DNA from: a bacterium
GTDB taxonomy: Bacteria; UBP6; UBA1177; JAKLFG01
DNA length: 64,000 nt
Direction of reading: 5' to 3'
Assembly (NCBI GenBank): GCA_022709425.1
Contig: JAKLIW010000009.1
Span: forward strand, 1 to 64,000
Shown here: piece by piece, positions 1 to 64,000 of the stretch
How the letters are laid out: every line of letters starts with the position of its first letter
Numbering within the stretch: the stretch's first letter is position 1
Notes under the pieces: generated by a model
The model's database searches: none
Told to the model about the DNA's origin: nothing
The model's input: the letters and a program-made list of their open reading frames with translations, nothing else
Program-made: the position numbers and the translations under genes

Positions 1-42
1 CGGGGGTGTCGGGTGACAAGAAAAAAGGAACGGAGATAACCC

Positions 43-270
43 ATGAAAAGAACCGCGTATTTGTTGACCATCCTTATCCTCCTCACCGCCTGTACCGGCT
101 GTGATGACGGCAAACTCAAACCGGGAGAATTCGAAGATCCCGCATTCAAAGCATGCGTGGAGGAAAGAATAAATTATGCCATCGGTATCGGTCTATGGCA
201 AAAAGACGATCCAGAATTATACAACAAAGTTGAAGAGTTGGCCTGCGAGGGGGGGGGGTTTCGAGCATGA
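43..270 (+). CDS. N-terminal part of a frameshifted leucine-rich-repeat lipoprotein
   Basis: This 75-residue frame begins with a lipoprotein signal peptide (MKRTAYLLTILILLTAC; lipobox LTAC, lipidated Cys at about residue 17). It continues with a segment typical of the start of bacterial LRR proteins (FEDPAFKACVEERI). An SD-like GGAACGGAG precedes the ATG. The frame ends just after a run of ten G (249-258). Moving to the frame used by the next gene would read CEGGGVSS then MKGIENMPNI, which is the expected LRR continuation. I infer that this and the following gene are one envelope lipoprotein of about 190 residues, split by an indel in the G tract. The split may be real, phase-variable or an assembly error. 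Confidence 0.7.
   Translation: MKRTAYLLTILILLTACTGCDDGKLKPGEFEDPAFKACVEERINYAIGIGLWQKDDPELYNKVEELACEGGGFRA
249..258 (+). repeat. Homopolymer of ten G at the frameshift point
   Basis: Ten consecutive G lie inside the coding region of the LRR lipoprotein, exactly where the frame must change to join its two halves. One extra G, or two fewer, restores a continuous frame. Confidence 0.85.
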
Positions 271-620
271 AAGGCATAGAAAACATGCCGAACATAAATC
301 ATCTTGCTGTTACTGACAACGAGATCGAATCGCTGGAACCACTCCGCACCCTGACCAAACTCACCTTCCTGAAACTGGATAACAATAAGATAAAAGACTT
401 GGAGCCTCTCGTTGGATTGACCGAGTTAAATGCATTGTTTATTAACAGGAATTATATCGAAGATATAACGGTTATGTGCCCTCTGAAAAAATTAAATATG
501 GCGGATTTTTCTGAAAACTGTATCGCCGATGCCAATCAATTCAGAGAATTAGAAAAGTGTGTGCCTAGCTATGAAAGCGGCGGTGCCGAAAACTACCAAG
601 ACCCGGCCAAGTGTCAATAA
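267..620 (+). CDS. Leucine-rich-repeat protein, C-terminal part of the split lipoprotein
   Basis: The 117-residue frame holds about three LRR units of the internalin/BspA style (NINHLAVTDNEIESLEPL, then LTFLKLDNNKIKDLEPL, then LNALFINRNYIEDI). A C-terminal cap with cysteines follows. It has no signal peptide and its ATG lacks a clear SD, so it is unlikely to be expressed alone as an envelope protein. In frame upstream it reads G-V-S-S directly after the G10 tract, matching the consensus of the preceding repeat. LRR domains usually bind proteins; no partner is evident. It lies 11 nt before the next gene, so both probably belong to one transcript. Confidence 0.7.
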   Translation: MKGIENMPNINHLAVTDNEIESLEPLRTLTKLTFLKLDNNKIKDLEPLVGLTELNALFINRNYIEDITVMCPLKKLNMADFSENCIADANQFRELEKCVPSYESGGAENYQDPAKCQ

Positions 621-631
621 AGCCTAGCAGC

Positions 632-2482
632 ATGACCACCAAACAGAAAATACTGATAGCAACCATTCTGGCGCTGATCGTTATTGGCGTAGTTGCCCTT
701 TGGTATTTCTCCGCCGTTGGTCAGTACCGTCTTTCCCTCGGTAAGCGCTACGCATACCACTTGACCTACCACCACACTGCAAGATCGACCATCGCTCTTC
801 CCGGTGTCGAAGCACAAAGCAACAGCGGCGAAATGGACTGCGAAATGAAGTGGGATATGGTGCCGCTCCGTTTCGATGAAGGCATTTATACCATCGCCGT
901 TTTCCCCGCGCTGGCGGGCGACTGCCGTTTCATTTTCAATGACAAGGACCTTCTCGATGATGCCGCATTCCGTGAACGGGTATTCACCGACAAGTATGCC
1001 GTCATCCGGATGGACAATAAGGGTACGATACGGGGACTTGCCTTCCGCAAGAACGAAGACGCCCTTTTTAAGGGCTTCATCAAGCTCATCATTTCCGATC
1101 TTCAGTTCTCTTTGCCCGGCGGTTTTGCGGCGAATTGGCGCACTGAAGAACAGGACCGCTACGGCCGGTATGCGGCCGATTATTCCCGTAACGGCTGGCG
1201 CTTCCTTTCGAACGATATCGAAAAGAAAAAGGAGCGCTACCTCACACTGACCGCGATACCGGGGAAGATCGACGCGATGAAACAGACGGTGACCGGCGCG
1301 TTGGCGGCCCATCTATCGGGCCGGGGACATCTGGAAACACTCAACGGGACGGTCACGGCGGCGGTCGACGGAGCGGACGGCCGGCGCGCGCTCGATGTGT
1401 CGAGCGTCATTACCCTGCGACTCACCGGTATCACCAAATTCAAGGAGATACCGCCCATGACCGATGCCGGTAGTCTGGACGATTCGCCGCTCACCCGGAT
1501 TGATGTCGATGATCGGGCCATCCGTAAAATATGGGAACAGCGGGCGTCGTCGCTGACCATTCCCGAGATGGCGGGACTCCTCCGGCGGTATGCGCTGTCG
1601 GGTGAAACGGGAGACGGCGGCGCACTGGCATGGCGTATCGTCGCCTACCTGAAACTGCATCCCGAACGGTGCAAAGAGTTGGTGCCGCTGTTCACCGACG
1701 AGCAGATGACCACAAAAGGGCGAGTCTTTATCTACGGACTTCTGGTCGGCACGGGACATGCCGAGGCGCAACAGGCGATGCGTGATCTCCTTGGCACCGA
1801 GGCGGCGCAGAAGGAGGCGATGTACAGCATCTATATGCAGCAGTTCTCACAGCTCGAAAAACCCGACGCCGCGACGGCCGGTTTCATGGAAGGGCTTTAC
1901 GCGAAGGCGAAAAAGGAGGGGCGGTACCGTTCTTCTACGATACTGACGCTCGGGGCGCTGGCGGGGAAGCTCTCGAAAACGGGGGAAGATGCGTTGGCGG
2001 GAAAGTTCAATAAGATGCTTACCGAAGAATTGCAGGCGGCGAAGAACCCGAGAGAGAAGGAACAACTCCTTGACGGTCTCGGCAATGCCGGGTTCTCCTC
2101 CAATGTGGCGTTGATACAGAAATTCGTCGGTGACGACAACCAGCGGGTGCGGGCGACGGTGCCGATGGCGCTCCGGAAAACGCAGACCCCCGAAACGGAA
2201 AAGCTGGTCATGTCGCTGGTCCGTGACGATGATTCGCTCGTCCAGAAACAGGCGCTCACCACGCTTTCCCACTATGCGCTCACCCATGAACATCTCACCG
2301 ATCTGCGCGATCAACTCAAAGCGGGGAAGGTCACCGAGAGTTCTTACTTTGAACTGCTGAACCTCGTATCGCGGTATCCGCAGGAGCGGGCGGTGACGCA
2401 GGAAATGCTTCTGGAGATGAAAAAGCGGGTATCGAACAACCCGCACCTTGAAGCGCGCATCAACCAAATGCTGGGACAGTGA
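632..2482 (+). CDS. Membrane-anchored protein with beta-rich domain and HEAT-like repeats
   Basis: About 616 residues. An N-terminal membrane anchor (about residues 6-28) is followed by a beta-rich region (about 30-290). The C-terminal half is alpha-helical with HEAT-like repeats; examples are QRVRATVPMALRKTQTPETE and SLVQKQALTTLSHYAL near residues 500-560. The order beta domain then superhelix, with motifs such as HPERCKELVPLFTDEQM, recalls the N-terminal module of vitellogenin-type large lipid transfer proteins. This is a resemblance by eye, not an assignment. A GTG at 611 in the same frame would add seven residues and overlap the previous gene; the ATG at 632 is preferred because the anchor then starts cleanly. 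Neither start has a strong SD. Confidence 0.75.
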   Translation: MTTKQKILIATILALIVIGVVALWYFSAVGQYRLSLGKRYAYHLTYHHTARSTIALPGVEAQSNSGEMDCEMKWDMVPLRFDEGIYTIAVFPALAGDCRFIFNDKDLLDDAAFRERVFTDKYAVIRMDNKGTIRGLAFRKNEDALFKGFIKLIISDLQFSLPGGFAANWRTEEQDRYGRYAADYSRNGWRFLSNDIEKKKERYLTLTAIPGKIDAMKQTVTGALAAHLSGRGHLETLNGTVTAAVDGADGRRALDVSSVITLRLTGITKFKEIPPMTDAGSLDDSPLTRIDVDDRAIRKIWEQRASSLTIPEMAGLLRRYALSGETGDGGALAWRIVAYLKLHPERCKELVPLFTDEQMTTKGRVFIYGLLVGTGHAEAQQAMRDLLGTEAAQKEAMYSIYMQQFSQLEKPDAATAGFMEGLYAKAKKEGRYRSSTILTLGALAGKLSKTGEDALAGKFNKMLTEELQAAKNPREKEQLLDGLGNAGFSSNVALIQKFVGDDNQRVRATVPMALRKTQTPETEKLVMSLVRDDDSLVQKQALTTLSHYALTHEHLTDLRDQLKAGKVTESSYFELLNLVSRYPQERAVTQEMLLEMKKRVSNNPHLEARINQMLGQ

Positions 2483-2498
2483 TCCGTTATTTCTTCCT

Positions 2499-2526
2499 TT
2501 GACTTCTCCGTTCCCGCCGGTAGAAT
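2499..2526 (+). promoter_or_regulatory. Sigma70-type promoter abutting a start codon
   Basis: TTGACT (2499-2504), 16-nt spacer, TAGAAT (2521-2526). The ATG of the next gene begins 6 nt after the -10 box, at the expected transcription start, and there is no SD, so a leaderless mRNA is plausible. Confidence 0.55.
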
Positions 2527-2532
2527 GGCGGC

Positions 2533-3501
2533 ATGAGTGCGCAGTTACTCCACATCCCCGATCTGACGCCGCGGAAGCCGTTCCTCGAGGCGGCGGGCGA
2601 TCCCTACATCCGCATGATGCAGGCTCTGCGGGCGGTCGAAGGCGATCCGGCGCGTCTGCCCGAACCGTTGTCGTTGCGTTACCAGCACAATCTCGCGGCC
2701 AATCTGATGAAGGAGAAGGTCTTCTTCTCGGTGGTGAAGAGGCTGAATGACCATGGCATCACCGACATAGCGCCCCTTAAAGGCATCCTGTGGTTGCAGA
2801 CGCTTTACCGCGACATATCCGGTGTGCGGACGATGTGTGATGTGGACATCCTGCTGAGAAAAAAGGATTATTCTCCTTCGCGCCGCATCTTGGCGCCCAT
2901 TGCGCGGGTCCATGGCAGTCAATCGCGCCGGCCGATACTCAATGCGCTGTTCCACGAATACTCGGCCGTCATCGGCGATACGCTGGTGGAGATACACCGG
3001 GGTCAGCATCCGATGGATCTTTTTTCGGTCGATTATGACGATCTTTTCCTTCATGCCGTTCCCTGCGAAGAACGGGGGCTGCGCTACCGCAAGATATCGC
3101 CGGAACATGCCCTGATCTTTTCGCTGATACACGATCTGTCGGCCGGTTTCGCCTATCCTTTCGTTTCGTGGCGTCATCTTGCCGAGATGCGCCTGCTGTT
3201 GGCGCACGTCTCGCTGACGGCGGTGCGGGATCTGGCGGTACGCTACGACATGGAAGAACTGCTGGATCTTTATCTATTCCTGCTGTACACTCTTTTCGAA
3301 GAACCGGGTCTCACCACCGATCAGTTCCGTATCAGACCGTGGTTCGCCGGGATCATCAAAGGGCGCGACCCCCAGCCGTTCCGGTTCGACAAGGGTGATC
3401 GCCTTTTCAAACTCATCCTCTTCCGCAGAACGTTGTCCCGCTTCCTGCTCCCGCGCATCATTGCCTTGCCGGACCATCTGGTAAAGCCGTTCCTGAAGTA
3501 A
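2533..3501 (+). CDS. Nucleotidyltransferase-fold protein (NTP_transf_5-like)
   Basis: The 322-residue product contains LKGILWLQTLYRD followed by MCDVDILLRKKDY (about residues 77-117). This fits the family of uncharacterised nucleotidyltransferases with the pattern LKG..L...Y....R...DiDlLv, often found near polysaccharide genes. The two Asp of the DVDIL motif would bind metal. The rest is helical with no membrane segment, so it is probably cytoplasmic. The true substrate is unknown. The start follows a promoter by only 6 nt and lacks an SD. Downstream, after 28 nt, comes an acyltransferase remnant, so this may be a leftover of a larger sugar-modification cluster. Confidence 0.75.
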   Translation: MSAQLLHIPDLTPRKPFLEAAGDPYIRMMQALRAVEGDPARLPEPLSLRYQHNLAANLMKEKVFFSVVKRLNDHGITDIAPLKGILWLQTLYRDISGVRTMCDVDILLRKKDYSPSRRILAPIARVHGSQSRRPILNALFHEYSAVIGDTLVEIHRGQHPMDLFSVDYDDLFLHAVPCEERGLRYRKISPEHALIFSLIHDLSAGFAYPFVSWRHLAEMRLLLAHVSLTAVRDLAVRYDMEELLDLYLFLLYTLFEEPGLTTDQFRIRPWFAGIIKGRDPQPFRFDKGDRLFKLILFRRTLSRFLLPRIIALPDHLVKPFLK

Positions 3502-3529
3502 CGGGCCGCAACGGTTTTCTTGCATTGAA

Positions 3530-3823
3530 ATGCAGGGAACATTCAGCGCGATGGACGACTTCGGCGGCGACTTTCTGATAGGCCCTATCCACGATAAACG
3601 GCTCACCAATGTCGCCGGCGGCAAGGTCGTTCTGCGGCGCTATGCGCAAGTCGGGGCGGGTGCGCTCGTCTTCCCGAATGTCGAGATCAAAGAAGGGGCC
3701 GTGATCGGCGCCTTCTCCCTTGCGAACAAAACCACCGAACCATGGTCGGTCTATGCCGGTATTCCGGCGAAGAAGATAAAAGAACGGAAGAACGGTCTGC
3801 TGGCGCTGGTTTCCAATCTGTAA
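3530..3823 (+). pseudogene. C-terminal remnant of a hexapeptide-repeat acyltransferase
   Basis: About 97 residues with left-handed beta-helix hexapeptide repeats (GGKVVLRRYAQVGAGALVFP, then EIKEGAVIGAFSL) and the usual C-terminal W-x-VYAGIPAKKIKER. Full-length O-acetyltransferases of this type have about 200 residues; the N-terminal half with the first coils is missing. No SD precedes the ATG. The frame stays open a little upstream but without family sequence. I read it as a 5'-truncated remnant, though expression of a short trimeric protein cannot be excluded. A dispersed repeat starts right at its stop codon. Confidence 0.6.
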
Positions 3824-4058
3824 AATGAAGGACTGACCCCTAAACCCGCCGAGCACCTGTCTGACCCGCCGACGCCAAAGGCTATGGCGGGGAGTTGCGG
3901 AGGCGGTCCGCTTCTTAATTGAAAAAAGCGTTTCTTCCCCCTTTCTTGACGCTTATCAAGAAGTGGGTCGGCGCAGCACGCGCAGCGGCGCCGAAAAGAT
4001 CGCATCGCACTCGCCGAAAGGTATTTCGGTCTTCTCCAACCCCTCGTCGCCTTTCCTC
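3824..4058. other. Intergenic stretch with short repeats and a hairpin
   Basis: No gene is seen. The repeat AAATGAAGGACTGACCCCT (3823-3841) recurs exactly at 7629-7647. The word CCGCCGAGCA occurs here and again three times near 4.6-4.7 kb. TTCTTGA and TCAAGAA (3943-3949 and 3956-3962) form a 7-bp stem with a 6-nt loop; it could be an operator or a weak terminator, but no T tract follows. Confidence 0.6.
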
Positions 4059-4087
4059 TTGACATCATGCCGACTGCTCGCTACAAT
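4059..4087 (+). promoter_or_regulatory. Promoter of the DUF4160/DUF2442 pair
   Basis: TTGACA (4059-4064), 17-nt spacer, TACAAT (4082-4087). Start codon and SD (GGGAGGAG) follow 31 nt later. Confidence 0.7.
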
Positions 4088-4117
4088 GCCCTTGCGTATT
4101 AACCGGGAGGAGATCCG

Positions 4118-4366
4118 ATGCCCGAGATCAGCAGATTCTACGGTATATTGATCAAGATGTATTTCAGCGATCATTTTCCACCTCATTTCCACGCGATCTA
4201 CGGAGAGCATGTCGCGCTTTTTTCTCTCGACACCTTGGAAATGATCGAAGGTGATCTGCCGCCCAGAGCATTACGATTGGTCCGTGAGTGGGCGGAGCAC
4301 TACAAAGCCGATATGAAAAAGATGTGGGATGCGCAGAAAATGACCAAACTTCCGGGACTCGAATGA
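4118..4366 (+). CDS. DUF4160 domain protein
   Basis: The 82-residue product matches the DUF4160 family: MPEISRFYGI near the start, then the signature YFSDHFPPHFHAIYGEH and a C-terminal helical part with W-x-x-H. The clustered His and Asp suggest metal or nucleic-acid binding, but the function is unknown. A strong SD (GGGAGGAG) precedes the ATG. The stop codon overlaps the start of the DUF2442 gene as ATGA. These two families often occur as a pair and have been discussed as possible toxin-antitoxin or regulatory modules; nothing in the sequence proves that. Confidence 0.85.
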   Translation: MPEISRFYGILIKMYFSDHFPPHFHAIYGEHVALFSLDTLEMIEGDLPPRALRLVREWAEHYKADMKKMWDAQKMTKLPGLE

Positions 4367-4617
4367 ACGGAACACCGAAAATAGTTGCCGCAAAAGTGAT
4401 ATCCGACCTCGTTGTCGAGGTAACTTTCGATACCGGCGCAAAGCGTCTTTTTGACTGTCGCTCCATTCTCGACCGACCGGGGTTTGAGGTGCTTAAAAAC
4501 ATGGCTGCATTTCGTTCCATGACTATCGATCCGGGTGGCTATGGCATAAGTTGGAACGATATGGTCGATCTTTCCGAATACGAGATATGGACCAAAGGGC
4601 AATCGCTCTTGGCCTAA
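4363..4617 (+). CDS. DUF2442 domain protein
   Basis: An 84-residue protein of the DUF2442 family: an N-terminal beta-hairpin (VEVTFDTGAKRLFDCRSIL), then FRSMTIDPGGYGISWNDMVD and a final DLSEYEIW. Starting at the ATG at 4363 gives the usual family length and a 4-nt ATGA overlap with DUF4160, which implies translational coupling. An in-frame GTG further upstream would only add unrelated residues. The pair forms a two-gene operon from the TTGACA promoter at 4059. The role is unknown. Confidence 0.85.
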   Translation: MNGTPKIVAAKVISDLVVEVTFDTGAKRLFDCRSILDRPGFEVLKNMAAFRSMTIDPGGYGISWNDMVDLSEYEIWTKGQSLLA

Positions 4618-4755
4618 AAACATCCCCGCCGAGCATCCCGCCGAGCATCCGATTTGGTTAAACCCATCCCTTTCTTCCCTATTTCCAAACCCCGTCAAGG
4701 CCCCCTTGACAAGGGGCCGGAAGGTATCCCCCGCCGAGCATTCTGTTCCGTGATA

Positions 4756-4780
4756 TAGGGGCGCACGGCGTGCGCCCGGT
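4756..4780. repeat. REP-like palindrome, copy 1
   Basis: TAGGGGCGCAC, GGC, GTGCGCCC: perfect stem of eight pairs with TAGG at the left edge. It belongs to the GTAGGGGCG...CGCCC family found about a dozen times in the window. Confidence 0.8.
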
Positions 4781-4797
4781 ATTCGTGCATTGATCCC

Positions 4798-4871
4798 GTA
4801 GGGGCGAATCTTGTATTCGCCCTCTATTGATGCGGCCATTATTTCAGGGCGATCACGAGGATCGCCCCTAC
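4798..4871. repeat. Paired REP-like palindromes (REPIN-like), copy A
   Basis: Left palindrome GTAGGGGCGAATC-TTG-TATTCGCCC (4798-4822), a spacer ending in TTATTT, then right palindrome CAGGGCGATC-ACGAG-GATCGCCCCTAC (4846-4871). The outer ends GTAGGGGCGA and TCGCCCCTAC are themselves inverted. The same two-palindrome unit occurs at 53536-53608. Confidence 0.8.
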
Positions 4872-4884
4872 GAATCGCATGCAA

Positions 4885-4943
4885 CAGGGCGTCCCGATCC
4901 GTCTTCGCCAAGGCTTCGCCGGATAAATTGGGAGCGCCCCTAC
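4885..4943. repeat. REP-like palindrome with an internal insertion
   Basis: The arms AGGGCGTCCCG and GGGAGCGCCCCTAC equal those of the 24.3-kb copies, but about 33 nt (containing TTCGCCAAGGCTTCGCCGG) separate them instead of a few bases. This suggests one small repeat has inserted into another. Confidence 0.6.
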
Positions 4944-5005
4944 AATTCGGTTTTTCTTCTCAACCTCTCAACTCCTGCTCAACTCCTGCTCAACCAACCA
5001 TTTTC

Positions 5006-5033
5006 TTGCTTTGCATTCCCTCCCCTTTATAAT
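5006..5033 (+). promoter_or_regulatory. Promoter of the UDP-HexNAc dehydrogenase gene
   Basis: TTGCTT (5006-5011), 16 nt, TATAAT (5028-5033), followed by CGC. The 17-mer CCATTTTCTTGCTTTGC around the -35 is identical to that of the 11.2-kb promoter. Confidence 0.75.
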
Positions 5034-5072
5034 CGCCGCATGAAGAACCCATCCGTTGCACGGAGGCATCCC

Positions 5073-6329
5073 ATGACCCATGAACCCATCGCCATCATCG
5101 GGCTCGGCTATGTCGGCCTGCCGCTCGCGGTCGAATTCGGCAAACACCGTCCCGTCGTCGGCTTCGACATCAAAAAAGAGCGCATCGCGGAACTCAAAGG
5201 CGGCCACGACCGCACCCGCGAGGTGTCTCCCGACGGTCTCAAGGCGGCGAAACAGCTCACCTACACCGCCGATCTCGACGACATCCGCCCCTGCACCATC
5301 TACATCGTCACCGTCCCGACGCCGATAGACATCTACAAACGGCCCGACCTCACCCCGGTGGTGAAAGCGACCGAAACGGTGTCGAAGGTCCTCAAAAAAG
5401 GGGACATTGTCGTCTACGAATCGACCGTCTATCCCGGCTGTACCGAAGAGGACTGCGTCCCGATACTCGAACGGGGCAGCGGCCTCAAATTCAACAAAGA
5501 TTTCTTCTGCGGCTACTCACCCGAACGGATAAATCCCGGCGACAAGGTCCACACCGTCACCACGATAAAGAAAGTGACCAGCGGCTCGACGCCGGAGGCG
5601 GCCGAAAAAGTCGACGCGCTCTACCGTTCCATCATCACGGCGGGCACCCACAAAGCCAGTTCGATCAAGGTGGCGGAAGCGGCCAAGGTCATCGAGAACT
5701 CCCAGCGCGACATCAACATCGCCTTCGTCAACGAACTGTCGCTCATCTTCGAACGGATGGGCATCGACACCGTCGAGGTGCTCGAAGCGGCGGGTACTAA
5801 ATGGAACTTTCTCCCGTTCCGGCCGGGGCTTGTCGGCGGTCACTGCATCGGCGTCGATCCTTATTACCTGACCCACAAAGCCGAATCGCTCGGCTACCAT
5901 CCCGAAGTCATTCTCGCCGGCCGTCGCATCAACGACAACATGGGTCACTTCGTCGCGCAGAAGGTGGTGAAACTCATGAGTCGCGGCGGCGCCAAGATAC
6001 TCGGCGCGAAGGTACTCGTCCTCGGCATGACCTTCAAAGAGAATTGCCCCGACATACGCAATTCGCGCGTCATCGACATCGTGCAGGAACTGAAAGATTT
6101 CGGCTGCGCCGTCGAGGTGTATGACCCGGTGGCGGAGCCGGAGGACATCGTGGAAGAATACGGCATCCACCCCGTCAAAAAACCGGCCGGCCCCTACGAC
6201 GCCGTCGTGCTCGCCGTTTCCCACAACGAATTCAAAGCACTCGACATCCCCGCGCTTCTCAAGAAAGATGCGGTTCTCTTCGATGTGAAGGCCTTCTTTG
6301 ACAAGAAGCAGGTCACCGCGCGGCTGTAG
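5073..6329 (+). CDS. tviB: UDP-N-acetylhexosamine 6-dehydrogenase (TviB/WbpO type)
   Basis: This 418-residue nucleotide-sugar dehydrogenase oxidises C6 of a UDP-HexNAc (GlcNAc/GalNAc) with two NAD+ to give the uronic acid for surface polysaccharide. The N-terminal Rossmann motif is [16 protein letters not shown]. The central domain ends with the family signature [20 protein letters not shown], where the Cys is the catalytic thiol. NDNMG and the C-terminal UDP-binding domain ([15 protein letters not shown]) follow. The combination [11 protein letters not shown] resembles the Vi-antigen TviB and WbpO branch more than UDP-glucose dehydrogenase. Start: ATG 5073 has an SD (CGGAGG). ATG 5040, 6 nt after the -10 box, is in frame and would be leaderless. 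Confidence 0.9.
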
Positions 6330-6349
6330 TCTTTTCATAAAAACTTGCC

Positions 6350-6382
6350 TTATTAAACGAAAGCGCTATTTTGTTTAATAAC
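6350..6382. promoter_or_regulatory. Inverted repeat, likely operator of the fic gene
   Basis: TTATTAAAC (6350-6358) and GTTTAATAA (6374-6382) are a perfect 9-bp inverted repeat with a 15-nt spacer, 35 nt before the Fic start codon, in a locally AT-rich stretch. Half-sites about two helical turns apart suit a dimeric regulator. The C-terminal winged-helix domain of the Fic protein is the obvious candidate. Confidence 0.6.
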
Positions 6383-6417
6383 GGCGCTCGTTATTCAAAG
6401 ATGAGAGATTTTCTACA

Positions 6418-7581
6418 ATGAAACGGGGACTTATCGGACGATACGAAATATCGATAACAGGCGGAGAAAAGGTGAGCGCCTTTGTGCCGGTCGCTTTGCC
6501 CCCCGCTCCGCCGATAGACCTCAGCCCCGACCGGCAGCGAAAACTGGAAGAGGCGCTGATGGCACTGGGGAGACTTGACAGCGTTTCGACACTGCTACCC
6601 GATCCGTTGCTGTTCCTTTATGCCTATGTGCGGCGGGAGGCGGTGCTCTCCTCCCAGATAGAGGGAACGCAATCCTCTCTTTCCGACTTTCTCCTGTTCG
6701 AATCGGCGGGAACGCCCGGCGTGCCGCTTGACGATGTGGTCGAGGTGTCGAACTATGTAGCGGCGCTCGATCACGGCATGACCCGCCTGCAGAAAGGTTT
6801 TCCGCTTTCCAACCGGCTGATCCGTGAGATGCATGCCCTGCTCCTGCGAAAAGGACGCGGCAGTGAAAAGATGCCGGGCCAGTTCCGGCGCACCCAGAAC
6901 TGGATCGGCGGAACCCGTCCGGGCAACGCCCGTTTCGTACCGCCGCCGCCGGCAGTGGTGGAGGATTGCATGGCGGCGTGGGAACGTTATCTACATGATG
7001 ACGGGCAGTCGGCGCTTATCAAGGCGGCGCTCGCCCATCTTCAGTTCGAGACCATCCATCCCTTCCTCGACGGCAACGGCCGTATAGGGCGTCTGTTCAT
7101 CGCTCTTCTTCTCCACCACGAACGCCTGCTTGCACAGCCGCTTCTCTATTTGAGTCTCTTCTTCAAGCGGCACCGGCAGGAATACTACCGGCTTCTCGAT
7201 GCGGTGCGCACCGAAGGCGATTGGGAGGCATGGATAGATTTCTTTCTCGACGGAGTGACGCAGACCGCCGGTGACGCAGTAGCGACGGCGCAGCGGCTGA
7301 CGACGCTCTTCCGCGAAGATACGGAGCGGCTTCAGGGGAGCGGTCGCTCCGCCGCGACCGTGCTGAAGGTGCATACCGCGATGAAGGAGCGACCGGTCCT
7401 GAATCTCGCGGAGGCCGCCCGGCGCAGCGGCCTAACCTTCCCCTCCGTGACCAAGGGGATGACCGCGTTGATGCAAGCGGGGATCGTGCGTGAAATGACC
7501 GGCAAAAAACGGGGCCGGATATTCGTCTACGACCGCTATCTCTCCATTCTCAACGAAGAAACCGAGCCGCTGGAACGGTGA
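6418..7581 (+). CDS. Fic-domain AMP-transferase with C-terminal winged helix
   Basis: The 387-residue protein has a Fic_N region (about 30-110), a Fic core with the complete active-site motif HPFLDGNGRIGR (about 214-225), and a C-terminal winged-helix domain (about 320-375, with LAEAARRSGLTFPSVTKGM). The full HxFxDGNGRxxR motif predicts transfer of AMP from ATP to a target hydroxyl. SSQIEG (78-83) fits the class II inhibitory motif (S/T)xxxE(G/N), so the enzyme is probably auto-inhibited. No separate antitoxin gene is adjacent. The perfect inverted repeat upstream suggests autoregulation. The target is unknown. It sits inside the polysaccharide region without obvious functional link. Confidence 0.9.
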   Translation: MKRGLIGRYEISITGGEKVSAFVPVALPPAPPIDLSPDRQRKLEEALMALGRLDSVSTLLPDPLLFLYAYVRREAVLSSQIEGTQSSLSDFLLFESAGTPGVPLDDVVEVSNYVAALDHGMTRLQKGFPLSNRLIREMHALLLRKGRGSEKMPGQFRRTQNWIGGTRPGNARFVPPPPAVVEDCMAAWERYLHDDGQSALIKAALAHLQFETIHPFLDGNGRIGRLFIALLLHHERLLAQPLLYLSLFFKRHRQEYYRLLDAVRTEGDWEAWIDFFLDGVTQTAGDAVATAQRLTTLFREDTERLQGSGRSAATVLKVHTAMKERPVLNLAEAARRSGLTFPSVTKGMTALMQAGIVREMTGKKRGRIFVYDRYLSILNEETEPLER

Positions 7582-7628
7582 CCCCTCCACCTTTTCTCAA
7601 CCTCACGACTCACGCCCCAAAATGTCCT

Positions 7629-7721
7629 AAATGAAGGACTGACCCCTCCTCCTGACCCCTCCTCAATGTCCTCCCCCGCCGCGCGGCACACCTCTCTTTC
7701 AAGAGAGGGGCCGGGGGTGAG
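7629..7721. repeat. Dispersed repeats between convergent genes
   Basis: AAATGAAGGACTGACCCCT (7629-7647) duplicates 3823-3841 and is followed by CCTGACCCCT iterations. CCTCTC-TTTCAA-GAGAGG (7691-7708) is a hairpin, followed by GGCCGGGGGTGAG, a sequence of the PHPNPL-type repeat class. The repeat touches the stop codon of the gene on the minus strand and could serve as terminator for either side. Confidence 0.6.
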
Positions 7722-10700
7722 TTACCTGAACAAATTCCTGATCTTCGACATGAGCGAGGTCGCCGCCGGGACATTCACTGCCGCCCCGTCGCCGCGGTTC
7801 CAGTCGCTGTAGTATCCCTTCGCATCGTAGCCGCGCACCTCGGCGTAGTAGGTCTGCCCGCTGACGATATCGGCATCGGTGATGATCGCTTGGAACCCAT
7901 TGGTCACCGTGACCACATCGGTTATGACCGCGCCCGACGCATTGACGATGCGGACATCGTACCCCTTCGCCTTGAACACCGGACTCCACGCCACGCCGAT
8001 ATAACCGGCGTATGCCTGCGAATCGATATCGGTGCCGACATTCTGTATCTTACCGTTCTTTATCACTACCTCGCGGGTCGGGAAGGTTTCGGTGTACCGT
8101 TTCTGATCGATCGCGTAGAGATAGCCGTCGGCAACCCCCACCACGATCTCGATGAGCCCGTCATCGTCGATGTCGGCCAGTATCGGATTCCCCACCGCAT
8201 AGTCGAACAGCCACGACCACGCGAGCGAGCCGTCCTCGGTGTTGACCACATAGAGATAACCGTCGGGACTCCCCACCACGAATTCCTCGAGTCCGTCGCC
8301 GTCAATGTCGCCTGACGCGATGTTGGAGAGTTTCGCGCCGGGACAATCGGTGCGGGTCAGGTACGAGGCATCGGGCAGTTCAATGGACATCCCAAGATAG
8401 AGACACTGTTTCCACAGCACCGACCCGTCCAGTCCCGAGTAGGCCGACAGATCGCCGTACTGACCGCCCAGCGCCACATCGAGCCCCGGGTTGGTGTCGA
8501 TATCGGCGAGCCCGGCATGGTTGAGTACCACATTATAATAGGAAGAGGTCGAAGTATACTTGATCTCCCAATTATTCGTGTTGTCCAGTTCCATCATCCG
8601 CTTGAGCGCCATTGCGTTGCCGAACAGTTCCACCGCGCCGTCGCCGTCGGTGTCGGCCGCGAAACCGTATTGAGAGTTCGCGCCGGTCTCCACGGTGCCG
8701 ATCCGCACGCCGGTCGCGCCGTCGAGCAGTTCGCTGCGAACATTGTGGATCACGAACAGGTCGCTGATGCCGTCGCCGGTCATGTCGGGGATGACCATCG
8801 GCGTCGCTTTACGGTAGGAATTCATGTCAATGGTGCTGTGAGAATAGAGCAGTGCTCCGGTCCGGCCGTTCACCGCCTCGATGCCGGTTGCGTTGTCGGG
8901 ATATTCGACGAAATAGGCGATATCGGCCATGCCGTCGCCATTGAAGTCGCCCGATACGAAATAGGCGGGACCGGTCTTTATCCCGGCGTACCAGTTGGTC
9001 CACAAGAGTGCGCCGGTCCCGGTACGCAACTCGAGCCCCATGTCGCCCGCCGCGTTGCGTATCCGGCGCAGGAACCCGTAATTGCCGGTACCGTCACGGT
9101 CGAACGAGAAAGGCTCCACCGCCTCGGCGCTGAACATGTTCCATACGCTCTTCGGCGCGGCATTGGGACTGCCGGTCAGCGTGTCGAGCAGGAACATCTT
9201 TTTGGTCGACTCTCGTGAAACAAGACGCGGATTCCCTTTTTCGGCGAACAGCACCGAATCGGTCGAGAAGCCGCCCGCCCTGATCGTTGCGTGACTCGTC
9301 AGGCTACCCGGCCCCACCTTGTACCAGAACACATGGCCGGTGTTGCGCGAAAGGACGAGGTCGGTACCATTGCCGTAGATGAACGCCATCTCTTCGCCGA
9401 GCGCCAGCGGTATCTGATGGGTCAAACTGCCGCCGTTCTGGACGATGGAGACGCTGTTGGCGAGGCCGTCACCGTCGCTGTCGTGCATCGCGATGAGTTC
9501 GTTCGCGCCGTCACCGTCGAAATCCTTGATGCAGGCGCTCCGGCGGACATTGGTGTCGTCCATATCTTCCCGCATCGGCCGCGCACAGGAGAGCAGGTTC
9601 AGGTTTGACCCGTTCCAGCGGGTGATGAAGGCGCCGCCGGAGAAGTTATAGGCAGTGACCGAGCCGTAGGTCGGGACGGTAAGCGCCGACGCATTCTTCA
9701 GGACGATCTCGGGCCTGCCGTCGCCGTTCAGATCGGCCACCCCTTCGAGATGCTGATCGGGCAGATATCCTTTTACCGCGCCGGTGGCGGCGTCGAGCAC
9801 GATGGTCACCCAGCGGTTCGGCAGGTTGATGCCGTCCTCGTCGCGGTCAACACGGACGCCATTCACGAGCACCAGTTCCAGCGTGTCGTTGTAAACAGAG
9901 ATAACAACTTCTTTCGCACCATCGCCGTCCAGATCGGCCACCGATTCGGGAACGATATCGAGTTTCACATCAGAGGTTCCCATGCCATATTCGTAATGCC
10001 ATTGAATGGCATCATTCAGGTAATCATAAATGGAGATATGAATCGATCCAGTATTTGTGTAAAGCGCGGCGTTCCCAGTAAAAACAAATTCGTTTTGCGG
10101 GTCATCATCAAGATTGGCGAGCATGCGAATTCCATCACTGAACTTGCCCACCGTCACCTGCACATTGCGATAACGGAGCAGTTGTCCAGTCGTAGCGTTC
10201 ATGATCCAGAGCCGCCCATAGTTCATCGCACTATCAAAAATCATCTCTTTGGTCGTCGAGTTCCCGTCGAGGTCGCCGAACACCGGTCGTGTCGCCCATT
10301 TCGGCAGGCCGGTGGTCACTTCCCATTTCACCGTTGGATTGGTAATGTCATCCGCGATCTCCAGCATCTTCAATGCGCTGACCGCTCGTTCTGGCCGCAG
10401 AAGCAATTCAACATCACCATCGTTGTCCACATCGGCAAGTGCCCAGACGGCGGGGTTTTGAAGATAGTGTGAAAATAGTTCATCGCCGGTTGCGGCATCG
10501 AGTATCCGCAACGTATCAGTACCATAGGTGAATATCTCGCGCGAACCGTCGCCGTTCACATCGAGCATACCAAGAACATTTTGCAGTCCTACCGTGCCGG
10601 TGTCCCAAACTGCTTTATCATTGGCCCCCTTCCGCACCGCATGACCGCCCATAGTGAAAACGAAGGGCTGTAATGAATTCTCATCGAATCGGAGCGTCAG

Positions 10701-10886
10701 GTCGGACGACGATCCTCCGGTGAAATAGGACCACTTGAGTTCCGGCGTCACGATATCGCCGATCCCCGGCGTACGTCCGGTACGCGCCGAGTCGAAGTTC
10801 CTCTGTGGCCAGATGTTGCTGTCATCCACGGCGTACAAAGCCGTCAGCCCGAAGAGCACACTCAGCATAACAATTAAGCTTTTCAT
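7722..10886 (-). CDS. Secreted FG-GAP/VCBS-repeat beta-propeller protein
   Basis: This 1054-residue protein has a cleavable signal peptide (MKSLIVMLSVLFGLTALYA). It carries a long series of FG-GAP/VCBS repeats with calcium-loop motifs such as DVNGDGSREIF, DVDNDGDVELLL, DLDGDGAKEVVIS, DFDGDGANELIA and DIDDDGLIEIVVG. They are spread over most of the chain, consistent with one or more integrin-alpha-like propellers. The last 100 residues look like a fibronectin-III-type domain (YYAEVRGYDAKGYYSDWN). It is likely exported to the cell surface or medium and may bind polysaccharide or protein; its role is not known. GAGGGAGGATACG before the ATG is a strong SD. It is transcribed opposite to the neighbouring polysaccharide genes. 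Confidence 0.85.
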   Translation of the reverse strand: MKSLIVMLSVLFGLTALYAVDDSNIWPQRNFDSARTGRTPGIGDIVTPELKWSYFTGGSSSDLTLRFDENSLQPFVFTMGGHAVRKGANDKAVWDTGTVGLQNVLGMLDVNGDGSREIFTYGTDTLRILDAATGDELFSHYLQNPAVWALADVDNDGDVELLLRPERAVSALKMLEIADDITNPTVKWEVTTGLPKWATRPVFGDLDGNSTTKEMIFDSAMNYGRLWIMNATTGQLLRYRNVQVTVGKFSDGIRMLANLDDDPQNEFVFTGNAALYTNTGSIHISIYDYLNDAIQWHYEYGMGTSDVKLDIVPESVADLDGDGAKEVVISVYNDTLELVLVNGVRVDRDEDGINLPNRWVTIVLDAATGAVKGYLPDQHLEGVADLNGDGRPEIVLKNASALTVPTYGSVTAYNFSGGAFITRWNGSNLNLLSCARPMREDMDDTNVRRSACIKDFDGDGANELIAMHDSDGDGLANSVSIVQNGGSLTHQIPLALGEEMAFIYGNGTDLVLSRNTGHVFWYKVGPGSLTSHATIRAGGFSTDSVLFAEKGNPRLVSRESTKKMFLLDTLTGSPNAAPKSVWNMFSAEAVEPFSFDRDGTGNYGFLRRIRNAAGDMGLELRTGTGALLWTNWYAGIKTGPAYFVSGDFNGDGMADIAYFVEYPDNATGIEAVNGRTGALLYSHSTIDMNSYRKATPMVIPDMTGDGISDLFVIHNVRSELLDGATGVRIGTVETGANSQYGFAADTDGDGAVELFGNAMALKRMMELDNTNNWEIKYTSTSSYYNVVLNHAGLADIDTNPGLDVALGGQYGDLSAYSGLDGSVLWKQCLYLGMSIELPDASYLTRTDCPGAKLSNIASGDIDGDGLEEFVVGSPDGYLYVVNTEDGSLAWSWLFDYAVGNPILADIDDDGLIEIVVGVADGYLYAIDQKRYTETFPTREVVIKNGKIQNVGTDIDSQAYAGYIGVAWSPVFKAKGYDVRIVNASGAVITDVVTVTNGFQAIITDADIVSGQTYYAEVRGYDAKGYYSDWNRGDGAAVNVPAATSLMSKIRNLFR

Positions 10887-10924
10887 CGTATCCTCCCTCT
10901 CAAACCGTCAATGAACATAGCCTC

Positions 10925-10952
10925 ATATTATCAAGATTTAAGAGTCTGTCAA
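10925..10952 (-). promoter_or_regulatory. Promoter of the FG-GAP protein gene
   Basis: On the minus strand: TTGACA (10952-10947), 16 nt, TAATAT (10930-10925), about 40 nt before the start codon, in an AT-rich patch. Confidence 0.65.
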
Positions 10953-11094
10953 CTTAATTTATGCAAAATATATTCGGATACTTGTTGTCCGGTATCGACG
11001 CATCCGCAACATTTGAAACTACTCGATTGTCAAACCGACATGATGTGCCCGGTTCCCTTTTCAATTTTAAACAGGCGACTTATCGCCACTCAAC
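10953..11094. other. Intergenic region between divergent genes
   Basis: AT-rich DNA without a recognisable gene, lying between the FG-GAP promoter and the REP-like element that precedes the polysaccharide promoter. I see no further structure. Confidence 0.5.
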
Positions 11095-11120
11095 AGGGCG
11101 AACACAAGATTCGCCCCTAC
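11095..11120. repeat. REP-like palindrome upstream of the second polysaccharide operon
   Basis: AGGGCGAACAC-AAGA-TTCGCCCCTAC: a member of the GTAGGGGCG family (inverse orientation). It is followed by AATTCGGTTTTTC, the same tail that follows the copy at 4943. Confidence 0.8.
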
Positions 11121-11133
11121 AATTCGGTTTTTC

Positions 11134-11161
11134 CGTTCACCGTTCACCGTTCACCGCTCAC
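11134..11161 (+). repeat. Heptamer tandem repeat CGTTCAC
   Basis: Three perfect CGTTCAC units and one CGCTCAC unit in tandem between the REP-like palindrome and the promoter. Tandem tracts also occupy the equivalent position at 4970-4991 (11-mer) and 24224-24244 (GTGAGAC). Confidence 0.8.
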
Positions 11162-11182
11162 TCTTCACCGATCCCCATTTTC

Positions 11183-11210
11183 TTGCTTTGCCCGGTCCGT
11201 TCTCTATAAT
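11183..11210 (+). promoter_or_regulatory. Promoter of the main polysaccharide operon
   Basis: TTGCTT (11183-11188), 16 nt, TATAAT (11205-11210), then CGC. It is nearly identical in layout to the promoter at 5006-5033. The first start codon is 60 nt downstream. Confidence 0.75.
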
Positions 11211-11270
11211 CGCGGAGTTGTTGACGGGGGTCGAATGTTTTCAACCATACTGACAGACGAGGTATAGGTC

Positions 11271-12293
11271 ATGCTTAAGGGCAGAACACTGTTGATCACA
11301 GGCGGGACGGGCTCTTTCGGGAATACGGTATTGAATCGATTCCTGAAGACCGATATCGGAGAGATCCGCATCTTCTCCCGGGACGAGAAGAAGCAGGAAG
11401 ATATGCGGATAAAGTACAAGAACGACAAACTGAAATTCTATATAGGTGATGTCCGTGATTTCGACAGCATCAATTCCGCCATGTCGGGAGTGGACTTCGT
11501 TTTCAATGCCGCGGCACTCAAACAGGTTCCGAGTTGTGAATTCTTTCCCATCGAGGCGGTAAAGACCAACATCATCGGCACCGACAACACCCTGCGGGCG
11601 GCTATCAACCACGGCGTGAAAAAGGTGGTGGTGCTCAGCACCGATAAGGCGGTCTATCCGATCAACGCCATGGGGATGAGCAAGGGACTCATGGAAAAAT
11701 GTGCCATCGCCCAAAGCCGAACCGTCCACGAAGGAGGGACGCGGATATGCTGTACCCGTTACGGCAATGTCATGGCCTCGCGCGGTTCGGTCATCCCTCT
11801 CTTCTGTCAACAGATCAAGAACGGTTTGCCGGTGACCATCACTGACCCCGAGATGACCCGCTTCATGATGTCTCTGGACGATGCGGTCGATCTGGTGATG
11901 TATGCCTTCGAACACGGAGAACAGGGAGACTTGTTCGTTCAGAAATCACCAGCAACGACTATCGAAATGTTGGCCAAAGTTCTGCGCAAGATATTCGAGG
12001 CGAACAACCAGATCAAGTCGATCGGCACGCGGCACGGCGAAAAGAAGTATGAAACGCTCGTCACTAGAGAAGAGATGCAAAAGGCGGTCGATTTGGGGAA
12101 TTATTATCGTGTCCCGGCCGACAATCGGGACCTTAACTATCAAAAATACTTGACTGAAGGAACCACAGGAATAGCAGAAAAGATAGAATATACATCAGAC
12201 AACACCTATCGTCTGAACGAAAAAGAACTCGAAGCATTAATTTTGAAACTTCCCTACATTCAGGATGCTTTGAATGATCGGGAGGAAAAGTAA
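11271..12293 (+). CDS. UDP-N-acetylglucosamine 4,6-dehydratase/5-epimerase (WbjB/WbvB/CapE family)
   Basis: This 340-residue extended SDR enzyme acts on UDP-GlcNAc, giving the 4-keto-6-deoxy-L-hexose intermediate for amino-sugar synthesis. The NAD(P) motif TGGTGSFG lies at residues 10-17. FNAAALKQVPSCEFFP (around 80-95) is the family hallmark. The active-site region shows STDKAVYPINAMGMSK, with Met at the position of the usual Tyr of YxxxK, as seen in this dehydratase family. There is no membrane segment, so it is the short soluble form and not a WbpM-like one. It is the first gene of a long operon; the next gene starts directly after its stop codon. Confidence 0.88.
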   Translation: MLKGRTLLITGGTGSFGNTVLNRFLKTDIGEIRIFSRDEKKQEDMRIKYKNDKLKFYIGDVRDFDSINSAMSGVDFVFNAAALKQVPSCEFFPIEAVKTNIIGTDNTLRAAINHGVKKVVVLSTDKAVYPINAMGMSKGLMEKCAIAQSRTVHEGGTRICCTRYGNVMASRGSVIPLFCQQIKNGLPVTITDPEMTRFMMSLDDAVDLVMYAFEHGEQGDLFVQKSPATTIEMLAKVLRKIFEANNQIKSIGTRHGEKKYETLVTREEMQKAVDLGNYYRVPADNRDLNYQKYLTEGTTGIAEKIEYTSDNTYRLNEKELEALILKLPYIQDALNDREEK

Positions 12294-13169
12294 TTGAAGA
12301 TACTGATTCTTGGCGCAAACGGCATGGCGGGCCATGTTGTGGCACACTACTTCATCGAACAAGGACACGAAGTCACCACTTTTTCACAGGCTCCGGTATC
12401 GTTTGGCAAAAATATCGTCGGCGATGCATTCGACTCCTCTTTTTTCCGGTCGCTTTTGACTGGAGACGATTTCGACGCGGTAATCAACAGCATCGGCCTG
12501 TTGATCAGAGAAAGCGATGCTCATCCCGCGAATGCGATATATCTGAACAGTTATCTTCCCCACTTTGCCGTCGAGGTGCTCCGGGGAAAGAAGACAAAAT
12601 TCATTCAGATGAGCACCGATTGCGTTTTTGCCGGGAACACCGGCCCATATCGGGAAAATAGTTTTCCCGACGGTAGGTTGTTCTATGACCGCACCAAGGC
12701 GCTCGGCGAGATCAATGACACCAAGAATCTGACCTTTCGAAATTCCATCATTGGTCCCGACATGAACGCCCAAGGTGTTGGCCTGTTCAACTGGTTCATG
12801 CGGCAAAAGGGGGAGATACGGGGATTTGTCGGTGCACTGTGGACGGGAGTTACCACGATCACTCTGGCGAAAGCCATGGAAAAGGCGATACAGGAGGACA
12901 TTGCCGGGATATACAATCTGGTCAATAATTCAAACATAAGCAAATTCGAATTGCTAAGTCTCTTTAACAAACATCTGCGAAACAACGAAGCAATGATCAT
13001 CCCAGACAATACCATCGCATTAAACAAGTCGCTGGTCAACACGCGAATCGACTTCTCTTTCAATGTGCCAACATACGAAGAGATGGTGCTTGAGCTGGTC
13101 GCATGGATCGATACCCATAAAGAACTTTATCCGCATTATTGGGAGATACGGAGAACTCATGAGAAATAG
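12294..13169 (+). CDS. RmlD-like sugar-nucleotide reductase (WbvR-like)
   Basis: A 291-residue SDR of the RmlD/dTDP-4-dehydrorhamnose reductase family: N-terminal ILGANGMAGHVVAHYF, a STDCVFAG motif near residue 102 and YDRTKALGE (YxxxK) near 125. It begins with TTG immediately after the stop of the dehydratase gene, with GGAGG eight nt upstream, so the TTG start is well supported. Following a UDP-GlcNAc 4,6-dehydratase, an RmlD-type reductase (not the longer CapF/WbjC with a cupin domain) matches the known WbvB-WbvR route to UDP-L-rhamnosamine. The 2-epimerase that would yield UDP-L-QuiNAc is not in this window. Confidence 0.8.
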   Translation: MKILILGANGMAGHVVAHYFIEQGHEVTTFSQAPVSFGKNIVGDAFDSSFFRSLLTGDDFDAVINSIGLLIRESDAHPANAIYLNSYLPHFAVEVLRGKKTKFIQMSTDCVFAGNTGPYRENSFPDGRLFYDRTKALGEINDTKNLTFRNSIIGPDMNAQGVGLFNWFMRQKGEIRGFVGALWTGVTTITLAKAMEKAIQEDIAGIYNLVNNSNISKFELLSLFNKHLRNNEAMIIPDNTIALNKSLVNTRIDFSFNVPTYEEMVLELVAWIDTHKELYPHYWEIRRTHEK

Positions 13170-14307
13170 AGCGGAACTAATTTTCTGGTTCGAAACCCCT
13201 CCCAAAGTAAGCAAAGGAGCATTCAACTATGTTTCCCGGAACTGGGGCAACAAGGTCTTTTACATATGCAGGAGAGACCTCAGCCAAGAAAGAAAAGCAA
13301 CGAAGTGGGACGACGGAGATTTTGGTGATGCTGAAGTAATTATGCTTTCCCAACATCCCGATCCTGATGTCATAGTTGAAAAGATATTTAATGCCCATCC
13401 AAACGCAATTCACATAGTGGCAGGATTCGATATACCCATGACGCGGCAGATAAAAAAATATATTTTGAAAAAAGATATGAATGTGGCCGTGTTTTGTGAA
13501 CGACCGGATATGATGGGAGGCGCTATCGAACGCCTTGCGCGGTCTATGTATTTCAAATATAAGTATTCGAAGCTCCGAAGATTGTTTGATCCTTATGTCG
13601 AGGTTTTTTTGCCGTTGGGAATGAAAGGCGTGAACACTTTTGCCTCATACGGATGGGATCGAAAGAAAATGTATCCCTTCATGTACAATCCTATAATCAA
13701 GAAAAAAAACGCGTCATCAATCGATGAAAAGATGCATGAAGGACCGATCCGGTTTTTATATGTTGGTAGATTCTACTACAAGACGAAAGGTATCGATACC
13801 TTGATGAAAGCATGTCAAATGCTTGCGGGCGATTGGAAACTAGACCTCGTAGGGGGATATGGCAAGGACAGAGAGGGCGTTTTGAACTGGGCAAAAGGAC
13901 AGGAAAAAGTTGAATTTCTAGGGGTTTGGCCTTCGGAAGAGGTCTGCAACAACATCATGAATTATGATGTCGTTGTGGTGCCGGCAAAATACGAAGGGTG
14001 GAACATGCTTCCCAATGAGGCGATCCATGCCGGCGTGGGAGTTATTATCACGGAGGAGGCGACTAGCGATGAATTGATCGCCAGTAGTGGTGCGGGAGTG
14101 GTGTTGCCTTACAATGATCCCCGTGCATTGGCGAAGGCTATGCAGTCGGTTATAGACAAACCAGAACTCGCGCAAACATGGAAGAAGAAGGCATCTTCTT
14201 TTATCGATAGAATTTCTTCTCCGGTGGTGGGCGAGTACTTTATGGATGTTCTGGATTGCACTTTTTATTACAATGGGCGGGAAAAACCAAAGTGTCCGTG
14301 GCTGTAA
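13159..14307 (+). CDS. GT4-type glycosyltransferase
   Basis: A 382-residue GT-B protein. The C-terminal Rossmann domain starts at IRFLYVGRFYYKTKGIDTL (about 195-213) and carries the family pattern VVPAKYEGWNMLPNEAIHAG (about 275-294), where the Glu of NEA corresponds to the EX7E region binding the nucleotide-sugar. The ATG at 13159 overlaps the preceding gene by 11 nt and is preferred to an in-frame GTG at 13063 lying deep inside that gene. It should add one sugar to the polyprenyl-linked repeat unit on the cytoplasmic face. Its base composition is lower in G+C than the two preceding genes. Confidence 0.85.
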   Translation: MRNRAELIFWFETPPKVSKGAFNYVSRNWGNKVFYICRRDLSQERKATKWDDGDFGDAEVIMLSQHPDPDVIVEKIFNAHPNAIHIVAGFDIPMTRQIKKYILKKDMNVAVFCERPDMMGGAIERLARSMYFKYKYSKLRRLFDPYVEVFLPLGMKGVNTFASYGWDRKKMYPFMYNPIIKKKNASSIDEKMHEGPIRFLYVGRFYYKTKGIDTLMKACQMLAGDWKLDLVGGYGKDREGVLNWAKGQEKVEFLGVWPSEEVCNNIMNYDVVVVPAKYEGWNMLPNEAIHAGVGVIITEEATSDELIASSGAGVVLPYNDPRALAKAMQSVIDKPELAQTWKKKASSFIDRISSPVVGEYFMDVLDCTFYYNGREKPKCPWL

Positions 14308-14312
14308 TGTGA

Positions 14313-15503
14313 ATGAATAGCAAAAACAAGAGATTCCTTTATCCTACCATAATTTTCTGTTTACTGATAATTTATGCTATCAGTGATTTAATGAATAGTG
14401 GCCAAGCTGGTTTTAGAAAAGAAGTAAATCGTCAAAATGTCTACATTTTCTTAAGTGCCATAGTTTTTCTAATGTCTTTATATTCTTTTTTAAAAATGCA
14501 AAAAGAAATATTGAAAACTTCCTTGTCGGTCTTATTGTGGTTGATTTCTTTTTGGGTTATGATTGTAAATCTCGTAGTAGCCTATGACTCTTGGGTCTCC
14601 ATTGTTCATTTCTCTTTGGCGGTTTGGTGGATTGTCAGTTACTATTTTTTTTATATTTATATCTCTCGTAATCCGAGTTCGGAAAACTATATCAAATTCT
14701 TGTTTGTCGTTATGTTTTTATTTTATGTCTGGGCAAATCTTTTTACCCGACAAAACATCTTAGCTTCGGTTAATGTGGAATTTGCGATTACCGGTTATTC
14801 TTATTATCTTATAGTGTTTGTCCCTATACTGTTATTATTGAGAACATCTTGGCTAAGGACCGCTCTTGTTTTTGTTGCTTCAATTATGATAATAACTAGC
14901 TATAAAAGAGGGCCCATTGTTATTCTTCCTTTAATGCTTCTTGTTCATCAATTCTCGTTGACATTCTTAAATAGAAAATGGTTATCATTTATTGTAAAAA
15001 GTGTTTTTATCTGTGCTTTCATTGCTGGTATCTTTGCGTATGTAGACGAAGAAAGCGATAGCTTTTTGAGTGATCGCTTTAGTGAGGAAGAGCTAGAGTA
15101 CGGATCGGGAAGAAATGAATTACGAGAACAATCTATGGAAAGTATAACAGAAAGGTCTTTTCCCGAACTTTTTGTTGGCACCGGTAGTGGTTCCTCGATA
15201 CATTTTCTGGGGACCGGTGCTCATAACGAATGGATTGAGTTTTTGTTCAGTTTCGGTATCATCGGAGTCATTTTGTTCGGATTATTTTGTATGCTCATTA
15301 TTAAAAGATATTTTGCACTGCTTCGCGCTCGGTCGCGCTATGCTTCGGTATACGGGATGGCGGCTATATTTGTTTTAATGGTTAGTGTCTTCAGTGGTTT
15401 CTACTTTACTCATTCTTCTTTTTATTGTTTTGCTTTTTTAGGTTTTGCCGAGGCGTTGATAGCGCAGGAGCGGAGCAAACAAAAACCGGCGGAGGACATA
15501 TAA
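14313..15503 (+). CDS. O-antigen polymerase/ligase-like membrane protein (Wzy-like)
   Basis: A 396-residue polytopic membrane protein with about ten to twelve hydrophobic helices. A larger hydrophilic loop follows SDRFSEEELEYGSGRNELRE (about residues 250-270) and contains a GTGSGS.HFLGTGAHNEWIEF motif. Loops with R-x-x-x and H-N-x-x, placed near the C-terminus, are typical of the Wzy/WaaL (O-antigen ligase) superfamily. In a Wzx/Wzy pathway it would polymerise repeat units in the periplasm. It is the only polymerase-like protein in this locus besides the GT-C protein at 20.5 kb. It is markedly AT-rich, as wzy genes often are, which suggests horizontal origin. Confidence 0.8.
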   Translation: MNSKNKRFLYPTIIFCLLIIYAISDLMNSGQAGFRKEVNRQNVYIFLSAIVFLMSLYSFLKMQKEILKTSLSVLLWLISFWVMIVNLVVAYDSWVSIVHFSLAVWWIVSYYFFYIYISRNPSSENYIKFLFVVMFLFYVWANLFTRQNILASVNVEFAITGYSYYLIVFVPILLLLRTSWLRTALVFVASIMIITSYKRGPIVILPLMLLVHQFSLTFLNRKWLSFIVKSVFICAFIAGIFAYVDEESDSFLSDRFSEEELEYGSGRNELREQSMESITERSFPELFVGTGSGSSIHFLGTGAHNEWIEFLFSFGIIGVILFGLFCMLIIKRYFALLRARSRYASVYGMAAIFVLMVSVFSGFYFTHSSFYCFAFLGFAEALIAQERSKQKPAEDI

Positions 15504-16520
15504 ATGTCTCTTATAAGAAACATTCTAAAAAAGATACTGCCCTCTGCCGTAAAACAGGCGCTGGTCGACCTCCTCTCTTTGATGAAATCGCCGCTGTATC
15601 ATTGGCGCGATGGCAGACGCTATGCAAAGTATTCGGGCATGATCCATCACGAGAACGATCAAGTGAAGTTGATCGCCCGCATCACCATGACCTATCATGG
15701 CATAGAAAAGGGATTGACCATGCCGGAGATGCGGCCGGGATTCGGGATGGAGGCCATGAATACCTTGATAACACTTTGTGATGAATACCTGCGGCGTGAG
15801 TACGATGCAACACATTGTCAATTCCTGCATGCCGTGGGGGTAGTTGAAGAGTATCGGAAAGTGCACGAAGAAAAAGGATTCACGATAGCCCAGCCTTTGT
15901 TGAACAAGATAGTCGAACTGACCGGGAAGGTCCGCGATGTCCAGAGGGCCGAACAGATAGAGAGCGGCGCTGCAGAATATTTCAAAGAGACCAGCACTCC
16001 TTTCGATAATTTCTCCGGCAGTCGCCACAGCATCCGCAATTTCAGCGATGCAGAAGTGGAAGTTGAATCCATAAAAAAGGCCATATCTCTTGCCCGGAAC
16101 GCCCCCTCATCCTGTAACCGGCAATCACCGCGCGCATATATCATCCAAGACAAAGAACTGATCGGAAAAGTTCTTTCTTTGCAGAATGGAAATCGCGGTT
16201 TCGGGCATTTAGCGAACAAGCTGGTGGTCGTCACCGCCGAACAGGGCGTTTACAACTCTATCAAGGAACGCCATTCTGCATGGATAGACGGCGGGATGTT
16301 CGCCATGAATCTATTGTATGCACTCCATTTCCATCGGATCGGCGCCTGTACCTTGAACTGTTATTTCTCTCCCAGTGCGGAAGATCGGGTCCGAGCCTTA
16401 TGTGGCATCCCCCGGTCAGAGGTGCTAGTGGTCATCATCGCGCTCGGCGCGGTGCCGGAGAAATTCAGAATCCCATTATCGAAACGGTTAAGTGTTGACG
16501 AAATAATGAGGATCCGGTGA
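15504..16520 (+). CDS. Nitroreductase-family protein of polysaccharide loci
   Basis: A 338-residue protein. About 165 N-terminal residues have no recognised domain (one motif is YHGIEKGLTMPEMRPGFG). The C-terminal half is a nitroreductase-like FMN fold: GSRHSIRNFSDAEVE (about 171-185), ARNAPSSCNRQSPRAYII (about 196-213) and a final GxxPE (ALGAVPEKF). Such proteins commonly lie beside pyruvyltransferase and flippase genes in surface-polysaccharide clusters, as here; the reaction is not known to me. ATG follows the previous stop codon without a gap. The stop overlaps the GTG of the flippase gene. Confidence 0.82.
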   Translation: MSLIRNILKKILPSAVKQALVDLLSLMKSPLYHWRDGRRYAKYSGMIHHENDQVKLIARITMTYHGIEKGLTMPEMRPGFGMEAMNTLITLCDEYLRREYDATHCQFLHAVGVVEEYRKVHEEKGFTIAQPLLNKIVELTGKVRDVQRAEQIESGAAEYFKETSTPFDNFSGSRHSIRNFSDAEVEVESIKKAISLARNAPSSCNRQSPRAYIIQDKELIGKVLSLQNGNRGFGHLANKLVVVTAEQGVYNSIKERHSAWIDGGMFAMNLLYALHFHRIGACTLNCYFSPSAEDRVRALCGIPRSEVLVVIIALGAVPEKFRIPLSKRLSVDEIMRIR

Positions 16521-18028
16521 CCGCCATCGGACAAACAAAAAAAGGGGCGATCCTTTCGTATGCCGCCATAGCCTTCAATGTCATCGCCGGTCTCTTGTAT
16601 ACCCCCTTTCTGGTCCGGACCTTGGGGCTGTCCGATTACGGGTTGTTCGCGCTATCGGCCTCGCTTGTCGGCTACTTCTCCATCGACCTCGGATTGAGCG
16701 CCGCCATCACCAGATTCATCGCGCGTTACCGGGCGGAGGGCAACGAACATCGGGTCAAGGAACTGCTGGGGGTCGCCTACAAACTATACCTGATCATCGA
16801 TATCGCCGTATTCCTGCTTTTAGGAACGGTCTATCTATTCGCCGACCAGATATTCGGCAATCTCACCCCGGTGGAACTCGAGCGTTTTAAGAACATTTTC
16901 ATCGTCACCTCCTTTTTCATCCTTTTCCATATTCCGCTGTTGCCGGTGAATGGATGCTTTATCGCTTATGAGCGGGTGGTCGCGCTCAAGGCCTTCGATC
17001 TAGCCAACAAGATCATAACGGTCACCCTCCTTATTCTTATGCTGGTGCTTGGGTTCGGCCTGTATGGCGTCGTGGCGGTCAATATCCTCTCAACGCTGAC
17101 CATACAATCCATCAAACTGCTCTATCTGCATCGAAAGGAGGGCTTGGCGGTAGATCTACGATACTATGACAAAGAGTTGCTTCGCTCCATCGGTTCGTTC
17201 TCTCTGTGGGCGACCGTTTCGATGATCGCCGACAAGTTCTTCTTTTCCATCATCCCGGCACTGTTGGCCATTTTCTCGAATACGCGGGAGGTCGCCTTTT
17301 TCGCCATAGTCATTTCCATTGAGGGGTATGTGTTCTCCATGGCACGGGCGCTCAACGGACTGTTCCTGCCGCGGGTCATGAGACTCGTTGTCCGCGAGGG
17401 AACACCCGAACAGCAGACCGACCTGCTGATAAGGGTAGGAAGGATACAACTCTACATCGTCGGCATACTCATCGCGGGGCTTATCGGTCTGGGTAAGGAA
17501 TTCTTCGCCCACTGGCTCGGTGCGGGGTTCGACCGGTCTTATTACGCAATGGTTCTCGTGCTGGTCCCTTGTCTGTTCCATCTGACGCAGACCATTGCGG
17601 AAGAACTGATCTACGCACAGGATAAGATCAGATACCGGGCATTGTCGTATGTGATCGGGAGTGTTTTGAGCGTTACGGCTATCGTGTTGCTTGCCCCTCA
17701 GTATGGAGCGATCGGGGCGGCGATAGGCGTTTTTCTCAGTTTCGTCGTGGCGCACAACATCATCATAGACATCGTTTATCACCGGGTGCTCAAGATAGAC
17801 ATGCTTCGTTTTCTCTCTGCATGCCACTTGAAGATACTCCCCGTCTTCATCGCCGCCGCCGGTCTGGGCTTTCTTATGCAGATCTATATCGATACGCCCA
17901 CCCTGTTCCTTTTCGCGGTAAAGGGTGTCGCGTGGGGATTTCTCTGCGTGGCGCTCTTGTGGCTGTTCGCCATGAATGATGTCGAGAAAGGAATGATAAG
18001 ACAAATGGTCAGAATGGGGCGGCCATGA
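16517..18028 (+). CDS. Wzx-type oligosaccharide flippase (MOP superfamily)
   Basis: A 503-residue integral membrane protein with about 12-14 helices. The N-terminal signature of polysaccharide-transport proteins is clear: AIAFNVIAGLLYTPFLVRTL, then LGLSDYGLFALSAS and SIDLGLSAAITRFIARYRAE. It is expected to flip the undecaprenyl-linked repeat unit across the inner membrane. The start is GTG at 16517 (GTGA overlap with the preceding gene) and the end overlaps the pyruvyltransferase start as ATGA, so the three genes are translationally coupled. Confidence 0.9.
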   Translation: MTAIGQTKKGAILSYAAIAFNVIAGLLYTPFLVRTLGLSDYGLFALSASLVGYFSIDLGLSAAITRFIARYRAEGNEHRVKELLGVAYKLYLIIDIAVFLLLGTVYLFADQIFGNLTPVELERFKNIFIVTSFFILFHIPLLPVNGCFIAYERVVALKAFDLANKIITVTLLILMLVLGFGLYGVVAVNILSTLTIQSIKLLYLHRKEGLAVDLRYYDKELLRSIGSFSLWATVSMIADKFFFSIIPALLAIFSNTREVAFFAIVISIEGYVFSMARALNGLFLPRVMRLVVREGTPEQQTDLLIRVGRIQLYIVGILIAGLIGLGKEFFAHWLGAGFDRSYYAMVLVLVPCLFHLTQTIAEELIYAQDKIRYRALSYVIGSVLSVTAIVLLAPQYGAIGAAIGVFLSFVVAHNIIIDIVYHRVLKIDMLRFLSACHLKILPVFIAAAGLGFLMQIYIDTPTLFLFAVKGVAWGFLCVALLWLFAMNDVEKGMIRQMVRMGRP

Positions 18029-19161
18029 AGAATGTCGGCATGGTCGGATTCTTTTCCAGCGAGAACTACGGCGCCATATTGCAAGCGGTGGCATTGCAGA
18101 AGAAAATCGAAGAGATGGGATGCCGAGCGACTTATCTTAACTACTTCCCCCCGTTACCCGTTGACCGATTAAAAAAATGGATAAATATTCTGTATGGCTA
18201 TTTGCGATTGCTGTTGGGATATCGCCGGAGAAAACAGAGAACCGATGCTTTTCGGGAAAGGTACCTGAAGCGGACCGCTCGGTTGGCCACCTATGAAGAT
18301 GCGCGCCGTGCTGCGGCAGATTTCGACCTGTTCATCGCAGGGAGCGATCAGATATGGAACCCGCGTTGGCTGGAGGTATCACGAGGATACTATCTACTGA
18401 ATTTCATAGGCGACCGACCGAGATTCTCCTACGCATCCAGTTTCGGCGTGAAAAGTGTGCCTGAGCAACATCACGCGATATACCGAGAGGCGCTCAAAAA
18501 GTTCTTTTCCATTTCGGTCAGGGAAAAGAGCGGTCTGCGGATATTGGAGATCATGGGAATGTCGGGGGCTAGAACGGTTCTTGACCCGACCTTCCTTTTG
18601 TCACAAGAGGAGTGGTGTGGCTTTTTCGATGCGACACCTTGCCCCGGTGAGCCGTATATCCTCTGCCATGTAATGCCCGGCGACCACAAGACGGCTGGAT
18701 ACATCGCGGCCTTTGCTAAAAAGTTCAATGAGGTCCAAGGAAACAAATATCGTATACTGGTCGTCGGAGACAAAGAATACAAGCGCTTTATGCCGGGCTA
18801 TAATTTGATCTGTGATGCTGGTCCGGCCGAATATCTCCGTTTGATGTACCACGCGTCGTTCATCATTACCAATTCTTTTCATGGCACCTGTTTCGCTCTC
18901 AATTTCAACAAACAATTTCTTTCGGTCCTTGACAGGAATAACCCCTTCAACGCACGGATCACCGACCTGCTTTCAACTTTCGGCATAGAGAACAGGCTTC
19001 GCTTTACCGATCAGGCCATCGATCTCGTTCTTCCCGTGGATATCGACTACGAGACAACGAATAACAACCTAGATCGCCTTCGACAAGAGAGTCTCTCTTT
19101 TTTGGAAAATAATCTTTCACAAGGGTTCGGGGAGAAGGTGTGGCATGTCGGAGAGCAGTAG
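18025..19161 (+). CDS. Polysaccharide pyruvyl transferase family protein
   Basis: A 378-residue member of the PS_pyruv_trans family. The N-terminal part reads VGFFSSENYGAILQAVALQK. Near residue 110 comes the hallmark IAGSDQIWNPRW. The C-terminal GT-B-like half has ITNSFHGTCFALNFNK, in which S-F-H-G-T is the conserved substrate-binding motif. It is expected to transfer pyruvate from PEP to a sugar hydroxyl, making a ketal on the repeat unit. ATGA overlap with the flippase gene; the next gene overlaps its end by 17 nt. Confidence 0.9.
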   Translation: MKNVGMVGFFSSENYGAILQAVALQKKIEEMGCRATYLNYFPPLPVDRLKKWINILYGYLRLLLGYRRRKQRTDAFRERYLKRTARLATYEDARRAAADFDLFIAGSDQIWNPRWLEVSRGYYLLNFIGDRPRFSYASSFGVKSVPEQHHAIYREALKKFFSISVREKSGLRILEIMGMSGARTVLDPTFLLSQEEWCGFFDATPCPGEPYILCHVMPGDHKTAGYIAAFAKKFNEVQGNKYRILVVGDKEYKRFMPGYNLICDAGPAEYLRLMYHASFIITNSFHGTCFALNFNKQFLSVLDRNNPFNARITDLLSTFGIENRLRFTDQAIDLVLPVDIDYETTNNNLDRLRQESLSFLENNLSQGFGEKVWHVGEQ

Positions 19162-20491
19162 ATTCAGCCGTTGTGTCTTCAACTTCAAGAACTACCTGTT
19201 CCGCTCTCATGCAGTCTCGTTCTACAGCAAACTCCTTTCGGCGGAACGACTGGCACCTGAGGCGTTGAACCTCCTCAATTGGCAGAAACGGAAAGAGATG
19301 GCGACCTTCGCGTTCGAACACACGACTTTTTATCGGGATTTCTACGGGGCGCAGGGTATCACCCTCGATGACCTGAAAAAACCGGACACTTTTTCCCGGC
19401 TTCCCATCCTGACAAAAAAAGAGATCCGCGCCCGGTTCGACGATCTCATCGCCGATACCGCCCACCCTGCGTACTACTACCGCGCGACCACCGGCGGCAG
19501 TACCGGCGAACCGCTCACGGTCCTGCATGACCGGCGGCCGCCCCTTGAAGCCGCCGCGTGGCGCATGATGCGGTGGTGGGGTATCGAACCGTCGGACGAT
19601 ATGGCCTTCATTTACCGTCTGCGCCGGAAATTCCCCTACAGCGTTCTTAACGATATCATGTGGTGGCCGACGAAACGGATATCGCTCGATGCATCGCTCA
19701 TGACCGATGCCTCGATGCGCGATTTCCTGGGGCGATACGAGTCATTGAAGCCGGTGGTGTTACAAGGCTACACCGGGTCGGTCTATGAATTCGCCCTGTT
19801 CCTGCGCGACAACAACCTGACCATAACGCCGCCCAAAGCGGTATGGGTCACCTCCGCGCCGCTCTCGGAGGGACAGCGGACCATCATGCAGACGGTCTTC
19901 GGCGCGCCGGTGTACGACCAATACGGTACCTGCGAAGTGATGTGGCTGGCAGCGGAATGCAAAGAGCGGAACGGTCTTCATATCAACCATGACCTGCGCT
20001 ATATCGAATTCGTGGACGATGACGGCAAGCCGGTGCCCGACGGCGAGTGGGGCCGGATACTCATTACCGATCTTGAAAATAAAGTTTTCCCGCTTATCCG
20101 GTATGAGATAGGCGATAGGGGGCGGCGGCTCACGCGGACCTGTCCGTGCGGCATCAATCTGCCGCTGATGGACAAAGTACGCGGCCGGATAACCGATGTG
20201 GTGCGACTACCCAACGGGACCATCATCAGCGGTGAATTCCTGACGACCATCTTTGATGACCATCCCGAAGCGGTCGCCGCATTCCAGATACACCAGAAAG
20301 CCGACCTTTCGATAACACTTAAATGTGTGCCGGGGATCGACCCGAACGCAAAAGAAATAATAGAAAAAGCGCACCGGAACTTACAGACAAACGTCGGCGA
20401 TGCCGTGCCAGTCACGCTCGAACTGGTCGATCAGATACCGCACGACCGGGGCAAGACACGGTTCATCATCAGCGAAAGAGAGGCCATATGA
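19145..20491 (+). CDS. CapK/PaaK-like adenylate-forming enzyme
   Basis: A 448-residue member of the phenylacetate-CoA ligase-like ANL family used in capsule loci (CapK). The P-loop-like motif RATTGGSTGEPLTVLHDR lies near residues 114-131. DQYGTCEVMWLAAEC (about 258-272) and LIRYEIGDRG (about 318-327) are the adenylation core motifs. Members of this type near polysaccharide genes are thought to activate a carboxylic acid, perhaps for acylation of a sugar; the substrate is unknown. It starts inside the pyruvyltransferase gene and ends in ATGA with the next gene. Confidence 0.85.
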   Translation: MSESSRFSRCVFNFKNYLFRSHAVSFYSKLLSAERLAPEALNLLNWQKRKEMATFAFEHTTFYRDFYGAQGITLDDLKKPDTFSRLPILTKKEIRARFDDLIADTAHPAYYYRATTGGSTGEPLTVLHDRRPPLEAAAWRMMRWWGIEPSDDMAFIYRLRRKFPYSVLNDIMWWPTKRISLDASLMTDASMRDFLGRYESLKPVVLQGYTGSVYEFALFLRDNNLTITPPKAVWVTSAPLSEGQRTIMQTVFGAPVYDQYGTCEVMWLAAECKERNGLHINHDLRYIEFVDDDGKPVPDGEWGRILITDLENKVFPLIRYEIGDRGRRLTRTCPCGINLPLMDKVRGRITDVVRLPNGTIISGEFLTTIFDDHPEAVAAFQIHQKADLSITLKCVPGIDPNAKEIIEKAHRNLQTNVGDAVPVTLELVDQIPHDRGKTRFIISEREAI

Positions 20492-22098
20492 GCACGAAAA
20501 CAAATTTTGCGAAAGAAGTCGAAGAGAATTTATGGAAGACGAGGCAAAAGCTATTTTTCTTATTGATGTTTTTCTGGGTTGCAATATGGCTGATATTAAG
20601 TCGTTGGTATGTATTGGACGATGCATTAATACACCTTCGTTATGCCGAGAATCTCTTTTTTACAGGCAAGATCTCTTATAATGGAGATGCAACCACTTTT
20701 GGGTCATCGAGTTTGCTATATGTGGCTATTCTTTCTGGTTTCTCCTCTTTTTTTGCACACACACTATTTAGCCCCAAACTTCTGTCAATAGTTTTTTATT
20801 TAGCACTTCTTATAATGATATCAAAAACCTTTATTTGGAATCAACGCTATCCCTTTCTGGGATGGGTGCTTCTGGTGTGTTTTATTACTCCAGCATCCAT
20901 TAGGTGGCTTACCGATGGCATGGAAACCTCTTTGGTTATTCTTTGGACATTATCTTTTTCTCTGGTATCGCTTCGCCTCATACCTGCCTCTTTTTCTTTT
21001 CAAACAGCAACAATAGCTTTTCTTTCAGGTTTTCTGACGGTTTTTCTTCGCAATGATCTCTCTTTTCTCGTTGCCGTAAGTTCCCTCGCGATTTTTGCAT
21101 CATTTTTGCTTTCAAACGATGACATTTTCTCCTTTAGAGAATTAAAGAAATCATTGGGTCATCCTATAGTGATGGTGGTCGGAGTTGTTTTTGCTTTTAT
21201 TATTATTTTTTTGATTTTTGGACAACTTTTACCTGATACCGCGATGGCCAAGTCAAGACTTCCTTCTATAATTCCCCTGTTCTCAATTGCAATATCTCTT
21301 GTTGCTGCCGGGTCTTTTGGTGTGGGGCTATTATTGCTTTGGATTGCAACATTTTTGCTCGCTGTTAGGTTTGAGAAAAAGAGAGGCGCGGATGATTATA
21401 AAGGTCGCTTGGCATATATTGTGTTAATAAACTTATCGTTTCCAATGTTGGTTTTACTTTCAATGGCAAAAGGGATGATTGTCCATGGAATTCGACATTA
21501 TGTATGGGCACTGGTCTTTAGTCTTTTTGTCAATCTACTCCTTTTGCAAAGGATCGAAGCAACCATCGCTATAAAAAGATCGGGAATGCTCATAGTAGCG
21601 ATAGCTTTTTTAGCAACCATACTCTTGTATGACACACCAAGACAGATGGTTATTTTCAGAACAATGAGCAATCTTTTATATGAATATAGAAATGCTCCTT
21701 TTGAAAGATTTAATGGCCGCCCTGCGATTGCAAGCGATATTGGATATTTCGGATATTTTAGTAAGGCGAAAGTCTGCGACCTTGCTGGATTGGTTAACGG
21801 ATACGAAATGGCTCGATTGCATAACAAAAGAGAACGAACGCTTCGCTGTGTCCAAGAGCCTATAGAGATAGTCCATCTTGAAAAAGGTCGAATGGCAGAT
21901 TTACAAGAAATCAGCCCCGCTTTTGGCCAATATAAATTGTGCAAAACCATACTACCTGGGCTAGATAAACTTCGTACTACATTTTCTTCTGGTTTCTGGG
22001 AAAAAATGTATCCTGCTAGCATTACAATCCATGACATATATATTAGGCCGGATCTGTATGAAGATTTGTGCCCCAAAGGGGAAAGAAATAAATTATGA
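20488..22098 (+). CDS. GT-C-type membrane glycosyltransferase
   Basis: A 536-residue protein with about ten membrane helices. After the first helix comes YVLDDALIHLRYAENLFFTG, followed by TTFGSSSLLYVAILSG. A DD motif in the first extracytoplasmic loop plus the xxGSSxL pattern is typical of GT-C enzymes of the arabinofuranosyltransferase/AftB-like sort, which use polyprenyl-phosphate sugars. A soluble domain of about 130 residues ends the protein. ATG 20488 overlaps the previous stop (ATGA); an in-frame ATG at 20323 lies inside the CapK gene and is rejected. Strongly AT-rich against both neighbours, so probably recently acquired. Confidence 0.75.
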   Translation: MSTKTNFAKEVEENLWKTRQKLFFLLMFFWVAIWLILSRWYVLDDALIHLRYAENLFFTGKISYNGDATTFGSSSLLYVAILSGFSSFFAHTLFSPKLLSIVFYLALLIMISKTFIWNQRYPFLGWVLLVCFITPASIRWLTDGMETSLVILWTLSFSLVSLRLIPASFSFQTATIAFLSGFLTVFLRNDLSFLVAVSSLAIFASFLLSNDDIFSFRELKKSLGHPIVMVVGVVFAFIIIFLIFGQLLPDTAMAKSRLPSIIPLFSIAISLVAAGSFGVGLLLLWIATFLLAVRFEKKRGADDYKGRLAYIVLINLSFPMLVLLSMAKGMIVHGIRHYVWALVFSLFVNLLLLQRIEATIAIKRSGMLIVAIAFLATILLYDTPRQMVIFRTMSNLLYEYRNAPFERFNGRPAIASDIGYFGYFSKAKVCDLAGLVNGYEMARLHNKRERTLRCVQEPIEIVHLEKGRMADLQEISPAFGQYKLCKTILPGLDKLRTTFSSGFWEKMYPASITIHDIYIRPDLYEDLCPKGERNKL

Positions 22099-23318
22099 AC
22101 ATCCTTTTTCCCATCGGCAGTTATTATCCCAGTCAACAGGGCGGCCCGTGCAATTCGGTCCATGCGTTGGCGAAGGGACTGGTCAAGACGGGGCATAAGG
22201 TTCAGGTCATCACCACCAATTTCGATATCCCCGAAAGCGCCGGGATACCGTTCGACCAGTGGACAGAGGTTGAGGGAATACAGGTCTATTACATGCGTTT
22301 TCCGGCGGGGGCGAGTCCGGCAAAGATAGATGCGCGGATTCTGCTGAGTCCCGGTCGTTTTTTTTCGCTTCTTGAACAAACGCCCTGCGATGTGATGCAT
22401 ACGACGATGCTTTTTACGATCATGTCGCATCAGGCCGCAGATTACGCGAAGAGACAGAACATTCCACTTCTCTGGTCTCCTCGAGGATCGATGATGTCCG
22501 ATGCCTTCGGCCGTTCATCGCTGAAAAAGAAACTATTCCTTTCTTTGCCGTTCGTAAAAAACGGTCTGCAACAGGCACACTTTCATGCCACCTCGCCCGA
22601 AGAGGCGACCGATATCGCCCACTGGATGAAATGGTACACCGGCGAAGAGGTGACGGAAAGAACGGCGATCATCCCAAACATCATGTCCGATGAGTTGTTC
22701 GCGCCGGGCGGCGCAATGTCGCCGTATCCTTATAAGTATGTGCTCTACCTCGGCCGTATCCACCCGATAAAAAAACTGGAGAATCTGATAGAGGCGTTTG
22801 CGAGAATAAAACCTCACCCCAACCCTCTCCAGAGTGGAGAGGGAGAAAGCGGAAGTGAGGTTCGTCTCGTCATCGCAGGCTGGACGGGTGAGGATCCCGA
22901 ATACACAAGAAGTTTAAAGTTGAGGGTTGAACAGTTGAGGTTGGGTGACCGTGTTGTCTTCACCGAAAAGCGGGTGGAGGGACACGATAAAGCAACGCTC
23001 TACCGGCACGCCGAGGTGTTCGTCCTGCCGTCGGAGTCGGAGAACTTTGGGATGGTGGTGCTCGAATCGCTCGCGCAGGGGGTGCCGGTCATCGCGTCGA
23101 ATAAGACGCCGTGGCAGATACTGGAAAAGAAAGGCGCGGGTTTCTGGCCGGCGAACGATCCGGCGTCGCTTGCGGAAAGTTTGAGCCTCTTCTTCTCCTT
23201 GAACAACGACGAGAGGAAGCGATTGGCGACGAACGCAGCGACGCTGGCGCGAGAATACAACAACGAAGCGTTGATAGGTAAGTATCTGAAAATGTATGAA
23301 GAGGTGGTGAAAAAATGA
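22095..23318 (+). CDS. GT4 glycosyltransferase carrying an in-frame repeat insertion
   Basis: A 407-residue GT-B protein with the GT4 N-terminal motif SYYPSQQGGPCNSVHALAKG (about residues 8-27) and YVLYLGRIHPIKKLENLIEA opening the C-terminal domain. VFVLPSESENFGMVVLESLA is the nucleotide-sugar-binding EX7E motif (SESENFGMVVLE). Between ARIK and EVRLVIAGW lies PHPNPLQSGEGESGS, encoded by a palindromic intergenic-type repeat (22812-22860). This falls in a surface loop after the first helix, so the enzyme could stay active. ATGA overlaps at both ends place it in the same operon as the GT-C and GT2 genes. Confidence 0.88.
   Translation: MNILFPIGSYYPSQQGGPCNSVHALAKGLVKTGHKVQVITTNFDIPESAGIPFDQWTEVEGIQVYYMRFPAGASPAKIDARILLSPGRFFSLLEQTPCDVMHTTMLFTIMSHQAADYAKRQNIPLLWSPRGSMMSDAFGRSSLKKKLFLSLPFVKNGLQQAHFHATSPEEATDIAHWMKWYTGEEVTERTAIIPNIMSDELFAPGGAMSPYPYKYVLYLGRIHPIKKLENLIEAFARIKPHPNPLQSGEGESGSEVRLVIAGWTGEDPEYTRSLKLRVEQLRLGDRVVFTEKRVEGHDKATLYRHAEVFVLPSESENFGMVVLESLAQGVPVIASNKTPWQILEKKGAGFWPANDPASLAESLSLFFSLNNDERKRLATNAATLAREYNNEALIGKYLKMYEEVVKK
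22812..22860. repeat. PHPNPL-type palindromic repeat inside a coding region
   Basis: CCTCACCCCAACCCTCTCC, AGAGT, GGAGAGGGAGAAAGCGGAAG, then TGAGG. The ends CCTCAC and GTGAGG are inverted, and the core CCTCTCC/GGAGAGG pairs. It keeps the reading frame and adds PHPNPLQSGEGESGS to the glycosyltransferase. Confidence 0.8.
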
Positions 23319-24241
23319 ACACGAACAACATCACCGCTATCATCTTGACCTACAATGAAGAGCGGCATATCGAGCGGTGCGTCAAGAACGCGCAGACGGT
23401 GGCGTCAAAGGTGTTCCTCGTCGACTGCTCATCGACCGACCGGACCCGGGCGATCGCCGAAGGGCTCGGTGCAACGGTCGTCGATCATGCATGGCCGGGG
23501 AATCACGCGGCGCAACTCAACTGGGCGCTGGAAAATCTGCCGATAACGACACCGTGGGTGATGCGGCTCGATGCCGACGAATATCTGACCGATGAACTAA
23601 CGGCCGAGATAAACAAAGTTCTGCCAACGATGCCGTCACAAACGAACGGCGTCTATTTCAAGCGACGCGTCTATTTCATGGGGCGGTGGATAAAGCACGG
23701 TGGCTACTACCCGACCTTCCTTCTGCGGTTGTGGCGGCACAAGAAAGTGGTCTGCGAACAGCGTTGGATGGACGAGCACATGAAGGTGTTGGAAGGAACC
23801 TCGGTCACGCTCGATCACGATTTCGTCGACGACAATCTGAACTATCTGCCGTGGTGGACGGTGAAGCACAACGGTTATTCGTCGCGCGAGGCGGTTGAAC
23901 TGCTCAATCATACGCATCATTTCATGCAGAGCGATGTTCTGGGCGGCGACGGCGACGGGTCGCAGGAGAAGACCAAGCGGAAGTTGAAGGAGAACTATTA
24001 CGCGCGGCTGCCGCTCTTTCTGCGCGCTCTTATTTATTGGAAATACCGGTATTTCATCAAACTCGGGTTCCTTGACGGAGTGCCGGGGCTGATATGGCAT
24101 TTCCTGCAGGGGTTCTGGTACCGGTTCCTCGTCGATGCGAAGATATATCAGGTGGAGAGGTACGCGAAGGATCGCGGGGTATCCGTGAAGGATGCTATCA
24201 GGGAGGTGCTGGGGATTGAAATCGTGAGACGTGAGACGTGA
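23315..24241 (+). CDS. GT2-family glycosyltransferase
   Basis: A 308-residue GT-A protein. TAIILTYNEERHIERCVKNA (about 7-26) is the nucleotide-binding start, DCSSTDRT the ribose-contacting motif and MRLDADEYLTDEL the DXD-bearing metal site (about 86-98). WMDEHM near residue 150 resembles the ED region with the catalytic base. The C-terminus is amphipathic and probably membrane-associated. It resembles the WaaE/KdtX-like branch (GRWIKHGGYYP). The final residues (IVRRET) and the stop codon are written by a GTGAGAC tandem repeat, so the C-terminus has been altered by repeat DNA. ATGA overlap with the preceding gene. Confidence 0.88.
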   Translation: MNTNNITAIILTYNEERHIERCVKNAQTVASKVFLVDCSSTDRTRAIAEGLGATVVDHAWPGNHAAQLNWALENLPITTPWVMRLDADEYLTDELTAEINKVLPTMPSQTNGVYFKRRVYFMGRWIKHGGYYPTFLLRLWRHKKVVCEQRWMDEHMKVLEGTSVTLDHDFVDDNLNYLPWWTVKHNGYSSREAVELLNHTHHFMQSDVLGGDGDGSQEKTKRKLKENYYARLPLFLRALIYWKYRYFIKLGFLDGVPGLIWHFLQGFWYRFLVDAKIYQVERYAKDRGVSVKDAIREVLGIEIVRRET

Positions 24242-24244
24242 GAC
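24224..24244 (+). repeat. Heptamer tandem repeat GTGAGAC
   Basis: Three perfect GTGAGAC units followed by GTGAACGG. The TGA at 24239-24241 inside the repeat is the stop codon of the GT2 gene. Confidence 0.85.
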
Positions 24245-24245
24245 G

Positions 24246-24365
24246 TGAACGGAAATACCGAATTGTAGGGGCGCTCCCAGCGGGACGCCCGGTTGAGCGG
24301 GGAGTTGAGGGTTGATGGGTGAACGGAAATACCGAATTGTAGGGGCGCTCCCAGCGGGACGCCCG
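24246..24365. repeat. 74-bp periodic duplication containing two REP-like palindromes
   Basis: The block TGAACGGAAATACCGAATTG followed by the palindrome GTAGGGGCGCTCCC-AGC-GGGACGCCC occurs at 24246-24292 and again, identical, at 24320-24364. The region between carries AGTTGAGGGTTGA heptamer-like DNA. Confidence 0.85.
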
Positions 24366-24385
24366 ATGCACGGGGAAAACCAACG

Positions 24386-24427
24386 CCTTCTACCTGTGGA
24401 GGGAGAAGGTTGGGATGAGGGTTTGGG
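24386..24427. repeat. PHPNLL-type repeat, copy 1
   Basis: CCTTCTACCTGTGGAGGGAG followed by AAGGTTGGGATGAGGGTTTG; identical over about 40 nt to 24826-24867. The reverse complement would encode PHPNLLPPQVEG, a relative of the PHPNPL repeat at 22.8 kb. Confidence 0.8.
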
Positions 24428-24442
24428 GAAGGGGAAGGGTTT

Positions 24443-24486
24443 GGCTCCCTGTCGCAGGGAGCTGGCCGCAGGACTGAGGGTGTGGG
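24443..24486. repeat. GGCTCCCTGTCGCAGGGAGC repeat, copy 1
   Basis: Hairpin GCTCCCTG-TCG-CAGGGAGC followed by a GCAGGACTGAGGGTGTG tail. A near-identical copy lies at 55007-55048. Confidence 0.8.
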
Positions 24487-24825
24487 GAGGGAAGAGTTTC
24501 GGCGAGCGCTTCGCTCTTCGCCGACCCCGTTTCTTCTTTGCGGCAAAGAAGAAATGGGGGAAAGAAGAAACCTGTGGGGGACGCTGTGCAACTCGCTTCG
24601 ACAGGCTCTGCTCAGACAGGTGCTCGCGTTGGAATACCGACCCCTTCCCTGTCACTGTAGGCCGTCTTGGATGAGACTGTGGTACAGTATCATCAGGCCG
24701 GAAGCCGGAGCATTCATGCGAGGAAGGGAAGAAAGGGATGGGTTTATTAAGATCCGGACCGCCTGCGGAACTCGACACCATAGCCTACGGCTCGGCGTCT
24801 CGGACAGGTCCTCGGCGGAAATACA
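24487..24825. other. Gene-free mosaic of repeat fragments
   Basis: No supported gene. Contains a hairpin TCGGCGA-GCGCTTCGCTC-TTCGCCGA, a GGTGCTCGCGTTGGAA word repeated at 24.87 kb, GGGAAGAAAGGGATGGGTTT (the inverse of DNA near 4.66 kb), and CTTCGACAGGCTCTGCTCAG, a kind of word common in intergenic repeats. Possible reading frames here have no family resemblance. Confidence 0.6.
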
Positions 24826-24867
24826 CCTTCTACCTGTGGAGGGAGAAGGTTGGGATGAGGGTTTGGG
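24826..24867. repeat. PHPNLL-type repeat, copy 2
   Basis: Same sequence and orientation as 24386-24427. It lies about 50 nt before the acetyltransferase gene. Confidence 0.8.
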
Positions 24868-24915
24868 AAGGTGCTCGCGTTGGAAGGGGAACGGGTTGTT
24901 AACGGGAGGCAATAG

Positions 24916-25467
24916 ATGAGCAACACGGTGGATCTGGCGAAGTTCAATAACGGATGGTACAGGCCGGGGAACATCCTGTGGCGGGTGCTGTGGTTCATCA
25001 AGGGGCGGGTGATCATCAACACCTATTTCCCGTGGCCGATGTGGGTCAAAAGGTGGACGCTCCGCTTTTTCGGCGCGAAACTGGGGCGCGGGGTGGTCAT
25101 CAAGCCGAAGGTCAACATCAAGTATCCGTGGTTCCTGTCGGTGGGCGACAATTCGTGGATAGGGGAACAGGTCTGGATAGACAACCTCGGAAAGGTCAGT
25201 ATCGGGAGCAATGTGGCGTTGTCGCAGGGGGCGATGCTGCTGTGCGGGAATCATGATTATAAGAAGGAGACATTCGATCTGATCGTGGGTGATATTGTCA
25301 TCGAGGATGGCGCGTGGATCGGCGCGAAGGCGGTGGTCTGTCCGGGGGTGACGGTGCGTAGTCACGCGATACTGTCGGTGGGGTCGGTCGCGACCAAGGA
25401 TCTCGATGCGTGGGGGATATATCAGGGGAATCCGGCGGTCAAGATACGGGAACGAACCGTTTTGTAG
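24916..25467 (+). CDS. wcaF: WcaF-type polysaccharide O-acetyltransferase
   Basis: A 183-residue LbetaH acetyltransferase of the colanic-acid WcaF family. The N-terminal part is KFNNGWYRPGNILWRVLW. Hexapeptide coils follow, and GNHDYKKETFDL (about 113-124) supplies the catalytic His and the family insertion. DGAWIGAKAVVCPGVTV and IYQGNPAVKIRERTVL close the protein. It uses acetyl-CoA to acetylate a sugar of the repeat unit. GGGAGGCAATAG before the ATG is a good SD. The TAG stop lies inside a GTAGGGGCG repeat, so the C-terminus was probably redefined when the repeat inserted. Confidence 0.9.
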   Translation: MSNTVDLAKFNNGWYRPGNILWRVLWFIKGRVIINTYFPWPMWVKRWTLRFFGAKLGRGVVIKPKVNIKYPWFLSVGDNSWIGEQVWIDNLGKVSIGSNVALSQGAMLLCGNHDYKKETFDLIVGDIVIEDGAWIGAKAVVCPGVTVRSHAILSVGSVATKDLDAWGIYQGNPAVKIRERTVL

Positions 25468-25490
25468 GGGCGCGCCAACGGCACGCCCGG
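25464..25490. repeat. REP-like palindrome supplying the wcaF stop codon
   Basis: GTAGGGGCGCGCC-AACG-GCACGCCCGG. Its TAG (25465-25467) is the stop codon of the acetyltransferase gene. The same sequence occurs at 53495-53521. Confidence 0.85.
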
Positions 25491-25550
25491 TGTTAGGCGT
25501 CCCCCTGTCAAGGGGGATTGAGGGGGTTTTGCCCCGACCGACGCGATTAA

Positions 25551-25588
25551 ACCCACCCTGCCCTCCCTTGACAGGGCGGGATTTTTGT
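25551..25588 (+). terminator. Probable intrinsic terminator after wcaF
   Basis: CCCTGCCCT-CCCTTGAC-AGGGCGGG followed by ATTTTTG: a G+C-rich stem with one bulge and a T tract. It is built from a repeat of the GTCAAGGGGG kind (another hairpin CCCCCT-GTCA-AGGGGG lies just upstream). It separates the acetyltransferase gene from the next promoter. Confidence 0.6.
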
Positions 25589-25590
25589 TA

Positions 25591-25619
25591 TTGACAGCCG
25601 CGTTGGTTTCGGATAGAGT
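25591..25619 (+). promoter_or_regulatory. Promoter of the WcaI-like gene
   Basis: TTGACA (25591-25596), 17 nt, TAGAGT (25614-25619), followed by CGC as in several other promoters here. Confidence 0.65.
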
Positions 25620-25670
25620 CGCTCGGTGTTGCGAAGAGATATCCGCCGGTAGAAAAAGGACATACAGCGT

Positions 25671-26858
25671 ATGACGCGTTCGGTGCTTTTGATCAATCAG
25701 CATTATTACCCCGATTTCGCCGCGACGGGACAGCTTTTGAAGGATATGGCTGAGGATCTGGTCGCGAAGGGTTTTGTGGTGACGGTGCTGACCGGGCCGC
25801 CGCTTTATTCGCGCGAAAAGGCGCCGCACCGCGAGATGCAGGCGGGGGTGAAGGTGGTGCGGATGCATTCGCTGGTCATCCGCAGTCTTCGTCTGCCGGC
25901 AAAACTACTCAATTGGCTGTCGTTCTATGTGTTGGTCTTTTTTTATGGGCTGTTCCTGCGACGGCACGATATCGTGATGACGCTCACTACGCCGCCCTAT
26001 ATCGGGCTGGTCGGTTGGTTCATCGCGTTGGTTAAGCGGTCGAAGTTCGTCCTTAATGTGCAGGATCTCTATCCCGAGGTGCTGGCGGCGTCGCGGGTGA
26101 AGGCGTCGTTCCTCGCGCCGTTCTTTGTTCCTTTTTCGCGCCTGTTGTACCGGTTGGCCGACAAGATAGTGGTGATCGGCGATGTGATGGCCGATAAGAT
26201 CCTTTCAAAGAATCCGGGTCTGCATGAGAGTCGGTTCGCGATGATAGAGAACTGGGCCGACGGTAGCGAGATCACGATGGTCGATCCGGCGCAGAATCAC
26301 TACAAAACAAAGTGGGGGATATCCGATCAGTTCGTGATACTCTATTCGGGGAATATGGGGCGGGCGCATAATTTTGAGATCATGTATGAACTCATGCGGC
26401 GTTACCGCACCGATCCGCAGGTGCTGTTCTTGTTCGTCGGCGGCGGGCCGAAGGAGCGTAATATCCGGTTTTTCTGCCGGACCAACGATATAAAGAATGT
26501 CCAGTTCCACGCCTATGTGCCGCGCAGTGATCTGGCGCAGACCTATTCGTTGGGCGATCTTGCCATCATCACGATGGAGGAGGGGACCGAGGGCCTGGTG
26601 GTGCCGTCGAAATTCTATGCCTATGCGGCGGCCGGTCTGCCGATGCTGTGTATATCGTCGCAGACGACCGATCTGCGCAAACATATCCGCGAACCGTGGG
26701 GACTCATCACGAAGAATGCGGAGGATGCGTTCAAGTTCATCGAATCGATACGGCAGAGCGATCGGGCTTGTCACGAAGAGGTCCGGCGGTATTTCCTTGA
26801 GAATTTGGATCGTCCTATCCGTACGGCGCAGTACGCGAAACTGTTTGAGGGGATATAG
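25671..26858 (+). CDS. WcaI/WbuB-like GT4 glycosyltransferase
   Basis: A 395-residue GT-B enzyme. VLLINQHYYPDFAATGQLLK (about 5-24) and VTVLTGPPLYSREKAP are typical of WcaI/WbuB (colanic acid or FucNAc transferase) proteins. VILYSGNMGRAHNFEIMYEL opens the second domain and EEGTEGLVVPSKFYAYAAAG (about 303-322) is the sugar-nucleotide site. Hydrophobic LLNWLSFYVLVFFYGLFL (about 81-98) suggests membrane association. It has its own promoter and terminates 13 nt before queE, so the two may be cotranscribed despite unrelated functions. Confidence 0.85.
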   Translation: MTRSVLLINQHYYPDFAATGQLLKDMAEDLVAKGFVVTVLTGPPLYSREKAPHREMQAGVKVVRMHSLVIRSLRLPAKLLNWLSFYVLVFFYGLFLRRHDIVMTLTTPPYIGLVGWFIALVKRSKFVLNVQDLYPEVLAASRVKASFLAPFFVPFSRLLYRLADKIVVIGDVMADKILSKNPGLHESRFAMIENWADGSEITMVDPAQNHYKTKWGISDQFVILYSGNMGRAHNFEIMYELMRRYRTDPQVLFLFVGGGPKERNIRFFCRTNDIKNVQFHAYVPRSDLAQTYSLGDLAIITMEEGTEGLVVPSKFYAYAAAGLPMLCISSQTTDLRKHIREPWGLITKNAEDAFKFIESIRQSDRACHEEVRRYFLENLDRPIRTAQYAKLFEGI

Positions 26859-26871
26859 GGAAAAGCGGGCG

Positions 26872-27525
26872 ATGTCGGGCGAGTTGCGGATACATTCTTT
26901 TTTTACGTCGCTACAGGGGGAAGGGCGGTTCGCGGGGTATCCGAGCGCTTTTCTGCGGCTGTCGGGGTGCAATCTGGCCTGCGTTTGGTGCGATGCCCAC
27001 GAGGCGGCGTCGGGCGTTCAACCTGAAATGTTGCGGGTGGCCGACGCGGCCGAACAGCTCATCCGGTCGGGTCTGCGCGACATCTGCATTACCGGCGGCG
27101 AGCCGCTGTTGCAGGAACCGGCGGTGGGGGAGCTCCTTGCGCTGTTGCCGGCCGACCGGCGGGTGGTGATCGAGACAAACGGGTCGATCCCGTTCACGGC
27201 GCTCCGCAAACGCTTTCCGGCGCTCTATTTTTCGGCCGACTGGAAGACGCCGTCGTCGCACGACGCCCGGTTCGCCCGTTCCAATCTGGCGGCCATCGGC
27301 GAGCGCGGCTGGATAAAGTTCGTCGTGGCCGAGCGGCGCGATCTCGATTTCGTCGCCGACCACGCCCCGGAAGCGGCGGCGCACGGTATCGAACTCTACG
27401 TCAGTCCGGTCTTCGAGCGCGGCGCGGTGTGGTACGCCGAGGTGGCGGCGTTCGTTACCTCCCTGTCGGAGACCCATCCGGCGCGGTTCCAATTGCAGCT
27501 CCATAAGGTGCTCGGGATACCGTGA
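26872..27525 (+). CDS. queE: 7-carboxy-7-deazaguanine synthase QueE
   Basis: A 217-residue radical SAM enzyme that contracts 6-carboxytetrahydropterin to CDG in queuosine (7-deazaguanine) synthesis. The N-terminal family motif is FTSLQGEGRFAGYPSAFLRL. The cluster motif SGCNLACVWCD gives CX3CX2C at C33, C37 and C40. ITGGEPLLQ (about 74-82) is the GGE SAM motif and VVIETNGS the beta4 motif. The ATG at 26872 gives a family-length protein; an in-frame ATG at 26497 lies inside the previous gene. No queC, queD or queF is in this window. Confidence 0.92.
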   Translation: MSGELRIHSFFTSLQGEGRFAGYPSAFLRLSGCNLACVWCDAHEAASGVQPEMLRVADAAEQLIRSGLRDICITGGEPLLQEPAVGELLALLPADRRVVIETNGSIPFTALRKRFPALYFSADWKTPSSHDARFARSNLAAIGERGWIKFVVAERRDLDFVADHAPEAAAHGIELYVSPVFERGAVWYAEVAAFVTSLSETHPARFQLQLHKVLGIP

Positions 27526-27598
27526 ACCGAAAAAAATACTTTCTTTTTCAATTTTTCAGATACTATGAGGCGACGCAATGATCATTATGGAGGATATC

Positions 27599-28798
27599 AT
27601 GGGTAAGTTCTCGGTATTGTTTTTCATGGTCGCGTTCATCGCGCTGACGGGATGCGACACTTTTGTCGACAACACCGCCAACATCGCGCCGCAGGATCTG
27701 TCGGAATTGTCGTTCCTGACCTTCAATGCCGAACTCGACAGCACCAAAGTGCTCAACTACGCCGAACGGCTTAAAGTGATACCGCAGGCGGTGGCCGATA
27801 CCGGCGCCGATGTGGTCTGTCTGCAGGGGATATGGAAAGAGGCCGACGAGAAGAATCAGATCGCGGCGCGGTTGAAAGGGGTGTATAAGTACCAGTACTA
27901 CAAGGTCACCAAAGGGGGCGAGACCGAACCGCAGCCGGCCGCCTGCACCGAAGATGATCTGACGCCGATGGCGATGTGCTATCTCTCCAACTGTTCGGAG
28001 ACCGACGCGACCGACGTGATGGCGATCGGGCTGTGTCTCGCTACCAACTGTCTGACCGAGATCACCGGCATACCGGCCGCCTGCCGCGACTGCCTCATCG
28101 GCGCGATAACGGGCGGTTCGACCGATATCACCGGCATCATGGGTGAATGCACCGCCGAACAGGTTCCGGTCGAGATGGCGCAGGGGGGAAACAACGGCCT
28201 GATGCTTCTGTCGACCTATCAGCTCATCGGGGCGAAGCTGGTCGAGTTCGATTCGTTCTACTACAAACGGGCCTACATCAGCGCCAAGATACAGCATCCG
28301 CTGTTCGGCGCCATCGATATCGTCTGCACCCAGTTGTCCGACGCGATCGCCGGGATGCCCTACGAAGGGGCGCTCGGTTCGTGGGAAGGTGAGTTGGCGG
28401 CGCAGGCGCAGGAGATCATCGATCTGCCGCCGCTGAAGGATACCGGGTTCCGCGTTCTCATGGGCGATCTGGCGGCGGGCCCGGCCATCGGCCGCGATAT
28501 CCGCGCAAAGAATCCGTCGATCTACGATATGTTTTACTACGCCTACTACTACGATCCCTTCATCGAGAACGAGGATGCGGAACCGGTCTGCACCCGGTGC
28601 GCCGACAATCCGCTGACCCCCGCCGAGACGGTCGACCAGATACCGTCGCACATCCTGTTCACCAACTGGGAAGGGCTCGATATTTCGATCGAACGGGCGC
28701 TGGACAAGCCCTTCACCTTCACCGACAAGGCGACCAAAAAAGAGAAGAGCAGTCCCTACTCCGATCACTACGGCTTGAAGGCGACGCTGACACGCTAA
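27599..28798 (+). CDS. EEP-fold lipoprotein with degenerate active site
   Basis: A 399-residue lipoprotein (VAFIALTGC lipobox, Cys at residue 19). The body resembles the endonuclease/exonuclease/phosphatase superfamily: LSFLTFNAELDS (N43), ADVVCLQGIW, a late FRVLMGDLAAGP and the final PYSDHYGLKATL (SDH motif). The canonical catalytic Glu of LQE is Gly (G77), and the GDxN Asn is replaced (GDLAA), so hydrolase activity is doubtful. A Cys-rich insertion (about residues 110-185, e.g. CYLSNCSETD and CRDCLIGA) interrupts the fold. ATG 27599 has GGAGG five nt upstream; an in-frame ATG at 27578 has none. Location: envelope. Role unknown. Confidence 0.75.
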   Translation: MGKFSVLFFMVAFIALTGCDTFVDNTANIAPQDLSELSFLTFNAELDSTKVLNYAERLKVIPQAVADTGADVVCLQGIWKEADEKNQIAARLKGVYKYQYYKVTKGGETEPQPAACTEDDLTPMAMCYLSNCSETDATDVMAIGLCLATNCLTEITGIPAACRDCLIGAITGGSTDITGIMGECTAEQVPVEMAQGGNNGLMLLSTYQLIGAKLVEFDSFYYKRAYISAKIQHPLFGAIDIVCTQLSDAIAGMPYEGALGSWEGELAAQAQEIIDLPPLKDTGFRVLMGDLAAGPAIGRDIRAKNPSIYDMFYYAYYYDPFIENEDAEPVCTRCADNPLTPAETVDQIPSHILFTNWEGLDISIERALDKPFTFTDKATKKEKSSPYSDHYGLKATLTR

Positions 28799-28818
28799 TC
28801 TGTATATGAGGTAACGCG

Positions 28819-30165
28819 ATGGAACTCAAAAAATTCAACGGAAAACTCGACGGCATCGATTTTCTCGATCTGCTGATGCTCGATATTTACGGCAGTATCC
28901 GTCATGTGACGATCCCGAAAGGATATATCACCAAAAAGGTGCTGGCCGAGGGGATCGGCTTCGACGCCTCCAACTTCGGTTTCGCGAAGGTGACCAACTC
29001 CGATATGGTGGCCATACCCGATCTGACCACCGGCTTTGTCGGCGCGGTCGATGATAAAAAGGTGCTTCACTGTCTGTGCGATGTGGTCACCACCGACGGC
29101 GTTCCCTTTGCGCAGTATCCCCGCAATGTGGTCCGCGCGACGATTGATCACCTCAAGAAACAGAAGATCGCCGATACCGCACAAATGCTGGTCGAACTGG
29201 AGTTTTATGTCTTCGCCGATGTCGCCTACGCGACCGATTTCGGCCACAGTTACTACAAGGTGCAAAGTCCCGAAGGGATCGGCGAGGATTACTACGATCA
29301 GCCCCGCTTCGGCATCCACCGCGGTTATCACCGCCTGCCGCCCGACGACCGCTACTTCAAATTCCGCAACACGGTGGTCGCCCTCATGGAATCGATCGGC
29401 ATCCCGGTGAAGTACCATCACCATGAAGTGGGTGCGGCCCAGCTCGAGATAGAACTCAACTTCATGCCGCTTTTGGCGGCGGCCGACGGGGTGACGCTCG
29501 CCAAGTGGATCATCAAGAGCACCGCGGCCGAGCAGGGACTTTTCGTTACCTTCATGCCCAAACCGATCTACAAGGTGGCCGGTTCCGGCATGCATGTCCA
29601 CCAGTTCCTTGAGAAAGGGGGCGAATCGCTCTTCCCCGGCAAGGGACTCTACAACCTGAGCCCGGTCGCCCATTCCTATCTCTGCGGCATACTCGAACAT
29701 TCGCTGACCGGGTCATTGCTCGCCCTCACCAATCCGTCGACAAACTCCTACAAACGGCTGGTCCCCGGCTTTGAAGCGCCGGTCAACGCCACCTTCGCCA
29801 AGGCTTCGCGGGCCGCCGCTGTCCGTATCCCCGGCTATCTCAAGGGCAAGGATGTCCGCATCGAATTCCGCACCGGCGACGCGACGGCGAACACCTACTA
29901 TATGCTCTCGGCGATGGTGCTTGCCGGTATCGACGGCATCCGGCGCAAGGCCGATCCGGTGAAACTCGGGTTCGACAAGACCGACAACGAAAAGAGTTTC
30001 CCGCTCAATCTGCGGCTGGTGCTCGACGGTCTGGAAAAGGATCGCGCGTACCTTCTGCCCGCCTTCCCCGAATCGTTGCTCGACCTGTGGATCAAGATCA
30101 AGCGCGAAGAGGCGGCCCACGTTTACAACGCCCCGACGCCGCAGGAATACGAGCTCTACTTCTGA
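28819..30165 (+). CDS. glnA: Glutamine synthetase (type I)
   Basis: A 448-residue GSI-type enzyme forming glutamine from glutamate, ammonia and ATP. The N-terminal beta-grasp domain is followed by the metal-site motif QMLVELEFYVF (about 115-125). EVGAAQLEIELNF and GSGMHVHQF (about 255-263) bind glutamate and ATP. TNPSTNSYKRLVPGFEAPV (about 300-318) and RIEFRTGDATANTYY complete the active site. The length suits the shorter GSI-alpha class, and I see no clear adenylylation-site loop. It overlaps aroC by one base (TGATG), forming a glnA-aroC-chorismate mutase operon. Confidence 0.92.
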   Translation: MELKKFNGKLDGIDFLDLLMLDIYGSIRHVTIPKGYITKKVLAEGIGFDASNFGFAKVTNSDMVAIPDLTTGFVGAVDDKKVLHCLCDVVTTDGVPFAQYPRNVVRATIDHLKKQKIADTAQMLVELEFYVFADVAYATDFGHSYYKVQSPEGIGEDYYDQPRFGIHRGYHRLPPDDRYFKFRNTVVALMESIGIPVKYHHHEVGAAQLEIELNFMPLLAAADGVTLAKWIIKSTAAEQGLFVTFMPKPIYKVAGSGMHVHQFLEKGGESLFPGKGLYNLSPVAHSYLCGILEHSLTGSLLALTNPSTNSYKRLVPGFEAPVNATFAKASRAAAVRIPGYLKGKDVRIEFRTGDATANTYYMLSAMVLAGIDGIRRKADPVKLGFDKTDNEKSFPLNLRLVLDGLEKDRAYLLPAFPESLLDLWIKIKREEAAHVYNAPTPQEYELYF

Positions 30166-31157
30166 TGAACAGTTTCGGACGGATATTCCGGGTATCGATA
30201 CTCGGCGAATCGCACGGTGAACAGGTGGGGGTCGTCATCGACGGCTGTCCCGCCGGGCTGGAACTCGCGCCGGAAGACTTTGCCGATGATCTTGCGCGGC
30301 GTCGGGCCGACGGCCAGTTCACTACGGCCCGCAAGGAGCCCGATGAGCCGCTGATGGTGAGCGGTCTATTCGACGGCCGCACCACCGGCGCCCCGCTGAC
30401 GATTCTCTTTCAGAACCGCGACATCCGTTCAAAAGATTACTTCGCCCTCAAGAACACCCCGCGGCCGGGACATGCCGATCACACCGCGTACCTTAAGACG
30501 GGCGGCTGGAACGATTACCGGGGCGGCGGCCACTTTTCGGGGCGGCTCACCCTCGGACTGGTCGCGGCGGGAGTGGTCGCGAAGAAACTGCTGGACGGCG
30601 TCACCATCGCGGCCGAGATACTCGAGATCGGCGGCGCGCAGCAGCCGGCCAAACGGCTTCTGGAGGCGCAGAAAGAGGGCGATTCGCTGGGCGGCATCAT
30701 CCGGTGCGTCGCGACCGGCCTGCCGGCGGGACTCGGCGAGCCTTTCTTCGACAGCGTCGAATCGCTCGTGAGCCATATCGTTTTTTCGATACCGGGTATC
30801 AAGGGGATCGAGTTCGGCGCGGGGTTCGCGGCGGCGCGGATGAACGGATCGGAGGTGAACGACGCGATACTCGACAAGAAGGGGCGGACCCTCACCAACA
30901 ACGCCGGCGGCGTGAACGGCGGGATAACCAGCGGCAATCCGCTCGTGTTCCGCATCGCGGCGCGGCCAACCCCGAGCATCCGGCTGACCCAGCAGACGGT
31001 CAACCTCGAAACGGGGAAAAAGACCGAGATAACCATCGCGGGACGGCACGACACCTGTTTCGCCCTGCGTCTGCCGCCGATCCTCGAAGGGGTGACCGCC
31101 ATCGTGCTCGCCGACCTGATGCTGCGGGAAGGGAAACTGCCGCGGGTCCTTTCATGA
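30165..31157 (+). CDS. aroC: Chorismate synthase AroC
   Basis: A 330-residue FMN-dependent lyase converting EPSP to chorismate, the last common step of aromatic biosynthesis. Motifs: SILGESHGEQVGVVIDGCPA (about 11-30), RRRADGQFTTARKEPDE, RPGHADHTAY and YRGGGHFSGRLT (about 115-126), the variant found in the shorter AroC class, and a C-terminal GRHDTCFALRLPP. The start at 30165 overlaps the glnA stop by one nt; the protein is somewhat shorter than the usual 350-390 residues but has both ends. The stop overlaps the chorismate mutase start as ATGA. Confidence 0.92.
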   Translation: MNSFGRIFRVSILGESHGEQVGVVIDGCPAGLELAPEDFADDLARRRADGQFTTARKEPDEPLMVSGLFDGRTTGAPLTILFQNRDIRSKDYFALKNTPRPGHADHTAYLKTGGWNDYRGGGHFSGRLTLGLVAAGVVAKKLLDGVTIAAEILEIGGAQQPAKRLLEAQKEGDSLGGIIRCVATGLPAGLGEPFFDSVESLVSHIVFSIPGIKGIEFGAGFAAARMNGSEVNDAILDKKGRTLTNNAGGVNGGITSGNPLVFRIAARPTPSIRLTQQTVNLETGKKTEITIAGRHDTCFALRLPPILEGVTAIVLADLMLREGKLPRVLS

Positions 31158-31414
31158 CCACGATAGACGATATCCGCGCCATCATCGACCAGATGGACGA
31201 CGCCTTCGTTCGACTTCTGACCGAACGGTTCCGGCTCGCCGCCGCGACGGCCCGATTCAAGCCCGAGATAGAGGATCCGGCCCGCGAGGCGGAGATCATG
31301 CGTCGTCTCGAGACACTGACGGCCGATACCCCCAATCCGCAATTCTACCGCGATCTGTTCGCGCATATCCTCGCCGAAAGCAAGCGACTTCAGGAAGAAG
31401 AAGTACAGAAATAA
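31154..31414 (+). CDS. aroQ: Chorismate mutase type II (AroQ)
   Basis: An 86-residue all-helical protein of the AroQ class: TTIDDIRAIIDQMDDAFVRL (helix 1), a second helix with RFRLAAATARFK and a third with PQFYRDLFAHILAESKRLQE. It converts chorismate to prephenate for Phe and Tyr. Conserved Arg and Lys of the family (R8, R27-R31, K36) appear to be present. It is translationally coupled to aroC (ATGA). No prephenate dehydratase domain is fused, which gives a monofunctional mutase. Confidence 0.88.
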   Translation: MTTIDDIRAIIDQMDDAFVRLLTERFRLAAATARFKPEIEDPAREAEIMRRLETLTADTPNPQFYRDLFAHILAESKRLQEEEVQK

Positions 31415-31421
31415 AAAGATT

Positions 31422-31497
31422 TGGTGCCCGGGGACAGAATTGAACTGCCCACGCAGGGATTTTCAGTCCCTCGCTCTACCGACTGAGCTACCCGGGC
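31422..31497 (-). tRNA. tRNA-Phe (GAA)
   Basis: Read on the minus strand: acceptor GCCCGGG pairs with CCCGGGC, D-stem GCTC/GAGC, anticodon arm AGGGA-CTGAAAA-TCCCT with anticodon GAA, variable loop GCGTG, T-arm GGCAG-TTCAATT-CTGTC, discriminator A and encoded CCA. 76 nt in all, with every stem intact. Confidence 0.97.
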
Positions 31498-31511
31498 ACC
31501 GATAGCCGCCG

Positions 31512-31539
31512 ATACTACCCAGCCCGCCGCGACTGTCAA
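31512..31539 (-). promoter_or_regulatory. Promoter of tRNA-Phe
   Basis: Minus strand: TTGACA (31539-31534), 16 nt, TAGTAT (31517-31512), then CGGC; the mature tRNA begins 14 nt after the -10 box. Confidence 0.75.
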
Positions 31540-31567
31540 GGTTTTTTAGCGCCGAAAAGGGCTCTTT

Positions 31568-32206
31568 TCAGAAGCCCGCGCCGACGGTGAATAAAAAGGA
31601 GGGGACCCAGAAGGAATCACCCGCGAAACTCGCGGTATAGCAGGGAATGGATGCTTCCAACTGACCGAAAAGGGTCACCGTCCGTTCCCGCATGAATTCC
31701 CAGCCGGCCGTAGCGGTGAGCGACAGCCCGGTCTGCGAAGAGAGATCGTCGAGCAGTTCCAGATCAAGCGTCTCGATGGCGGCGCCGCCGCCGATGTAGA
31801 AGCTGTGCCACGATACCGGTTCGGCGATCCAGTAGAACGAAAGGTTGGCCCACCGCGACAGGGTGATGCGGAGTTTGTTGCGGTCGTAGGGGTCATCGTC
31901 GCGGTAGTCTTCATGGTTGACCGTCGGGCCGATACTTTCGTTGAAAAAAGAGAGATCGATGGCGAGCGCCCCCTCTTCGTAGCGGTAACCGAACCCGAAG
32001 GTCGGCTCCGGGATGACGCGCCGTTCGTCGAACAGAAGCGCGCCGCCCACCTTGATATAGACCAGCCCGCCGTCGTATTGCGGTTTCTCCTCATCGGTCT
32101 GGGCGCCGGGGACCGGCTTTTTCTCCGGGTCCTTCTGCGCCGCCTCTTCGGCCGCGAGTGCGGTGAACAGTGAAAGGACCGCGACAAGGACGAACATACG
32201 GGTCAT
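31568..32206 (-). CDS. Exported protein, probable outer-membrane beta-barrel
   Basis: About 212 residues with a signal peptide (MTRMFVLVAVLSLFTALA), a short charged Pro-rich linker (KDPEKKPVPGAQTDEEKP) and alternating beta-type segments. Among these are VYIKVGGALLFDERRV and FGFGYRYEEGALAIDLSF. The final FLFTVGAGF ends in Phe, as outer-membrane barrel proteins do. Function unknown. An ATG at 32221 overlaps the mnmA stop (ATGA), but GGGAGAGGG lies just before the ATG at 32206, which I prefer. It is cotranscribed with mnmA. Confidence 0.7.
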   Translation of the reverse strand: MTRMFVLVAVLSLFTALAAEEAAQKDPEKKPVPGAQTDEEKPQYDGGLVYIKVGGALLFDERRVIPEPTFGFGYRYEEGALAIDLSFFNESIGPTVNHEDYRDDDPYDRNKLRITLSRWANLSFYWIAEPVSWHSFYIGGGAAIETLDLELLDDLSSQTGLSLTATAGWEFMRERTVTLFGQLEASIPCYTASFAGDSFWVPSFLFTVGAGF

Positions 32207-32217
32207 ATCCCTCTCCC

Positions 32218-33309
32218 TCATGAAAGTCTCTCCTCGATGATGCCGCCCGCGAGCACCGTGTCGCCGTCGTAGAGCACCACCGCCTGTCCCGGCGTTATCG
32301 ACAGTTGCGGTTCGTCGAATTCGATGCGGAGCGTGCCGTTATCCAGCGGCGTAACTTTGGCCGGCGCCTCGGCGTGTTTCTGCCGGATGCGGGCGAGCGC
32401 TTTGAATTCTTTTGCGGGGCGGTCGATCCCGAGCCAGTTGACCTGCCCGGCGACGAGTCCGCGGCCGAAAAGATGCCCCTTGTCGGTGACGATGATGCGG
32501 TTGCGTTTCGCGTCTATCGCGGTGACATAGAGCGGCTTCCCGCCGTCGACGCCCAGCCCGCGCCGCTGGCCGATGGTATAGTGGACGATGCCGCGGTGAC
32601 GGCCGAGTACCGTGCCGCGTTCGTCGACGATGTCCCCTTCGCGCGCTTCTCCCGGCTTGAAGAGCGGCCCGTAGTCGCCCCCCGCGATGAAATCCTGACT
32701 CTCGGGGCGGTCGGCGACCGTCAGCCCCAGTTCACGCGCCGCGGCGCGGACCTCCTGCTTGGTCTTGTCGCCGAGCGGGAACAGGACGCTGGCCAGTTGT
32801 TCGCGGGTGAGGAACTGCAGGAAGTAACTCTGATCCTTCGCGGCGTCGCGCGCTTTTTTGAGGAGCACGCGGCCGTTTTCGGTGACGACGCGGGCGTAGT
32901 GACCCGTCGCGAAATGATCGAATTTGAGTCCCTGTTCCCGCGCTTTATCGAGCAGGAAGCCGAACTTCATCCGGTGATTACAGCGGACACAGGGGTTGGG
33001 GGTCCGTCCCGCGAGGTATTCATGCCGGAAGTATTCGACCACCTCGGCGCGGTATTCTTTCTTGAGATCGATGACATGGAACGGGATGCCGAGTTTGTCG
33101 GCGATACGCGCGGCGGTCTCGATCTCTTCGTCCTCGCCGGGGCCCCAGCAGGCGTGTTTCGCCCCTTCGGCGAGTATCACCGATCCGTCCCAGATGGCCA
33201 TAGTGATGCCGGTGACGCGGTGGCCTGCCTCGACGAGCAGCGCCGCGGCGACGGACGAGTCCACCCCGCCGCTCATACCGACCGCTACCCTGAGTTTTTC
33301 GCCGGACAT
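32218..33309 (-). CDS. mnmA: tRNA 2-thiouridylase MnmA, three-cysteine variant
   Basis: A 363-residue enzyme that thiolates U34 of tRNA Lys/Glu/Gln. The PP-loop SGGVDSS is at residues 13-19. NPCVRCN (C107, C110) is the conserved CxxC with the catalytic Cys. ATGHYAR and HYTIGQRRGLGV follow. In the common form a further Cys stands in a SQEICF-like segment near residue 200; here the segment is PESQDFIAGGDY and has no Cys. Instead there is an extra insertion, HACWGPGEDEEIE, with C54. These are the only three cysteines. The ATG at 33309 follows GAGGAG. A divergent flavodoxin gene lies upstream. Confidence 0.92.
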   Translation of the reverse strand: MSGEKLRVAVGMSGGVDSSVAAALLVEAGHRVTGITMAIWDGSVILAEGAKHACWGPGEDEEIETAARIADKLGIPFHVIDLKKEYRAEVVEYFRHEYLAGRTPNPCVRCNHRMKFGFLLDKAREQGLKFDHFATGHYARVVTENGRVLLKKARDAAKDQSYFLQFLTREQLASVLFPLGDKTKQEVRAAARELGLTVADRPESQDFIAGGDYGPLFKPGEAREGDIVDERGTVLGRHRGIVHYTIGQRRGLGVDGGKPLYVTAIDAKRNRIIVTDKGHLFGRGLVAGQVNWLGIDRPAKEFKALARIRQKHAEAPAKVTPLDNGTLRIEFDEPQLSITPGQAVVLYDGDTVLAGGIIEERLS

Positions 33310-33336
33310 ACGGGGTCTCCTCGCTTCATCCCCGCG

Positions 33337-33365
33337 ACTATAGCCCAAAGCAGGGGGAAAAGCAA
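33337..33365 (-). promoter_or_regulatory. Promoter of mnmA
   Basis: Minus strand: TTGCTT (33365-33360), 17 nt, TATAGT (33342-33337), followed by CGC. The start codon is 27 nt downstream of the -10 box. Confidence 0.7.
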
Positions 33366-33382
33366 ACCTGCCGCGTCATTCC

Positions 33383-33411
33383 TTGACAGGGTGGGACGAG
33401 AATGCTCTACT
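33383..33411 (+). promoter_or_regulatory. Promoter of the flavodoxin gene
   Basis: TTGACA (33383-33388) with TCTACT 17 nt later (33406-33411). The -35 lies in a CCTTGACAGG word like those of the GTCAAGG repeats. It runs back to back with the mnmA promoter. Confidence 0.5.
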
Positions 33412-33439
33412 AGGGTGTTGTCTCTTCACGGAGGTGATC

Positions 33440-33964
33440 ATGAGAACCATTGTTGTCTACAAGTCGAAGACCGGTTTTGTGCGGAAATATGCCGAATGGA
33501 TCGCGTATGAACTCGGCGCCGACCTGTTCGATGCGTCGGAAGTTTCCGCCGCTAAACTCGCCGAATACGATGCCATCGTCTACGGCGGCGGCCTCTACGC
33601 CGTCGGCATCAACGGCGTCGGCCTCATCAAAAAGAACCTCGGCCTACTCGCCGGGAAGAAGATCGTCGTCTTCGGCACCGGCGCCTCGACCGCGACCGAC
33701 AAGGTCTACGCCGAAGTGCGCGACAAGAACTTCACCGCCGATGAACTGAAGGTCATCCGCTACTTCTACCTGCGCGGCGGCTTCGACTTCACCCGCTTGC
33801 CGTGGTACCTCAAAGGGGTGATGAACCTGATGAAGTGGGGACTTCAGCGGAAGAAGGAACGCACCGCCGAAGAGCAGGGGATGCTCGATGCCTTCGACGC
33901 GCCGGTCGATTTCACCGATAAAGAGAATATCCGGGAACTGGTCGCGTATATCCGGGCGAAGTAA
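33440..33964 (+). CDS. Flavodoxin-domain protein (HemG-like flavodoxin_5)
   Basis: A 174-residue flavodoxin-fold protein: TIVVYKSKTGFVRKYAEWIA is the FMN phosphate loop region and YDAIVYGGGLYAVGINGV the second FMN loop. A C-terminal helix set (RGGFDFTRLPWYLKGVMNLM) resembles HemG-type menaquinone-dependent protoporphyrinogen oxidase relatives, but no haem genes are near, so electron transfer in a general sense is the safer call. GGAGGTGATC before the ATG is a nearly perfect SD, implying strong translation. It is convergent with cysK, with only three nt between stop codons. Confidence 0.82.
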   Translation: MRTIVVYKSKTGFVRKYAEWIAYELGADLFDASEVSAAKLAEYDAIVYGGGLYAVGINGVGLIKKNLGLLAGKKIVVFGTGASTATDKVYAEVRDKNFTADELKVIRYFYLRGGFDFTRLPWYLKGVMNLMKWGLQRKKERTAEEQGMLDAFDAPVDFTDKENIRELVAYIRAK

Positions 33965-33967
33965 GAA

Positions 33968-34891
33968 TTATTCCTCGAACAACGGCGTTGAGAGATAGCG
34001 CTCGCCGGTGTCGCAGATGACGGTGACGATGAGTTTGCCCTTGTTCTCGGGCCGCGAGGCGACGGTGCGCGCCGCCCAGAGGTTGGCCCCCGAACTGATG
34101 CCGCAGAGGATGCCTTCCTCCTTTGCCGCCCGGCGCGCCTCGGCGAACGAATCGTCGGCGGTGGCGCGGAGTATCTCGTCGACGATACTGCGATTGAGTA
34201 CCCCCGGGACGAACCCGGCGCCGATCCCCTGTATCTTGTGCGGCCCCTTCGCGCCGCCCGAGAGGACCGGGCTGTCGGCCGGTTCGACCGCTATCGCTTT
34301 GACCGACGGTTTGCGTCCCTTCAGCGCCGAGCCGACGCCGGTGATGGTGCCGCCGGTACCGACCCCCGCGACGAAGATGTCGATCTTCCCGTCGGTGTCG
34401 CGCCAGATCTCTTCGGCGGTCGTTCTGCGGTGGAACGCGGGGTTGGCGGGGTTCTCGAACTGCTGGAGTATCACCGCGCCGGGCGTCTCCTTTTTGAGCG
34501 CCTCGGCCTTCGCGATGGCGCCGCCCATCCCTTCGGGACCGGGGGTGAGCACCAGTTCGGCGCCGAGCGCCTTCAGGAGTTTCCGCCGCTCCAGAGACAT
34601 CGTCTCGGGCATCGTGAGGACGAGTTTGTAGCCCTTCACCGCCGCGACCAGCGCGAGCCCGACGCCGGTGTTGCCGCTCGTTGGTTCGATGAGCGTCGCC
34701 CCCGGCTTGATGGTTCCCGCCTTTTCGGCCGCCTCGATCATCCCGAGCGCGATGCGGTCTTTGACCGAATGCATCGGATTGAAATATTCGAGTTTCGCGC
34801 AGACGGTCGCCCCGGTCTCGGCGCTCATCCGGTTGAGCCGGACCAGCGGCGTTCCGCCGATAAGTTCAAGTACATTTTGATGAATAGGCAT
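33968..34891 (-). CDS. cysK: Cysteine synthase (CysK type)
   Basis: A 307-residue PLP enzyme forming cysteine from O-acetylserine and a sulfur donor. NPMHSVKDR gives the PLP Lys (K44). TSGNTG (71-76) and GTGGTITG (about 175-182) bind the cofactor phosphate, and GISSGANL is near 265. The preceding gene is a ThiS-like sulfur carrier only two nt away, so both are one operon with GGAGGAG as SD. This pairing resembles the mycobacterial CysO-CysM system, in which a carrier thiocarboxylate supplies sulfur, but the sequence itself is of ordinary CysK type. Confidence 0.92.
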
Positions 34892-34893
34892 TG

Positions 34894-35094
34894 TTATCCT
34901 CCTCCCACGATGGTGAGTATGTCGACGGTGTCGTCCTCGGCAAGGCGTGTGGCGGACCACTCATTTTTCCGGACGACCGCGCCGTTGCGCGACACGGCGA
35001 GGAACTGCGCCTCGTCGATCTTCATCCCGGCGAGCAGTTCGGTCACCGTCGTAGCCGTCGTTTTCTGTTCTTTCCCGTTGAGCGTGATGCGCAT
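34894..35094 (-). CDS. thiS: ThiS-family sulfur carrier protein
   Basis: A 66-residue beta-grasp protein: [20 protein letters not shown], then [16 protein letters not shown] and the C-terminal [10 protein letters not shown]. The terminal Gly-Gly is the site of adenylation and thiocarboxylation. GAGGAG lies five nt before the ATG; a TTG at 35106 is less likely. It could serve thiazole synthesis (with the divergent thiF) or act as sulfur donor for the cotranscribed cysK. No thiG or thiH is in the window. Confidence 0.88.
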
Positions 35095-35170
35095 GGCGCT
35101 CCTCAAAAAGGTTGACGCACTCCATTTTCACGGATAAGGTCGAAAAAGCAATGTTTCGGGGAGGACTCCC

Positions 35171-35779
35171 GTGATCTTCGCGCGCAATGTGCCGGGAATG
35201 ACCGAGGTTCTGAAACAGGCGACCATAGGCATCGCCGGATGCGGCGGACTCGGCTCGAATGCCGCGATGCTGCTGGTCCGGGCCGGTATCGGCCGCTTGG
35301 TGCTCGTCGATTTCGATAAGGTTGAAGAGTCGAACCTCAACCGTCAGTACTTCTTCCGTACCGATATCGGGAACCCGAAAGTGAGCGCGCTCGCCGCCCA
35401 TCTGCGGGCCATCGATCCCGCCGTCCGGCTCGATCTTCACGAGACGATGCTTTCGCGCGAGACGACCGCCGCGACCTTCGCCGCGTGCGATATCCTCATC
35501 GAGGCGTTCGACCGCGCCGAGTCGAAGGAATGGCTCATCGAGGCGTGGACCGCCGCCTATCCAGACCGCCCGATAGTGGCGGCGAGCGGACTGGCGGGCT
35601 ACGGCGACAGCGGAACAATGACGGTACGGCGCGCCGGGAACATCCATATGGTGGGCGACGGCCGCTCCGACATGGCGCGGGGACTCTGCGCGGCGCGGGT
35701 GATGCTTGCCGCGGCGCTCGAGGCCAATACGGTGATAGAACTGCTCATGAAACATACAGAAGGACGGCTGACATGCTGA
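35171..35779 (+). CDS. thiF: ThiF-like sulfur-carrier adenylyltransferase (short anaerobe form)
   Basis: A 202-residue E1-like enzyme. TIGIAGCGGLGSNAAMLLVR (about 18-37) is the nucleotide-binding glycine loop. VDFDKVEESNLNRQYFFRTD supplies the D-x-N-R-Q catalytic residues. It lacks the long C-terminal part of MoeB, as do the ThiF proteins of many anaerobes, which activate ThiS. A GTG start at 35171 follows GGGAGGA at good distance. It faces away from thiS-cysK across a 76-nt divergent region, and its end overlaps bioB by seven nt. Confidence 0.88.
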   Translation: MIFARNVPGMTEVLKQATIGIAGCGGLGSNAAMLLVRAGIGRLVLVDFDKVEESNLNRQYFFRTDIGNPKVSALAAHLRAIDPAVRLDLHETMLSRETTAATFAACDILIEAFDRAESKEWLIEAWTAAYPDRPIVAASGLAGYGDSGTMTVRRAGNIHMVGDGRSDMARGLCAARVMLAAALEANTVIELLMKHTEGRLTC

Positions 35780-36738
35780 CAGCGATCACCGGAAAGGCGC
35801 TGCGGCGCATGGCCATTTCACGCGATGAGGCGCGGGAACTGCTCGCCCTACCCCGGACTGCGCTCACCGATATTCTTCAGGCGGCATCGCGGGTGCGGCG
35901 TCATTTCAAGGGCGACACGGCGGTCCTCTGCTCCATCATTAACGCGAAGAGCGGCAAGTGTTCCGAGAACTGCATCTTCTGCGCCCAGTCGGCGCACCAT
36001 ACGACGGCGGTCGAGGAATGGCCGCTCCGGAGCGACGCCGAGATAACGGCGGTCGCGCGCACCGATGCGCCGTATGCAACGCTCTTTGGCATCGTCACCT
36101 CGGGTCGCGCTCTTAACAAGAACGAACTCGCGGCGGTCGAAAAGACGATAGCCGGGTTCGCCGCGGAGAAGATACCGCAGAAGCCGTGCGCATCGCTCGG
36201 CATCCTGACGGCGGCGGAACTTGCGGCGCTCAAGGCGGTGGGGCTCAGGCGCTATCACCACAATCTTGAGGTATCGCGCAACTTTTTCCCGAAACTCTGC
36301 ACCACCCACACCTACGACGAACGGGTCGCGACGGTCCGTGCGGCGCAGGCGGCGGGGCTCGAGACCTGCGTCGGCGGCATCTTCGGCGTCGGCGAATCGG
36401 TCGAGGACCGCATCGACCTGCTGTTCGAGATAGCGGCGCTCGCCCCCGATTCGGTGCCGCTCAATTTCCTCGTGCCGATAGCGGGAACGCCGGTCGGCCA
36501 CCTGCCGTCGTTCGATCTGTTCGAGGCGGTGAAACTCATCGCGCTCGCCCGCTTCATCCTGCCCGACAAGGATATCAAGGTGGGCGGCGGCCGCATCGAG
36601 GTGTTCGGCGACAGTCAAGCGCTCGTCTTTCTCGCCGGCGCCAATTCCATCATCACCGGCGACCTCCTCACCGTGAAAGGGCGCAAATCGGCCGACGATA
36701 TCAAACTCCTCGCCGACCTCGGGTTGACACCGATTTAA
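35773..36738 (+). CDS. bioB: Biotin synthase BioB, variant lacking the classical auxiliary-cluster ligands
   Basis: A 321-residue radical SAM enzyme inserting sulfur into dethiobiotin. CSIINAKSGKCSENC continues to C70, giving CX3CX2C at C63, C67 and C70. YHHNLEVSRNFF, CTTHTYDERV, VGGIFGVGES and AGANSIITGDLLT are BioB-specific. Compared with E. coli BioB, the first [2Fe-2S] ligand (C97) has no Cys counterpart (region TLFGIVTSGR), while C139 and C199 match C128 and C188, and the Arg ligand (R260) is Lys (K269 in DIKVGGGR). This pattern is shared by BioB of many anaerobes, some of which are reported to use a different auxiliary cluster. ATG 35773 overlaps thiF. Confidence 0.9.
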   Translation: MLTAITGKALRRMAISRDEARELLALPRTALTDILQAASRVRRHFKGDTAVLCSIINAKSGKCSENCIFCAQSAHHTTAVEEWPLRSDAEITAVARTDAPYATLFGIVTSGRALNKNELAAVEKTIAGFAAEKIPQKPCASLGILTAAELAALKAVGLRRYHHNLEVSRNFFPKLCTTHTYDERVATVRAAQAAGLETCVGGIFGVGESVEDRIDLLFEIAALAPDSVPLNFLVPIAGTPVGHLPSFDLFEAVKLIALARFILPDKDIKVGGGRIEVFGDSQALVFLAGANSIITGDLLTVKGRKSADDIKLLADLGLTPI

Positions 36739-36748
36739 ATCCCGTCAA

Positions 36749-36768
36749 GGCCCCTTTGACAAGGGGCC
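36749..36768. repeat. GGCCCCTT-TGAC-AAGGGGCC hairpin
   Basis: A perfect 8-bp stem with a four-base loop, ten nt after the bioB stop codon. With flanks (about 33 nt) it is nearly identical to 4689-4721. The TTGACA of the following promoter is formed by its loop and arm. Confidence 0.75.
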
Positions 36769-36785
36769 GGACGGTGTGCTATACT
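36756..36785 (+). promoter_or_regulatory. Promoter of the nucleoside kinase gene, -35 supplied by a repeat
   Basis: TTGACA (36756-36761), 18 nt, TATACT (36780-36785). The -35 box lies within the mobile hairpin repeat. Confidence 0.65.
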
Positions 36786-36812
36786 GCTTTTCCACTGTTG
36801 AAGGAGCGTCCG

Positions 36813-38486
36813 ATGGCCGAAGAACGCAGCGTGCAGATGATACTTCCCGGCGGAGTGATCGAAGAGGTCATGCTGTCGCCCAACGCCCACCTCAAAACGC
36901 TCGCCGACCGCTACGCCTCCCGGTTCGACTTCCCGATACTCGGCGCGATCTGCGACAACCGCGTGGTGTCGCTCGAAGGGAAGGTCAACTCCTGCTCCCG
37001 CATCGAACTCATCACCATGCGCGACAAGAACGGCCGGCTCATCTTCCTGCGGTCGCTCCTGTTCGTCTTCATCAAGGCGGCCAAGGAGATGTTTCCGCAC
37101 GCCCAACTCCACATCGAATACGGCATCGGCAACGGGCTCTACTGCTATTTCGAGGGACTCGAGTACATCCGGCTCGAAGAGGTCGAGGAGCTCGAGAAGA
37201 AGATGCGCGAGATGATCGCGCAGGACCTTCGCTTCATCCGCAAGGAGGTGCCGACGGCCGAGGCGGTGCGGCTCTTCAAGGAGGCGGGGATGCCCGACAA
37301 GGTGCGGCTCTTCTCGACGCGCACCGACGCGACATCGAGCGTTTACTATCTCGGCGGTTCGATAGACTATTTCTACGGACATCTCGCCTATGCCACCGGC
37401 GCCATCACCGATTTCCGTCTCCAGTACTACAACCGCGGCATCGTACTACTCCTGCCCGACCAGAATGACCCGGCGAAGGTCGAGGCGTTCAAGGACCAGC
37501 CGAAGTTCTTCAACATCATCACCGAGAACAAGAAGTGGCTCGACATCCTCGACCTCGAGAACTGCGGGCAACTCAACGAGGCGGTGCGGCGCGGCCGCGC
37601 CAAGGAGATCGTGCTGGTGCAGGAATCGCTCCACGAGAAGAAACTGGCCATCATCGCCGACGAGATACACCGCCGCCGCGAGGTGGTGCGGGTCATTTCC
37701 ATCGCGGGGCCGTCGTCGTCGGGGAAGACCACGACCGCCCAGCGGCTCGCGATACAACTGCGCGTGAACGGCTTTCGGCCGCTCCTCATCAGCCTCGACA
37801 ACTATTTCGTCGACCGCGAAAAGACGCCGCTGGACGAACACGGCAAACACGATTACGAAGGGCTCGAAGCGATCGATGTGGCGCTCTTCAACGAACAGTT
37901 GACGCGCCTCCTGCAGGGGAAGGGGACCAACCTCCAGCGGTACGATTTCATCACCGGCAAGAGCATGCGCGGCGAGACGAAGTACCGGCTCCCCCGCAAC
38001 GGCGTCATCATCGTCGAGGGGATCCACGGGCTCAACCCGAAACTCTTCACCGAACTCAACTACGACCGCATCTACAAGGTCTACGTATCGGCGCTCGCCA
38101 ACCTCAATATTGATCACCACAACCGCATCCCGACCACCGACTGCCGTATCATCCGCCGCATGGTCCGCGACGCGCAGTTCCGTGGCCATGACGCCATCGC
38201 GACGATAGACCGCTGGCCCTCGGTGCGGCGCGGCGAGGAACGGAACATCTTCCCGTATCAGGAGCGGGCCGACATCATGTTCAATTCAAGTCTCGTCTAC
38301 GAGCTGTCGGTGCTGCGCAAGTACGCCGAACCGCTCCTCCAGCAGATAACCGCCGACAAGCGCGAATACCTCGAGGCGCGGCGGCTCCTCAAATTCCTCT
38401 CTTTCTTCGAGCCGGTCGACGAGACCTTCATCCCGTTCAACTCGATCATCCGCGAGTTCATCGGCGGCTCGGCCTTCGACTACTGA
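36813..38486 (+). CDS. Uridine-kinase-like nucleoside kinase with TGS and ThrRS-SAD-like domains
   Basis: A 557-residue protein. About 1-65 is a TGS-like domain (VQMILPGGVIEEVMLSPNAH). About 70-210 resembles the second additional domain of threonyl-tRNA synthetases (YGIGNGLYCYFEGL, LFKEAGMPDKVRLF, YYLGGSIDYFYGH). From about 290 it is a P-loop uridine kinase: ISIAGPSSSGKTTTAQRLA Walker A, LISLDNYFVDREKTPLDEHG and VIIVEGIHGLNP. This architecture is a known bacterial nucleoside kinase family; the exact nucleoside is not certain. GAAGGAGCGTCCG precedes the ATG. Transcribed alone. Confidence 0.88.
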   Translation: MAEERSVQMILPGGVIEEVMLSPNAHLKTLADRYASRFDFPILGAICDNRVVSLEGKVNSCSRIELITMRDKNGRLIFLRSLLFVFIKAAKEMFPHAQLHIEYGIGNGLYCYFEGLEYIRLEEVEELEKKMREMIAQDLRFIRKEVPTAEAVRLFKEAGMPDKVRLFSTRTDATSSVYYLGGSIDYFYGHLAYATGAITDFRLQYYNRGIVLLLPDQNDPAKVEAFKDQPKFFNIITENKKWLDILDLENCGQLNEAVRRGRAKEIVLVQESLHEKKLAIIADEIHRRREVVRVISIAGPSSSGKTTTAQRLAIQLRVNGFRPLLISLDNYFVDREKTPLDEHGKHDYEGLEAIDVALFNEQLTRLLQGKGTNLQRYDFITGKSMRGETKYRLPRNGVIIVEGIHGLNPKLFTELNYDRIYKVYVSALANLNIDHHNRIPTTDCRIIRRMVRDAQFRGHDAIATIDRWPSVRRGEERNIFPYQERADIMFNSSLVYELSVLRKYAEPLLQQITADKREYLEARRLLKFLSFFEPVDETFIPFNSIIREFIGGSAFDY

Positions 38487-38503
38487 CTTTTATCCCTATA
38501 ATT

Positions 38504-38532
38504 TTGACATAGCCGCCCCTTTGATTTAGGAT
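38504..38532 (+). promoter_or_regulatory. Promoter of the folP-cdaA-cdaR-glmM operon
   Basis: TTGACA (38504-38509), 17 nt, TAGGAT (38527-38532), 26 nt before the folP start codon. Confidence 0.65.
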
Positions 38533-38558
38533 TCACCGGCATTCATTGTGGGATAGAG

Positions 38559-39752
38559 ATGCAGGTTTTTCCGCTTCATACCGACAGCGCCGAAGTTCCC
38601 GGCATCATGGAACGCTACACGGTCTCGCATACCGGCATTGAGTTGATGCGCGATCGGTTCCTGCAACGGACTTTCGTAGTCAAGGGACTTTCATCTCAGG
38701 GGTCCAACGCGCTCAAACAGCACCTGCTGTCGCTCGGCGGCGAGGCGGCGCTTCCCAAGCACGCCATCGCGGGCGGCCCGGATAAGTGCGATCTTATCTT
38801 CTCTCTGCGCGACGACCGCTTTCCCGCGCTCCTCGAACGGTTACGAATGCAATGCTTTCACCTGCCCGAACTGGCCGATGCCATCCAAAAGTTCCGTGCG
38901 GCGACCGGACCGTGGTATGACTTCCGGCACGACCGCATCCCCGCCGACCGCCCCGCGGTCATGGCGATACTCAATGTGACCCCCGACAGCTTCTCCGACG
39001 GCGGCCGTTGGGCCACCCCCGACGCGGCGGTGGCGCGGGCCGATGAACTTATCGCGGCGGGGTCCGATATCCTCGACATCGGCGGCGAATCGACCCGTCC
39101 CGGCGCCGCTCCGGTCGACGCTGATGAGGAGACGCGTCGCGTTGTTCCGGTCATTGCCCGCGTACGGAAAGCCCATCCCGCGGCGGTCATCTCGATAGAT
39201 ACGGCCAAGGCGGCGGTCGCGGCGGCGGCACTCGAGGCGGGCGCCGACATCGTCAACGACATAACAGCCGGCGCCGACCCGGCGATGCTTGGGTTGGTCG
39301 CGCGGGCCGCCGTGCCCTACGTGATGATGCACATACAGGGGACGCCGCGCACCATGCAGCAGGACCCGCGCTACGACGATATCCTCGCCGACATCAACGC
39401 ATACTTCGACGCGGCGATAGTCCGGGCGCTGGATGCCGGGGTGAAGCGCGAACGGCTCATTCTCGATCCCGGGTTCGGCTTCGGGAAGAGCGCGGCGCAC
39501 AATCTGACGTTGCTCAAACATCTTGAGGCATTCACGATACATTGTCTGCCGCTCCTCGCGGGGCTGTCGCGCAAATCGTTCATCGGCGCGGTGACCGGCC
39601 GGAAGGATGCCGGCGACCGGCTTGCTGGGACGCTTGTGGCGCAGACCATCGCCCTGTCGAAGGGCGCGGCGATCCTGCGGGTCCACGATGTCGCCGCGGC
39701 GCGCGATATCATCCTCATGCACCGCGCGGTGCGGGAGGCTCCATGCTGCTGA
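38559..39752 (+). CDS. folP: Dihydropteroate synthase with N-terminal extension
   Basis: A 397-residue protein joining DHPP and p-aminobenzoate in folate synthesis. The catalytic TIM barrel begins near residue 130: VMAILNVTPDSFSDGG, LDIGGESTRPGA, DIVNDITAG, MHIQGTPRTMQQ and LDPGFGFGK are all intact family motifs. The first 130 residues (with GLSSQGSNALKQHLLSLGGE) form an extra domain seen in FolP of many anaerobes and deltaproteobacteria, of unknown role. It is the first gene of an operon. Its end overlaps cdaA by ten nt. Confidence 0.92.
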   Translation: MQVFPLHTDSAEVPGIMERYTVSHTGIELMRDRFLQRTFVVKGLSSQGSNALKQHLLSLGGEAALPKHAIAGGPDKCDLIFSLRDDRFPALLERLRMQCFHLPELADAIQKFRAATGPWYDFRHDRIPADRPAVMAILNVTPDSFSDGGRWATPDAAVARADELIAAGSDILDIGGESTRPGAAPVDADEETRRVVPVIARVRKAHPAAVISIDTAKAAVAAAALEAGADIVNDITAGADPAMLGLVARAAVPYVMMHIQGTPRTMQQDPRYDDILADINAYFDAAIVRALDAGVKRERLILDPGFGFGKSAAHNLTLLKHLEAFTIHCLPLLAGLSRKSFIGAVTGRKDAGDRLAGTLVAQTIALSKGAAILRVHDVAAARDIILMHRAVREAPCC

Positions 39753-40537
39753 ATCATCTCATGACGGTGCTCAATTCGATCTGGGGCGGCAATCCCTTCG
39801 CCCTTCTGGTCTCCATCGTCGATCTGCTACTGGTATGGTTCTTCGTCTACAAGTTCCTGATGCTCATCAAGGGTACCCGCTCGATGCGCATACTCGCCGG
39901 GTTCTTCCTGCTGCTCGCGCTCTATTTCGTCGGCAAACTTGTCGGGATGAAGGCGATGGTGTGGCTGTTGGGCGGCGTGTTCGAATATTTCATCCTCATC
40001 GTCGTCCTCATCTTCCGCGAAGAGATACGCAACATCCTTTCGAGTTTCGAATTCATGCGGATGCTCGCCGGCGAAGGGGGTACCTATGAAAGCATCGTCA
40101 TGTCGGAGGAACTCGCCGAGGCGCTCGCCCACCTCGCCCAGACCCGCGAAGGGGCGCTCTGCATCGTCACGCAGAAGGGGGACCCCGAACCGTTCGTCAC
40201 CGGCGGGGTGCCGATAGACGCCGAGGTCAAAAAGGAACTGCTCATCTCGATATTCCGCAAGAATTCGCCGCTCCACGATGGCGCGGTCATCATCAAGGAC
40301 GGTCGTATCGCGCTGGCGAGCGTCGTCCTGCCGCTCTCCACCAACCCCGAGATCGACGCCAACTTCGGCACTCGGCACCGCGCCGCCTACGGGATATCGG
40401 AACGCGTCGACGCGCTGGTGTTCGTCGTGTCGGAGGAGCGTGGCCAGATATCGATGCTCAAGGAGGGGCGCATTACCCGCAACATGACCCGCGAGATGAT
40501 AAAGAAGATGCTCACCAAGCATCTCGCGCAGGATTAG
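39743..40537 (+). CDS. cdaA: Diadenylate cyclase CdaA
   Basis: A 264-residue membrane enzyme making c-di-AMP from two ATP. Three N-terminal membrane helices (about 17-85) precede the DAC domain, with the catalytic LHDGAVII (about 175-182) and FGTRHRAAYGISE (about 206-218), the DGA and RHR motifs. The start at 39743 gives the normal family length; a longer in-frame start lies inside folP. It is followed by the regulator-like cdaR and by glmM, the conserved module linking c-di-AMP to cell-wall precursor synthesis. Confidence 0.95.
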   Translation: MLLNHLMTVLNSIWGGNPFALLVSIVDLLLVWFFVYKFLMLIKGTRSMRILAGFFLLLALYFVGKLVGMKAMVWLLGGVFEYFILIVVLIFREEIRNILSSFEFMRMLAGEGGTYESIVMSEELAEALAHLAQTREGALCIVTQKGDPEPFVTGGVPIDAEVKKELLISIFRKNSPLHDGAVIIKDGRIALASVVLPLSTNPEIDANFGTRHRAAYGISERVDALVFVVSEERGQISMLKEGRITRNMTREMIKKMLTKHLAQD

Positions 40538-40539
40538 CC

Positions 40540-41463
40540 ATGAAAGCGATACGCGACTTTTTTACCGTCAACGGCCGCGAGAAAGTGCTGGCGCTCCTTG
40601 CCACCTTCGCGATTTGGGTCGGTGTCATCGCGAGCCGCGAGGAGCCGATAAACTTCTCCGTGAAGGTCCGGTTCGATACCGGCAATGAACGGGTGGTGAC
40701 CACCGCTCATTCGGTGGAGACGATACACATTCAGGCGAAAGGGAGCGTTTTCGCCGCGTCGCAGGTGCGCGCCGAAGATCTCGAGGTGGTTATCAACGCG
40801 CGTCACCGCGATCCGGGCCGCGCCGTTTATTTCCTCGATGAGCGCGAGATACCGCTGTCTCGCTATCTCAAGATCGAACAGATACTCCCGCGCGAGGTGA
40901 CTTTCACCGTTTCGAAAAAGATCGCCAAGACGGTTGCCGTCGATCCGACGCTCGACGGCCAGCCGAAGAAGGGGTATCGAATAGCGTCGGTCGAACGACG
41001 GCCGACGAACATAACGATAACGGGTCCCGAAGAGATCGTCGCGGCGCTCGAATCGGTGCCGACCGAACGGATAGATATCACTGGTCTGGCCGCGAATTCT
41101 TCCCGTACCGTGCGTGTTTCTTCGGGGCAGCCGGGTGTGGAGCCGGCCGGGGAAGACGGGACGGTTGCGGTCACCGTCGCCATCGAGCGCGACATCCGCG
41201 AACTGACCCTGCCGCGCGTGCCGCTACTGGTCGACGGCGAATTGCCGGCCGATATCGAACCGGCCTATGTCGCCGTCCGCGTGAAAGGTCCCGCCGAAAG
41301 CATCGAACAGGTGGCCGCCAACGGGCTCAAGGCGTTCGTGCAGAGCCTTCCGGCGCGACTGTATGTGGTCGACCGGTACTACTTCAAGGACATGCCGCCC
41401 GGCATAGAGATACTCGAAATGGAAAAGGTCAAACAGTTAACGGTACGCAGGAAGAACCCATGA
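40540..41463 (+). CDS. cdaR: YbbR-domain protein CdaR
   Basis: A 307-residue protein with one N-terminal membrane segment (KVLALLATFAIWVGVIAS) and about three YbbR domains in the periplasm (for example VEPTIDGQ-like VDPTLDGQPKKGYRIASVE, and NITITGPEEIVAALESVPTE). In other bacteria it binds and regulates CdaA. It starts two nt after cdaA and overlaps glmM as ATGA, so the three proteins are probably made in fixed ratio. Confidence 0.88.
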   Translation: MKAIRDFFTVNGREKVLALLATFAIWVGVIASREEPINFSVKVRFDTGNERVVTTAHSVETIHIQAKGSVFAASQVRAEDLEVVINARHRDPGRAVYFLDEREIPLSRYLKIEQILPREVTFTVSKKIAKTVAVDPTLDGQPKKGYRIASVERRPTNITITGPEEIVAALESVPTERIDITGLAANSSRTVRVSSGQPGVEPAGEDGTVAVTVAIERDIRELTLPRVPLLVDGELPADIEPAYVAVRVKGPAESIEQVAANGLKAFVQSLPARLYVVDRYYFKDMPPGIEILEMEKVKQLTVRRKNP

Positions 41464-42821
41464 CACGAAAACTTTTCGGCACCGACGGCGTGCGCGGCAA
41501 GGCCAACGCCTTCCCGGTGACGGTCGACAACGCCCTCATCCTCGGCCGCACGGTGGTCCGCTGTTTCCAGCAGTCAAGCCCCATCCGCGAAGGAAAACAC
41601 CGCATCGTCGTGGGCAAAGATACCCGCCTTTCCTCCTACATGCTCGAAGCGGCGATGGCGGCCGGCATCTGTTCGGCGGGCGCCGACGCGATACTCTTGG
41701 GACCGCTGCCGACTCCCGGCATCAGTTTCATCACCCGTTCGATGCGCGCCGACGCCGGCGTGGTGATCTCGGCCAGCCACAATCCCTATTTCGATAACGG
41801 CATCAAGTTCTTCACCAAGGACGGCATGAAACTGACCGACGGAGCGGAACTCGAGATAGAGGCGGCTTTCCACAAAGATACGGTCGACGATCTCCCCACC
41901 GGCAAAGGGACGGGGAAGATATACCGCGTCAACGATGCGCAGGGTCGTTATGTTGAGTTCCTGAAGTCGAGCTTCCCGCGCGACCTCGCGCTCGACGGGA
42001 TGCAGATATCGCTCGACTGCGCCAACGGCGCCGCCTACCTCGTCGCGCCGACCATTTTCTCGGAACTCGGCGCGGCGCTGAAGGTCTATGCCAAGACGCC
42101 CAACGGCGAGAACATCAATGACGCCTGCGGCGCGCTCCATCCCGAAAATGTCGCCGGGAAGGTGGTCAACGACGGCGCCGACATCGGCATATCGCTCGAC
42201 GGTGACGGCGACCGCGTCATCCTCGTGGACGAAAAAGGGGAGATAGTGGACGGCGACCGGATCATCGGCGCGGCGGCGCTCTACCTGAAGGAACAGGGGA
42301 AACTGGTGAACGACCGCGTGGTCACCACCATCATGACCAATGTCGGACTCGAACTGTACCTCAAGGACAAAGGGATCGCTATGTCGCGTACCGGCGTGGG
42401 CGACCGTTATGTGTCCGAGGAGATGCAGCGGACCGGCGCCATCGTCGGCGGCGAGAACTCGGGGCACATCATCTTCAGCGAATTCAATCCGACCGGCGAC
42501 GGCATCCTCACCGCGCTCCAGATACTCGCCATCATGCAGAGAAGCGGCCGGAAACTCTCCGAACTGGTCGCCGGCATCCCGCTCTTCCCGCAGGTGATGA
42601 AGAAGCTCACCGTCGCGCAGAAGATACCGCTCAAGGATCTTCCAAAGACGACAAAGGCGATAGCCGACGGCGAAAAGGCGATCGGCCGCGGCCGCGTGGT
42701 GGTACGCTACTCCGGCACCGAACCGGTCCTGCGCGTCATGGCTGAAGGCGAGGACGAGGCGAAGTGCGCGGCGGTCGTCGCCGCCATCATGGACACCGCG
42801 AAGAAGGAGCTGGGAGCGTAG
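41460..42821 (+). CDS. glmM: Phosphoglucosamine mutase GlmM
   Basis: A 453-residue alpha-D-phosphohexomutase interconverting GlcN-6-P and GlcN-1-P for UDP-GlcNAc. KLFGTDGVRGKANAFPVT at the N-terminus is GlmM-specific. VISASHNPYFDNGIKFF contains the phospho-serine (about residue 103), SLDGDGDRVILVD (about 244-256) the metal loop, GGENSGHIIF the sugar loop and RYSGTEPVLRVM the phosphate loop. All are intact. It also supplies precursor for the UDP-HexNAc pathways of the polysaccharide locus. Confidence 0.95.
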   Translation: MTRKLFGTDGVRGKANAFPVTVDNALILGRTVVRCFQQSSPIREGKHRIVVGKDTRLSSYMLEAAMAAGICSAGADAILLGPLPTPGISFITRSMRADAGVVISASHNPYFDNGIKFFTKDGMKLTDGAELEIEAAFHKDTVDDLPTGKGTGKIYRVNDAQGRYVEFLKSSFPRDLALDGMQISLDCANGAAYLVAPTIFSELGAALKVYAKTPNGENINDACGALHPENVAGKVVNDGADIGISLDGDGDRVILVDEKGEIVDGDRIIGAAALYLKEQGKLVNDRVVTTIMTNVGLELYLKDKGIAMSRTGVGDRYVSEEMQRTGAIVGGENSGHIIFSEFNPTGDGILTALQILAIMQRSGRKLSELVAGIPLFPQVMKKLTVAQKIPLKDLPKTTKAIADGEKAIGRGRVVVRYSGTEPVLRVMAEGEDEAKCAAVVAAIMDTAKKELGA

Positions 42822-42870
42822 TACCGTTCTTCCGATCTAGGGACTTTGTGTTAATATAGATGTGACCCCC

Positions 42871-43689
42871 ATGCGATTTCTGAAAGTGATCGTAGTCGTT
42901 TTGGCCCTCGGCGTTTTAGCGTGTGGCGAAAAAGACACCTACACCGAAAAAGAATATCTGGAAGATGCTTTTCTTGCGGATTGTACGAAATACCGGGAAT
43001 GCGATAGGACCTCTTTCGATAACGGCTTCTCTTCGATAGAGGACTGTGTAGAGAAAACAAAAAAAGACCAAGACATCGATAAGGAAGACGAGAGCGTGGA
43101 GTACAAACCGGTCTGCGACGATGCACATGTGTACGATCCGGATGCCGCCCGGCGATCAGTACAGTGCATGTATAAGGAATTCTGCGAGAACTGGGAGCTT
43201 GGCAACATTTACGATAACGACTGCGCGTTGGAGGAAATGGTCTGTCTGGAGAAATGCACCACGACGGGAGAGCAGACCTGTTACAATAACGCCGTCAAGC
43301 AATGCAACGGCCAAGCGTGGGTCATCAAAGAGAATTGTGACCTCACCGATAGAGATTGTGTCGAATCATCCGGCGGGAAGGCCGCATGTGTCCCTCTTGT
43401 TTGCGAGGGGAGCGAGATGCTCTGCGTGGGCGATCTGTTGTTGTCCTGCAAGGAGGGCGCTTTCGAACAGACAAATTGCAGAACACAACAATGCAACACC
43501 TGTGCGAAAGGAAAAGGGTGTGTTCCGCGCGACGATGCCTGTTTGACCTATGGCCAGACAAAATGTGAGGGGACCAAGGTCATCCAATGTGATGACTGCG
43601 ACTGGATTGTTCTCGGAGACTGCGCGGATTTCGGATATGTTTGCATTTATGATAGTCCTTCAGTTGCCGGATGTAGGCGTCCTCAATAA
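42871..43689 (+). CDS. Cys-rich lipoprotein
   Basis: A 272-residue lipoprotein: signal peptide with lipobox LGVLAC (Cys at about 16), then an acidic, Cys-rich chain with regularly spaced cysteines (CTKYREC, CMYKEFC, CTTTGEQTC, CNTCAKGKGC, CDDCDW). The second half has C-x(7-12)-C repeats recalling secreted EGF-like modules, in which most cysteines probably form disulfides. Function unknown. ATG at 42871 is chosen over an in-frame GTG at 42862 because it starts the signal peptide directly. It sits between glmM and pdxJ, genes that are usually adjacent, so it looks like an insertion into a conserved block. Confidence 0.78.
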   Translation: MRFLKVIVVVLALGVLACGEKDTYTEKEYLEDAFLADCTKYRECDRTSFDNGFSSIEDCVEKTKKDQDIDKEDESVEYKPVCDDAHVYDPDAARRSVQCMYKEFCENWELGNIYDNDCALEEMVCLEKCTTTGEQTCYNNAVKQCNGQAWVIKENCDLTDRDCVESSGGKAACVPLVCEGSEMLCVGDLLLSCKEGAFEQTNCRTQQCNTCAKGKGCVPRDDACLTYGQTKCEGTKVIQCDDCDWIVLGDCADFGYVCIYDSPSVAGCRRPQ

Positions 43690-43693
43690 CTGC

Positions 43694-43721
43694 TTGCTTT
43701 TTAGCGGCACTGCGGTAGCAT
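43694..43721 (+). promoter_or_regulatory. Promoter of pdxJ-acpS
   Basis: TTGCTT (43694-43699), 16 nt, TAGCAT (43716-43721), 29 nt before the pdxJ start codon. Confidence 0.6.
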
Positions 43722-43750
43722 CCCACTGCATTGTGACGAAGGAGAGAACC

Positions 43751-44473
43751 ATGCATCAGCATAAACTGGGCGTCAACATCGACCATGTCGCGACGCTGCG
43801 GCAGGCGCGCGGCACCAAATACCCCGACCCGGTCTTCGCCGCCCTCATCGCCGAACAGGCGGGGGCGTCGAACATCACTCTCCACATCCGCGAGGACCGC
43901 CGCCACGCGCAGGAACGCGATCTCGAACTGCTGAAAAAGACCATTTCCATCAAGGTCAACCTTGAGATGGCGCCGACCGCCGACCTCAAGCGGATCGCGT
44001 TGCAGTACCGTCCGACCTCCTGTACGCTCGTTCCCGAGAAGCGGCACGAGGTGACCACCGAAGGGGGGATGGATCTGTTGGGCGGCGGCTATCCGGGACT
44101 CAAGAAGTACGTCGCCGACCTGAAGAAGGCGGGTATCGAGGTGTCGCTCTTCATCGATCCCGACGACCGGCAGGTGACGGCGGCGGCGAAGCTCGGCGCG
44201 CAGGCGGTCGAGTTCAACAGCGGCCGCTACGCCGAGGCCGAAAGCGAGGAAAAGGCGGCCTTCGAGGCCGAGAAGATACGGCAGGCGGCGGTGTTCGCCC
44301 TTTCCAACGGGCTTAAGGCGCACGTCGGCCACGGCATCAACTATCACAATGTCCGGCCGCTCGTTGAGTTGGGACTCCTCGAAGAATTCAACATCGGTCA
44401 TGCCATCGTGGCGCGCGCCGTGATGGTGGGCTTCGAGCGGTCCGTCAAAGAGATGCGGGCGCTGCTGGCATGA
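43751..44473 (+). CDS. pdxJ: Pyridoxine 5'-phosphate synthase PdxJ
   Basis: A 240-residue TIM-barrel enzyme condensing 1-deoxyxylulose-5-P with 3-amino-2-oxopropyl phosphate to form PNP. LGVNIDHVATLRQARGT (about 6-22), ITLHIREDRRHAQERD, NLEMAPT, CTLVPEKRHEVTTEGG and VGHGINYHNV are the conserved motifs. The ATG at 43751 has AAGGAGAG upstream. It overlaps acpS by ATGA, the common pdxJ-acpS arrangement. Confidence 0.95.
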   Translation: MHQHKLGVNIDHVATLRQARGTKYPDPVFAALIAEQAGASNITLHIREDRRHAQERDLELLKKTISIKVNLEMAPTADLKRIALQYRPTSCTLVPEKRHEVTTEGGMDLLGGGYPGLKKYVADLKKAGIEVSLFIDPDDRQVTAAAKLGAQAVEFNSGRYAEAESEEKAAFEAEKIRQAAVFALSNGLKAHVGHGINYHNVRPLVELGLLEEFNIGHAIVARAVMVGFERSVKEMRALLA

Positions 44474-44799
44474 TCCGCGGCGTCGGCATAGACCTCGCGG
44501 TGATAGACCGGTTCCGAAATGCCGAACCGGGACTCCTCGACCGCATCCTCGCCCCGGCCGACCGCGACTACATCGCGAAGTTCGCCGACCCGTCGCCGCA
44601 CATCGCCGGGTTCTGGGCCGCCAAGGAGGCGTTGGTCAAGGCGCTTTCCCGCACCGACATCGCCTTCAACCGCGTCGCGATACTGCACGAACCGAACGGC
44701 CGTCCCTATTTCGACTACCATCCCGACGAAGGGCGTCTGCATCTTTCCATCTCCCATGAAAAAGAACACGCCGTCGCCGTCGTGATCTGGGAAGCGTGA
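44470..44799 (+). CDS. acpS: Holo-ACP synthase AcpS
   Basis: A 109-residue phosphopantetheinyl transferase that activates acyl-carrier protein. GVGIDLAVIDRF gives the metal-binding Asp (D8), FWAAKEALVKAL the Glu and Lys motif (about 54-65), and LHLSISHEKEHAVAVVI the C-terminal signature. It is slightly shorter than average (about 120) but complete. Translationally coupled to pdxJ. Confidence 0.93.
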   Translation: MIRGVGIDLAVIDRFRNAEPGLLDRILAPADRDYIAKFADPSPHIAGFWAAKEALVKALSRTDIAFNRVAILHEPNGRPYFDYHPDEGRLHLSISHEKEHAVAVVIWEA

Positions 44800-44805
44800 C
44801 GGTCG

Positions 44806-45705
44806 ATGAATATCCCCTTCCTCGGCGAGATCGCGGCGCTGCTGACCGCCTGTTGCTGGGTCATATCGTCGCTTTCGTTCCAGACGGCGGGGCGCAAGGT
44901 CGGATCGCTCCCGGTCAACATCATCCGTATCGTGCTCGGCTTCATCTTTCTTGCGGGCTACCTGACGCTGGTGCGCGGAGCGCCGATACCGCTGGACGCG
45001 ACACCGCATGCATGGTTCTGGCTGTCGCTTTCGGGGGTGGCGGGGTTCCTCTTCGGCGATCTGCTGCTGTTCAAGGCGTTCGTCGTGGTCGGCGCGCGCA
45101 CCTCGATGCTCGTGATGTCGTCGGTCCCGGTGCAGGCGGCGGTCATCGGCTATCTTTTGATGGACGAGACGCTCTCGCCGCTCGGCCTGACCGGCATGGC
45201 GGTCACCATCGCCGGCATCGCGCTGGTGGTCCTCAAAAAGGACAGCGACGAGGGCGACGGATCGCCGCGCGACCGCAAACGGGGCATCCTCTATGCCTTC
45301 GGCGGCGCCTTCGGGCAGGCGGTCGGCCTGATACTGTCGAAATACGGCATGGGCGACTTCGATCCCTTCGCGGCGACGCAGATACGGGTCATCACCGGCG
45401 TCATCGGGTTCGTCGCGCTGGTCAGTTACCTCGGCGCGTGGGGCCGCGTCATGACGGCGCTGCGCGATATCCGGTCGATGGGTTTCATCGCCAACGGCGC
45501 CTTCTTCGGGCCCTTCATCGGGGTGTCGCTGTCGTTGCTCGCGGTCCAGCACGCCCCGACCGGCATCGCCGCGACCATCATGTCGACCACCCCGGTGCTT
45601 ATCATCGCCCCGGCGGTCCTCATATTCAAGGAACGGGTAGGCCTGCGCGAGATACTGGGCGCCCTCATCGCGGTGGGCGGCGTCGCGCTCCTGTTCCTCC
45701 GGTGA
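44806..45705 (+). CDS. EamA/DMT-superfamily transporter
   Basis: A 299-residue membrane protein with ten hydrophobic helices in two EamA halves (about 4-140 and 160-297). Typical signatures are MSSVPVQAAVIGYLLMDETL at the end of half one and STTPVLIIAPAVLIFKERVG at the end of half two. Transports an unknown metabolite across the inner membrane. It begins six nt after acpS and likely shares its transcript. An A8 run follows the stop. Confidence 0.88.
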   Translation: MNIPFLGEIAALLTACCWVISSLSFQTAGRKVGSLPVNIIRIVLGFIFLAGYLTLVRGAPIPLDATPHAWFWLSLSGVAGFLFGDLLLFKAFVVVGARTSMLVMSSVPVQAAVIGYLLMDETLSPLGLTGMAVTIAGIALVVLKKDSDEGDGSPRDRKRGILYAFGGAFGQAVGLILSKYGMGDFDPFAATQIRVITGVIGFVALVSYLGAWGRVMTALRDIRSMGFIANGAFFGPFIGVSLSLLAVQHAPTGIAATIMSTTPVLIIAPAVLIFKERVGLREILGALIAVGGVALLFLR

Positions 45706-45715
45706 AAAAAAACAG

Positions 45716-45744
45716 TTGACATTGGCAAGCGTTCCCACTAGGCT
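45716..45744 (+). promoter_or_regulatory. Promoter of the subtilase gene
   Basis: TTGACA (45716-45721), 17 nt, TAGGCT (45739-45744), then CCGC; a strong SD (TTGGAGGTG) precedes the start codon. Confidence 0.65.
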
Positions 45745-45786
45745 CCGCTCAACGAGGTGGATAGAACATATTTTTTGGAGGTGCTT

Positions 45787-48354
45787 ATGAGGAGTCTCGC
45801 TGTGTTCCTGCTTGCGACGATCGTTTGTTCGTCGCTTTTCGCGGCAAAGGTTTACCGCCGCGACGGATCGTTCATCGAATTGAAGAAGGATCCCGCCCTG
45901 ACGGCCCGCTTCGTGAAGGCGGCCGATATCGCGGGGATCAAGTCGCCCGAACTGCTCTGGAAGAGCGATTCGCGCTATCTGGCGGTCGAGAAGAGCACCG
46001 CCAATCCGTTGCCGGTCTATCGTCTCAACGGGCAACCCTACATCATGAACAGCCAGATCTTCTGGCGCGGCACCCTGCCGGCGGCCAAACTGGCGGCCAA
46101 GTACGGCCTGACGCTCAAGGAGATCTATGCGTCGACCGATCTGTACCGCTTCTCCGTGACGGGCGATGCCGCCGAGCTCGCGCAAAAGATCGTCGAGGCG
46201 GGCGACGGACTCGCATTCCCCGATATGATCCGGCGTCAGGTCCTGCGCGCCGAACCGGTCATGCCGATACCCGACAAATACTATAAGGAAGGGTACCAAT
46301 GGGCGCTCAAGAACACCGGCACCGCCATCGGCCTGTCGAATCCCGAACTGCCGACCAAGGCGAACGCCGATATCCGTTTCGAGCAGGCGATGCAGTTCAT
46401 CATCGATCAGCTGGATGCGTCGGCGCTCCCCGGTTTCGATGACACCACCAAGGTCGCCATCATGGATTCGGGCGTCGATCTGACCCATCCCGATCTCAAG
46501 AACAAGCTCGATGAGGGCTGGGATGCCGTCAACCATGAGGCGGGCGGCGATTACGGTACGATAGAAGCGGGCGATCCCTACGGCACCGCCGGTTATTCGC
46601 ACGGCACCAACTGCGCCGGCGTCGCGGCGGCCGAAGGGAACGATATCGGCACGACCGGTGTCTGTCCGTGGTGCGGCATCTACCCGGTCCAGTTCATGGA
46701 AGGGGGCGCCGGTTCCGCCAGTTCCGAACAGGGTTATATAGAATCCTATGAGAAATATGTCGCCGACGAGAAGATCGTGGCGGTCAACTGTTCTTTCGGT
46801 CCGATGGCCGGCATGGGCACCGTCCCGATATCGACCGCCGAACAGGAGTCGCATCTGAACTTCCTCCAGAACGGCCGCGGCGGCAAGGGCGGCGCTATCT
46901 TCTATGCCTCGGGCAACGACGGCGTCGACACCAATTATCAGCAACTGCACGGCTATGAATTCAAGTTCAAACGCAACAACGTCGATGTGGTCGCCACCAT
47001 CCTCTCGGTCGGCGGCACCAGTGCGTGGGACAACCGCGTCTCCTACTCGAACTACGGTCAGGAGATAGACATCGTCACCCCGACGCTGACCCAGACCCCG
47101 CTTCTGGGCATCGCCACCACCTACATACAGACCTACGGCGATCTTGACGACGACTATTCGAACCAGTTCTCCGGCACCTCGGCGGCCGCTCCCTTCGCCA
47201 CCGGCGTGATGGGGGTCATTTTCTCGGTCAATCCGGAACTCACCTTGGAAGAGGCGGTCGAGATAATCCACCTTTCGTCCGACAAGATAAACCCGGAGAG
47301 CGGTTTCTGGGATAAACCGGCCGATCAGCCGGCCGCCGACGCCCACAGCCCGAAGTTCGGCTACGGCCGCGCCAACCTGCTCAAGGCGGTCCGCCTCGCG
47401 GCGGGACTTGAAATGTGCGCCGCCACCGCCGAAGAGACCAAGAACAATATCGATGACGACTGCGACGGCTGGGTCGACGAGGGCTTCAACCCCGATCTGT
47501 CGACCATAGGCGGTCCCTGCACCGAGGATGCCGACTGCGCCACCGCCGATCTGGCCGCGGCCGACGTGCAGTGCCTGACCGAAGTGAACGGCACGGTGGT
47601 CGCCGACGGTTACTGCGCCGCGAAACAGACCAAGACCGACTGTCCCGACGGCACCCGCACCCCCAGCGACGGCGGCACCGCCTGCCTGAAAGATTGTAAC
47701 GATGATCATCCCTGCGAACGTGAAGGATTCTACTGCACCGAGGCCAATCTCGGCTACTGTCAGGGCACCTGCAAGACCGACGAGGACTGCGTGGGCGACG
47801 CCTACTGCGATACCACCACCTCGCAATGCAAGCGCAATCCGAGCGAACCGGGCGGCGAATGCACCAGCAACGAGGACTGTCTCTACGGCGGGTTCTGCGT
47901 GACGCAGGTGCCGGGCGGGTTCTGCTTCGTTCAGTGCGCCGACGGCAACGATCTCTACTGCGGCGAGAACGGCGCCAAGTGCGTTCATGTCAACATCCCG
48001 CAGATGGGCGAATCCGATCTGTGCGTTCCGCCCTGCGAGACGGCGGCCGATTGCCGCAGTCTGGGCGGCATGTCGATGGCGTGCCACGAGAACCTCAACG
48101 ACAAGCAGGATGTCTGTTGGCAGCCCTGTTCGACCGACGAGGATTGTTTCTCCGAGAACGCGGTCTGCGACAACGGGACCTGCGTCGACAAGGGAGCGGT
48201 CTCCGATGACGACGCCCTTTTGGGCGACGAGGACGAACTGGCCAACGACGATATCGAAGAGACCGACGATCTGATGAACGATACGACGGTCGTTCCCGAC
48301 AACGGCACCGTCAAGAAGAACGACGACGGCTGCGGTTGTACGGTGGTCTTTTAA
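45787..48354 (+). CDS. Secreted S8 subtilase with MopE-like and Cys-rich repeats
   Basis: An 855-residue exported protease. Signal peptide RSLAVFLLATIVCSSLFA; prodomain-like region to about 210; S8 domain with catalytic Asp in VAIMDSGVD (about 227), His in SHGTNCAGV (about 272), oxyanion Asn in YASGNDG (about 376) and Ser in FSGTSAAAPFATG (about 462). Next comes a metal-binding repeat of MopE type (NNIDDDCDGWVDEG). Five or more Dickkopf-like C-x-x-D-x-D-C modules follow (CTEDADC, CKTDEDC, CTSNEDC, CSTDEDC). An Asp/Glu-rich linker and the end DDGCGCTVVF may be a cell-surface anchoring or sorting tail. Confidence 0.9.
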   Translation: MRSLAVFLLATIVCSSLFAAKVYRRDGSFIELKKDPALTARFVKAADIAGIKSPELLWKSDSRYLAVEKSTANPLPVYRLNGQPYIMNSQIFWRGTLPAAKLAAKYGLTLKEIYASTDLYRFSVTGDAAELAQKIVEAGDGLAFPDMIRRQVLRAEPVMPIPDKYYKEGYQWALKNTGTAIGLSNPELPTKANADIRFEQAMQFIIDQLDASALPGFDDTTKVAIMDSGVDLTHPDLKNKLDEGWDAVNHEAGGDYGTIEAGDPYGTAGYSHGTNCAGVAAAEGNDIGTTGVCPWCGIYPVQFMEGGAGSASSEQGYIESYEKYVADEKIVAVNCSFGPMAGMGTVPISTAEQESHLNFLQNGRGGKGGAIFYASGNDGVDTNYQQLHGYEFKFKRNNVDVVATILSVGGTSAWDNRVSYSNYGQEIDIVTPTLTQTPLLGIATTYIQTYGDLDDDYSNQFSGTSAAAPFATGVMGVIFSVNPELTLEEAVEIIHLSSDKINPESGFWDKPADQPAADAHSPKFGYGRANLLKAVRLAAGLEMCAATAEETKNNIDDDCDGWVDEGFNPDLSTIGGPCTEDADCATADLAAADVQCLTEVNGTVVADGYCAAKQTKTDCPDGTRTPSDGGTACLKDCNDDHPCEREGFYCTEANLGYCQGTCKTDEDCVGDAYCDTTTSQCKRNPSEPGGECTSNEDCLYGGFCVTQVPGGFCFVQCADGNDLYCGENGAKCVHVNIPQMGESDLCVPPCETAADCRSLGGMSMACHENLNDKQDVCWQPCSTDEDCFSENAVCDNGTCVDKGAVSDDDALLGDEDELANDDIEETDDLMNDTTVVPDNGTVKKNDDGCGCTVVF

Positions 48355-48368
48355 CCGGCAGGTGAACG

Positions 48369-48839
48369 ATGGAAGAGACGAAACAGCATAGTTCAACCGG
48401 GCGCGGCATTTGGGTGGCGGCGATACTGTTCGCCGCCGCCGCCGTCCTGTTCGCCGCCCTCTATTTCAAGTCGGCGTCCGACGATGAACAGAGCCGCGCC
48501 GAACTGGCGAAGGTCAAACAGGAACAGATCGCCCTCATGAACGACTACAAGGCGGCGCTTGAGGAGAATCACAAACTCCTTACGCAAAGCCTTTCGGAGC
48601 GTTATTTTGATCACCTCATCGGTTTGCGCAACCGCATCGAACAGATGGGCTACACGCCGACCACCGAGGAGAAAAAGGTCGCCTTCGACCGCGCCGCTTT
48701 CATCGTCGAAAACATGGGGGCGCTCGACCTGCCCGCCGAAGAGGCGAAACTGCGGCTTCAGTACATCGTCACGACCAAGAATCTACTGGAAAAGCCGGTA
48801 GAACCCGCCGCCCCGGTGGAAAAGACCTCAAAAAAATAG
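48369..48839 (+). CDS. Membrane-anchored coiled-coil protein
   Basis: A 156-residue protein with one membrane helix (GIWVAAILFAAAAVLFAALY, about 13-32), a probable coiled coil (about 38-75) and a polar C-terminal half ending in a Pro/Ala/Lys-rich tail. No family recognised. It follows the subtilase by 14 nt with a GGTGAACG leader, so both may be one transcript. The TAG stop overlaps the edge of a REP-like palindrome, suggesting the C-terminus was set by the repeat. Confidence 0.7.
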   Translation: MEETKQHSSTGRGIWVAAILFAAAAVLFAALYFKSASDDEQSRAELAKVKQEQIALMNDYKAALEENHKLLTQSLSERYFDHLIGLRNRIEQMGYTPTTEEKKVAFDRAAFIVENMGALDLPAEEAKLRLQYIVTTKNLLEKPVEPAAPVEKTSKK

Positions 48840-48864
48840 GGCGTCCCGTCGGGAACGCCCCTAC
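48830..48864 (-). terminator. REP-like palindrome acting as terminator of hisC
   Basis: On the minus strand GTAGGGGCGTTCCC-GAC-GGGACGCCC is followed at once by TATTTTTTT. A perfect G+C-rich stem with a T tract directly after the hisC gene has the form of an intrinsic terminator. The same DNA is a GTAGGGGCG-family repeat (48838-48864). Confidence 0.7.
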
Positions 48865-48887
48865 AGATCGGATATGGTTCGTGTCGG

Positions 48888-50015
48888 TTATTTCACCAAT
48901 CCTTTTTCGCGCAGGTAGGCTTCGAGCGCCTTCATGCACCGCTCGTTCTGATCGGGCAGGCCGATGGAGATGCGGATCCAGTCGGGGAAGCCGTAGTTGC
49001 CGACCGGCCGGAGAATGACCCCCTGCTTGAGGAGCGCCTGATAGCACTCCACCCCGCCGTTGTCGCCGCCGCCGACATGGACGAGTATGAAGTTCCCCTG
49101 CGTCGGAAGGAACTGCAGGCCGAGCCGCCGGAATTCGGCGTAATAGAACTCTTTTCCCTTCTTGTTCGTCTCGACGCCGCGCCGGACATAGTCCACATCA
49201 TCGAGAGCCGCGATCCCCGCCACCTGCGCCAGTTCGTTGGTGTTGAACGGTTCGCGCACCTTGCGGTAGGTCTCGCCGATCTGTTTGGTGGTGATGGCGT
49301 ACCCAAGCCGCATGCCGCTCATGCCGAAGGCTTTCGAGAAGGTGCGGCAGACGATGAGGTTTTCGAAGTCCTTGCGGTAGTCCAGCGCGCTCGGGCAGTC
49401 GGGGGCGTCGACATATTCGCGGTAGGCCTCGTCGACGAGCACCACGCACCGCTCCGGCACATTGGACAGGAGATTCTCGAACTCCTTCTTGGTGTAGTAG
49501 GTGCCGGTCGGGTTGTTCGGGTTGACCAACGCCACCATCTTGGTCTTGTCGGTGATCCGTTCGATGTAGCCGTCGATGTCGAAATGGTGATCCTTGCGCA
49601 GAGGAACGAGCGTCACCGGGATGTTGGCCGCCTTGGCGATGAGCTCGTACACCATGAAGGCCTGCGCCGAGATGAGTATCTCCTCCTGAGAGGTCACCAG
49701 CGCGCGGATGAGGACATCGATCACCTCGTTGGAGCCGTTGCCGACGCAGACCTCTTCAATGGAAAGATGGTACTTGGCCAGATGCTTCATGATGGCGTGT
49801 TTGAGATAGTAGGCGCTCCCGTCGGGATAGAGATGGATGTACTTGAGGTCCTCGGTGATCGCTTGTATCACCTTGGGGCTCGGGCCGAGCGGGTTCTCGT
49901 TGCTGGCCATCTTGACGGTGTCGTAGATGCCGAGCTCGCGCTCGACCTCCGATATCGGTTTGCCGGGACGGTAGGGGGTGATCTTCTCGATGTACTCGGC
50001 GACTTTTACTGGCAT
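48888..50015 (-). CDS. hisC: Histidinol-phosphate aminotransferase HisC
   Basis: A 375-residue fold-type I PLP aminotransferase. MASNENPLGPSPKVIQAI (about 36-53), LYPDGSAYYLKHAI, VGNGSNEVIDVLIRAL, VNPNNPTGTYY, VLVDEAYREY and TFSKAFGMSGMRLGY (PLP Lys K228) are the HisC signatures. It transfers the amino group from glutamate to imidazole-acetol phosphate in histidine synthesis. No other his genes are nearby. It lies 12 nt after mutS and is probably cotranscribed with it. Confidence 0.92.
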   Translation of the reverse strand: MPVKVAEYIEKITPYRPGKPISEVERELGIYDTVKMASNENPLGPSPKVIQAITEDLKYIHLYPDGSAYYLKHAIMKHLAKYHLSIEEVCVGNGSNEVIDVLIRALVTSQEEILISAQAFMVYELIAKAANIPVTLVPLRKDHHFDIDGYIERITDKTKMVALVNPNNPTGTYYTKKEFENLLSNVPERCVVLVDEAYREYVDAPDCPSALDYRKDFENLIVCRTFSKAFGMSGMRLGYAITTKQIGETYRKVREPFNTNELAQVAGIAALDDVDYVRRGVETNKKGKEFYYAEFRRLGLQFLPTQGNFILVHVGGGDNGGVECYQALLKQGVILRPVGNYGFPDWIRISIGLPDQNERCMKALEAYLREKGLVK

Positions 50016-50027
50016 GGTGATACCTCG

Positions 50028-52610
50028 CTATTGCAGAAGGGTGAAAAGTTCATAGTACAACTCCAGCGCCTCCTTCGGACTCAGCCGGTCGGGGTGCTTG
50101 GATGATATAATATCGCGCGCCTTTTGCAAAATTTCATTTTCGCGGGGGTCCCCTTTGGCCATCTCGGCGTGGAGCGCGAAGATGTCCATCTGCATCGAAC
50201 CGCCCTTGCTGTGCCGCATTGCGCGGTCGGCCCGTTCGAGTTCCCGCAGGGTCGCTTCGGCGCTCCGGACCGCCTCGCCCGGCATCCCGGCCATCCGCGC
50301 CACCTCGACGCCGAAACTGCGCGACGAGCCCCCTTCGGCCAGTTGATAGAGGAACTGGAGCGTGTCGCGGTATTCCTTGACCGTCATATGGTAGTTCTTC
50401 ACGCCGGGGAGTTCGTCGGCCAGTTCGGTCAGGATGTGATAGTGGGTGGCGAACAGCACCGTCGCGCCGATCCGTTTAATGAGATGTTCGGCGATGGCGC
50501 GCGCGATGGAGATACCGTCGTAGGTGCCGGTGCCGCGGCCGATCTCGTCGAGGATGACCAGACTCCGTTTGGTGGCGTTGCGCAGGATGAAGGCGGTCTC
50601 CTTCATCTCAACGAGGAAGGTCGATTCGCCGCGCGAAAGGTTGTCGCTTGCGCCGACGCGGGTGAAGATGGCGTCGACCACGCCGATGCGCGCCTTTTTC
50701 GCCGGGACGAAGGCGCCGATCTGGGCCAGCAGCGTGATGAGCGCCACCTTGCGCATGAGGGTCGACTTGCCGCCCATGTTGGGGCCGGTGATGATGTTGA
50801 GCCGCGCGTCGGCGTTCCCGATAACGATGGTGGCGGGGACATAGCGGCCGGGGCCGAGTATCTGTTCCACCACCGGGTGGCGGCCGTCGGTGATCTCGAT
50901 CCCCTCTTCGTTGGTCACAGCGGGCCGTTCCCAGCCTTTCTCGCGGGCCAGTTCGGCCAGCGCCGCGCAGTGGTCGCACCACGCGACGAACCGAGCGAGC
51001 GCCTGAATGGCCGTCTCGTGCGTCGCTATCTCGCCCACGACCGTCTCGAGTATCGCCAGTTCCTGTTCGGTGAGTTTCTCGCGCGCCGTGAGGATCGTCT
51101 CCTCGAGTTCCTTGAGTTCCGGGGTGAAGTAGCGCTCGCCGTTCACCGTGGTCTGTTTGCGGATGTAGTGGGGCGGCACCTTGTCGGCGAAGCGCTTGGT
51201 GACATCGAGATAGTAGCCGAAGACCTTCGTGTAGCCGAGTTTCAGCGTCGTGATGCCGGTCGCCTGCTTCTCGCGTTCCTCCAGTTCCAAGAGCATCCCT
51301 TTCGAGTCGTGGACGATGCGGTGGAGCCGCGTTATCTCGGGGGCGTGGGCCGGGTCGATGAAGCCGCCGTCGCGCCAGTTGAGCGGCGCATCCTCGCGGA
51401 AGGTCTTGTCCCACGTTTCGACCGCGGCGGCCGGAAGCGTCCGGTCGGCCATGAGCGGCGCGAGTACCGGGAGCCGGTCGCGTAGCGGGAGCAGTTTTTC
51501 GCGCAGGCGGAGCGCCGCAGCGAGCGATCTGCACAGCCCGACGATGTCGCGCGGACCGCCGCGTTTGACCAGTATCCGCGAGAAAGTCCGTTCGATATCC
51601 TTTATCTCCCTGAGCGTCTCGCGCACCGTGCGGCGCAGACTGTCGTCGTTAAAGAAACATTCGACGGTGTCGAGTCGCGCCGTGATCTCATCGCGGTCGC
51701 ACAGGGGGAGGAGCAGAATGTTGCGCAGGAGCCGTTTCCCCATCACCGTGGCGGTGCGGTCGACCGCCCACATCAGCGAGCCCTGCCGGTTGCCGCCGAT
51801 GAGCGTTTTTTCTATCTCGAGGTTCGCGATGGTGTTGGTGTCGAGCAGGGCGTGGGCGTCGCTGTGGCCCGGGAGCGCTTCACGCAGGGGTGGAAACTTG
51901 CCGAAATAGAGCCGGTCGAGGTACCAGATGAGGAGCCGGAAGGCGTCCTGAAGCCGCCGGTCGTCGCGCGCCTCTTCGGGAAGCCGGTGCAGATAGTCGG
52001 CCGCCTGCGTCGAGGGTACCCAGTCGCGCAGGTCCTCCGCGTCGGCCGCCGGCACATTCAGTTCCGGTATCGCCGCGGGCGATATGGTCTCGGCCGGGGC
52101 GATGGTCCGCACCGTGTCGGAAAAGCGTCCCGTCTCGACCACCGCGAAAAAGACATCGCCGCACGACACGTCGCTCCACACCAGCGCCGTCTGCCCGTGG
52201 CCTTTGACCGCCGCCAAGAGGTAGTTCTGCCGCGACTCGTCGAGCGTCGTCTCCTCCACCACCGTGCCGGGGGTGAATACGCGGACTATCTGCCGCGCGA
52301 TCATCTTCTTTTTCTTGTCGGCCTTCTCCATCTGTTCGCAGAGCGCCACCTTCTTCCCCGCGTCGAGCAGTTTGCGGATGTACCCTTCGGCGCTGTGGAA
52401 CGGCACCCCCGCCATCGGGATCCCCGCCTCCTTGTTGCGCGAGGTGAGGGTGAGGCCGAGTATCTCGGAGGCGGTCACGGCATCTTCGAAGAACATCTCG
52501 TAGAAATCGCCCAGCCGGAAGAAAAGGATCGCATCGGGATATTCGTTCTTGCAGGAGCGGTACTGCTCCATGATGGGGGTGTCGAAGGCGGCGGGACGGT
52601 TTGATTCCAT
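50028..52610 (-). CDS. mutS: DNA mismatch repair protein MutS
   Basis: An 860-residue MutS1. The N-terminal mismatch-binding motif is RLGDFYEMFFEDA (Phe-x-Glu, about residues 32-44). Connector, core and clamp domains follow. The ATPase has GPNMGGKSTLMRK (about 608-620), ESTFLVEMKE, DEIGRGTGTYDG (Walker B) and the ATHYHILTEL motif. The chain ends with a helix-rich dimerisation region. All key residues are present, so the strain should be repair-proficient. No mutL is in the window. Confidence 0.96.
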   Translation of the reverse strand: MESNRPAAFDTPIMEQYRSCKNEYPDAILFFRLGDFYEMFFEDAVTASEILGLTLTSRNKEAGIPMAGVPFHSAEGYIRKLLDAGKKVALCEQMEKADKKKKMIARQIVRVFTPGTVVEETTLDESRQNYLLAAVKGHGQTALVWSDVSCGDVFFAVVETGRFSDTVRTIAPAETISPAAIPELNVPAADAEDLRDWVPSTQAADYLHRLPEEARDDRRLQDAFRLLIWYLDRLYFGKFPPLREALPGHSDAHALLDTNTIANLEIEKTLIGGNRQGSLMWAVDRTATVMGKRLLRNILLLPLCDRDEITARLDTVECFFNDDSLRRTVRETLREIKDIERTFSRILVKRGGPRDIVGLCRSLAAALRLREKLLPLRDRLPVLAPLMADRTLPAAAVETWDKTFREDAPLNWRDGGFIDPAHAPEITRLHRIVHDSKGMLLELEEREKQATGITTLKLGYTKVFGYYLDVTKRFADKVPPHYIRKQTTVNGERYFTPELKELEETILTAREKLTEQELAILETVVGEIATHETAIQALARFVAWCDHCAALAELAREKGWERPAVTNEEGIEITDGRHPVVEQILGPGRYVPATIVIGNADARLNIITGPNMGGKSTLMRKVALITLLAQIGAFVPAKKARIGVVDAIFTRVGASDNLSRGESTFLVEMKETAFILRNATKRSLVILDEIGRGTGTYDGISIARAIAEHLIKRIGATVLFATHYHILTELADELPGVKNYHMTVKEYRDTLQFLYQLAEGGSSRSFGVEVARMAGMPGEAVRSAEATLRELERADRAMRHSKGGSMQMDIFALHAEMAKGDPRENEILQKARDIISSKHPDRLSPKEALELYYELFTLLQ

Positions 52611-52696
52611 GGGACTCCGGTGCGTAGAGACGCTTAACTCCGGTCACGCTAACAAAAAAAGATGCAAAAATCAAAGGAAAAGGATAGCGTACCGGC

Positions 52697-53479
52697 ATGA
52701 AACGTCTCGCCCTCGCACTGCTGCTTCTTTTTTCGTTCACGGCGCACGCCGACGACGAGTTCCCGTTCGATCCCGATCCGCTCCGTGACGGGCTCATACT
52801 CGGTTCGGGCATCGCGCTCGAAGGGCTCTACTACACGCTCCATTTCCAGTTCGACCTCCCCGGCGGCGCGGTGGGTGACCGCGCGACGGTCAACGGGCTC
52901 GACCGGATCGCCACCTACGGCTGGTCGCCCAAGGCCGACACCGCCTCCGATATCATCACCTACAGCATGCTCGGCGCGCCCGTCCTCTTCTATTTCGACA
53001 AGCGGGTGCAGGAAAGCCCCGCCTACTTCCTCATCCTCTACCTTGAATCGGCGCTCCTCAACGACGGGCTCAAGAATGTGGTCAAAGAGATCGTCCGGCG
53101 CGACCGTCCCTACACCTACAACGGCCGCTCACCGCTCAGCGAGCGCCGTCAGCGCGACGCCGAACTTTCCTTTTATTCGGGGCATACCGCACAGGCCTTC
53201 AACGCGGCGGTCTTCTGCGGGATGGTCTTTCAGGAGTTGTATCCCGATTCGCCGTGGCGGTGGGTGGTGTGGACCGGGGGGCTCGCGGCCGCGTCGACGG
53301 TCGGGTTCCTCAGGGTTTATTCGGGTCAGCACTATCCGACCGATGTGCTCGCCGGGGCGCTCGCCGGAAGTCTCACCGGGTGGCTCATCCCGTTCCTTGC
53401 CAAGAAGCGCGATCTGCCGGTGACGATAGTGCCGGGCGGCGCGGGGGAGGTGGGATTGTCGGTGGTGGGGCGGTTCTAA
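52697..53479 (+). CDS. PAP2-family phosphatase
   Basis: A 260-residue exported or membrane phosphatase. Signal peptide LALALLLLFSFTAHA, then the three PAP2 motifs: KEIVRRDRP (about 131-139), YSGHTAQAF (about 159-167) and RVYSGQHYPTDVLAG (about 205-219). These correspond to KX6RP, PSGH and SRX5HX3D, with Val in place of the usual Ser or Arg neighbour in motif three. Likely substrates are lipid phosphates such as undecaprenyl pyrophosphate or phosphatidate. AAGGAAAAGGAT precedes the ATG. Confidence 0.88.
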   Translation: MKRLALALLLLFSFTAHADDEFPFDPDPLRDGLILGSGIALEGLYYTLHFQFDLPGGAVGDRATVNGLDRIATYGWSPKADTASDIITYSMLGAPVLFYFDKRVQESPAYFLILYLESALLNDGLKNVVKEIVRRDRPYTYNGRSPLSERRQRDAELSFYSGHTAQAFNAAVFCGMVFQELYPDSPWRWVVWTGGLAAASTVGFLRVYSGQHYPTDVLAGALAGSLTGWLIPFLAKKRDLPVTIVPGGAGEVGLSVVGRF

Positions 53480-53494
53480 AATCCTTTCCATAAT

Positions 53495-53521
53495 GTAGGG
53501 GCGCGCCAACGGCACGCCCGG
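53495..53521. repeat. REP-like palindrome
   Basis: GTAGGGGCGCGCC-AACG-GCACGCCCGG, identical to the copy at 25464-25490. It lies 15 nt after the PAP2 stop codon. Confidence 0.85.
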
Positions 53522-53535
53522 TTCCCGACGAATCC

Positions 53536-53608
53536 GTAGGGGCGAATCTTGTATTCGCCCGTGTTGGCGCGATCGTTATTTCAGGGCGATCACGAGGATC
53601 GCCCCTAC
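53536..53608. repeat. Paired REP-like palindromes (REPIN-like), copy B
   Basis: GTAGGGGCGAATC-TTG-TATTCGCCC (53536-53560), a 21-nt spacer ending GTTATTT, then CAGGGCGATC-ACGAG-GATCGCCCCTAC (53582-53608). Both palindromes match copy A at 4798-4871 exactly while the spacers differ. Confidence 0.85.
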
Positions 53609-53825
53609 AATTCGAGGGGGTGGTGAAAAAAAAGAATCCTTTTTGGTTGTCGAGGTATCTTAGGGGGGTGTAGGCGGAGGGGAATTTCTTGATTACGGAT
53701 TCGGGTAAGCGTATATTGGCGGGGTGATCGGGAGGTTGGTTCAGTGGGGAGCGGGAGACGGGAAATAGTAAAATTTGATGTGACCCCGATGGGGATTCTT
53801 CTTTATAGACATTAAGGAGCAAGAT
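53609..53825. other. Intergenic stretch before the AT-rich island
   Basis: No gene is supported. Composition shifts from G+C-rich repeats to AT-richer DNA. TTGATGTGACCCCGATGGGG (53777-53796) contains a small hairpin. TTTATAGAC about 14 nt before the SD of the next gene could be a -10 region, but I find no good -35 box. Confidence 0.5.
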
Positions 53826-53981
53826 ATGCCTGTTTTACTTTTCTGGCTAGGCGGGAATTTAATCATCCTTGTTTTACTGTTAGGTCATGCGAGTATGGCC
53901 AGATTAAGTTTGATTATGACTATTTGGAACATGCTTTTTTTTATTTATTTCCATTTATCAAGCAAGAAGAATAAAGAATGA
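53826..53981 (+). CDS. Small hydrophobic membrane protein (51 aa)
   Basis: The frame reads MPVLLFWLGGNLIILVLLLG, then HASMARLSLIMTIWNMLFFI and a short basic tail HLSSKKNKE. Two hydrophobic segments separated by a short polar turn predict a hairpin in the membrane with positively charged ends. A clear SD (AAGGAGC) precedes the ATG. The stop overlaps the next start as ATGA. No family recognised. Its small size and AT-rich base composition set it apart from the surrounding chromosome. Confidence 0.6.
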   Translation: MPVLLFWLGGNLIILVLLLGHASMARLSLIMTIWNMLFFIYFHLSSKKNKE

Positions 53982-54103
53982 GCACCTCTTTTCCTTTCAT
54001 AACAACCTTCTCCGTCGCATCCAAGAGTAATCTTGAGGAAACGGCCAATCAGTTGAGGTTTCTTCTTTCCAAGATGAGATGGGGGCTCCACAGGGGGTCA
54101 TAA
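53978..54103 (+). CDS. Small hypothetical protein (41 aa)
   Basis: Begins MSTSFPFITTFSVASKSNLE and ends LSKMRWGLHRGS; a soluble, mostly helical peptide. Evidence for reality is the 4-nt ATGA overlap with the preceding small membrane protein, implying translational coupling. There is no independent SD beyond AAAGAA. Unrecognised family; it could be the partner of the membrane peptide. Confidence 0.4.
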   Translation: MSTSFPFITTFSVASKSNLEETANQLRFLLSKMRWGLHRGS

Positions 54104-54127
54104 AAACACTAAAACAAGGAGGAAAAC

Positions 54128-54430
54128 ATGCCCTTAACGAAAGGACAAATTATGGCGGACATATCCGAGTACATCCGATGGATTGGTGGGAGTTTTGGCA
54201 ACTGTTATGTGGGCATTAGCAAGGATGCTGTAGACAGATTGCTAAATGGACACAATGTTGATCTCAGAGATAATGGGGCGTACAGGCATTATCAGGCGGC
54301 TTCCTCGGATGAGGCCCGTTCAATTGAGCGAGCTTTTTTAAAACTTGGTGTGCAGGGTGGAGACGGTGGCGGTGATGATGATAGCGATATGGTGTATGTG
54401 TATAAGATAACAACACAAACAAAACAATAA
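54128..54430 (+). CDS. Small GIY-YIG-like protein
   Basis: A 100-residue protein with IGGSFGNCYVGISKDAVDRL near residue 20, ARSIERAFLKLGVQGGDGGG near 75 and a final VYVYKI. The Y-V-G-I-S core followed by an R-L-x-x-x-H helix and a later IExxF resembles a small branch of GIY-YIG-fold proteins of plasmids and phages that end in a GGxGGG loop. The match is by memory and moderate. AAGGAGGAAAAC before the ATG is a strong SD. It lies in an AT-rich island of small genes. Confidence 0.5.
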   Translation: MPLTKGQIMADISEYIRWIGGSFGNCYVGISKDAVDRLLNGHNVDLRDNGAYRHYQAASSDEARSIERAFLKLGVQGGDGGGDDDSDMVYVYKITTQTKQ

Positions 54431-54487
54431 GAAGTTCGCTATGTTTGTGTTTTGTAGCGCAGATATTTGAAAAAAGGGGGCGTCATT

Positions 54488-54814
54488 ATGAAAAAAAATT
54501 GTCTCTACATGCTTGCGCTTATATTTGTTCTCGTGACGGTTGTACCTGCCTGTGCACATTGGGTCATCCCGGCAGGAAAGACTCAGCAAGATTTTTATGC
54601 AGACAAAAGATCCTGCGAACAGCAAGCACGAGAAGAGTATCCAGATGAGATTCGTGAGTCTTCCAACACAAATTGTTATTATTCTTACGGCGTACTAAAG
54701 TGCCGAGAAGAAAGCAAAACAACATCTTCTACTAATTCTCAAACGGTTCTCATTAGAAATTCTGCGGTCCACCGTTGTCTTTTAGACCAAGGTTATGTAT
54801 GGACTAGAGATTAG
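54488..54814 (+). CDS. Small lipoprotein
   Basis: A 108-residue protein with signal peptide NCLYMLALIFVLVTVVPAC (possible lipobox VPAC) and four further cysteines (KRSCEQQ, TNCYY, LKCREE, HRCLLDQGY). The tail RCLLDQGYVW resembles small envelope lipoproteins of the kind C-M-x-x-K-G-Y, which often occur on mobile DNA. AAGGGGGCGTC precedes the ATG. AT-rich, last gene of the island. Confidence 0.65.
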   Translation: MKKNCLYMLALIFVLVTVVPACAHWVIPAGKTQQDFYADKRSCEQQAREEYPDEIRESSNTNCYYSYGVLKCREESKTTSSTNSQTVLIRNSAVHRCLLDQGYVWTRD

Positions 54815-55053
54815 GACCAAGAAGGTCATGCCTAAATCCTCATAGTTGCTGCCCCTTCCGTGACTTTCTTCCTTTTCCCCGGCACCAGGAATCATCAACT
54901 TGCGGAGTTCCCCATGCCCCAACCCGACTATAAACTCCACATGAACATCAAATACGCCCCCCTCGAAAAGATCCGCGTCCCCGCCCTCGCCACCGCCTAA
55001 CCGGAAGGCTCCCTGTCGCAGGGAGCTGTCCTGCGGACTGAGGGTGTGATTAT
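54815..55053. other. Intergenic region with a possible gene remnant and a repeat
   Basis: A 28-codon frame at 54914-55000 (MPQPDYKLHMNIKYAPLEKI, then RVPALATA) has strong G+C-rich codon bias unlike the AT-rich DNA before it. It ends in TAA directly followed by the GGCTCCCTGTCGCAGGGAGC repeat, so it may be the start of a gene truncated by repeat insertion. Otherwise nothing is seen. Confidence 0.45.
55007..55048. repeat. GGCTCCCTGTCGCAGGGAGC repeat, copy 2
   Basis: Hairpin GCTCCCTG-TCG-CAGGGAGC with the tail GCGGACTGAGGGTGTG, as in 24443-24486, with a few differences. Confidence 0.8.
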
Positions 55054-55082
55054 TTGCAATTCCTTTTTTCTTTCATTATAGT
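55054..55082 (+). promoter_or_regulatory. Promoter of yifB
   Basis: TTGCAA (55054-55059), 17 nt, TATAGT (55077-55082), then CGC. GGGAGG is the SD before the ATG at 55116. Confidence 0.65.
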
Positions 55083-55115
55083 CGCCCCGGTTCATTCTCT
55101 GGGAGGGATGATTTC

Positions 55116-56633
55116 ATGCTGTCTATTCTGAAAAGCGGCGCGGTCGCCGGTATCTCCGGCTTCCTTATCGACGTCGAGGTCGACATCGCGCGCGGCATGC
55201 CCGCCTTCACCATCGTCGGACTCCCCGACACCGCCATCAAGGAATCGCGCGAACGGGTCCGCACCGCCGTCATCAACAGCGGCCACTCCTTTCCGCAGAG
55301 CCGGCTCACGATAAACCTCTCCCCCGCGAGCGTCCCGAAGGAGGGGGCGGGGTTCGATCTCCCCATCGCGGTGGCGCTCATGGCGCACGTACACTCGCTG
55401 CCGGTGGAACCGGTGAGCCGCTATCTCATCATCGGCGAACTGGGACTCAACGGCGAGGTGAAGCCGGTGGCGGGGATACTGCCGCTCGCCATCGCGGCGC
55501 GCGACCACGGACTCAAGGGGCTCATCGTCCCCGAAAAGAACGCCCGCGAGGCGGCCGCCATCAGCGCGGTGAAGGTGATCGCGGTCACGCACATCAACCA
55601 GATACTGGAGGTCCTGCGCGGCGCCGAACCCTACCTCTTCGTTCCCGACCGTGCCGCCGAGGTACGGCTGAAACACCCCGATTTCTCCGATGTCAAGGGG
55701 CACGAACAGGCGAAGCGCGCCATCGAGGTGGCGGCGGCGGGCGGGCATAACCTCCTCATGATCGGGTCTCCGGGATCGGGCAAGACGATGCTCGCACGGC
55801 GCATTCCGTCGGTCCTGCCGCTTCTGGAAGAGGAGGAACGGGTAGAGACCACCAAGATATTCAGCGTCGCGGGGCTCATGACGGGCGAAGGGCTGGTGGT
55901 CGAGCGGCCGTTCCGCAGTCCGCACCACACGCTGTCGGATGTCGCGCTCGCCGGGGGCGGAGTGCCGCCGCGGCCGGGGGAGATATCGCTCGCCCACAAC
56001 GGCATCCTTTTCCTCGACGAGTTCCCCGAATTCAAGAAGAACGCGCTGGAGGTCCTGCGCCAGCCGCTCGAGGACGGCGAGATCACGATATCGCGCGCCG
56101 TCTCCACGGTGAAGTTCCCGTCGAGTTTCATGCTGGTCGCTTCGATGAACCCGTGTCCGTGCGGGTATCTTTTCGACCGCAAACACGCCTGCACCTGTTC
56201 CCCCATCGCAGTGCAGAAGTACCAGCACAAGATATCGGGACCGCTCCTCGACCGCATCGACATATCGGTCATCGTCAATTCGGTCCCCTACGACGACCTG
56301 CGGAAAAAAGGGGGCGGCGGCGAACCGTCGGAGACGATGCGTTCCCGGATAGCGAAGGCGCGGGCGGTGCAGGCGCAGCGGTTCCACGGACGCCCCTATC
56401 TCACCAACGCCCGGATGGCCCCCGCCGACATCGAGAAGTTCTGCGCCCTTACCCCGGCGGCCGAGACGCTCCTCAAGGCGGCGATAGAGAAAATGGGCAT
56501 CTCGACGCGCGGTTACGCGAAACTCCTCAAGGTCAGCCGTACCATCGCCGATCTCGCCGGCGCGCCGACCATCGACACGCCGCACATCGCCGAGGCGATC
56601 CAGTACTACAACCGCTCGGTATTCAACCAGTAA
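55116..56633 (+). CDS. comM: YifB/ComM family AAA+ ATPase
   Basis: A 505-residue Mg-chelatase-like protein. The N-terminal domain (ISGFLIDVEVDIARGMPAFT, VGLPDTAIKESRERVRTAV) precedes Walker A MIGSPGSGKTMLARRIPSVL (about 213-232) and Walker B LFLDEFPEF (about 297-305). A zinc-like CPCGYLFDRKHACTC follows, then a C-terminal helicase-associated domain ending EAIQYYNRSVFNQ. ComM is a hexameric helicase aiding branch migration in natural transformation. The last 65 bp of the gene are duplicated 2.8 kb downstream, beyond a lipoprotein gene, as if the 3' end were an integration site. Confidence 0.93.
   Translation: MLSILKSGAVAGISGFLIDVEVDIARGMPAFTIVGLPDTAIKESRERVRTAVINSGHSFPQSRLTINLSPASVPKEGAGFDLPIAVALMAHVHSLPVEPVSRYLIIGELGLNGEVKPVAGILPLAIAARDHGLKGLIVPEKNAREAAAISAVKVIAVTHINQILEVLRGAEPYLFVPDRAAEVRLKHPDFSDVKGHEQAKRAIEVAAAGGHNLLMIGSPGSGKTMLARRIPSVLPLLEEEERVETTKIFSVAGLMTGEGLVVERPFRSPHHTLSDVALAGGGVPPRPGEISLAHNGILFLDEFPEFKKNALEVLRQPLEDGEITISRAVSTVKFPSSFMLVASMNPCPCGYLFDRKHACTCSPIAVQKYQHKISGPLLDRIDISVIVNSVPYDDLRKKGGGGEPSETMRSRIAKARAVQAQRFHGRPYLTNARMAPADIEKFCALTPAAETLLKAAIEKMGISTRGYAKLLKVSRTIADLAGAPTIDTPHIAEAIQYYNRSVFNQ
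56568..56632 (+). repeat. Direct repeat, copy 1: the 3' end of yifB/comM
   Basis: 65 bp from ACCATCGACACGCCGCAC to the TA of the stop codon. They match 59363-59427 at 63 positions, and the stop codons differ only in the third base. Confidence 0.9.
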
Positions 56634-56634
56634 A

Positions 56635-59289
56635 TCACTTTTCGGTAAGCGTAAGAAGGTAGATATCGGTATCGCCGAAGGAGCGTTCGCCGATGACGCC
56701 GGAGGTGGTGCCGATGAGTAAAAGATCTTCGTTCGGGTCACGGAAAAACAATCGGGGCGTTGAGGTGTTCAACGAATCAACCATATACAGCTTCACGCAA
56801 TCTCCCGTCGCCGGACAGAAAAAAACCGTTGCTTCGGGTATGGTTTCGTCGACGCCGGCAACGAGGGTGCTTTCTCCATCAAAAAGAATGCCGGTCATTT
56901 TCTGGAGAGGAATACTTTTTGAGGAAACATTGCCATCCATAGAACGCCGGATTAGCGCACTTGTATTATAGCCTCTTGCCGCAGGTCCCGTTTGTACTGT
57001 TCCTGCGATTTCTCCGTTCTTAAAAGCGGGTAAAGAAGTTAACATTTCTTCACCTTTCTCTAAATAGAAAAGTTCCGATGACCCCAAACCTTCGGCTGAC
57101 AACTCGGCCGACACGAGGCCGCCTTCCATATACATCGGGTTAAGAAACATGGGGTCGTCAAGAGGCGCTTCGTGGTCGGCCTCCTCGAAAAAGAATCTAA
57201 CCTTGCCGTCATCCTCTGTGCGGAGGAGATGGGGTTGCCCGTCCAACAGACCAACTCTTTTTTCTGTCCATCGCAGGTCACCTTGGAAAGAAAAGTAGGA
57301 CAGGAAGTATTCATCGCATGGAAAATAGTAATGGAAACAATTATTTGGATAGGAGCTTTGACACGCGCGGGCAGAGAAACAACAGTTTTCCGGTTCTGTC
57401 ATAGATCCCATTTGTACACCAAAAAACCATGGAGTGAAGAGATATTCGGTGTGCCCGGTTACAAAAAGATTCCCATCAACATCGGTTTCTGCGTCATACG
57501 GCCCTCCTCCAATACCCGAAAATTCCCGTATCCAATTGACCTGATAATTCGCACTAAGTTTCAAAATGAAAAGACGGTCGTCGCTCTTTTCAGGGAGTTG
57601 TTCTAAAAAACTACCACGGGTCATTCCGGTCAGATAAATCGAACCGTCCGAGGCGCGGGCGACGGAGTGCGCCGCATCGTAATAATCGGTGCCGAATCGA
57701 AAAAAACGATCGGACTGTCCCGGCGAGTGTACTATCAATACGGTGTCTCCATTGACGTCAGGAGTTCCTCCGCCAAGGTCTCCGGTGGTGGTACCCCATA
57801 GCAGCAGAGTGTTGTCGGGAAGCAGAACCGCATCGGCGACCCGATCTTGAGCCCCCGGTTCGACCAGATAATCGGTCACGGAAAACACACCTTCTAAAGA
57901 AAAAGTTCCCACCACAGCATCAAGCGGAGATCCTTGATTAAAAAAGAAGGCATATCCATTATCTTCTAGCGCAAGGTCTTCTTCGGCACTTATACGAAAA
58001 GCACCGGTATCGATATTTCCCGCAAAGAAGATGGCGTTGTTATTATCCAAAGCAAGGGCATTCACCGTTAATAGCTCTCCGCAGTCATTGTTGATCAGCA
58101 ATTCTCCTTCGGAAGAATATCGTCGGAAAAAAGAATGCCCATTTTCCGATACAGTAAGCGCCAAGTCTCCGTTAGGAAGAATAATGAGGTCTGAAACTCC
58201 AGATGACCAGAAGTCCAGGAGAAACATCTCCGGAGTTCCCTCTTCCCATCGAAAGAGCTTGATTCTGGTAAAGCTAAGTTGTTCTATGGTTACGATATAA
58301 TATGTATGTTCTGCTGCCGGTTCAATATCGATGATCTCGGCTGTCAAGATATCGAGCGGAACCATGTCTAAAAGAGTTCCTTGGTCGTCAAATCGAGATA
58401 AATAACGAAGAGCTCCTACGCGAGACGATACCCAAAAAGAAGTGCCGTCCGTTCCTCCGGTGATCACTCCCGCCCTATCGTCATCTTTGGAACCCCATCT
58501 GTGAGCCCACAAAATCTCGAGATTTGAAGAAATTCGCGCGATGAAGGCATCATCCTTTCCGTAATTTTCGCCGAACACAGTTGCCATTTCGTTTGGAATC
58601 CAATCGCCCGACGTTGATCCACTGACAATCAGTTCGCCAGAGGGCAGGGAAAAGACCTCTGTAATGTCGGTTGGTGCATCGAGTATCGTGAGAACAATCG
58701 TTTTCCCGATCGTCCCGTCAGTTCCGAATGATGCAAGACACATAAGTGTTCCGCGAGCTAGGAAGACTATTTGGTCCTCACCGGAAAATGCAAGAGTTGA
58801 AGCTTGAGAACACCCATCGATGCCCCATTGTCGGACCCAGCGTAAAGAACCGTCCGGAGCATAAGAGGCGAGGAAAAGCGGTGCATTCTTGCCAAGATAT
58901 TCCGGCGACAGATAGCCATCAGTTTCCCCGGCAACATATCGGTTTCCTTCGGTGTCAAAAATGATAGAAACGGCATTTTCTTTAATGGCATTGTATCCCA
59001 CAAGAGAACCCCACTGGGCCGATGAAACAACGTTAATCATAATGTCGTCATCAGAAAGGTCTATAGATTCATCGTCTGACAAAAGGTCGTCAGTTTCAAG
59101 GCTGCTCCCTTCGTCGAGGATGCCGTCGTCGTTGGACAGAGCATCGTTCTGAGTATCGTCGGCTATTTGAGTATCCGTAAGAGGTTGGTCGGTATCTTTG
59201 TTCTTGTTTGGCTGCCCGTTCTCGCACGACAGGCAGAAAAGAGCGGCCGAAAGAACGATGAGCCATCGTACATTGAACGGAACCGTCAT
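56635..59289 (-). CDS. Large lipoprotein with beta-propeller-like repeats
   Basis: An 884-residue lipoprotein: signal peptide with lipobox ALFCLSC (Cys at about 22) and an Asp-rich linker (about 30-85, e.g. DDTQNDALSNDDGILDE). The remainder has repeated beta segments of a propeller type, such as SVARASDGSIYLTGMTRGSF, YDAETDVDGNLFVTGHTEY and LIILPNGDLALTVSENGHSF, resembling SBBP/YTV-like repeats. It has its own promoter (59314-59341). AT-richer than yifB, it lies between two copies of the yifB 3' end, with its stop two nt from the yifB stop, so it is probably cargo of an inserted cassette. Function unknown. Confidence 0.82.
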   Translation of the reverse strand: MTVPFNVRWLIVLSAALFCLSCENGQPNKNKDTDQPLTDTQIADDTQNDALSNDDGILDEGSSLETDDLLSDDESIDLSDDDIMINVVSSAQWGSLVGYNAIKENAVSIIFDTEGNRYVAGETDGYLSPEYLGKNAPLFLASYAPDGSLRWVRQWGIDGCSQASTLAFSGEDQIVFLARGTLMCLASFGTDGTIGKTIVLTILDAPTDITEVFSLPSGELIVSGSTSGDWIPNEMATVFGENYGKDDAFIARISSNLEILWAHRWGSKDDDRAGVITGGTDGTSFWVSSRVGALRYLSRFDDQGTLLDMVPLDILTAEIIDIEPAAEHTYYIVTIEQLSFTRIKLFRWEEGTPEMFLLDFWSSGVSDLIILPNGDLALTVSENGHSFFRRYSSEGELLINNDCGELLTVNALALDNNNAIFFAGNIDTGAFRISAEEDLALEDNGYAFFFNQGSPLDAVVGTFSLEGVFSVTDYLVEPGAQDRVADAVLLPDNTLLLWGTTTGDLGGGTPDVNGDTVLIVHSPGQSDRFFRFGTDYYDAAHSVARASDGSIYLTGMTRGSFLEQLPEKSDDRLFILKLSANYQVNWIREFSGIGGGPYDAETDVDGNLFVTGHTEYLFTPWFFGVQMGSMTEPENCCFSARACQSSYPNNCFHYYFPCDEYFLSYFSFQGDLRWTEKRVGLLDGQPHLLRTEDDGKVRFFFEEADHEAPLDDPMFLNPMYMEGGLVSAELSAEGLGSSELFYLEKGEEMLTSLPAFKNGEIAGTVQTGPAARGYNTSALIRRSMDGNVSSKSIPLQKMTGILFDGESTLVAGVDETIPEATVFFCPATGDCVKLYMVDSLNTSTPRLFFRDPNEDLLLIGTTSGVIGERSFGDTDIYLLTLTEK

Positions 59290-59313
59290 GTTTCTCCCCT
59301 ATGAGCCTGCCCA

Positions 59314-59341
59314 ATAATAACAGTAATGCTTTAAAAGTAAA
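59314..59341 (-). promoter_or_regulatory. Promoter of the cassette lipoprotein
   Basis: Minus strand: TTTACT (59341-59336), 16 nt, TATTAT (59319-59314); AGGGGAG is the SD. The promoter lies inside the region bounded by the direct repeats. Confidence 0.55.
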
Positions 59342-59362
59342 GAGGAAGATCGCGACGTGGCC

Positions 59363-59427
59363 ACCATCGACACGCCGCACATCGCCGAGGCGATCCAGTA
59401 CTACAATCGGTCGGTATTCAACCAGTA
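59363..59427 (+). repeat. Direct repeat, copy 2: duplicate yifB/comM 3' end without a gene
   Basis: Encodes TIDTPHIAEAIQYYNRSVFN then Q and a TAG stop, as in yifB, with two synonymous differences (AAC to AAT, CGC to CGG). The codons before it read D-V-A, unlike the G-A-P of yifB, but both suit a YifB protein. No start or upstream coding part remains. Confidence 0.9.
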
Positions 59428-59459
59428 GATAACGGGCTGTTTTCCTTTCGGATAAAAAT

Positions 59460-59487
59460 TTGCCTTTTTATGGGGGTGGCGTAGTAT
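59460..59487 (+). promoter_or_regulatory. Promoter of the coiled-coil protein gene
   Basis: TTGCCT (59460-59465), 16 nt, TAGTAT (59482-59487) followed by CGGC, the same -10 region as the tRNA-Phe promoter. Confidence 0.6.
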
Positions 59488-59537
59488 CGGCCCCGTTAAG
59501 GTTCCGTGTCATATTAACCGAAGGAAGGGAGGTACCT

Positions 59538-60050
59538 ATGAAAAAGCTCATCGTTCTCATGACCGTCGCGTTCGTTTTCGCGCTCGTTTCGGCGCAGACC
59601 GCCCCGGCCGCCAAGGCGCCCGCCGCCGCTCCGGCTGCCGCTCCGGCTGCTGAAGCCGCCGTGAAACCGGCCGACCTCAAGAAACAGCATAAGGATCAGA
59701 TGACCGAACTCACCAAGGCGCACAAGACCGCCAAGGATGAACTCGACAAGAAACAGAAGGAAGAAAAGACGGCGCTCGACGCCGAGTGCAAGACCAAGAA
59801 AGAGGAGATGAAAAAGGCGCAGGACGAGGCGTGCAAAGCCGAGACCGACAAAGCGAAGAAGGCGGAACTCAAGAAGGGGCAGAAGGCCGAGAAGGATGCG
59901 GCCGAGAAAGAGATGAAGACCAAGAAGGACGAACTCAAGAAGAAGCACGCCGACGAGAAAAAGGCACTCAAGGATGCGCAGGAAGCCGAGAAGAAGGCGC
60001 TGAAAGAGAAACAGAAAGCGGAACTCGACGCCCTCAAGGCGGCGAAATAG
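59538..60050 (+). CDS. Exported Lys/Ala/Glu-rich coiled-coil protein
   Basis: A 170-residue protein: signal peptide KKLIVLMTVAFVFALVSA, an Ala/Pro linker (about 20-45) and a highly charged region (about 48-170) made of Lys, Glu, Ala and Asp with heptad-like spacing, e.g. KKHADEKKALKDAQEAEKKA. This predicts a long single helix or coiled coil in the periplasm. Two cysteines (DAECKTK, DEACKAE) stand 15 residues apart. Low complexity blocks family assignment. GGGAGGTACCT is a strong SD. Stop codons of this gene and the next (minus strand) gene are one base apart. Confidence 0.75.
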   Translation: MKKLIVLMTVAFVFALVSAQTAPAAKAPAAAPAAAPAAEAAVKPADLKKQHKDQMTELTKAHKTAKDELDKKQKEEKTALDAECKTKKEEMKKAQDEACKAETDKAKKAELKKGQKAEKDAAEKEMKTKKDELKKKHADEKKALKDAQEAEKKALKEKQKAELDALKAAK

Positions 60051-60051
60051 T

Positions 60052-63000
60052 TCACTGCCCGCGCGGGCTGTCCCAGAACAACATCTTGAATATATCGGTC
60101 CGTCCGGTCAAGTCGGCCCCTTTGCGCCCCGCGACATGGGAGACCTTTACTTTCTGCGGTCCCTTGTAATCTTTCATCTTGTCGCGCGCCTTCTTGAGCG
60201 CCTCCTGCAACTGCCGCTTCTGCTTCGCTTCGGGACTTGATTCGTCACCCATCCCCCAGCCGCCGCTGTCGATGAGCATATCGATGACCGGCGCGGGGAG
60301 GACCGCGACGGCATCCTCCAGTTTCAGCCCTTCGCCGGTCTGTTTTTCTCCCGTGTCGAACAGGGCGAGCAGGGCAAGATCGTAGCAGGCGGCCGTCCGC
60401 CCCTTTTCGCAGAGGGCGTCGAGTTGTGTGACCGCCGCGAGCGGATCGCCGTTCAGCCAGACCGTCAAGGCCTGCGCGATGGGGGTCGCCTGCAGTTCGC
60501 TTGCCGCTATCGGTTTTTTCTCGCCGCCCGCCATCCGTTCGTGGAGCGTCACCGCCGCCGCCGGGACCGCGCCCGCCCCTTTCCGGAGCGTTGCGATGAT
60601 GCCTGACGCGGCCGGTTTTTGCGCCGACAGTCCCGCCTTCCCGCCGCGGCCGAGTCCCGCCGCCGGGTATTTCTTCCATGCGTCGCGGACGCGGAACATC
60701 GCCGCCTGCGCGCCGCCTTTCTTCACCGCCTCGGCCCCCTTCATCCATGCTTCGGCGAAGGAGGCGCCGATGGCGGTCGCCTCGATCGGGGCGTAGAGGG
60801 CGCCGTCTATCTCGATAAAGAGTTCCTTGGGTAGCCCGAGGAGCAGGTGGCCTCCCGCGAGCAACTGAGTCTCGGCGGCGACCAGCACATGACCCGGCAC
60901 GGTGATGACCGCCGCCGGGATGCCGATAGATTCGAGCAGCGACGCAAAGAGCACCGTCAGGTCGTCGCAGTCGCCCGCCGCGCGCGCCAGTGTCTGGGCC
61001 GGGTACTGCACCGTGTCGAGGTCGGCATTGGCGCCCGGATCGACCGGATCGGAAACGTAGGAGAGCGGCTTGTGCCAGAGCGCCCCGAAGAGTATCGCCG
61101 CCTTGCCGAGCCGGTCGGTGAGCAGTTCGGCGGGCGGTTTCGCGCCCGCGATGGCGGCGGTCGCGAGGTTGCGGACCGCACCGTCCTGCGGGTCGATGAA
61201 GGCGGCCAGCGTCCGCGCGTCGTTCCAGTCGATGGTGTTCTCTTCCAGCAGCAGGAGCGGCGCGTAGGCGTCGGTCCGTTGACGGGTCTCGCCTACGGCA
61301 TAGGCGACCGCCGCCTGTATCTGGGTGTAGCGTTTGCCGGAACTGGCGGGAAGCATGTTGAGCCCGACCGTTATCTTGCGCGCCTCGCCCGGCTTGAGGT
61401 CGGCCACCTCCTGCGTCCCCGAAACGGCGCCGTCGATGCTGAACTCTATCTTCGCCGACAGTTTCGCCGCCGAACGGTTGGTGAGGGTGAGTGCGCCGAC
61501 GCCGTTGTTGCGGTAATAGGCCATGAGGGCGGGCGACACGGCGGAGACGGCGAACTGTTCGACCGTCACCGGTTCGCTGCGCTGGTAACTCTTGGCCGCT
61601 GCCGCATCGGTAAAGTATTTGGCCGCCTGCGGCGAGTCGAGTTTGCCCGAGAACTGCGCCGCGAGTTCGCCGATGGCGGTGCGCGTCGCGGTGATGAGGG
61701 TGTCGCCTTTTCCGGCGGTCGACAGGAGTTTATCGCCTCCGGCGGTCGCCACGACCTCGGCGGCGACCTGCCATGCGCCGTTCGCTGCGGTCATATCGAG
61801 GAAGAGCGCCCAGTTCGCTCCTCCCTTCTTGGCCGCGGCGATCCGTTTACCCCGGTCGGGAGAACCTTTGAAAACCCCGGTGGGGGAGAGGTATTCGACA
61901 TTGCGCAAAAGCGAGGCGACCACCCCGGCTACCGCGTCGTCGGGCATCGTGCCGCCCGATACGGTGTAGAGCACCGCGACGCGCGGCGCGAAGGTCTTGG
62001 CGGCGTCGTAGCGCAGATGGACCGTGTTCGCCGTCTCGTGCACAACCGTCACCGGTAGGGAACCCTCGGTGAAAAGCGCTTTTTTGAGGGCGCCGGGAGC
62101 GCCGCCGGTGAGGCGGTATTTCACATATTCGGTGTTGAACACCACGAGCGCCACATTCCCGCCGCCGGAGCGTTTCTTTATGTCCTCCAGCAGTTTTTCG
62201 GCCGCTCCCCGGTCGCGCAGACGGGTCACCATGAGGTCGAGCCCCGCGCCGCCGGCGCTCCATTTGCCGCGTGCGGCGGCGAAGAGTTTCTCGGCCGCTG
62301 GCCCCGCCTTCTTTTCGATGAGCGTCTGTATCGCCTGCGCCCCGGTGAGCCCGAAGCCGGGCATGCTCTCCATGTTCGAGAAGGCGACCTCGCCGTTCTC
62401 GATGCGGATCATCTTGGCGGTCAGCGCGCACGAGAAGGATTTGAGTTTCGAGGTGCCGATCTGTCCGGCGGCGGTGTTGCACGACAGCCGCACCGACAGC
62501 GCTGCGTCGGCCTCGAGCACCGACAGCTCCTTGGGGATGCGGCCCGCTTCGAGTTCCTCGGCCACCATCACCCGCTTGGCGCGGAGCGCCGCGCCGGGGT
62601 CGACGATGGTATAGTTGAGGTTCTGCATTTTGGGGATGACGAGCGCTTCGAGCAGCGCCGCGTCCTCATCCTTTCCTTCCAGTTTTATCGAAGGGACCAC
62701 CACGGTCCGTATCTCGGCCCCCGTATCTGCCGCCGGCGCAGCGGAGCCGCCGCCGCCGATCTTGGCGCCGGTCTCGATGATCACGGCGACCGCCGCGGCA
62801 AGCGCGGTCTGAAGCCCCTCTTCGCTGCCGTCGTAGTCGCTCTTGGCCCCCTTGAGCGTCGCCTCGGTGGCGAGATCGACCAGTTCGAGCGTCACGGTGA
62901 ACTTCGACCCGAACTTGGTGACGGTCGCGGTCAGCACCGTGTCGGCGGCGACCGCCTTGCCCAGCTGTATCCGCTGCGCCTTGTCGTACTGTTCCTTCCA

Positions 63001-63234
63001 GCTTTTCTTCTTCTCCTCCTTGATGCGCGCCTGCCGCTGGGCATCTTTGGAGACGACGGTGAAGCGGTTGGAAGCCACCAGTTCGCTGCGGATGAATTCT
63101 GCCGCCTCCTCGGCGAGCGTCTTTGAGATGGTCCCGGTCTTGTCCTCGACATCCATCACCGCGATCTTGGGCGGCGCGGCGTGAAGAAGGGCGGACAACA
63201 GCAGGAACGAAAGGAAACAGACGATGCGGTTCAT
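60052..63234 (-). CDS. Secreted CsgG/LpoB-like protein with transglutaminase-like domain
   Basis: A 1060-residue protein. Signal peptide NRIVCFLSFLLLSALLHA. About 22-155 resembles the CsgG/LpoB assembly fold (PKIAVMDVEDKTGTISKTLA, SNRFTVVSKDAQRQARIKEE). A long middle region of unknown type follows. Near 745-815 is a transglutaminase-like core with Cys in AAGDCDDLTVLFASLLESIG (about 755), His in VPGHVLVA (about 779) and a later Asp (FIEIDGALYAPIEAT). A TPR-like C-terminal part (ACYDLALLALFDTGEKQTGE) ends the protein. Possibly an envelope-associated peptidase or amidase. It lies 11 nt after the Kelch gene and is probably cotranscribed. Confidence 0.8.
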   Translation of the reverse strand: MNRIVCFLSFLLLSALLHAAPPKIAVMDVEDKTGTISKTLAEEAAEFIRSELVASNRFTVVSKDAQRQARIKEEKKKSWKEQYDKAQRIQLGKAVAADTVLTATVTKFGSKFTVTLELVDLATEATLKGAKSDYDGSEEGLQTALAAAVAVIIETGAKIGGGGSAAPAADTGAEIRTVVVPSIKLEGKDEDAALLEALVIPKMQNLNYTIVDPGAALRAKRVMVAEELEAGRIPKELSVLEADAALSVRLSCNTAAGQIGTSKLKSFSCALTAKMIRIENGEVAFSNMESMPGFGLTGAQAIQTLIEKKAGPAAEKLFAAARGKWSAGGAGLDLMVTRLRDRGAAEKLLEDIKKRSGGGNVALVVFNTEYVKYRLTGGAPGALKKALFTEGSLPVTVVHETANTVHLRYDAAKTFAPRVAVLYTVSGGTMPDDAVAGVVASLLRNVEYLSPTGVFKGSPDRGKRIAAAKKGGANWALFLDMTAANGAWQVAAEVVATAGGDKLLSTAGKGDTLITATRTAIGELAAQFSGKLDSPQAAKYFTDAAAAKSYQRSEPVTVEQFAVSAVSPALMAYYRNNGVGALTLTNRSAAKLSAKIEFSIDGAVSGTQEVADLKPGEARKITVGLNMLPASSGKRYTQIQAAVAYAVGETRQRTDAYAPLLLLEENTIDWNDARTLAAFIDPQDGAVRNLATAAIAGAKPPAELLTDRLGKAAILFGALWHKPLSYVSDPVDPGANADLDTVQYPAQTLARAAGDCDDLTVLFASLLESIGIPAAVITVPGHVLVAAETQLLAGGHLLLGLPKELFIEIDGALYAPIEATAIGASFAEAWMKGAEAVKKGGAQAAMFRVRDAWKKYPAAGLGRGGKAGLSAQKPAASGIIATLRKGAGAVPAAAVTLHERMAGGEKKPIAASELQATPIAQALTVWLNGDPLAAVTQLDALCEKGRTAACYDLALLALFDTGEKQTGEGLKLEDAVAVLPAPVIDMLIDSGGWGMGDESSPEAKQKRQLQEALKKARDKMKDYKGPQKVKVSHVAGRKGADLTGRTDIFKMLFWDSPRGQ

Positions 63235-63245
63235 GGTGTGCTCCG

Positions 63246-64000
63246 TTATTCTGATATCGTATATCTTACAATGACCTCGGCGTAGTCGGTGACGACGGTG
63301 CCGGTGCCGGTGCCATTCGGCGCAACGGGGGTGACAGCGAAGTTAAGGGTCCGCTGGTCGCCGAAGAACAGGCGCGATATCACCTGCGGATCGGTGGTCG
63401 TCCATTCAAGTTTACCGCTTTCGGGATCGTTTTCCAGTTCATCAGGTGATATGGTGTGGTCATCTATCGTTTTCCACATGCCTTTATCCCACACCTTGAG
63501 TTCGACGCCGAAAGTTTCGATGCCGGAAGGATGCCCGGTACCGCCAGCGAAAAAGTAGGCAGAGACCGAATTGATCAAAGGCGCCTCGTCATAATCACCT
63601 ATGGATCTGAAAGAGGCTGCAATAAGGTGGCCTGCCCGATCTTCAGCTCCGCCGTTCCATTCCCAAGTGTCATCCTTGTACAACTCGTCATTCTCATCAT
63701 TTCCCCCGAACAGCACCATTCTACTGCGTAACAGATCGTATGCCATGGCATGACTATGGCGCGCAGTCGGTTTAATGCCGGTCGGCGTACGGTCGGTCCA
63801 TTCGCCGGTCATGCCATCCCATTCCCAGAGATCACGGAAAGAACTCGTATAGTTGTATCCGCCGAACAAAATGGTTCTGTTGCGGGCAGGGTCAAAGAGC
63901 ATCGTGTGATCTCCTCGCTCCATAGGCCAAATCGGAGGGACCGTTGCTGGCGTGCGGTCGGTCCATTCCCCAGTCGTGCCATCCCATTCCCATGTGTCGT
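63246..64000 (-). CDS. Kelch-repeat secreted protein (5' end beyond the window)
   Basis: The frame stays open to the window edge; the visible 251 residues are the C-terminal part. Three Kelch-type repeats are visible, each with the order R-x-x-H-x-M-x-x-D, then R-x-x-x-LFGG, then WEW-G (for example HSHAMAYDLLRSRMVLFGGN and NRTILFGGYNYTSSFRDLWE). The last 120 residues form a different beta-rich domain ending VTDYAEVIVRYTISE. Such Asp/Gly-rich propellers are common in exported proteins of this genome type. An internal ATG at 63923 is not the start, since Kelch sequence (DTWEWDGTTGEWTDRTP) continues before it. Confidence 0.8.
   Translation of the reverse strand, partial: DTWEWDGTTGEWTDRTPATVPPIWPMERGDHTMLFDPARNRTILFGGYNYTSSFRDLWEWDGMTGEWTDRTPTGIKPTARHSHAMAYDLLRSRMVLFGGNDENDELYKDDTWEWNGGAEDRAGHLIAASFRSIGDYDEAPLINSVSAYFFAGGTGHPSGIETFGVELKVWDKGMWKTIDDHTISPDELENDPESGKLEWTTTDPQVISRLFFGDQRTLNFAVTPVAPNGTGTGTVVTDYAEVIVRYTISE

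Follow-up and report, generated by a model that had tools for sequence, protein, structure and literature searches.

The 3' end of comM (yifB) occurs twice in the DNA analysed here (a stretch of 64,000 nucleotides, referred to as the window), and a single gene for a predicted lipoprotein lies between the two copies. The resident comM is intact, and among the family genomes examined with a readable site the insertion is specific to the lineage of the window. The same layout was found at several unrelated genes, and therefore a general process is favoured over a site specific to comM. Bacteria commonly gain single genes with no recombinase close by, and most such gains are unexplained. The displaced end of a target gene is a footprint that marks such gains within one genome, and it can be read, counted and dated from sequence. 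The results suggest a recurrent route of single-gene gain, which likely operates without a dedicated recombinase.

The insertion behind comM

The comM gene (55116..56633, plus strand) has an uninterrupted open reading frame of 505 aa with matches to the Pfam families ChlI, Mg_chelatase and Mg_chelatase_C above their cut-offs, and its protein is 98-86% identical to those of the relatives G001-G004. The first copy of the direct repeat (56568..56635, plus strand) consists of the last 66 bp of comM, including the stop codon TAA at 56631-56633, and extends 2 bp past it. The second copy (59363..59430, plus strand) is a displaced comM 3' end that follows after a further 2,727 bp. The copies are identical at 65 of 68 bp, which is far beyond chance (E = 4e-24 in the self-comparison of the 117.7-kb contig). 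No third strong copy of the comM end was found in the genome, the 15 other matches being weak (E 0.05 or more). An earlier reading made from the sequence only had noticed that 65 bp at the yifB end recur about 2.7 kb downstream and that the copies differ only synonymously. Both points are confirmed, and the three differences (AAC/AAT, CGC/CGG and TAA/TAG) are all at third codon positions. It had also taken the residues DVA before copy 2 as a sign of another yifB allele. All five family genomes read GAP, GAE or AAE at this place, and DVA need not stem from another comM allele; copy 2 is preceded by the leader of the inserted gene, to which these residues belong.

The only open reading frame of note between the copies is a gene on the minus strand (56635..59289), convergent with comM, whose 884-aa product is, by our reading of its N-terminus, a predicted lipoprotein that may be exposed at the surface and under selection. 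Its similarity to SBBP beta-propeller proteins is weak (PF06739, E = 1.7e-4, just above the cut-off). The stop codon (56635-56637) is one base from that of comM and overlaps the last base of copy 1, and the start codon is separated from copy 2 by a leader of 73 bp (59290..59362, minus strand). The leader contains a weak match to a sigma-70-like promoter consensus (TTTACT-16-TATTAT, 59341-59314); five promoter-like sites were observed in 56400-59700 vs a chance expectation of 3.1 +/- 1.9. The GC content of the gene is 48.4% vs 65.0% in comM, and it is also lower than in eight other lipoprotein-type genes sampled from the same genome (51.8-62.2%). Thus, of the one promoter and one AT-richer lipoprotein gene described before, the gene stands and the promoter is only a weak match; the adjacency of the two stop codons likewise holds.

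The nearest relative found for this lipoprotein (P0001) was P0002, which is encoded on an 8.2-kb ENA contig and is 40% identical over the full length (database of 5.8 billion entries, 7,993 candidates scored). Counted on the alignment, 363 of 914 positions are identical overall and 52 of 60 in the first 60 residues. The first 60 residues are thus 87% and the rest about 36% identical, a pattern of mosaic lipoproteins with a conserved leader, and neighbouring genes in G008 likewise have conserved 5' ends. In G001-G004 only weak partial matches to the window lipoprotein were found, and with P0002 as query only the genome of the window (G000) was matched at E <= 1e-15 among 28 phylum genomes searched. 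The leader and 5' end of the gene have no second copy in the genome, with matches of <=44 bp at E >= 2e-4 only. A phage or viral origin was considered and rejected; the viral contigs contained no relative of the lipoprotein and, as searched with an exact degenerate pattern, no comM end. An identical lipoprotein is on record in three contigs, the longest of 167 kb, and therefore a one-off assembly error at the comM insert is unlikely.

The state of the site before the insertion can be read from relatives. In G002 (JAKQHE010000281.1) and G004 (JAKLFG010000002.1), comM runs directly into a homologue of the DNA that follows copy 2 in the window, and the homologous start of a Lys/Glu-rich gene lies directly behind it. 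In the window this gene (59538..60050, plus strand; 170 aa with a signal-like start) is parted from comM, its ancestral upstream neighbour, by the cargo. Since comM meets the DNA following copy 2 in the relatives, copy 2 lies at the ancestral junction. In G001 (CALMRE010000125.1), a member of the same genus with a 98% identical comM, the 32 bases after the stop codon align with the DNA after copy 2 (27 of 32 identical, counted on the alignment) and then the contig ends. In G003 (CALITV010000008.1), the DNA downstream of comM differs up to the end of the contig, which comes soon. Only two states of the comM site were seen, empty or with one cargo gene. The search for empty sites that the sequence-only reading had called for was therefore successful, completely in G002 and G004 and up to the contig end in G001. 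The outcome that it had named as contrary, i.e., an ancient tandem comM duplication with the lipoprotein gene always present, was not seen in the relatives; such a duplication is rejected, as comM is followed there by its ancestral neighbour.

Other variable or repeated stretches were observed in the window. Upstream of comM, the stretch 53455-55102 is unmatched at the corresponding position of G001 (about 1,650 bp here vs 1,156 bp in G001) and forms a second variable spot beside comM. Within it, the DNA at 53495-53732 matches two other G001 contigs at 86-87%. Two copies of an interspersed element (4796-4877 and 53534-53614) are 88% identical, and their translation resembles what we take to be the frequent GDPRDRPY-type repeat. 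A perfect 47-bp direct repeat (24245-24291 and 24319-24365, 74 bp apart) lies beside sugar-transferase-like genes, with further repeats at 24383 and 24823.

Displaced gene ends at other loci

Direct repeats were scanned in 1,056,750 bp of G000 (35% of this genome) and in 391 kb of G004. Displaced ends were searched as copies of a gene end located 150-8,000 bp past the gene itself and not within an intact gene of that strand, and genes were called with a home-made codon model. A displaced 3' end was present at six of 714 genes in G000, i.e., comM, a cca-type nucleotidyltransferase gene (assigned by Pfam), a 386-aa gene, a cation-efflux-type gene, a 340-aa gene and asnS, and at one of 275 genes in G004; the names cation-efflux-type and asnS, as well as gcvPB in G004, are our own reading of the genes. 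The two genomes together have seven displaced ends at 3' vs one at 5' (binomial p = 0.035). The control genomes G008, G074 and G039 gave one displaced 3' and three displaced 5' ends in 583 genes, and displaced 3' ends are not significantly enriched relative to these controls (7/989 vs 1/583, Fisher p = 0.14). They could also not be kept as a feature absent from controls, since the comparison is not clean: the sole control 3' case, in G008, is of the cargo type. Dropped as paralogues were six 3' and seven 5' cases in G000 and G004 and two 3' and eight 5' cases in the controls. The 74.9-kb pair of G000 contig C23, with a homologous gene fragment beside copy 2, was left out of the clean cases.

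The gcvPB locus of G004 is a close parallel of the comM locus. It carries a convergent AT-rich cargo gene (GC 49% vs 63% in the region), whose stop codon is 6 bp from copy 1, and the displaced gcvPB end is on the leader side of the cargo. This cargo has no Pfam match and, by our own reading, would encode a lipoprotein. Cargo confirmed by Pfam at other loci includes a DUF1016_N/YhcG_C nuclease and a DUF4143 ATPase, and a BRO-N protein, likewise confirmed, is encoded behind an intergenic repeat in G004. For the cca-type and 340-aa genes, the relatives have the gene end and no counterpart of the DNA after copy 2 except short matches, which at cca are 25-58 bp long. The asnS locus of G000 is a double unit, in which the asnS end, a membrane-protein gene, a second asnS end and a second membrane-protein gene follow each other; the two membrane proteins are 34% identical, and each frame starts within an asnS end. 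In G001, a single asnS end is followed by one such membrane-protein gene in two open frames. Among side observations, G008, from another family, has a similar layout on its contig C1 with an ATPase-like gene (157305-158654), where the last 49 bp of a lipoprotein-type gene recur (96%) at, and overlapping, the stop codon of the ATPase-like gene behind it. A lipoprotein-type gene of G000 (contig C12, 22291-23325) lies between 106-bp intergenic repeats that are 89% identical, with its stop codon 6 bp away.

Five of the six measured cases had the cargo stop codon no more than 6 bp from a repeat copy, regardless of cargo orientation, and in five sampled contigs 2.0% of intergenic positions were equally near a stop. 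The whole order of repeat, leader (33-108 bp), cargo, stop codon and repeat was also independent of orientation in five of six. At the cca, cation-efflux-type and 340-aa loci, the cargo stop is within 4 bp of copy 2. In a wider scan of 1,581 genes, 19 had direct repeats with a score of at least 40 on both sides (G000 12/738, G004 2/271, G008 4/291, G074 1/132 and G039 0/149), the repeats being 26 to 121 bp long. The stop gap was -4 to +11 bp in 11 of these 19, an interval and a test that were picked post hoc. Tandem paralogues stand on either side of some of the 19 genes, and the gcvPB cargo is missing from the set because its ORF start was called too far upstream. Repeat-flanked genes were not significantly commoner in the phylum than in two outside genomes (18/1300 vs 1/281, p = 0.12). 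Both intact DUF1016-type genes and the single BRO-N gene of the sample were flanked, with scores of 78-162 vs no score above 32 for 150 random genes. Among DUF4143-type genes, one of five was flanked, and a DUF1016 fragment scored 31, no better than the best random gene. The two intact DUF1016-type nuclease genes, at L217 (G000 C12, 11295-12413) and on G000 C23 (212898-214049), lie between gene-end repeats, and their stop codons coincide with a repeat edge. None of the simple models considered would lead one to expect cargo stop codons next to a repeat copy.

Possible routes of insertion

The sequence-only reading had regarded the insert as an element integrated site-specifically at the gene's 3' end, lacking an integrase. 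Insertion at the 3' end is borne out, and no recombinase was found in the insert among its ORFs or by Pfam; what falls away is the attachment site specific to comM, for which the loci compared give no support. A search of the genome with the Phage_integrase family (PF00589) yielded two proteins of 310 and 311 aa, both of which we take to be Xer-like by their motifs, and the lead of a tyrosine recombinase encoded elsewhere thus ended with them. The lead of other cargo behind the same comM end was not fruitful either. From the genome collection, 80 comM loci were taken, including the four relatives, and none of the 69 with at least 500 bp downstream had a comparable duplication of the comM end, the window itself giving a 71-bp match as positive control. 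Five of the 69 loci gave loose matches of 18-53 bp, of which one was on the opposite strand; we treated these as chance hits and discarded them.

The differences between the copies bear on their origin. For comM, the chance of three synonymous differences in three is 0.01 for random changes and 0.02 with transitions weighted, and therefore two functional alleles fit better than a decaying duplicate. Pooled over six loci, 27 of 41 coding differences between copies are at third positions, an excess that one constrained and one drifting copy would likewise yield. When four loci were polarised with G001, 10 of 14 changes in copy 2 were at third positions (p = 0.004); asnS supplies five of these, and without asnS the count is five of nine. 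The displaced copies at the cca-type and 340-aa genes look like products of drift. These patterns make two alleles likely for comM and asnS; at the other loci, the copies may have drifted after duplication. At the three differing sites of comM, G002 and G004 share the bases of copy 1 throughout, G001 does so at two sites, and G003, which is more distant, has those of copy 2 at all three.

As the most likely of the routes considered, we tentatively propose that a fragment with the end of another comM allele and the lipoprotein gene formed a circle, which then entered the resident comM end by one recombination event. The donor would have had comM and the lipoprotein gene tail-to-tail. Ligation of the fragment ends would have joined the lipoprotein leader to position -65 of comM, and a RecA-type single crossing-over within the comM end could then have integrated the circle, leaving comM, the cargo and a second comM end in this order. 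Because of the single crossover, comM would stay whole and no enzyme borne by the element would be needed. The proposal would cover the intact comM, the duplication, the missing recombinase and the variety of targets, and gene ends may be favoured because a duplicated end leaves the gene whole. Since displaced ends occur at other genes in G000 and G004, a site specific to comM is unnecessary. The duplication at comM is confined to the homologous gene end, with unrelated sequence joined before copy 2, and the double unit at asnS is what the addition of a second allele next to the resident one would produce. The synonymous differences at comM and the third-position excess in copy 2 over four loci also speak for it. 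Several points are, however, against the circularised fragment. No donor was found in which the lipoprotein gene adjoins comM. The third-position share is lower without asnS, the displaced copies at the cca-type and 340-aa genes are drift-like, and the relatives are divided between copies 1 and 2 at the three comM sites. Fixed cargo boundaries are not predicted by it: the cargo stops at the cca, cation-efflux-type and 340-aa loci sit where the arbitrary ligation junction should be, and the stop-codon regularity in co-directional cases is not explained. Moreover, 65 bp is short for a crossover, and the lack of significant enrichment of displaced 3' ends over the controls (p = 0.14) also counts against it.

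The stop-codon regularity is the main support for the main rival, a single-gene mobile cassette with its own boundaries (leader and stop codon), which trans-acting machinery would insert at a widely staggered break. The repeats would then be long target-site duplications with the displaced copy drifting. We regard this as rather unlikely, although the orientation-independent layout, the nearness of cargo stops to the repeats compared with background, the post hoc interval of stop gaps, the flanking of both intact DUF1016-type genes and the BRO-N gene, and the similar case from another family in G008 are all in its favour. Against it, no machinery has been identified, the repeats differ in length (26 to 121 bp), four DUF4143-type genes out of five lack flanking repeats, the DUF1016 fragment scores no higher than random genes, and three synonymous differences in three at comM are unlikely under drift (0.01-0.02). 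Somewhat more doubtful still is its extension to a phylum-wide system, in which single genes bounded by leader and stop codon would be inserted beside core genes in either orientation by trans-acting machinery other than a classical integrase. Its cargo would include lipoproteins, YhcG-type nucleases, DUF4143 ATPases, BRO-N proteins and others, with target duplications of tens of bp.

The view of the earlier reading is improbable in our judgement; by this view the comM 3' end served as attachment site for an integrative element, decayed or trans-mobilised, that brought a replacement end with it. The direct repeat at comM does restore the gene end as in 3'-end attachment sites, the architecture is like that of e14 at icd, and the copies differ synonymously. 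However, the insert has no recombinase and the two PF00589 proteins of the genome are presumably Xer-like; no other cargo was found behind a comM-end duplication in 69 loci, and the unrelated genes with a similar layout would each require a different attachment site. Template switching, or homology-facilitated illegitimate recombination, in which strand invasion at comM would be followed by copying of the foreign gene and by illegitimate re-entry at a point 65 bp before the comM stop, could give the same product without a circle, as one-sided homology may suffice. It seems quite improbable, since fixed cargo edges are not predicted and homology-facilitated illegitimate recombination generally gives deletions and not duplications (PMC3240628). 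A chimeric metagenome assembly of two strains is very unlikely. The genome is a draft of 75 contigs with 91% completeness, and the copies resemble two alleles, but the lipoprotein is present on three contigs of up to 167 kb and the layout recurs in the assemblies of G004 and G008.

Comparison with known systems

No published description of the present layout was recognised in a literature search of titles and the openings of abstracts. The sequence-only reading had drawn a parallel to the AbaR islands of Acinetobacter with comM as an integration hotspot. The likeness is in foreign DNA at comM; as described in PMC7508600, however, AbaR islands interrupt and inactivate the gene, which is intact here, and the parallel is accordingly weak. 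For e14, integration at the icd 3' end was reported to displace 163 bp of the gene, for which the element brings a new end (PMC6379469). A displaced gene end and a supplied replacement end are likewise present at comM; in contrast to e14, the insert comprises a single gene and no integrase, and different genes share the layout. The minimal mobile elements of Neisseria are whole-gene cassettes that lie between conserved genes and enter by homologous recombination (PMC3082526). They are similar to the comM insert in that a whole-gene cassette is present or absent between conserved flanking genes, and different in that a duplicated flank is not part of the definition given there and that the comM site was seen only empty or with one kind of cargo.

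For E. coli, circles formed by ligation of linear DNA that shares homology with the lacZ end were reported to integrate through a single RecA-dependent crossover (PMC3240628). In the account given there, a duplication PCR product was obtained from 56 of 60 Lac- clones, and in the 14 clones sequenced the duplications were 109-950 bp long. As in those integrants, the gene end at comM is duplicated on both sides of the insert and no recombinase is borne by the element. Unlike those laboratory products of 109-950 bp, the duplication at comM is 68 bp long and the cargo stop codon is exactly at the repeat edge.
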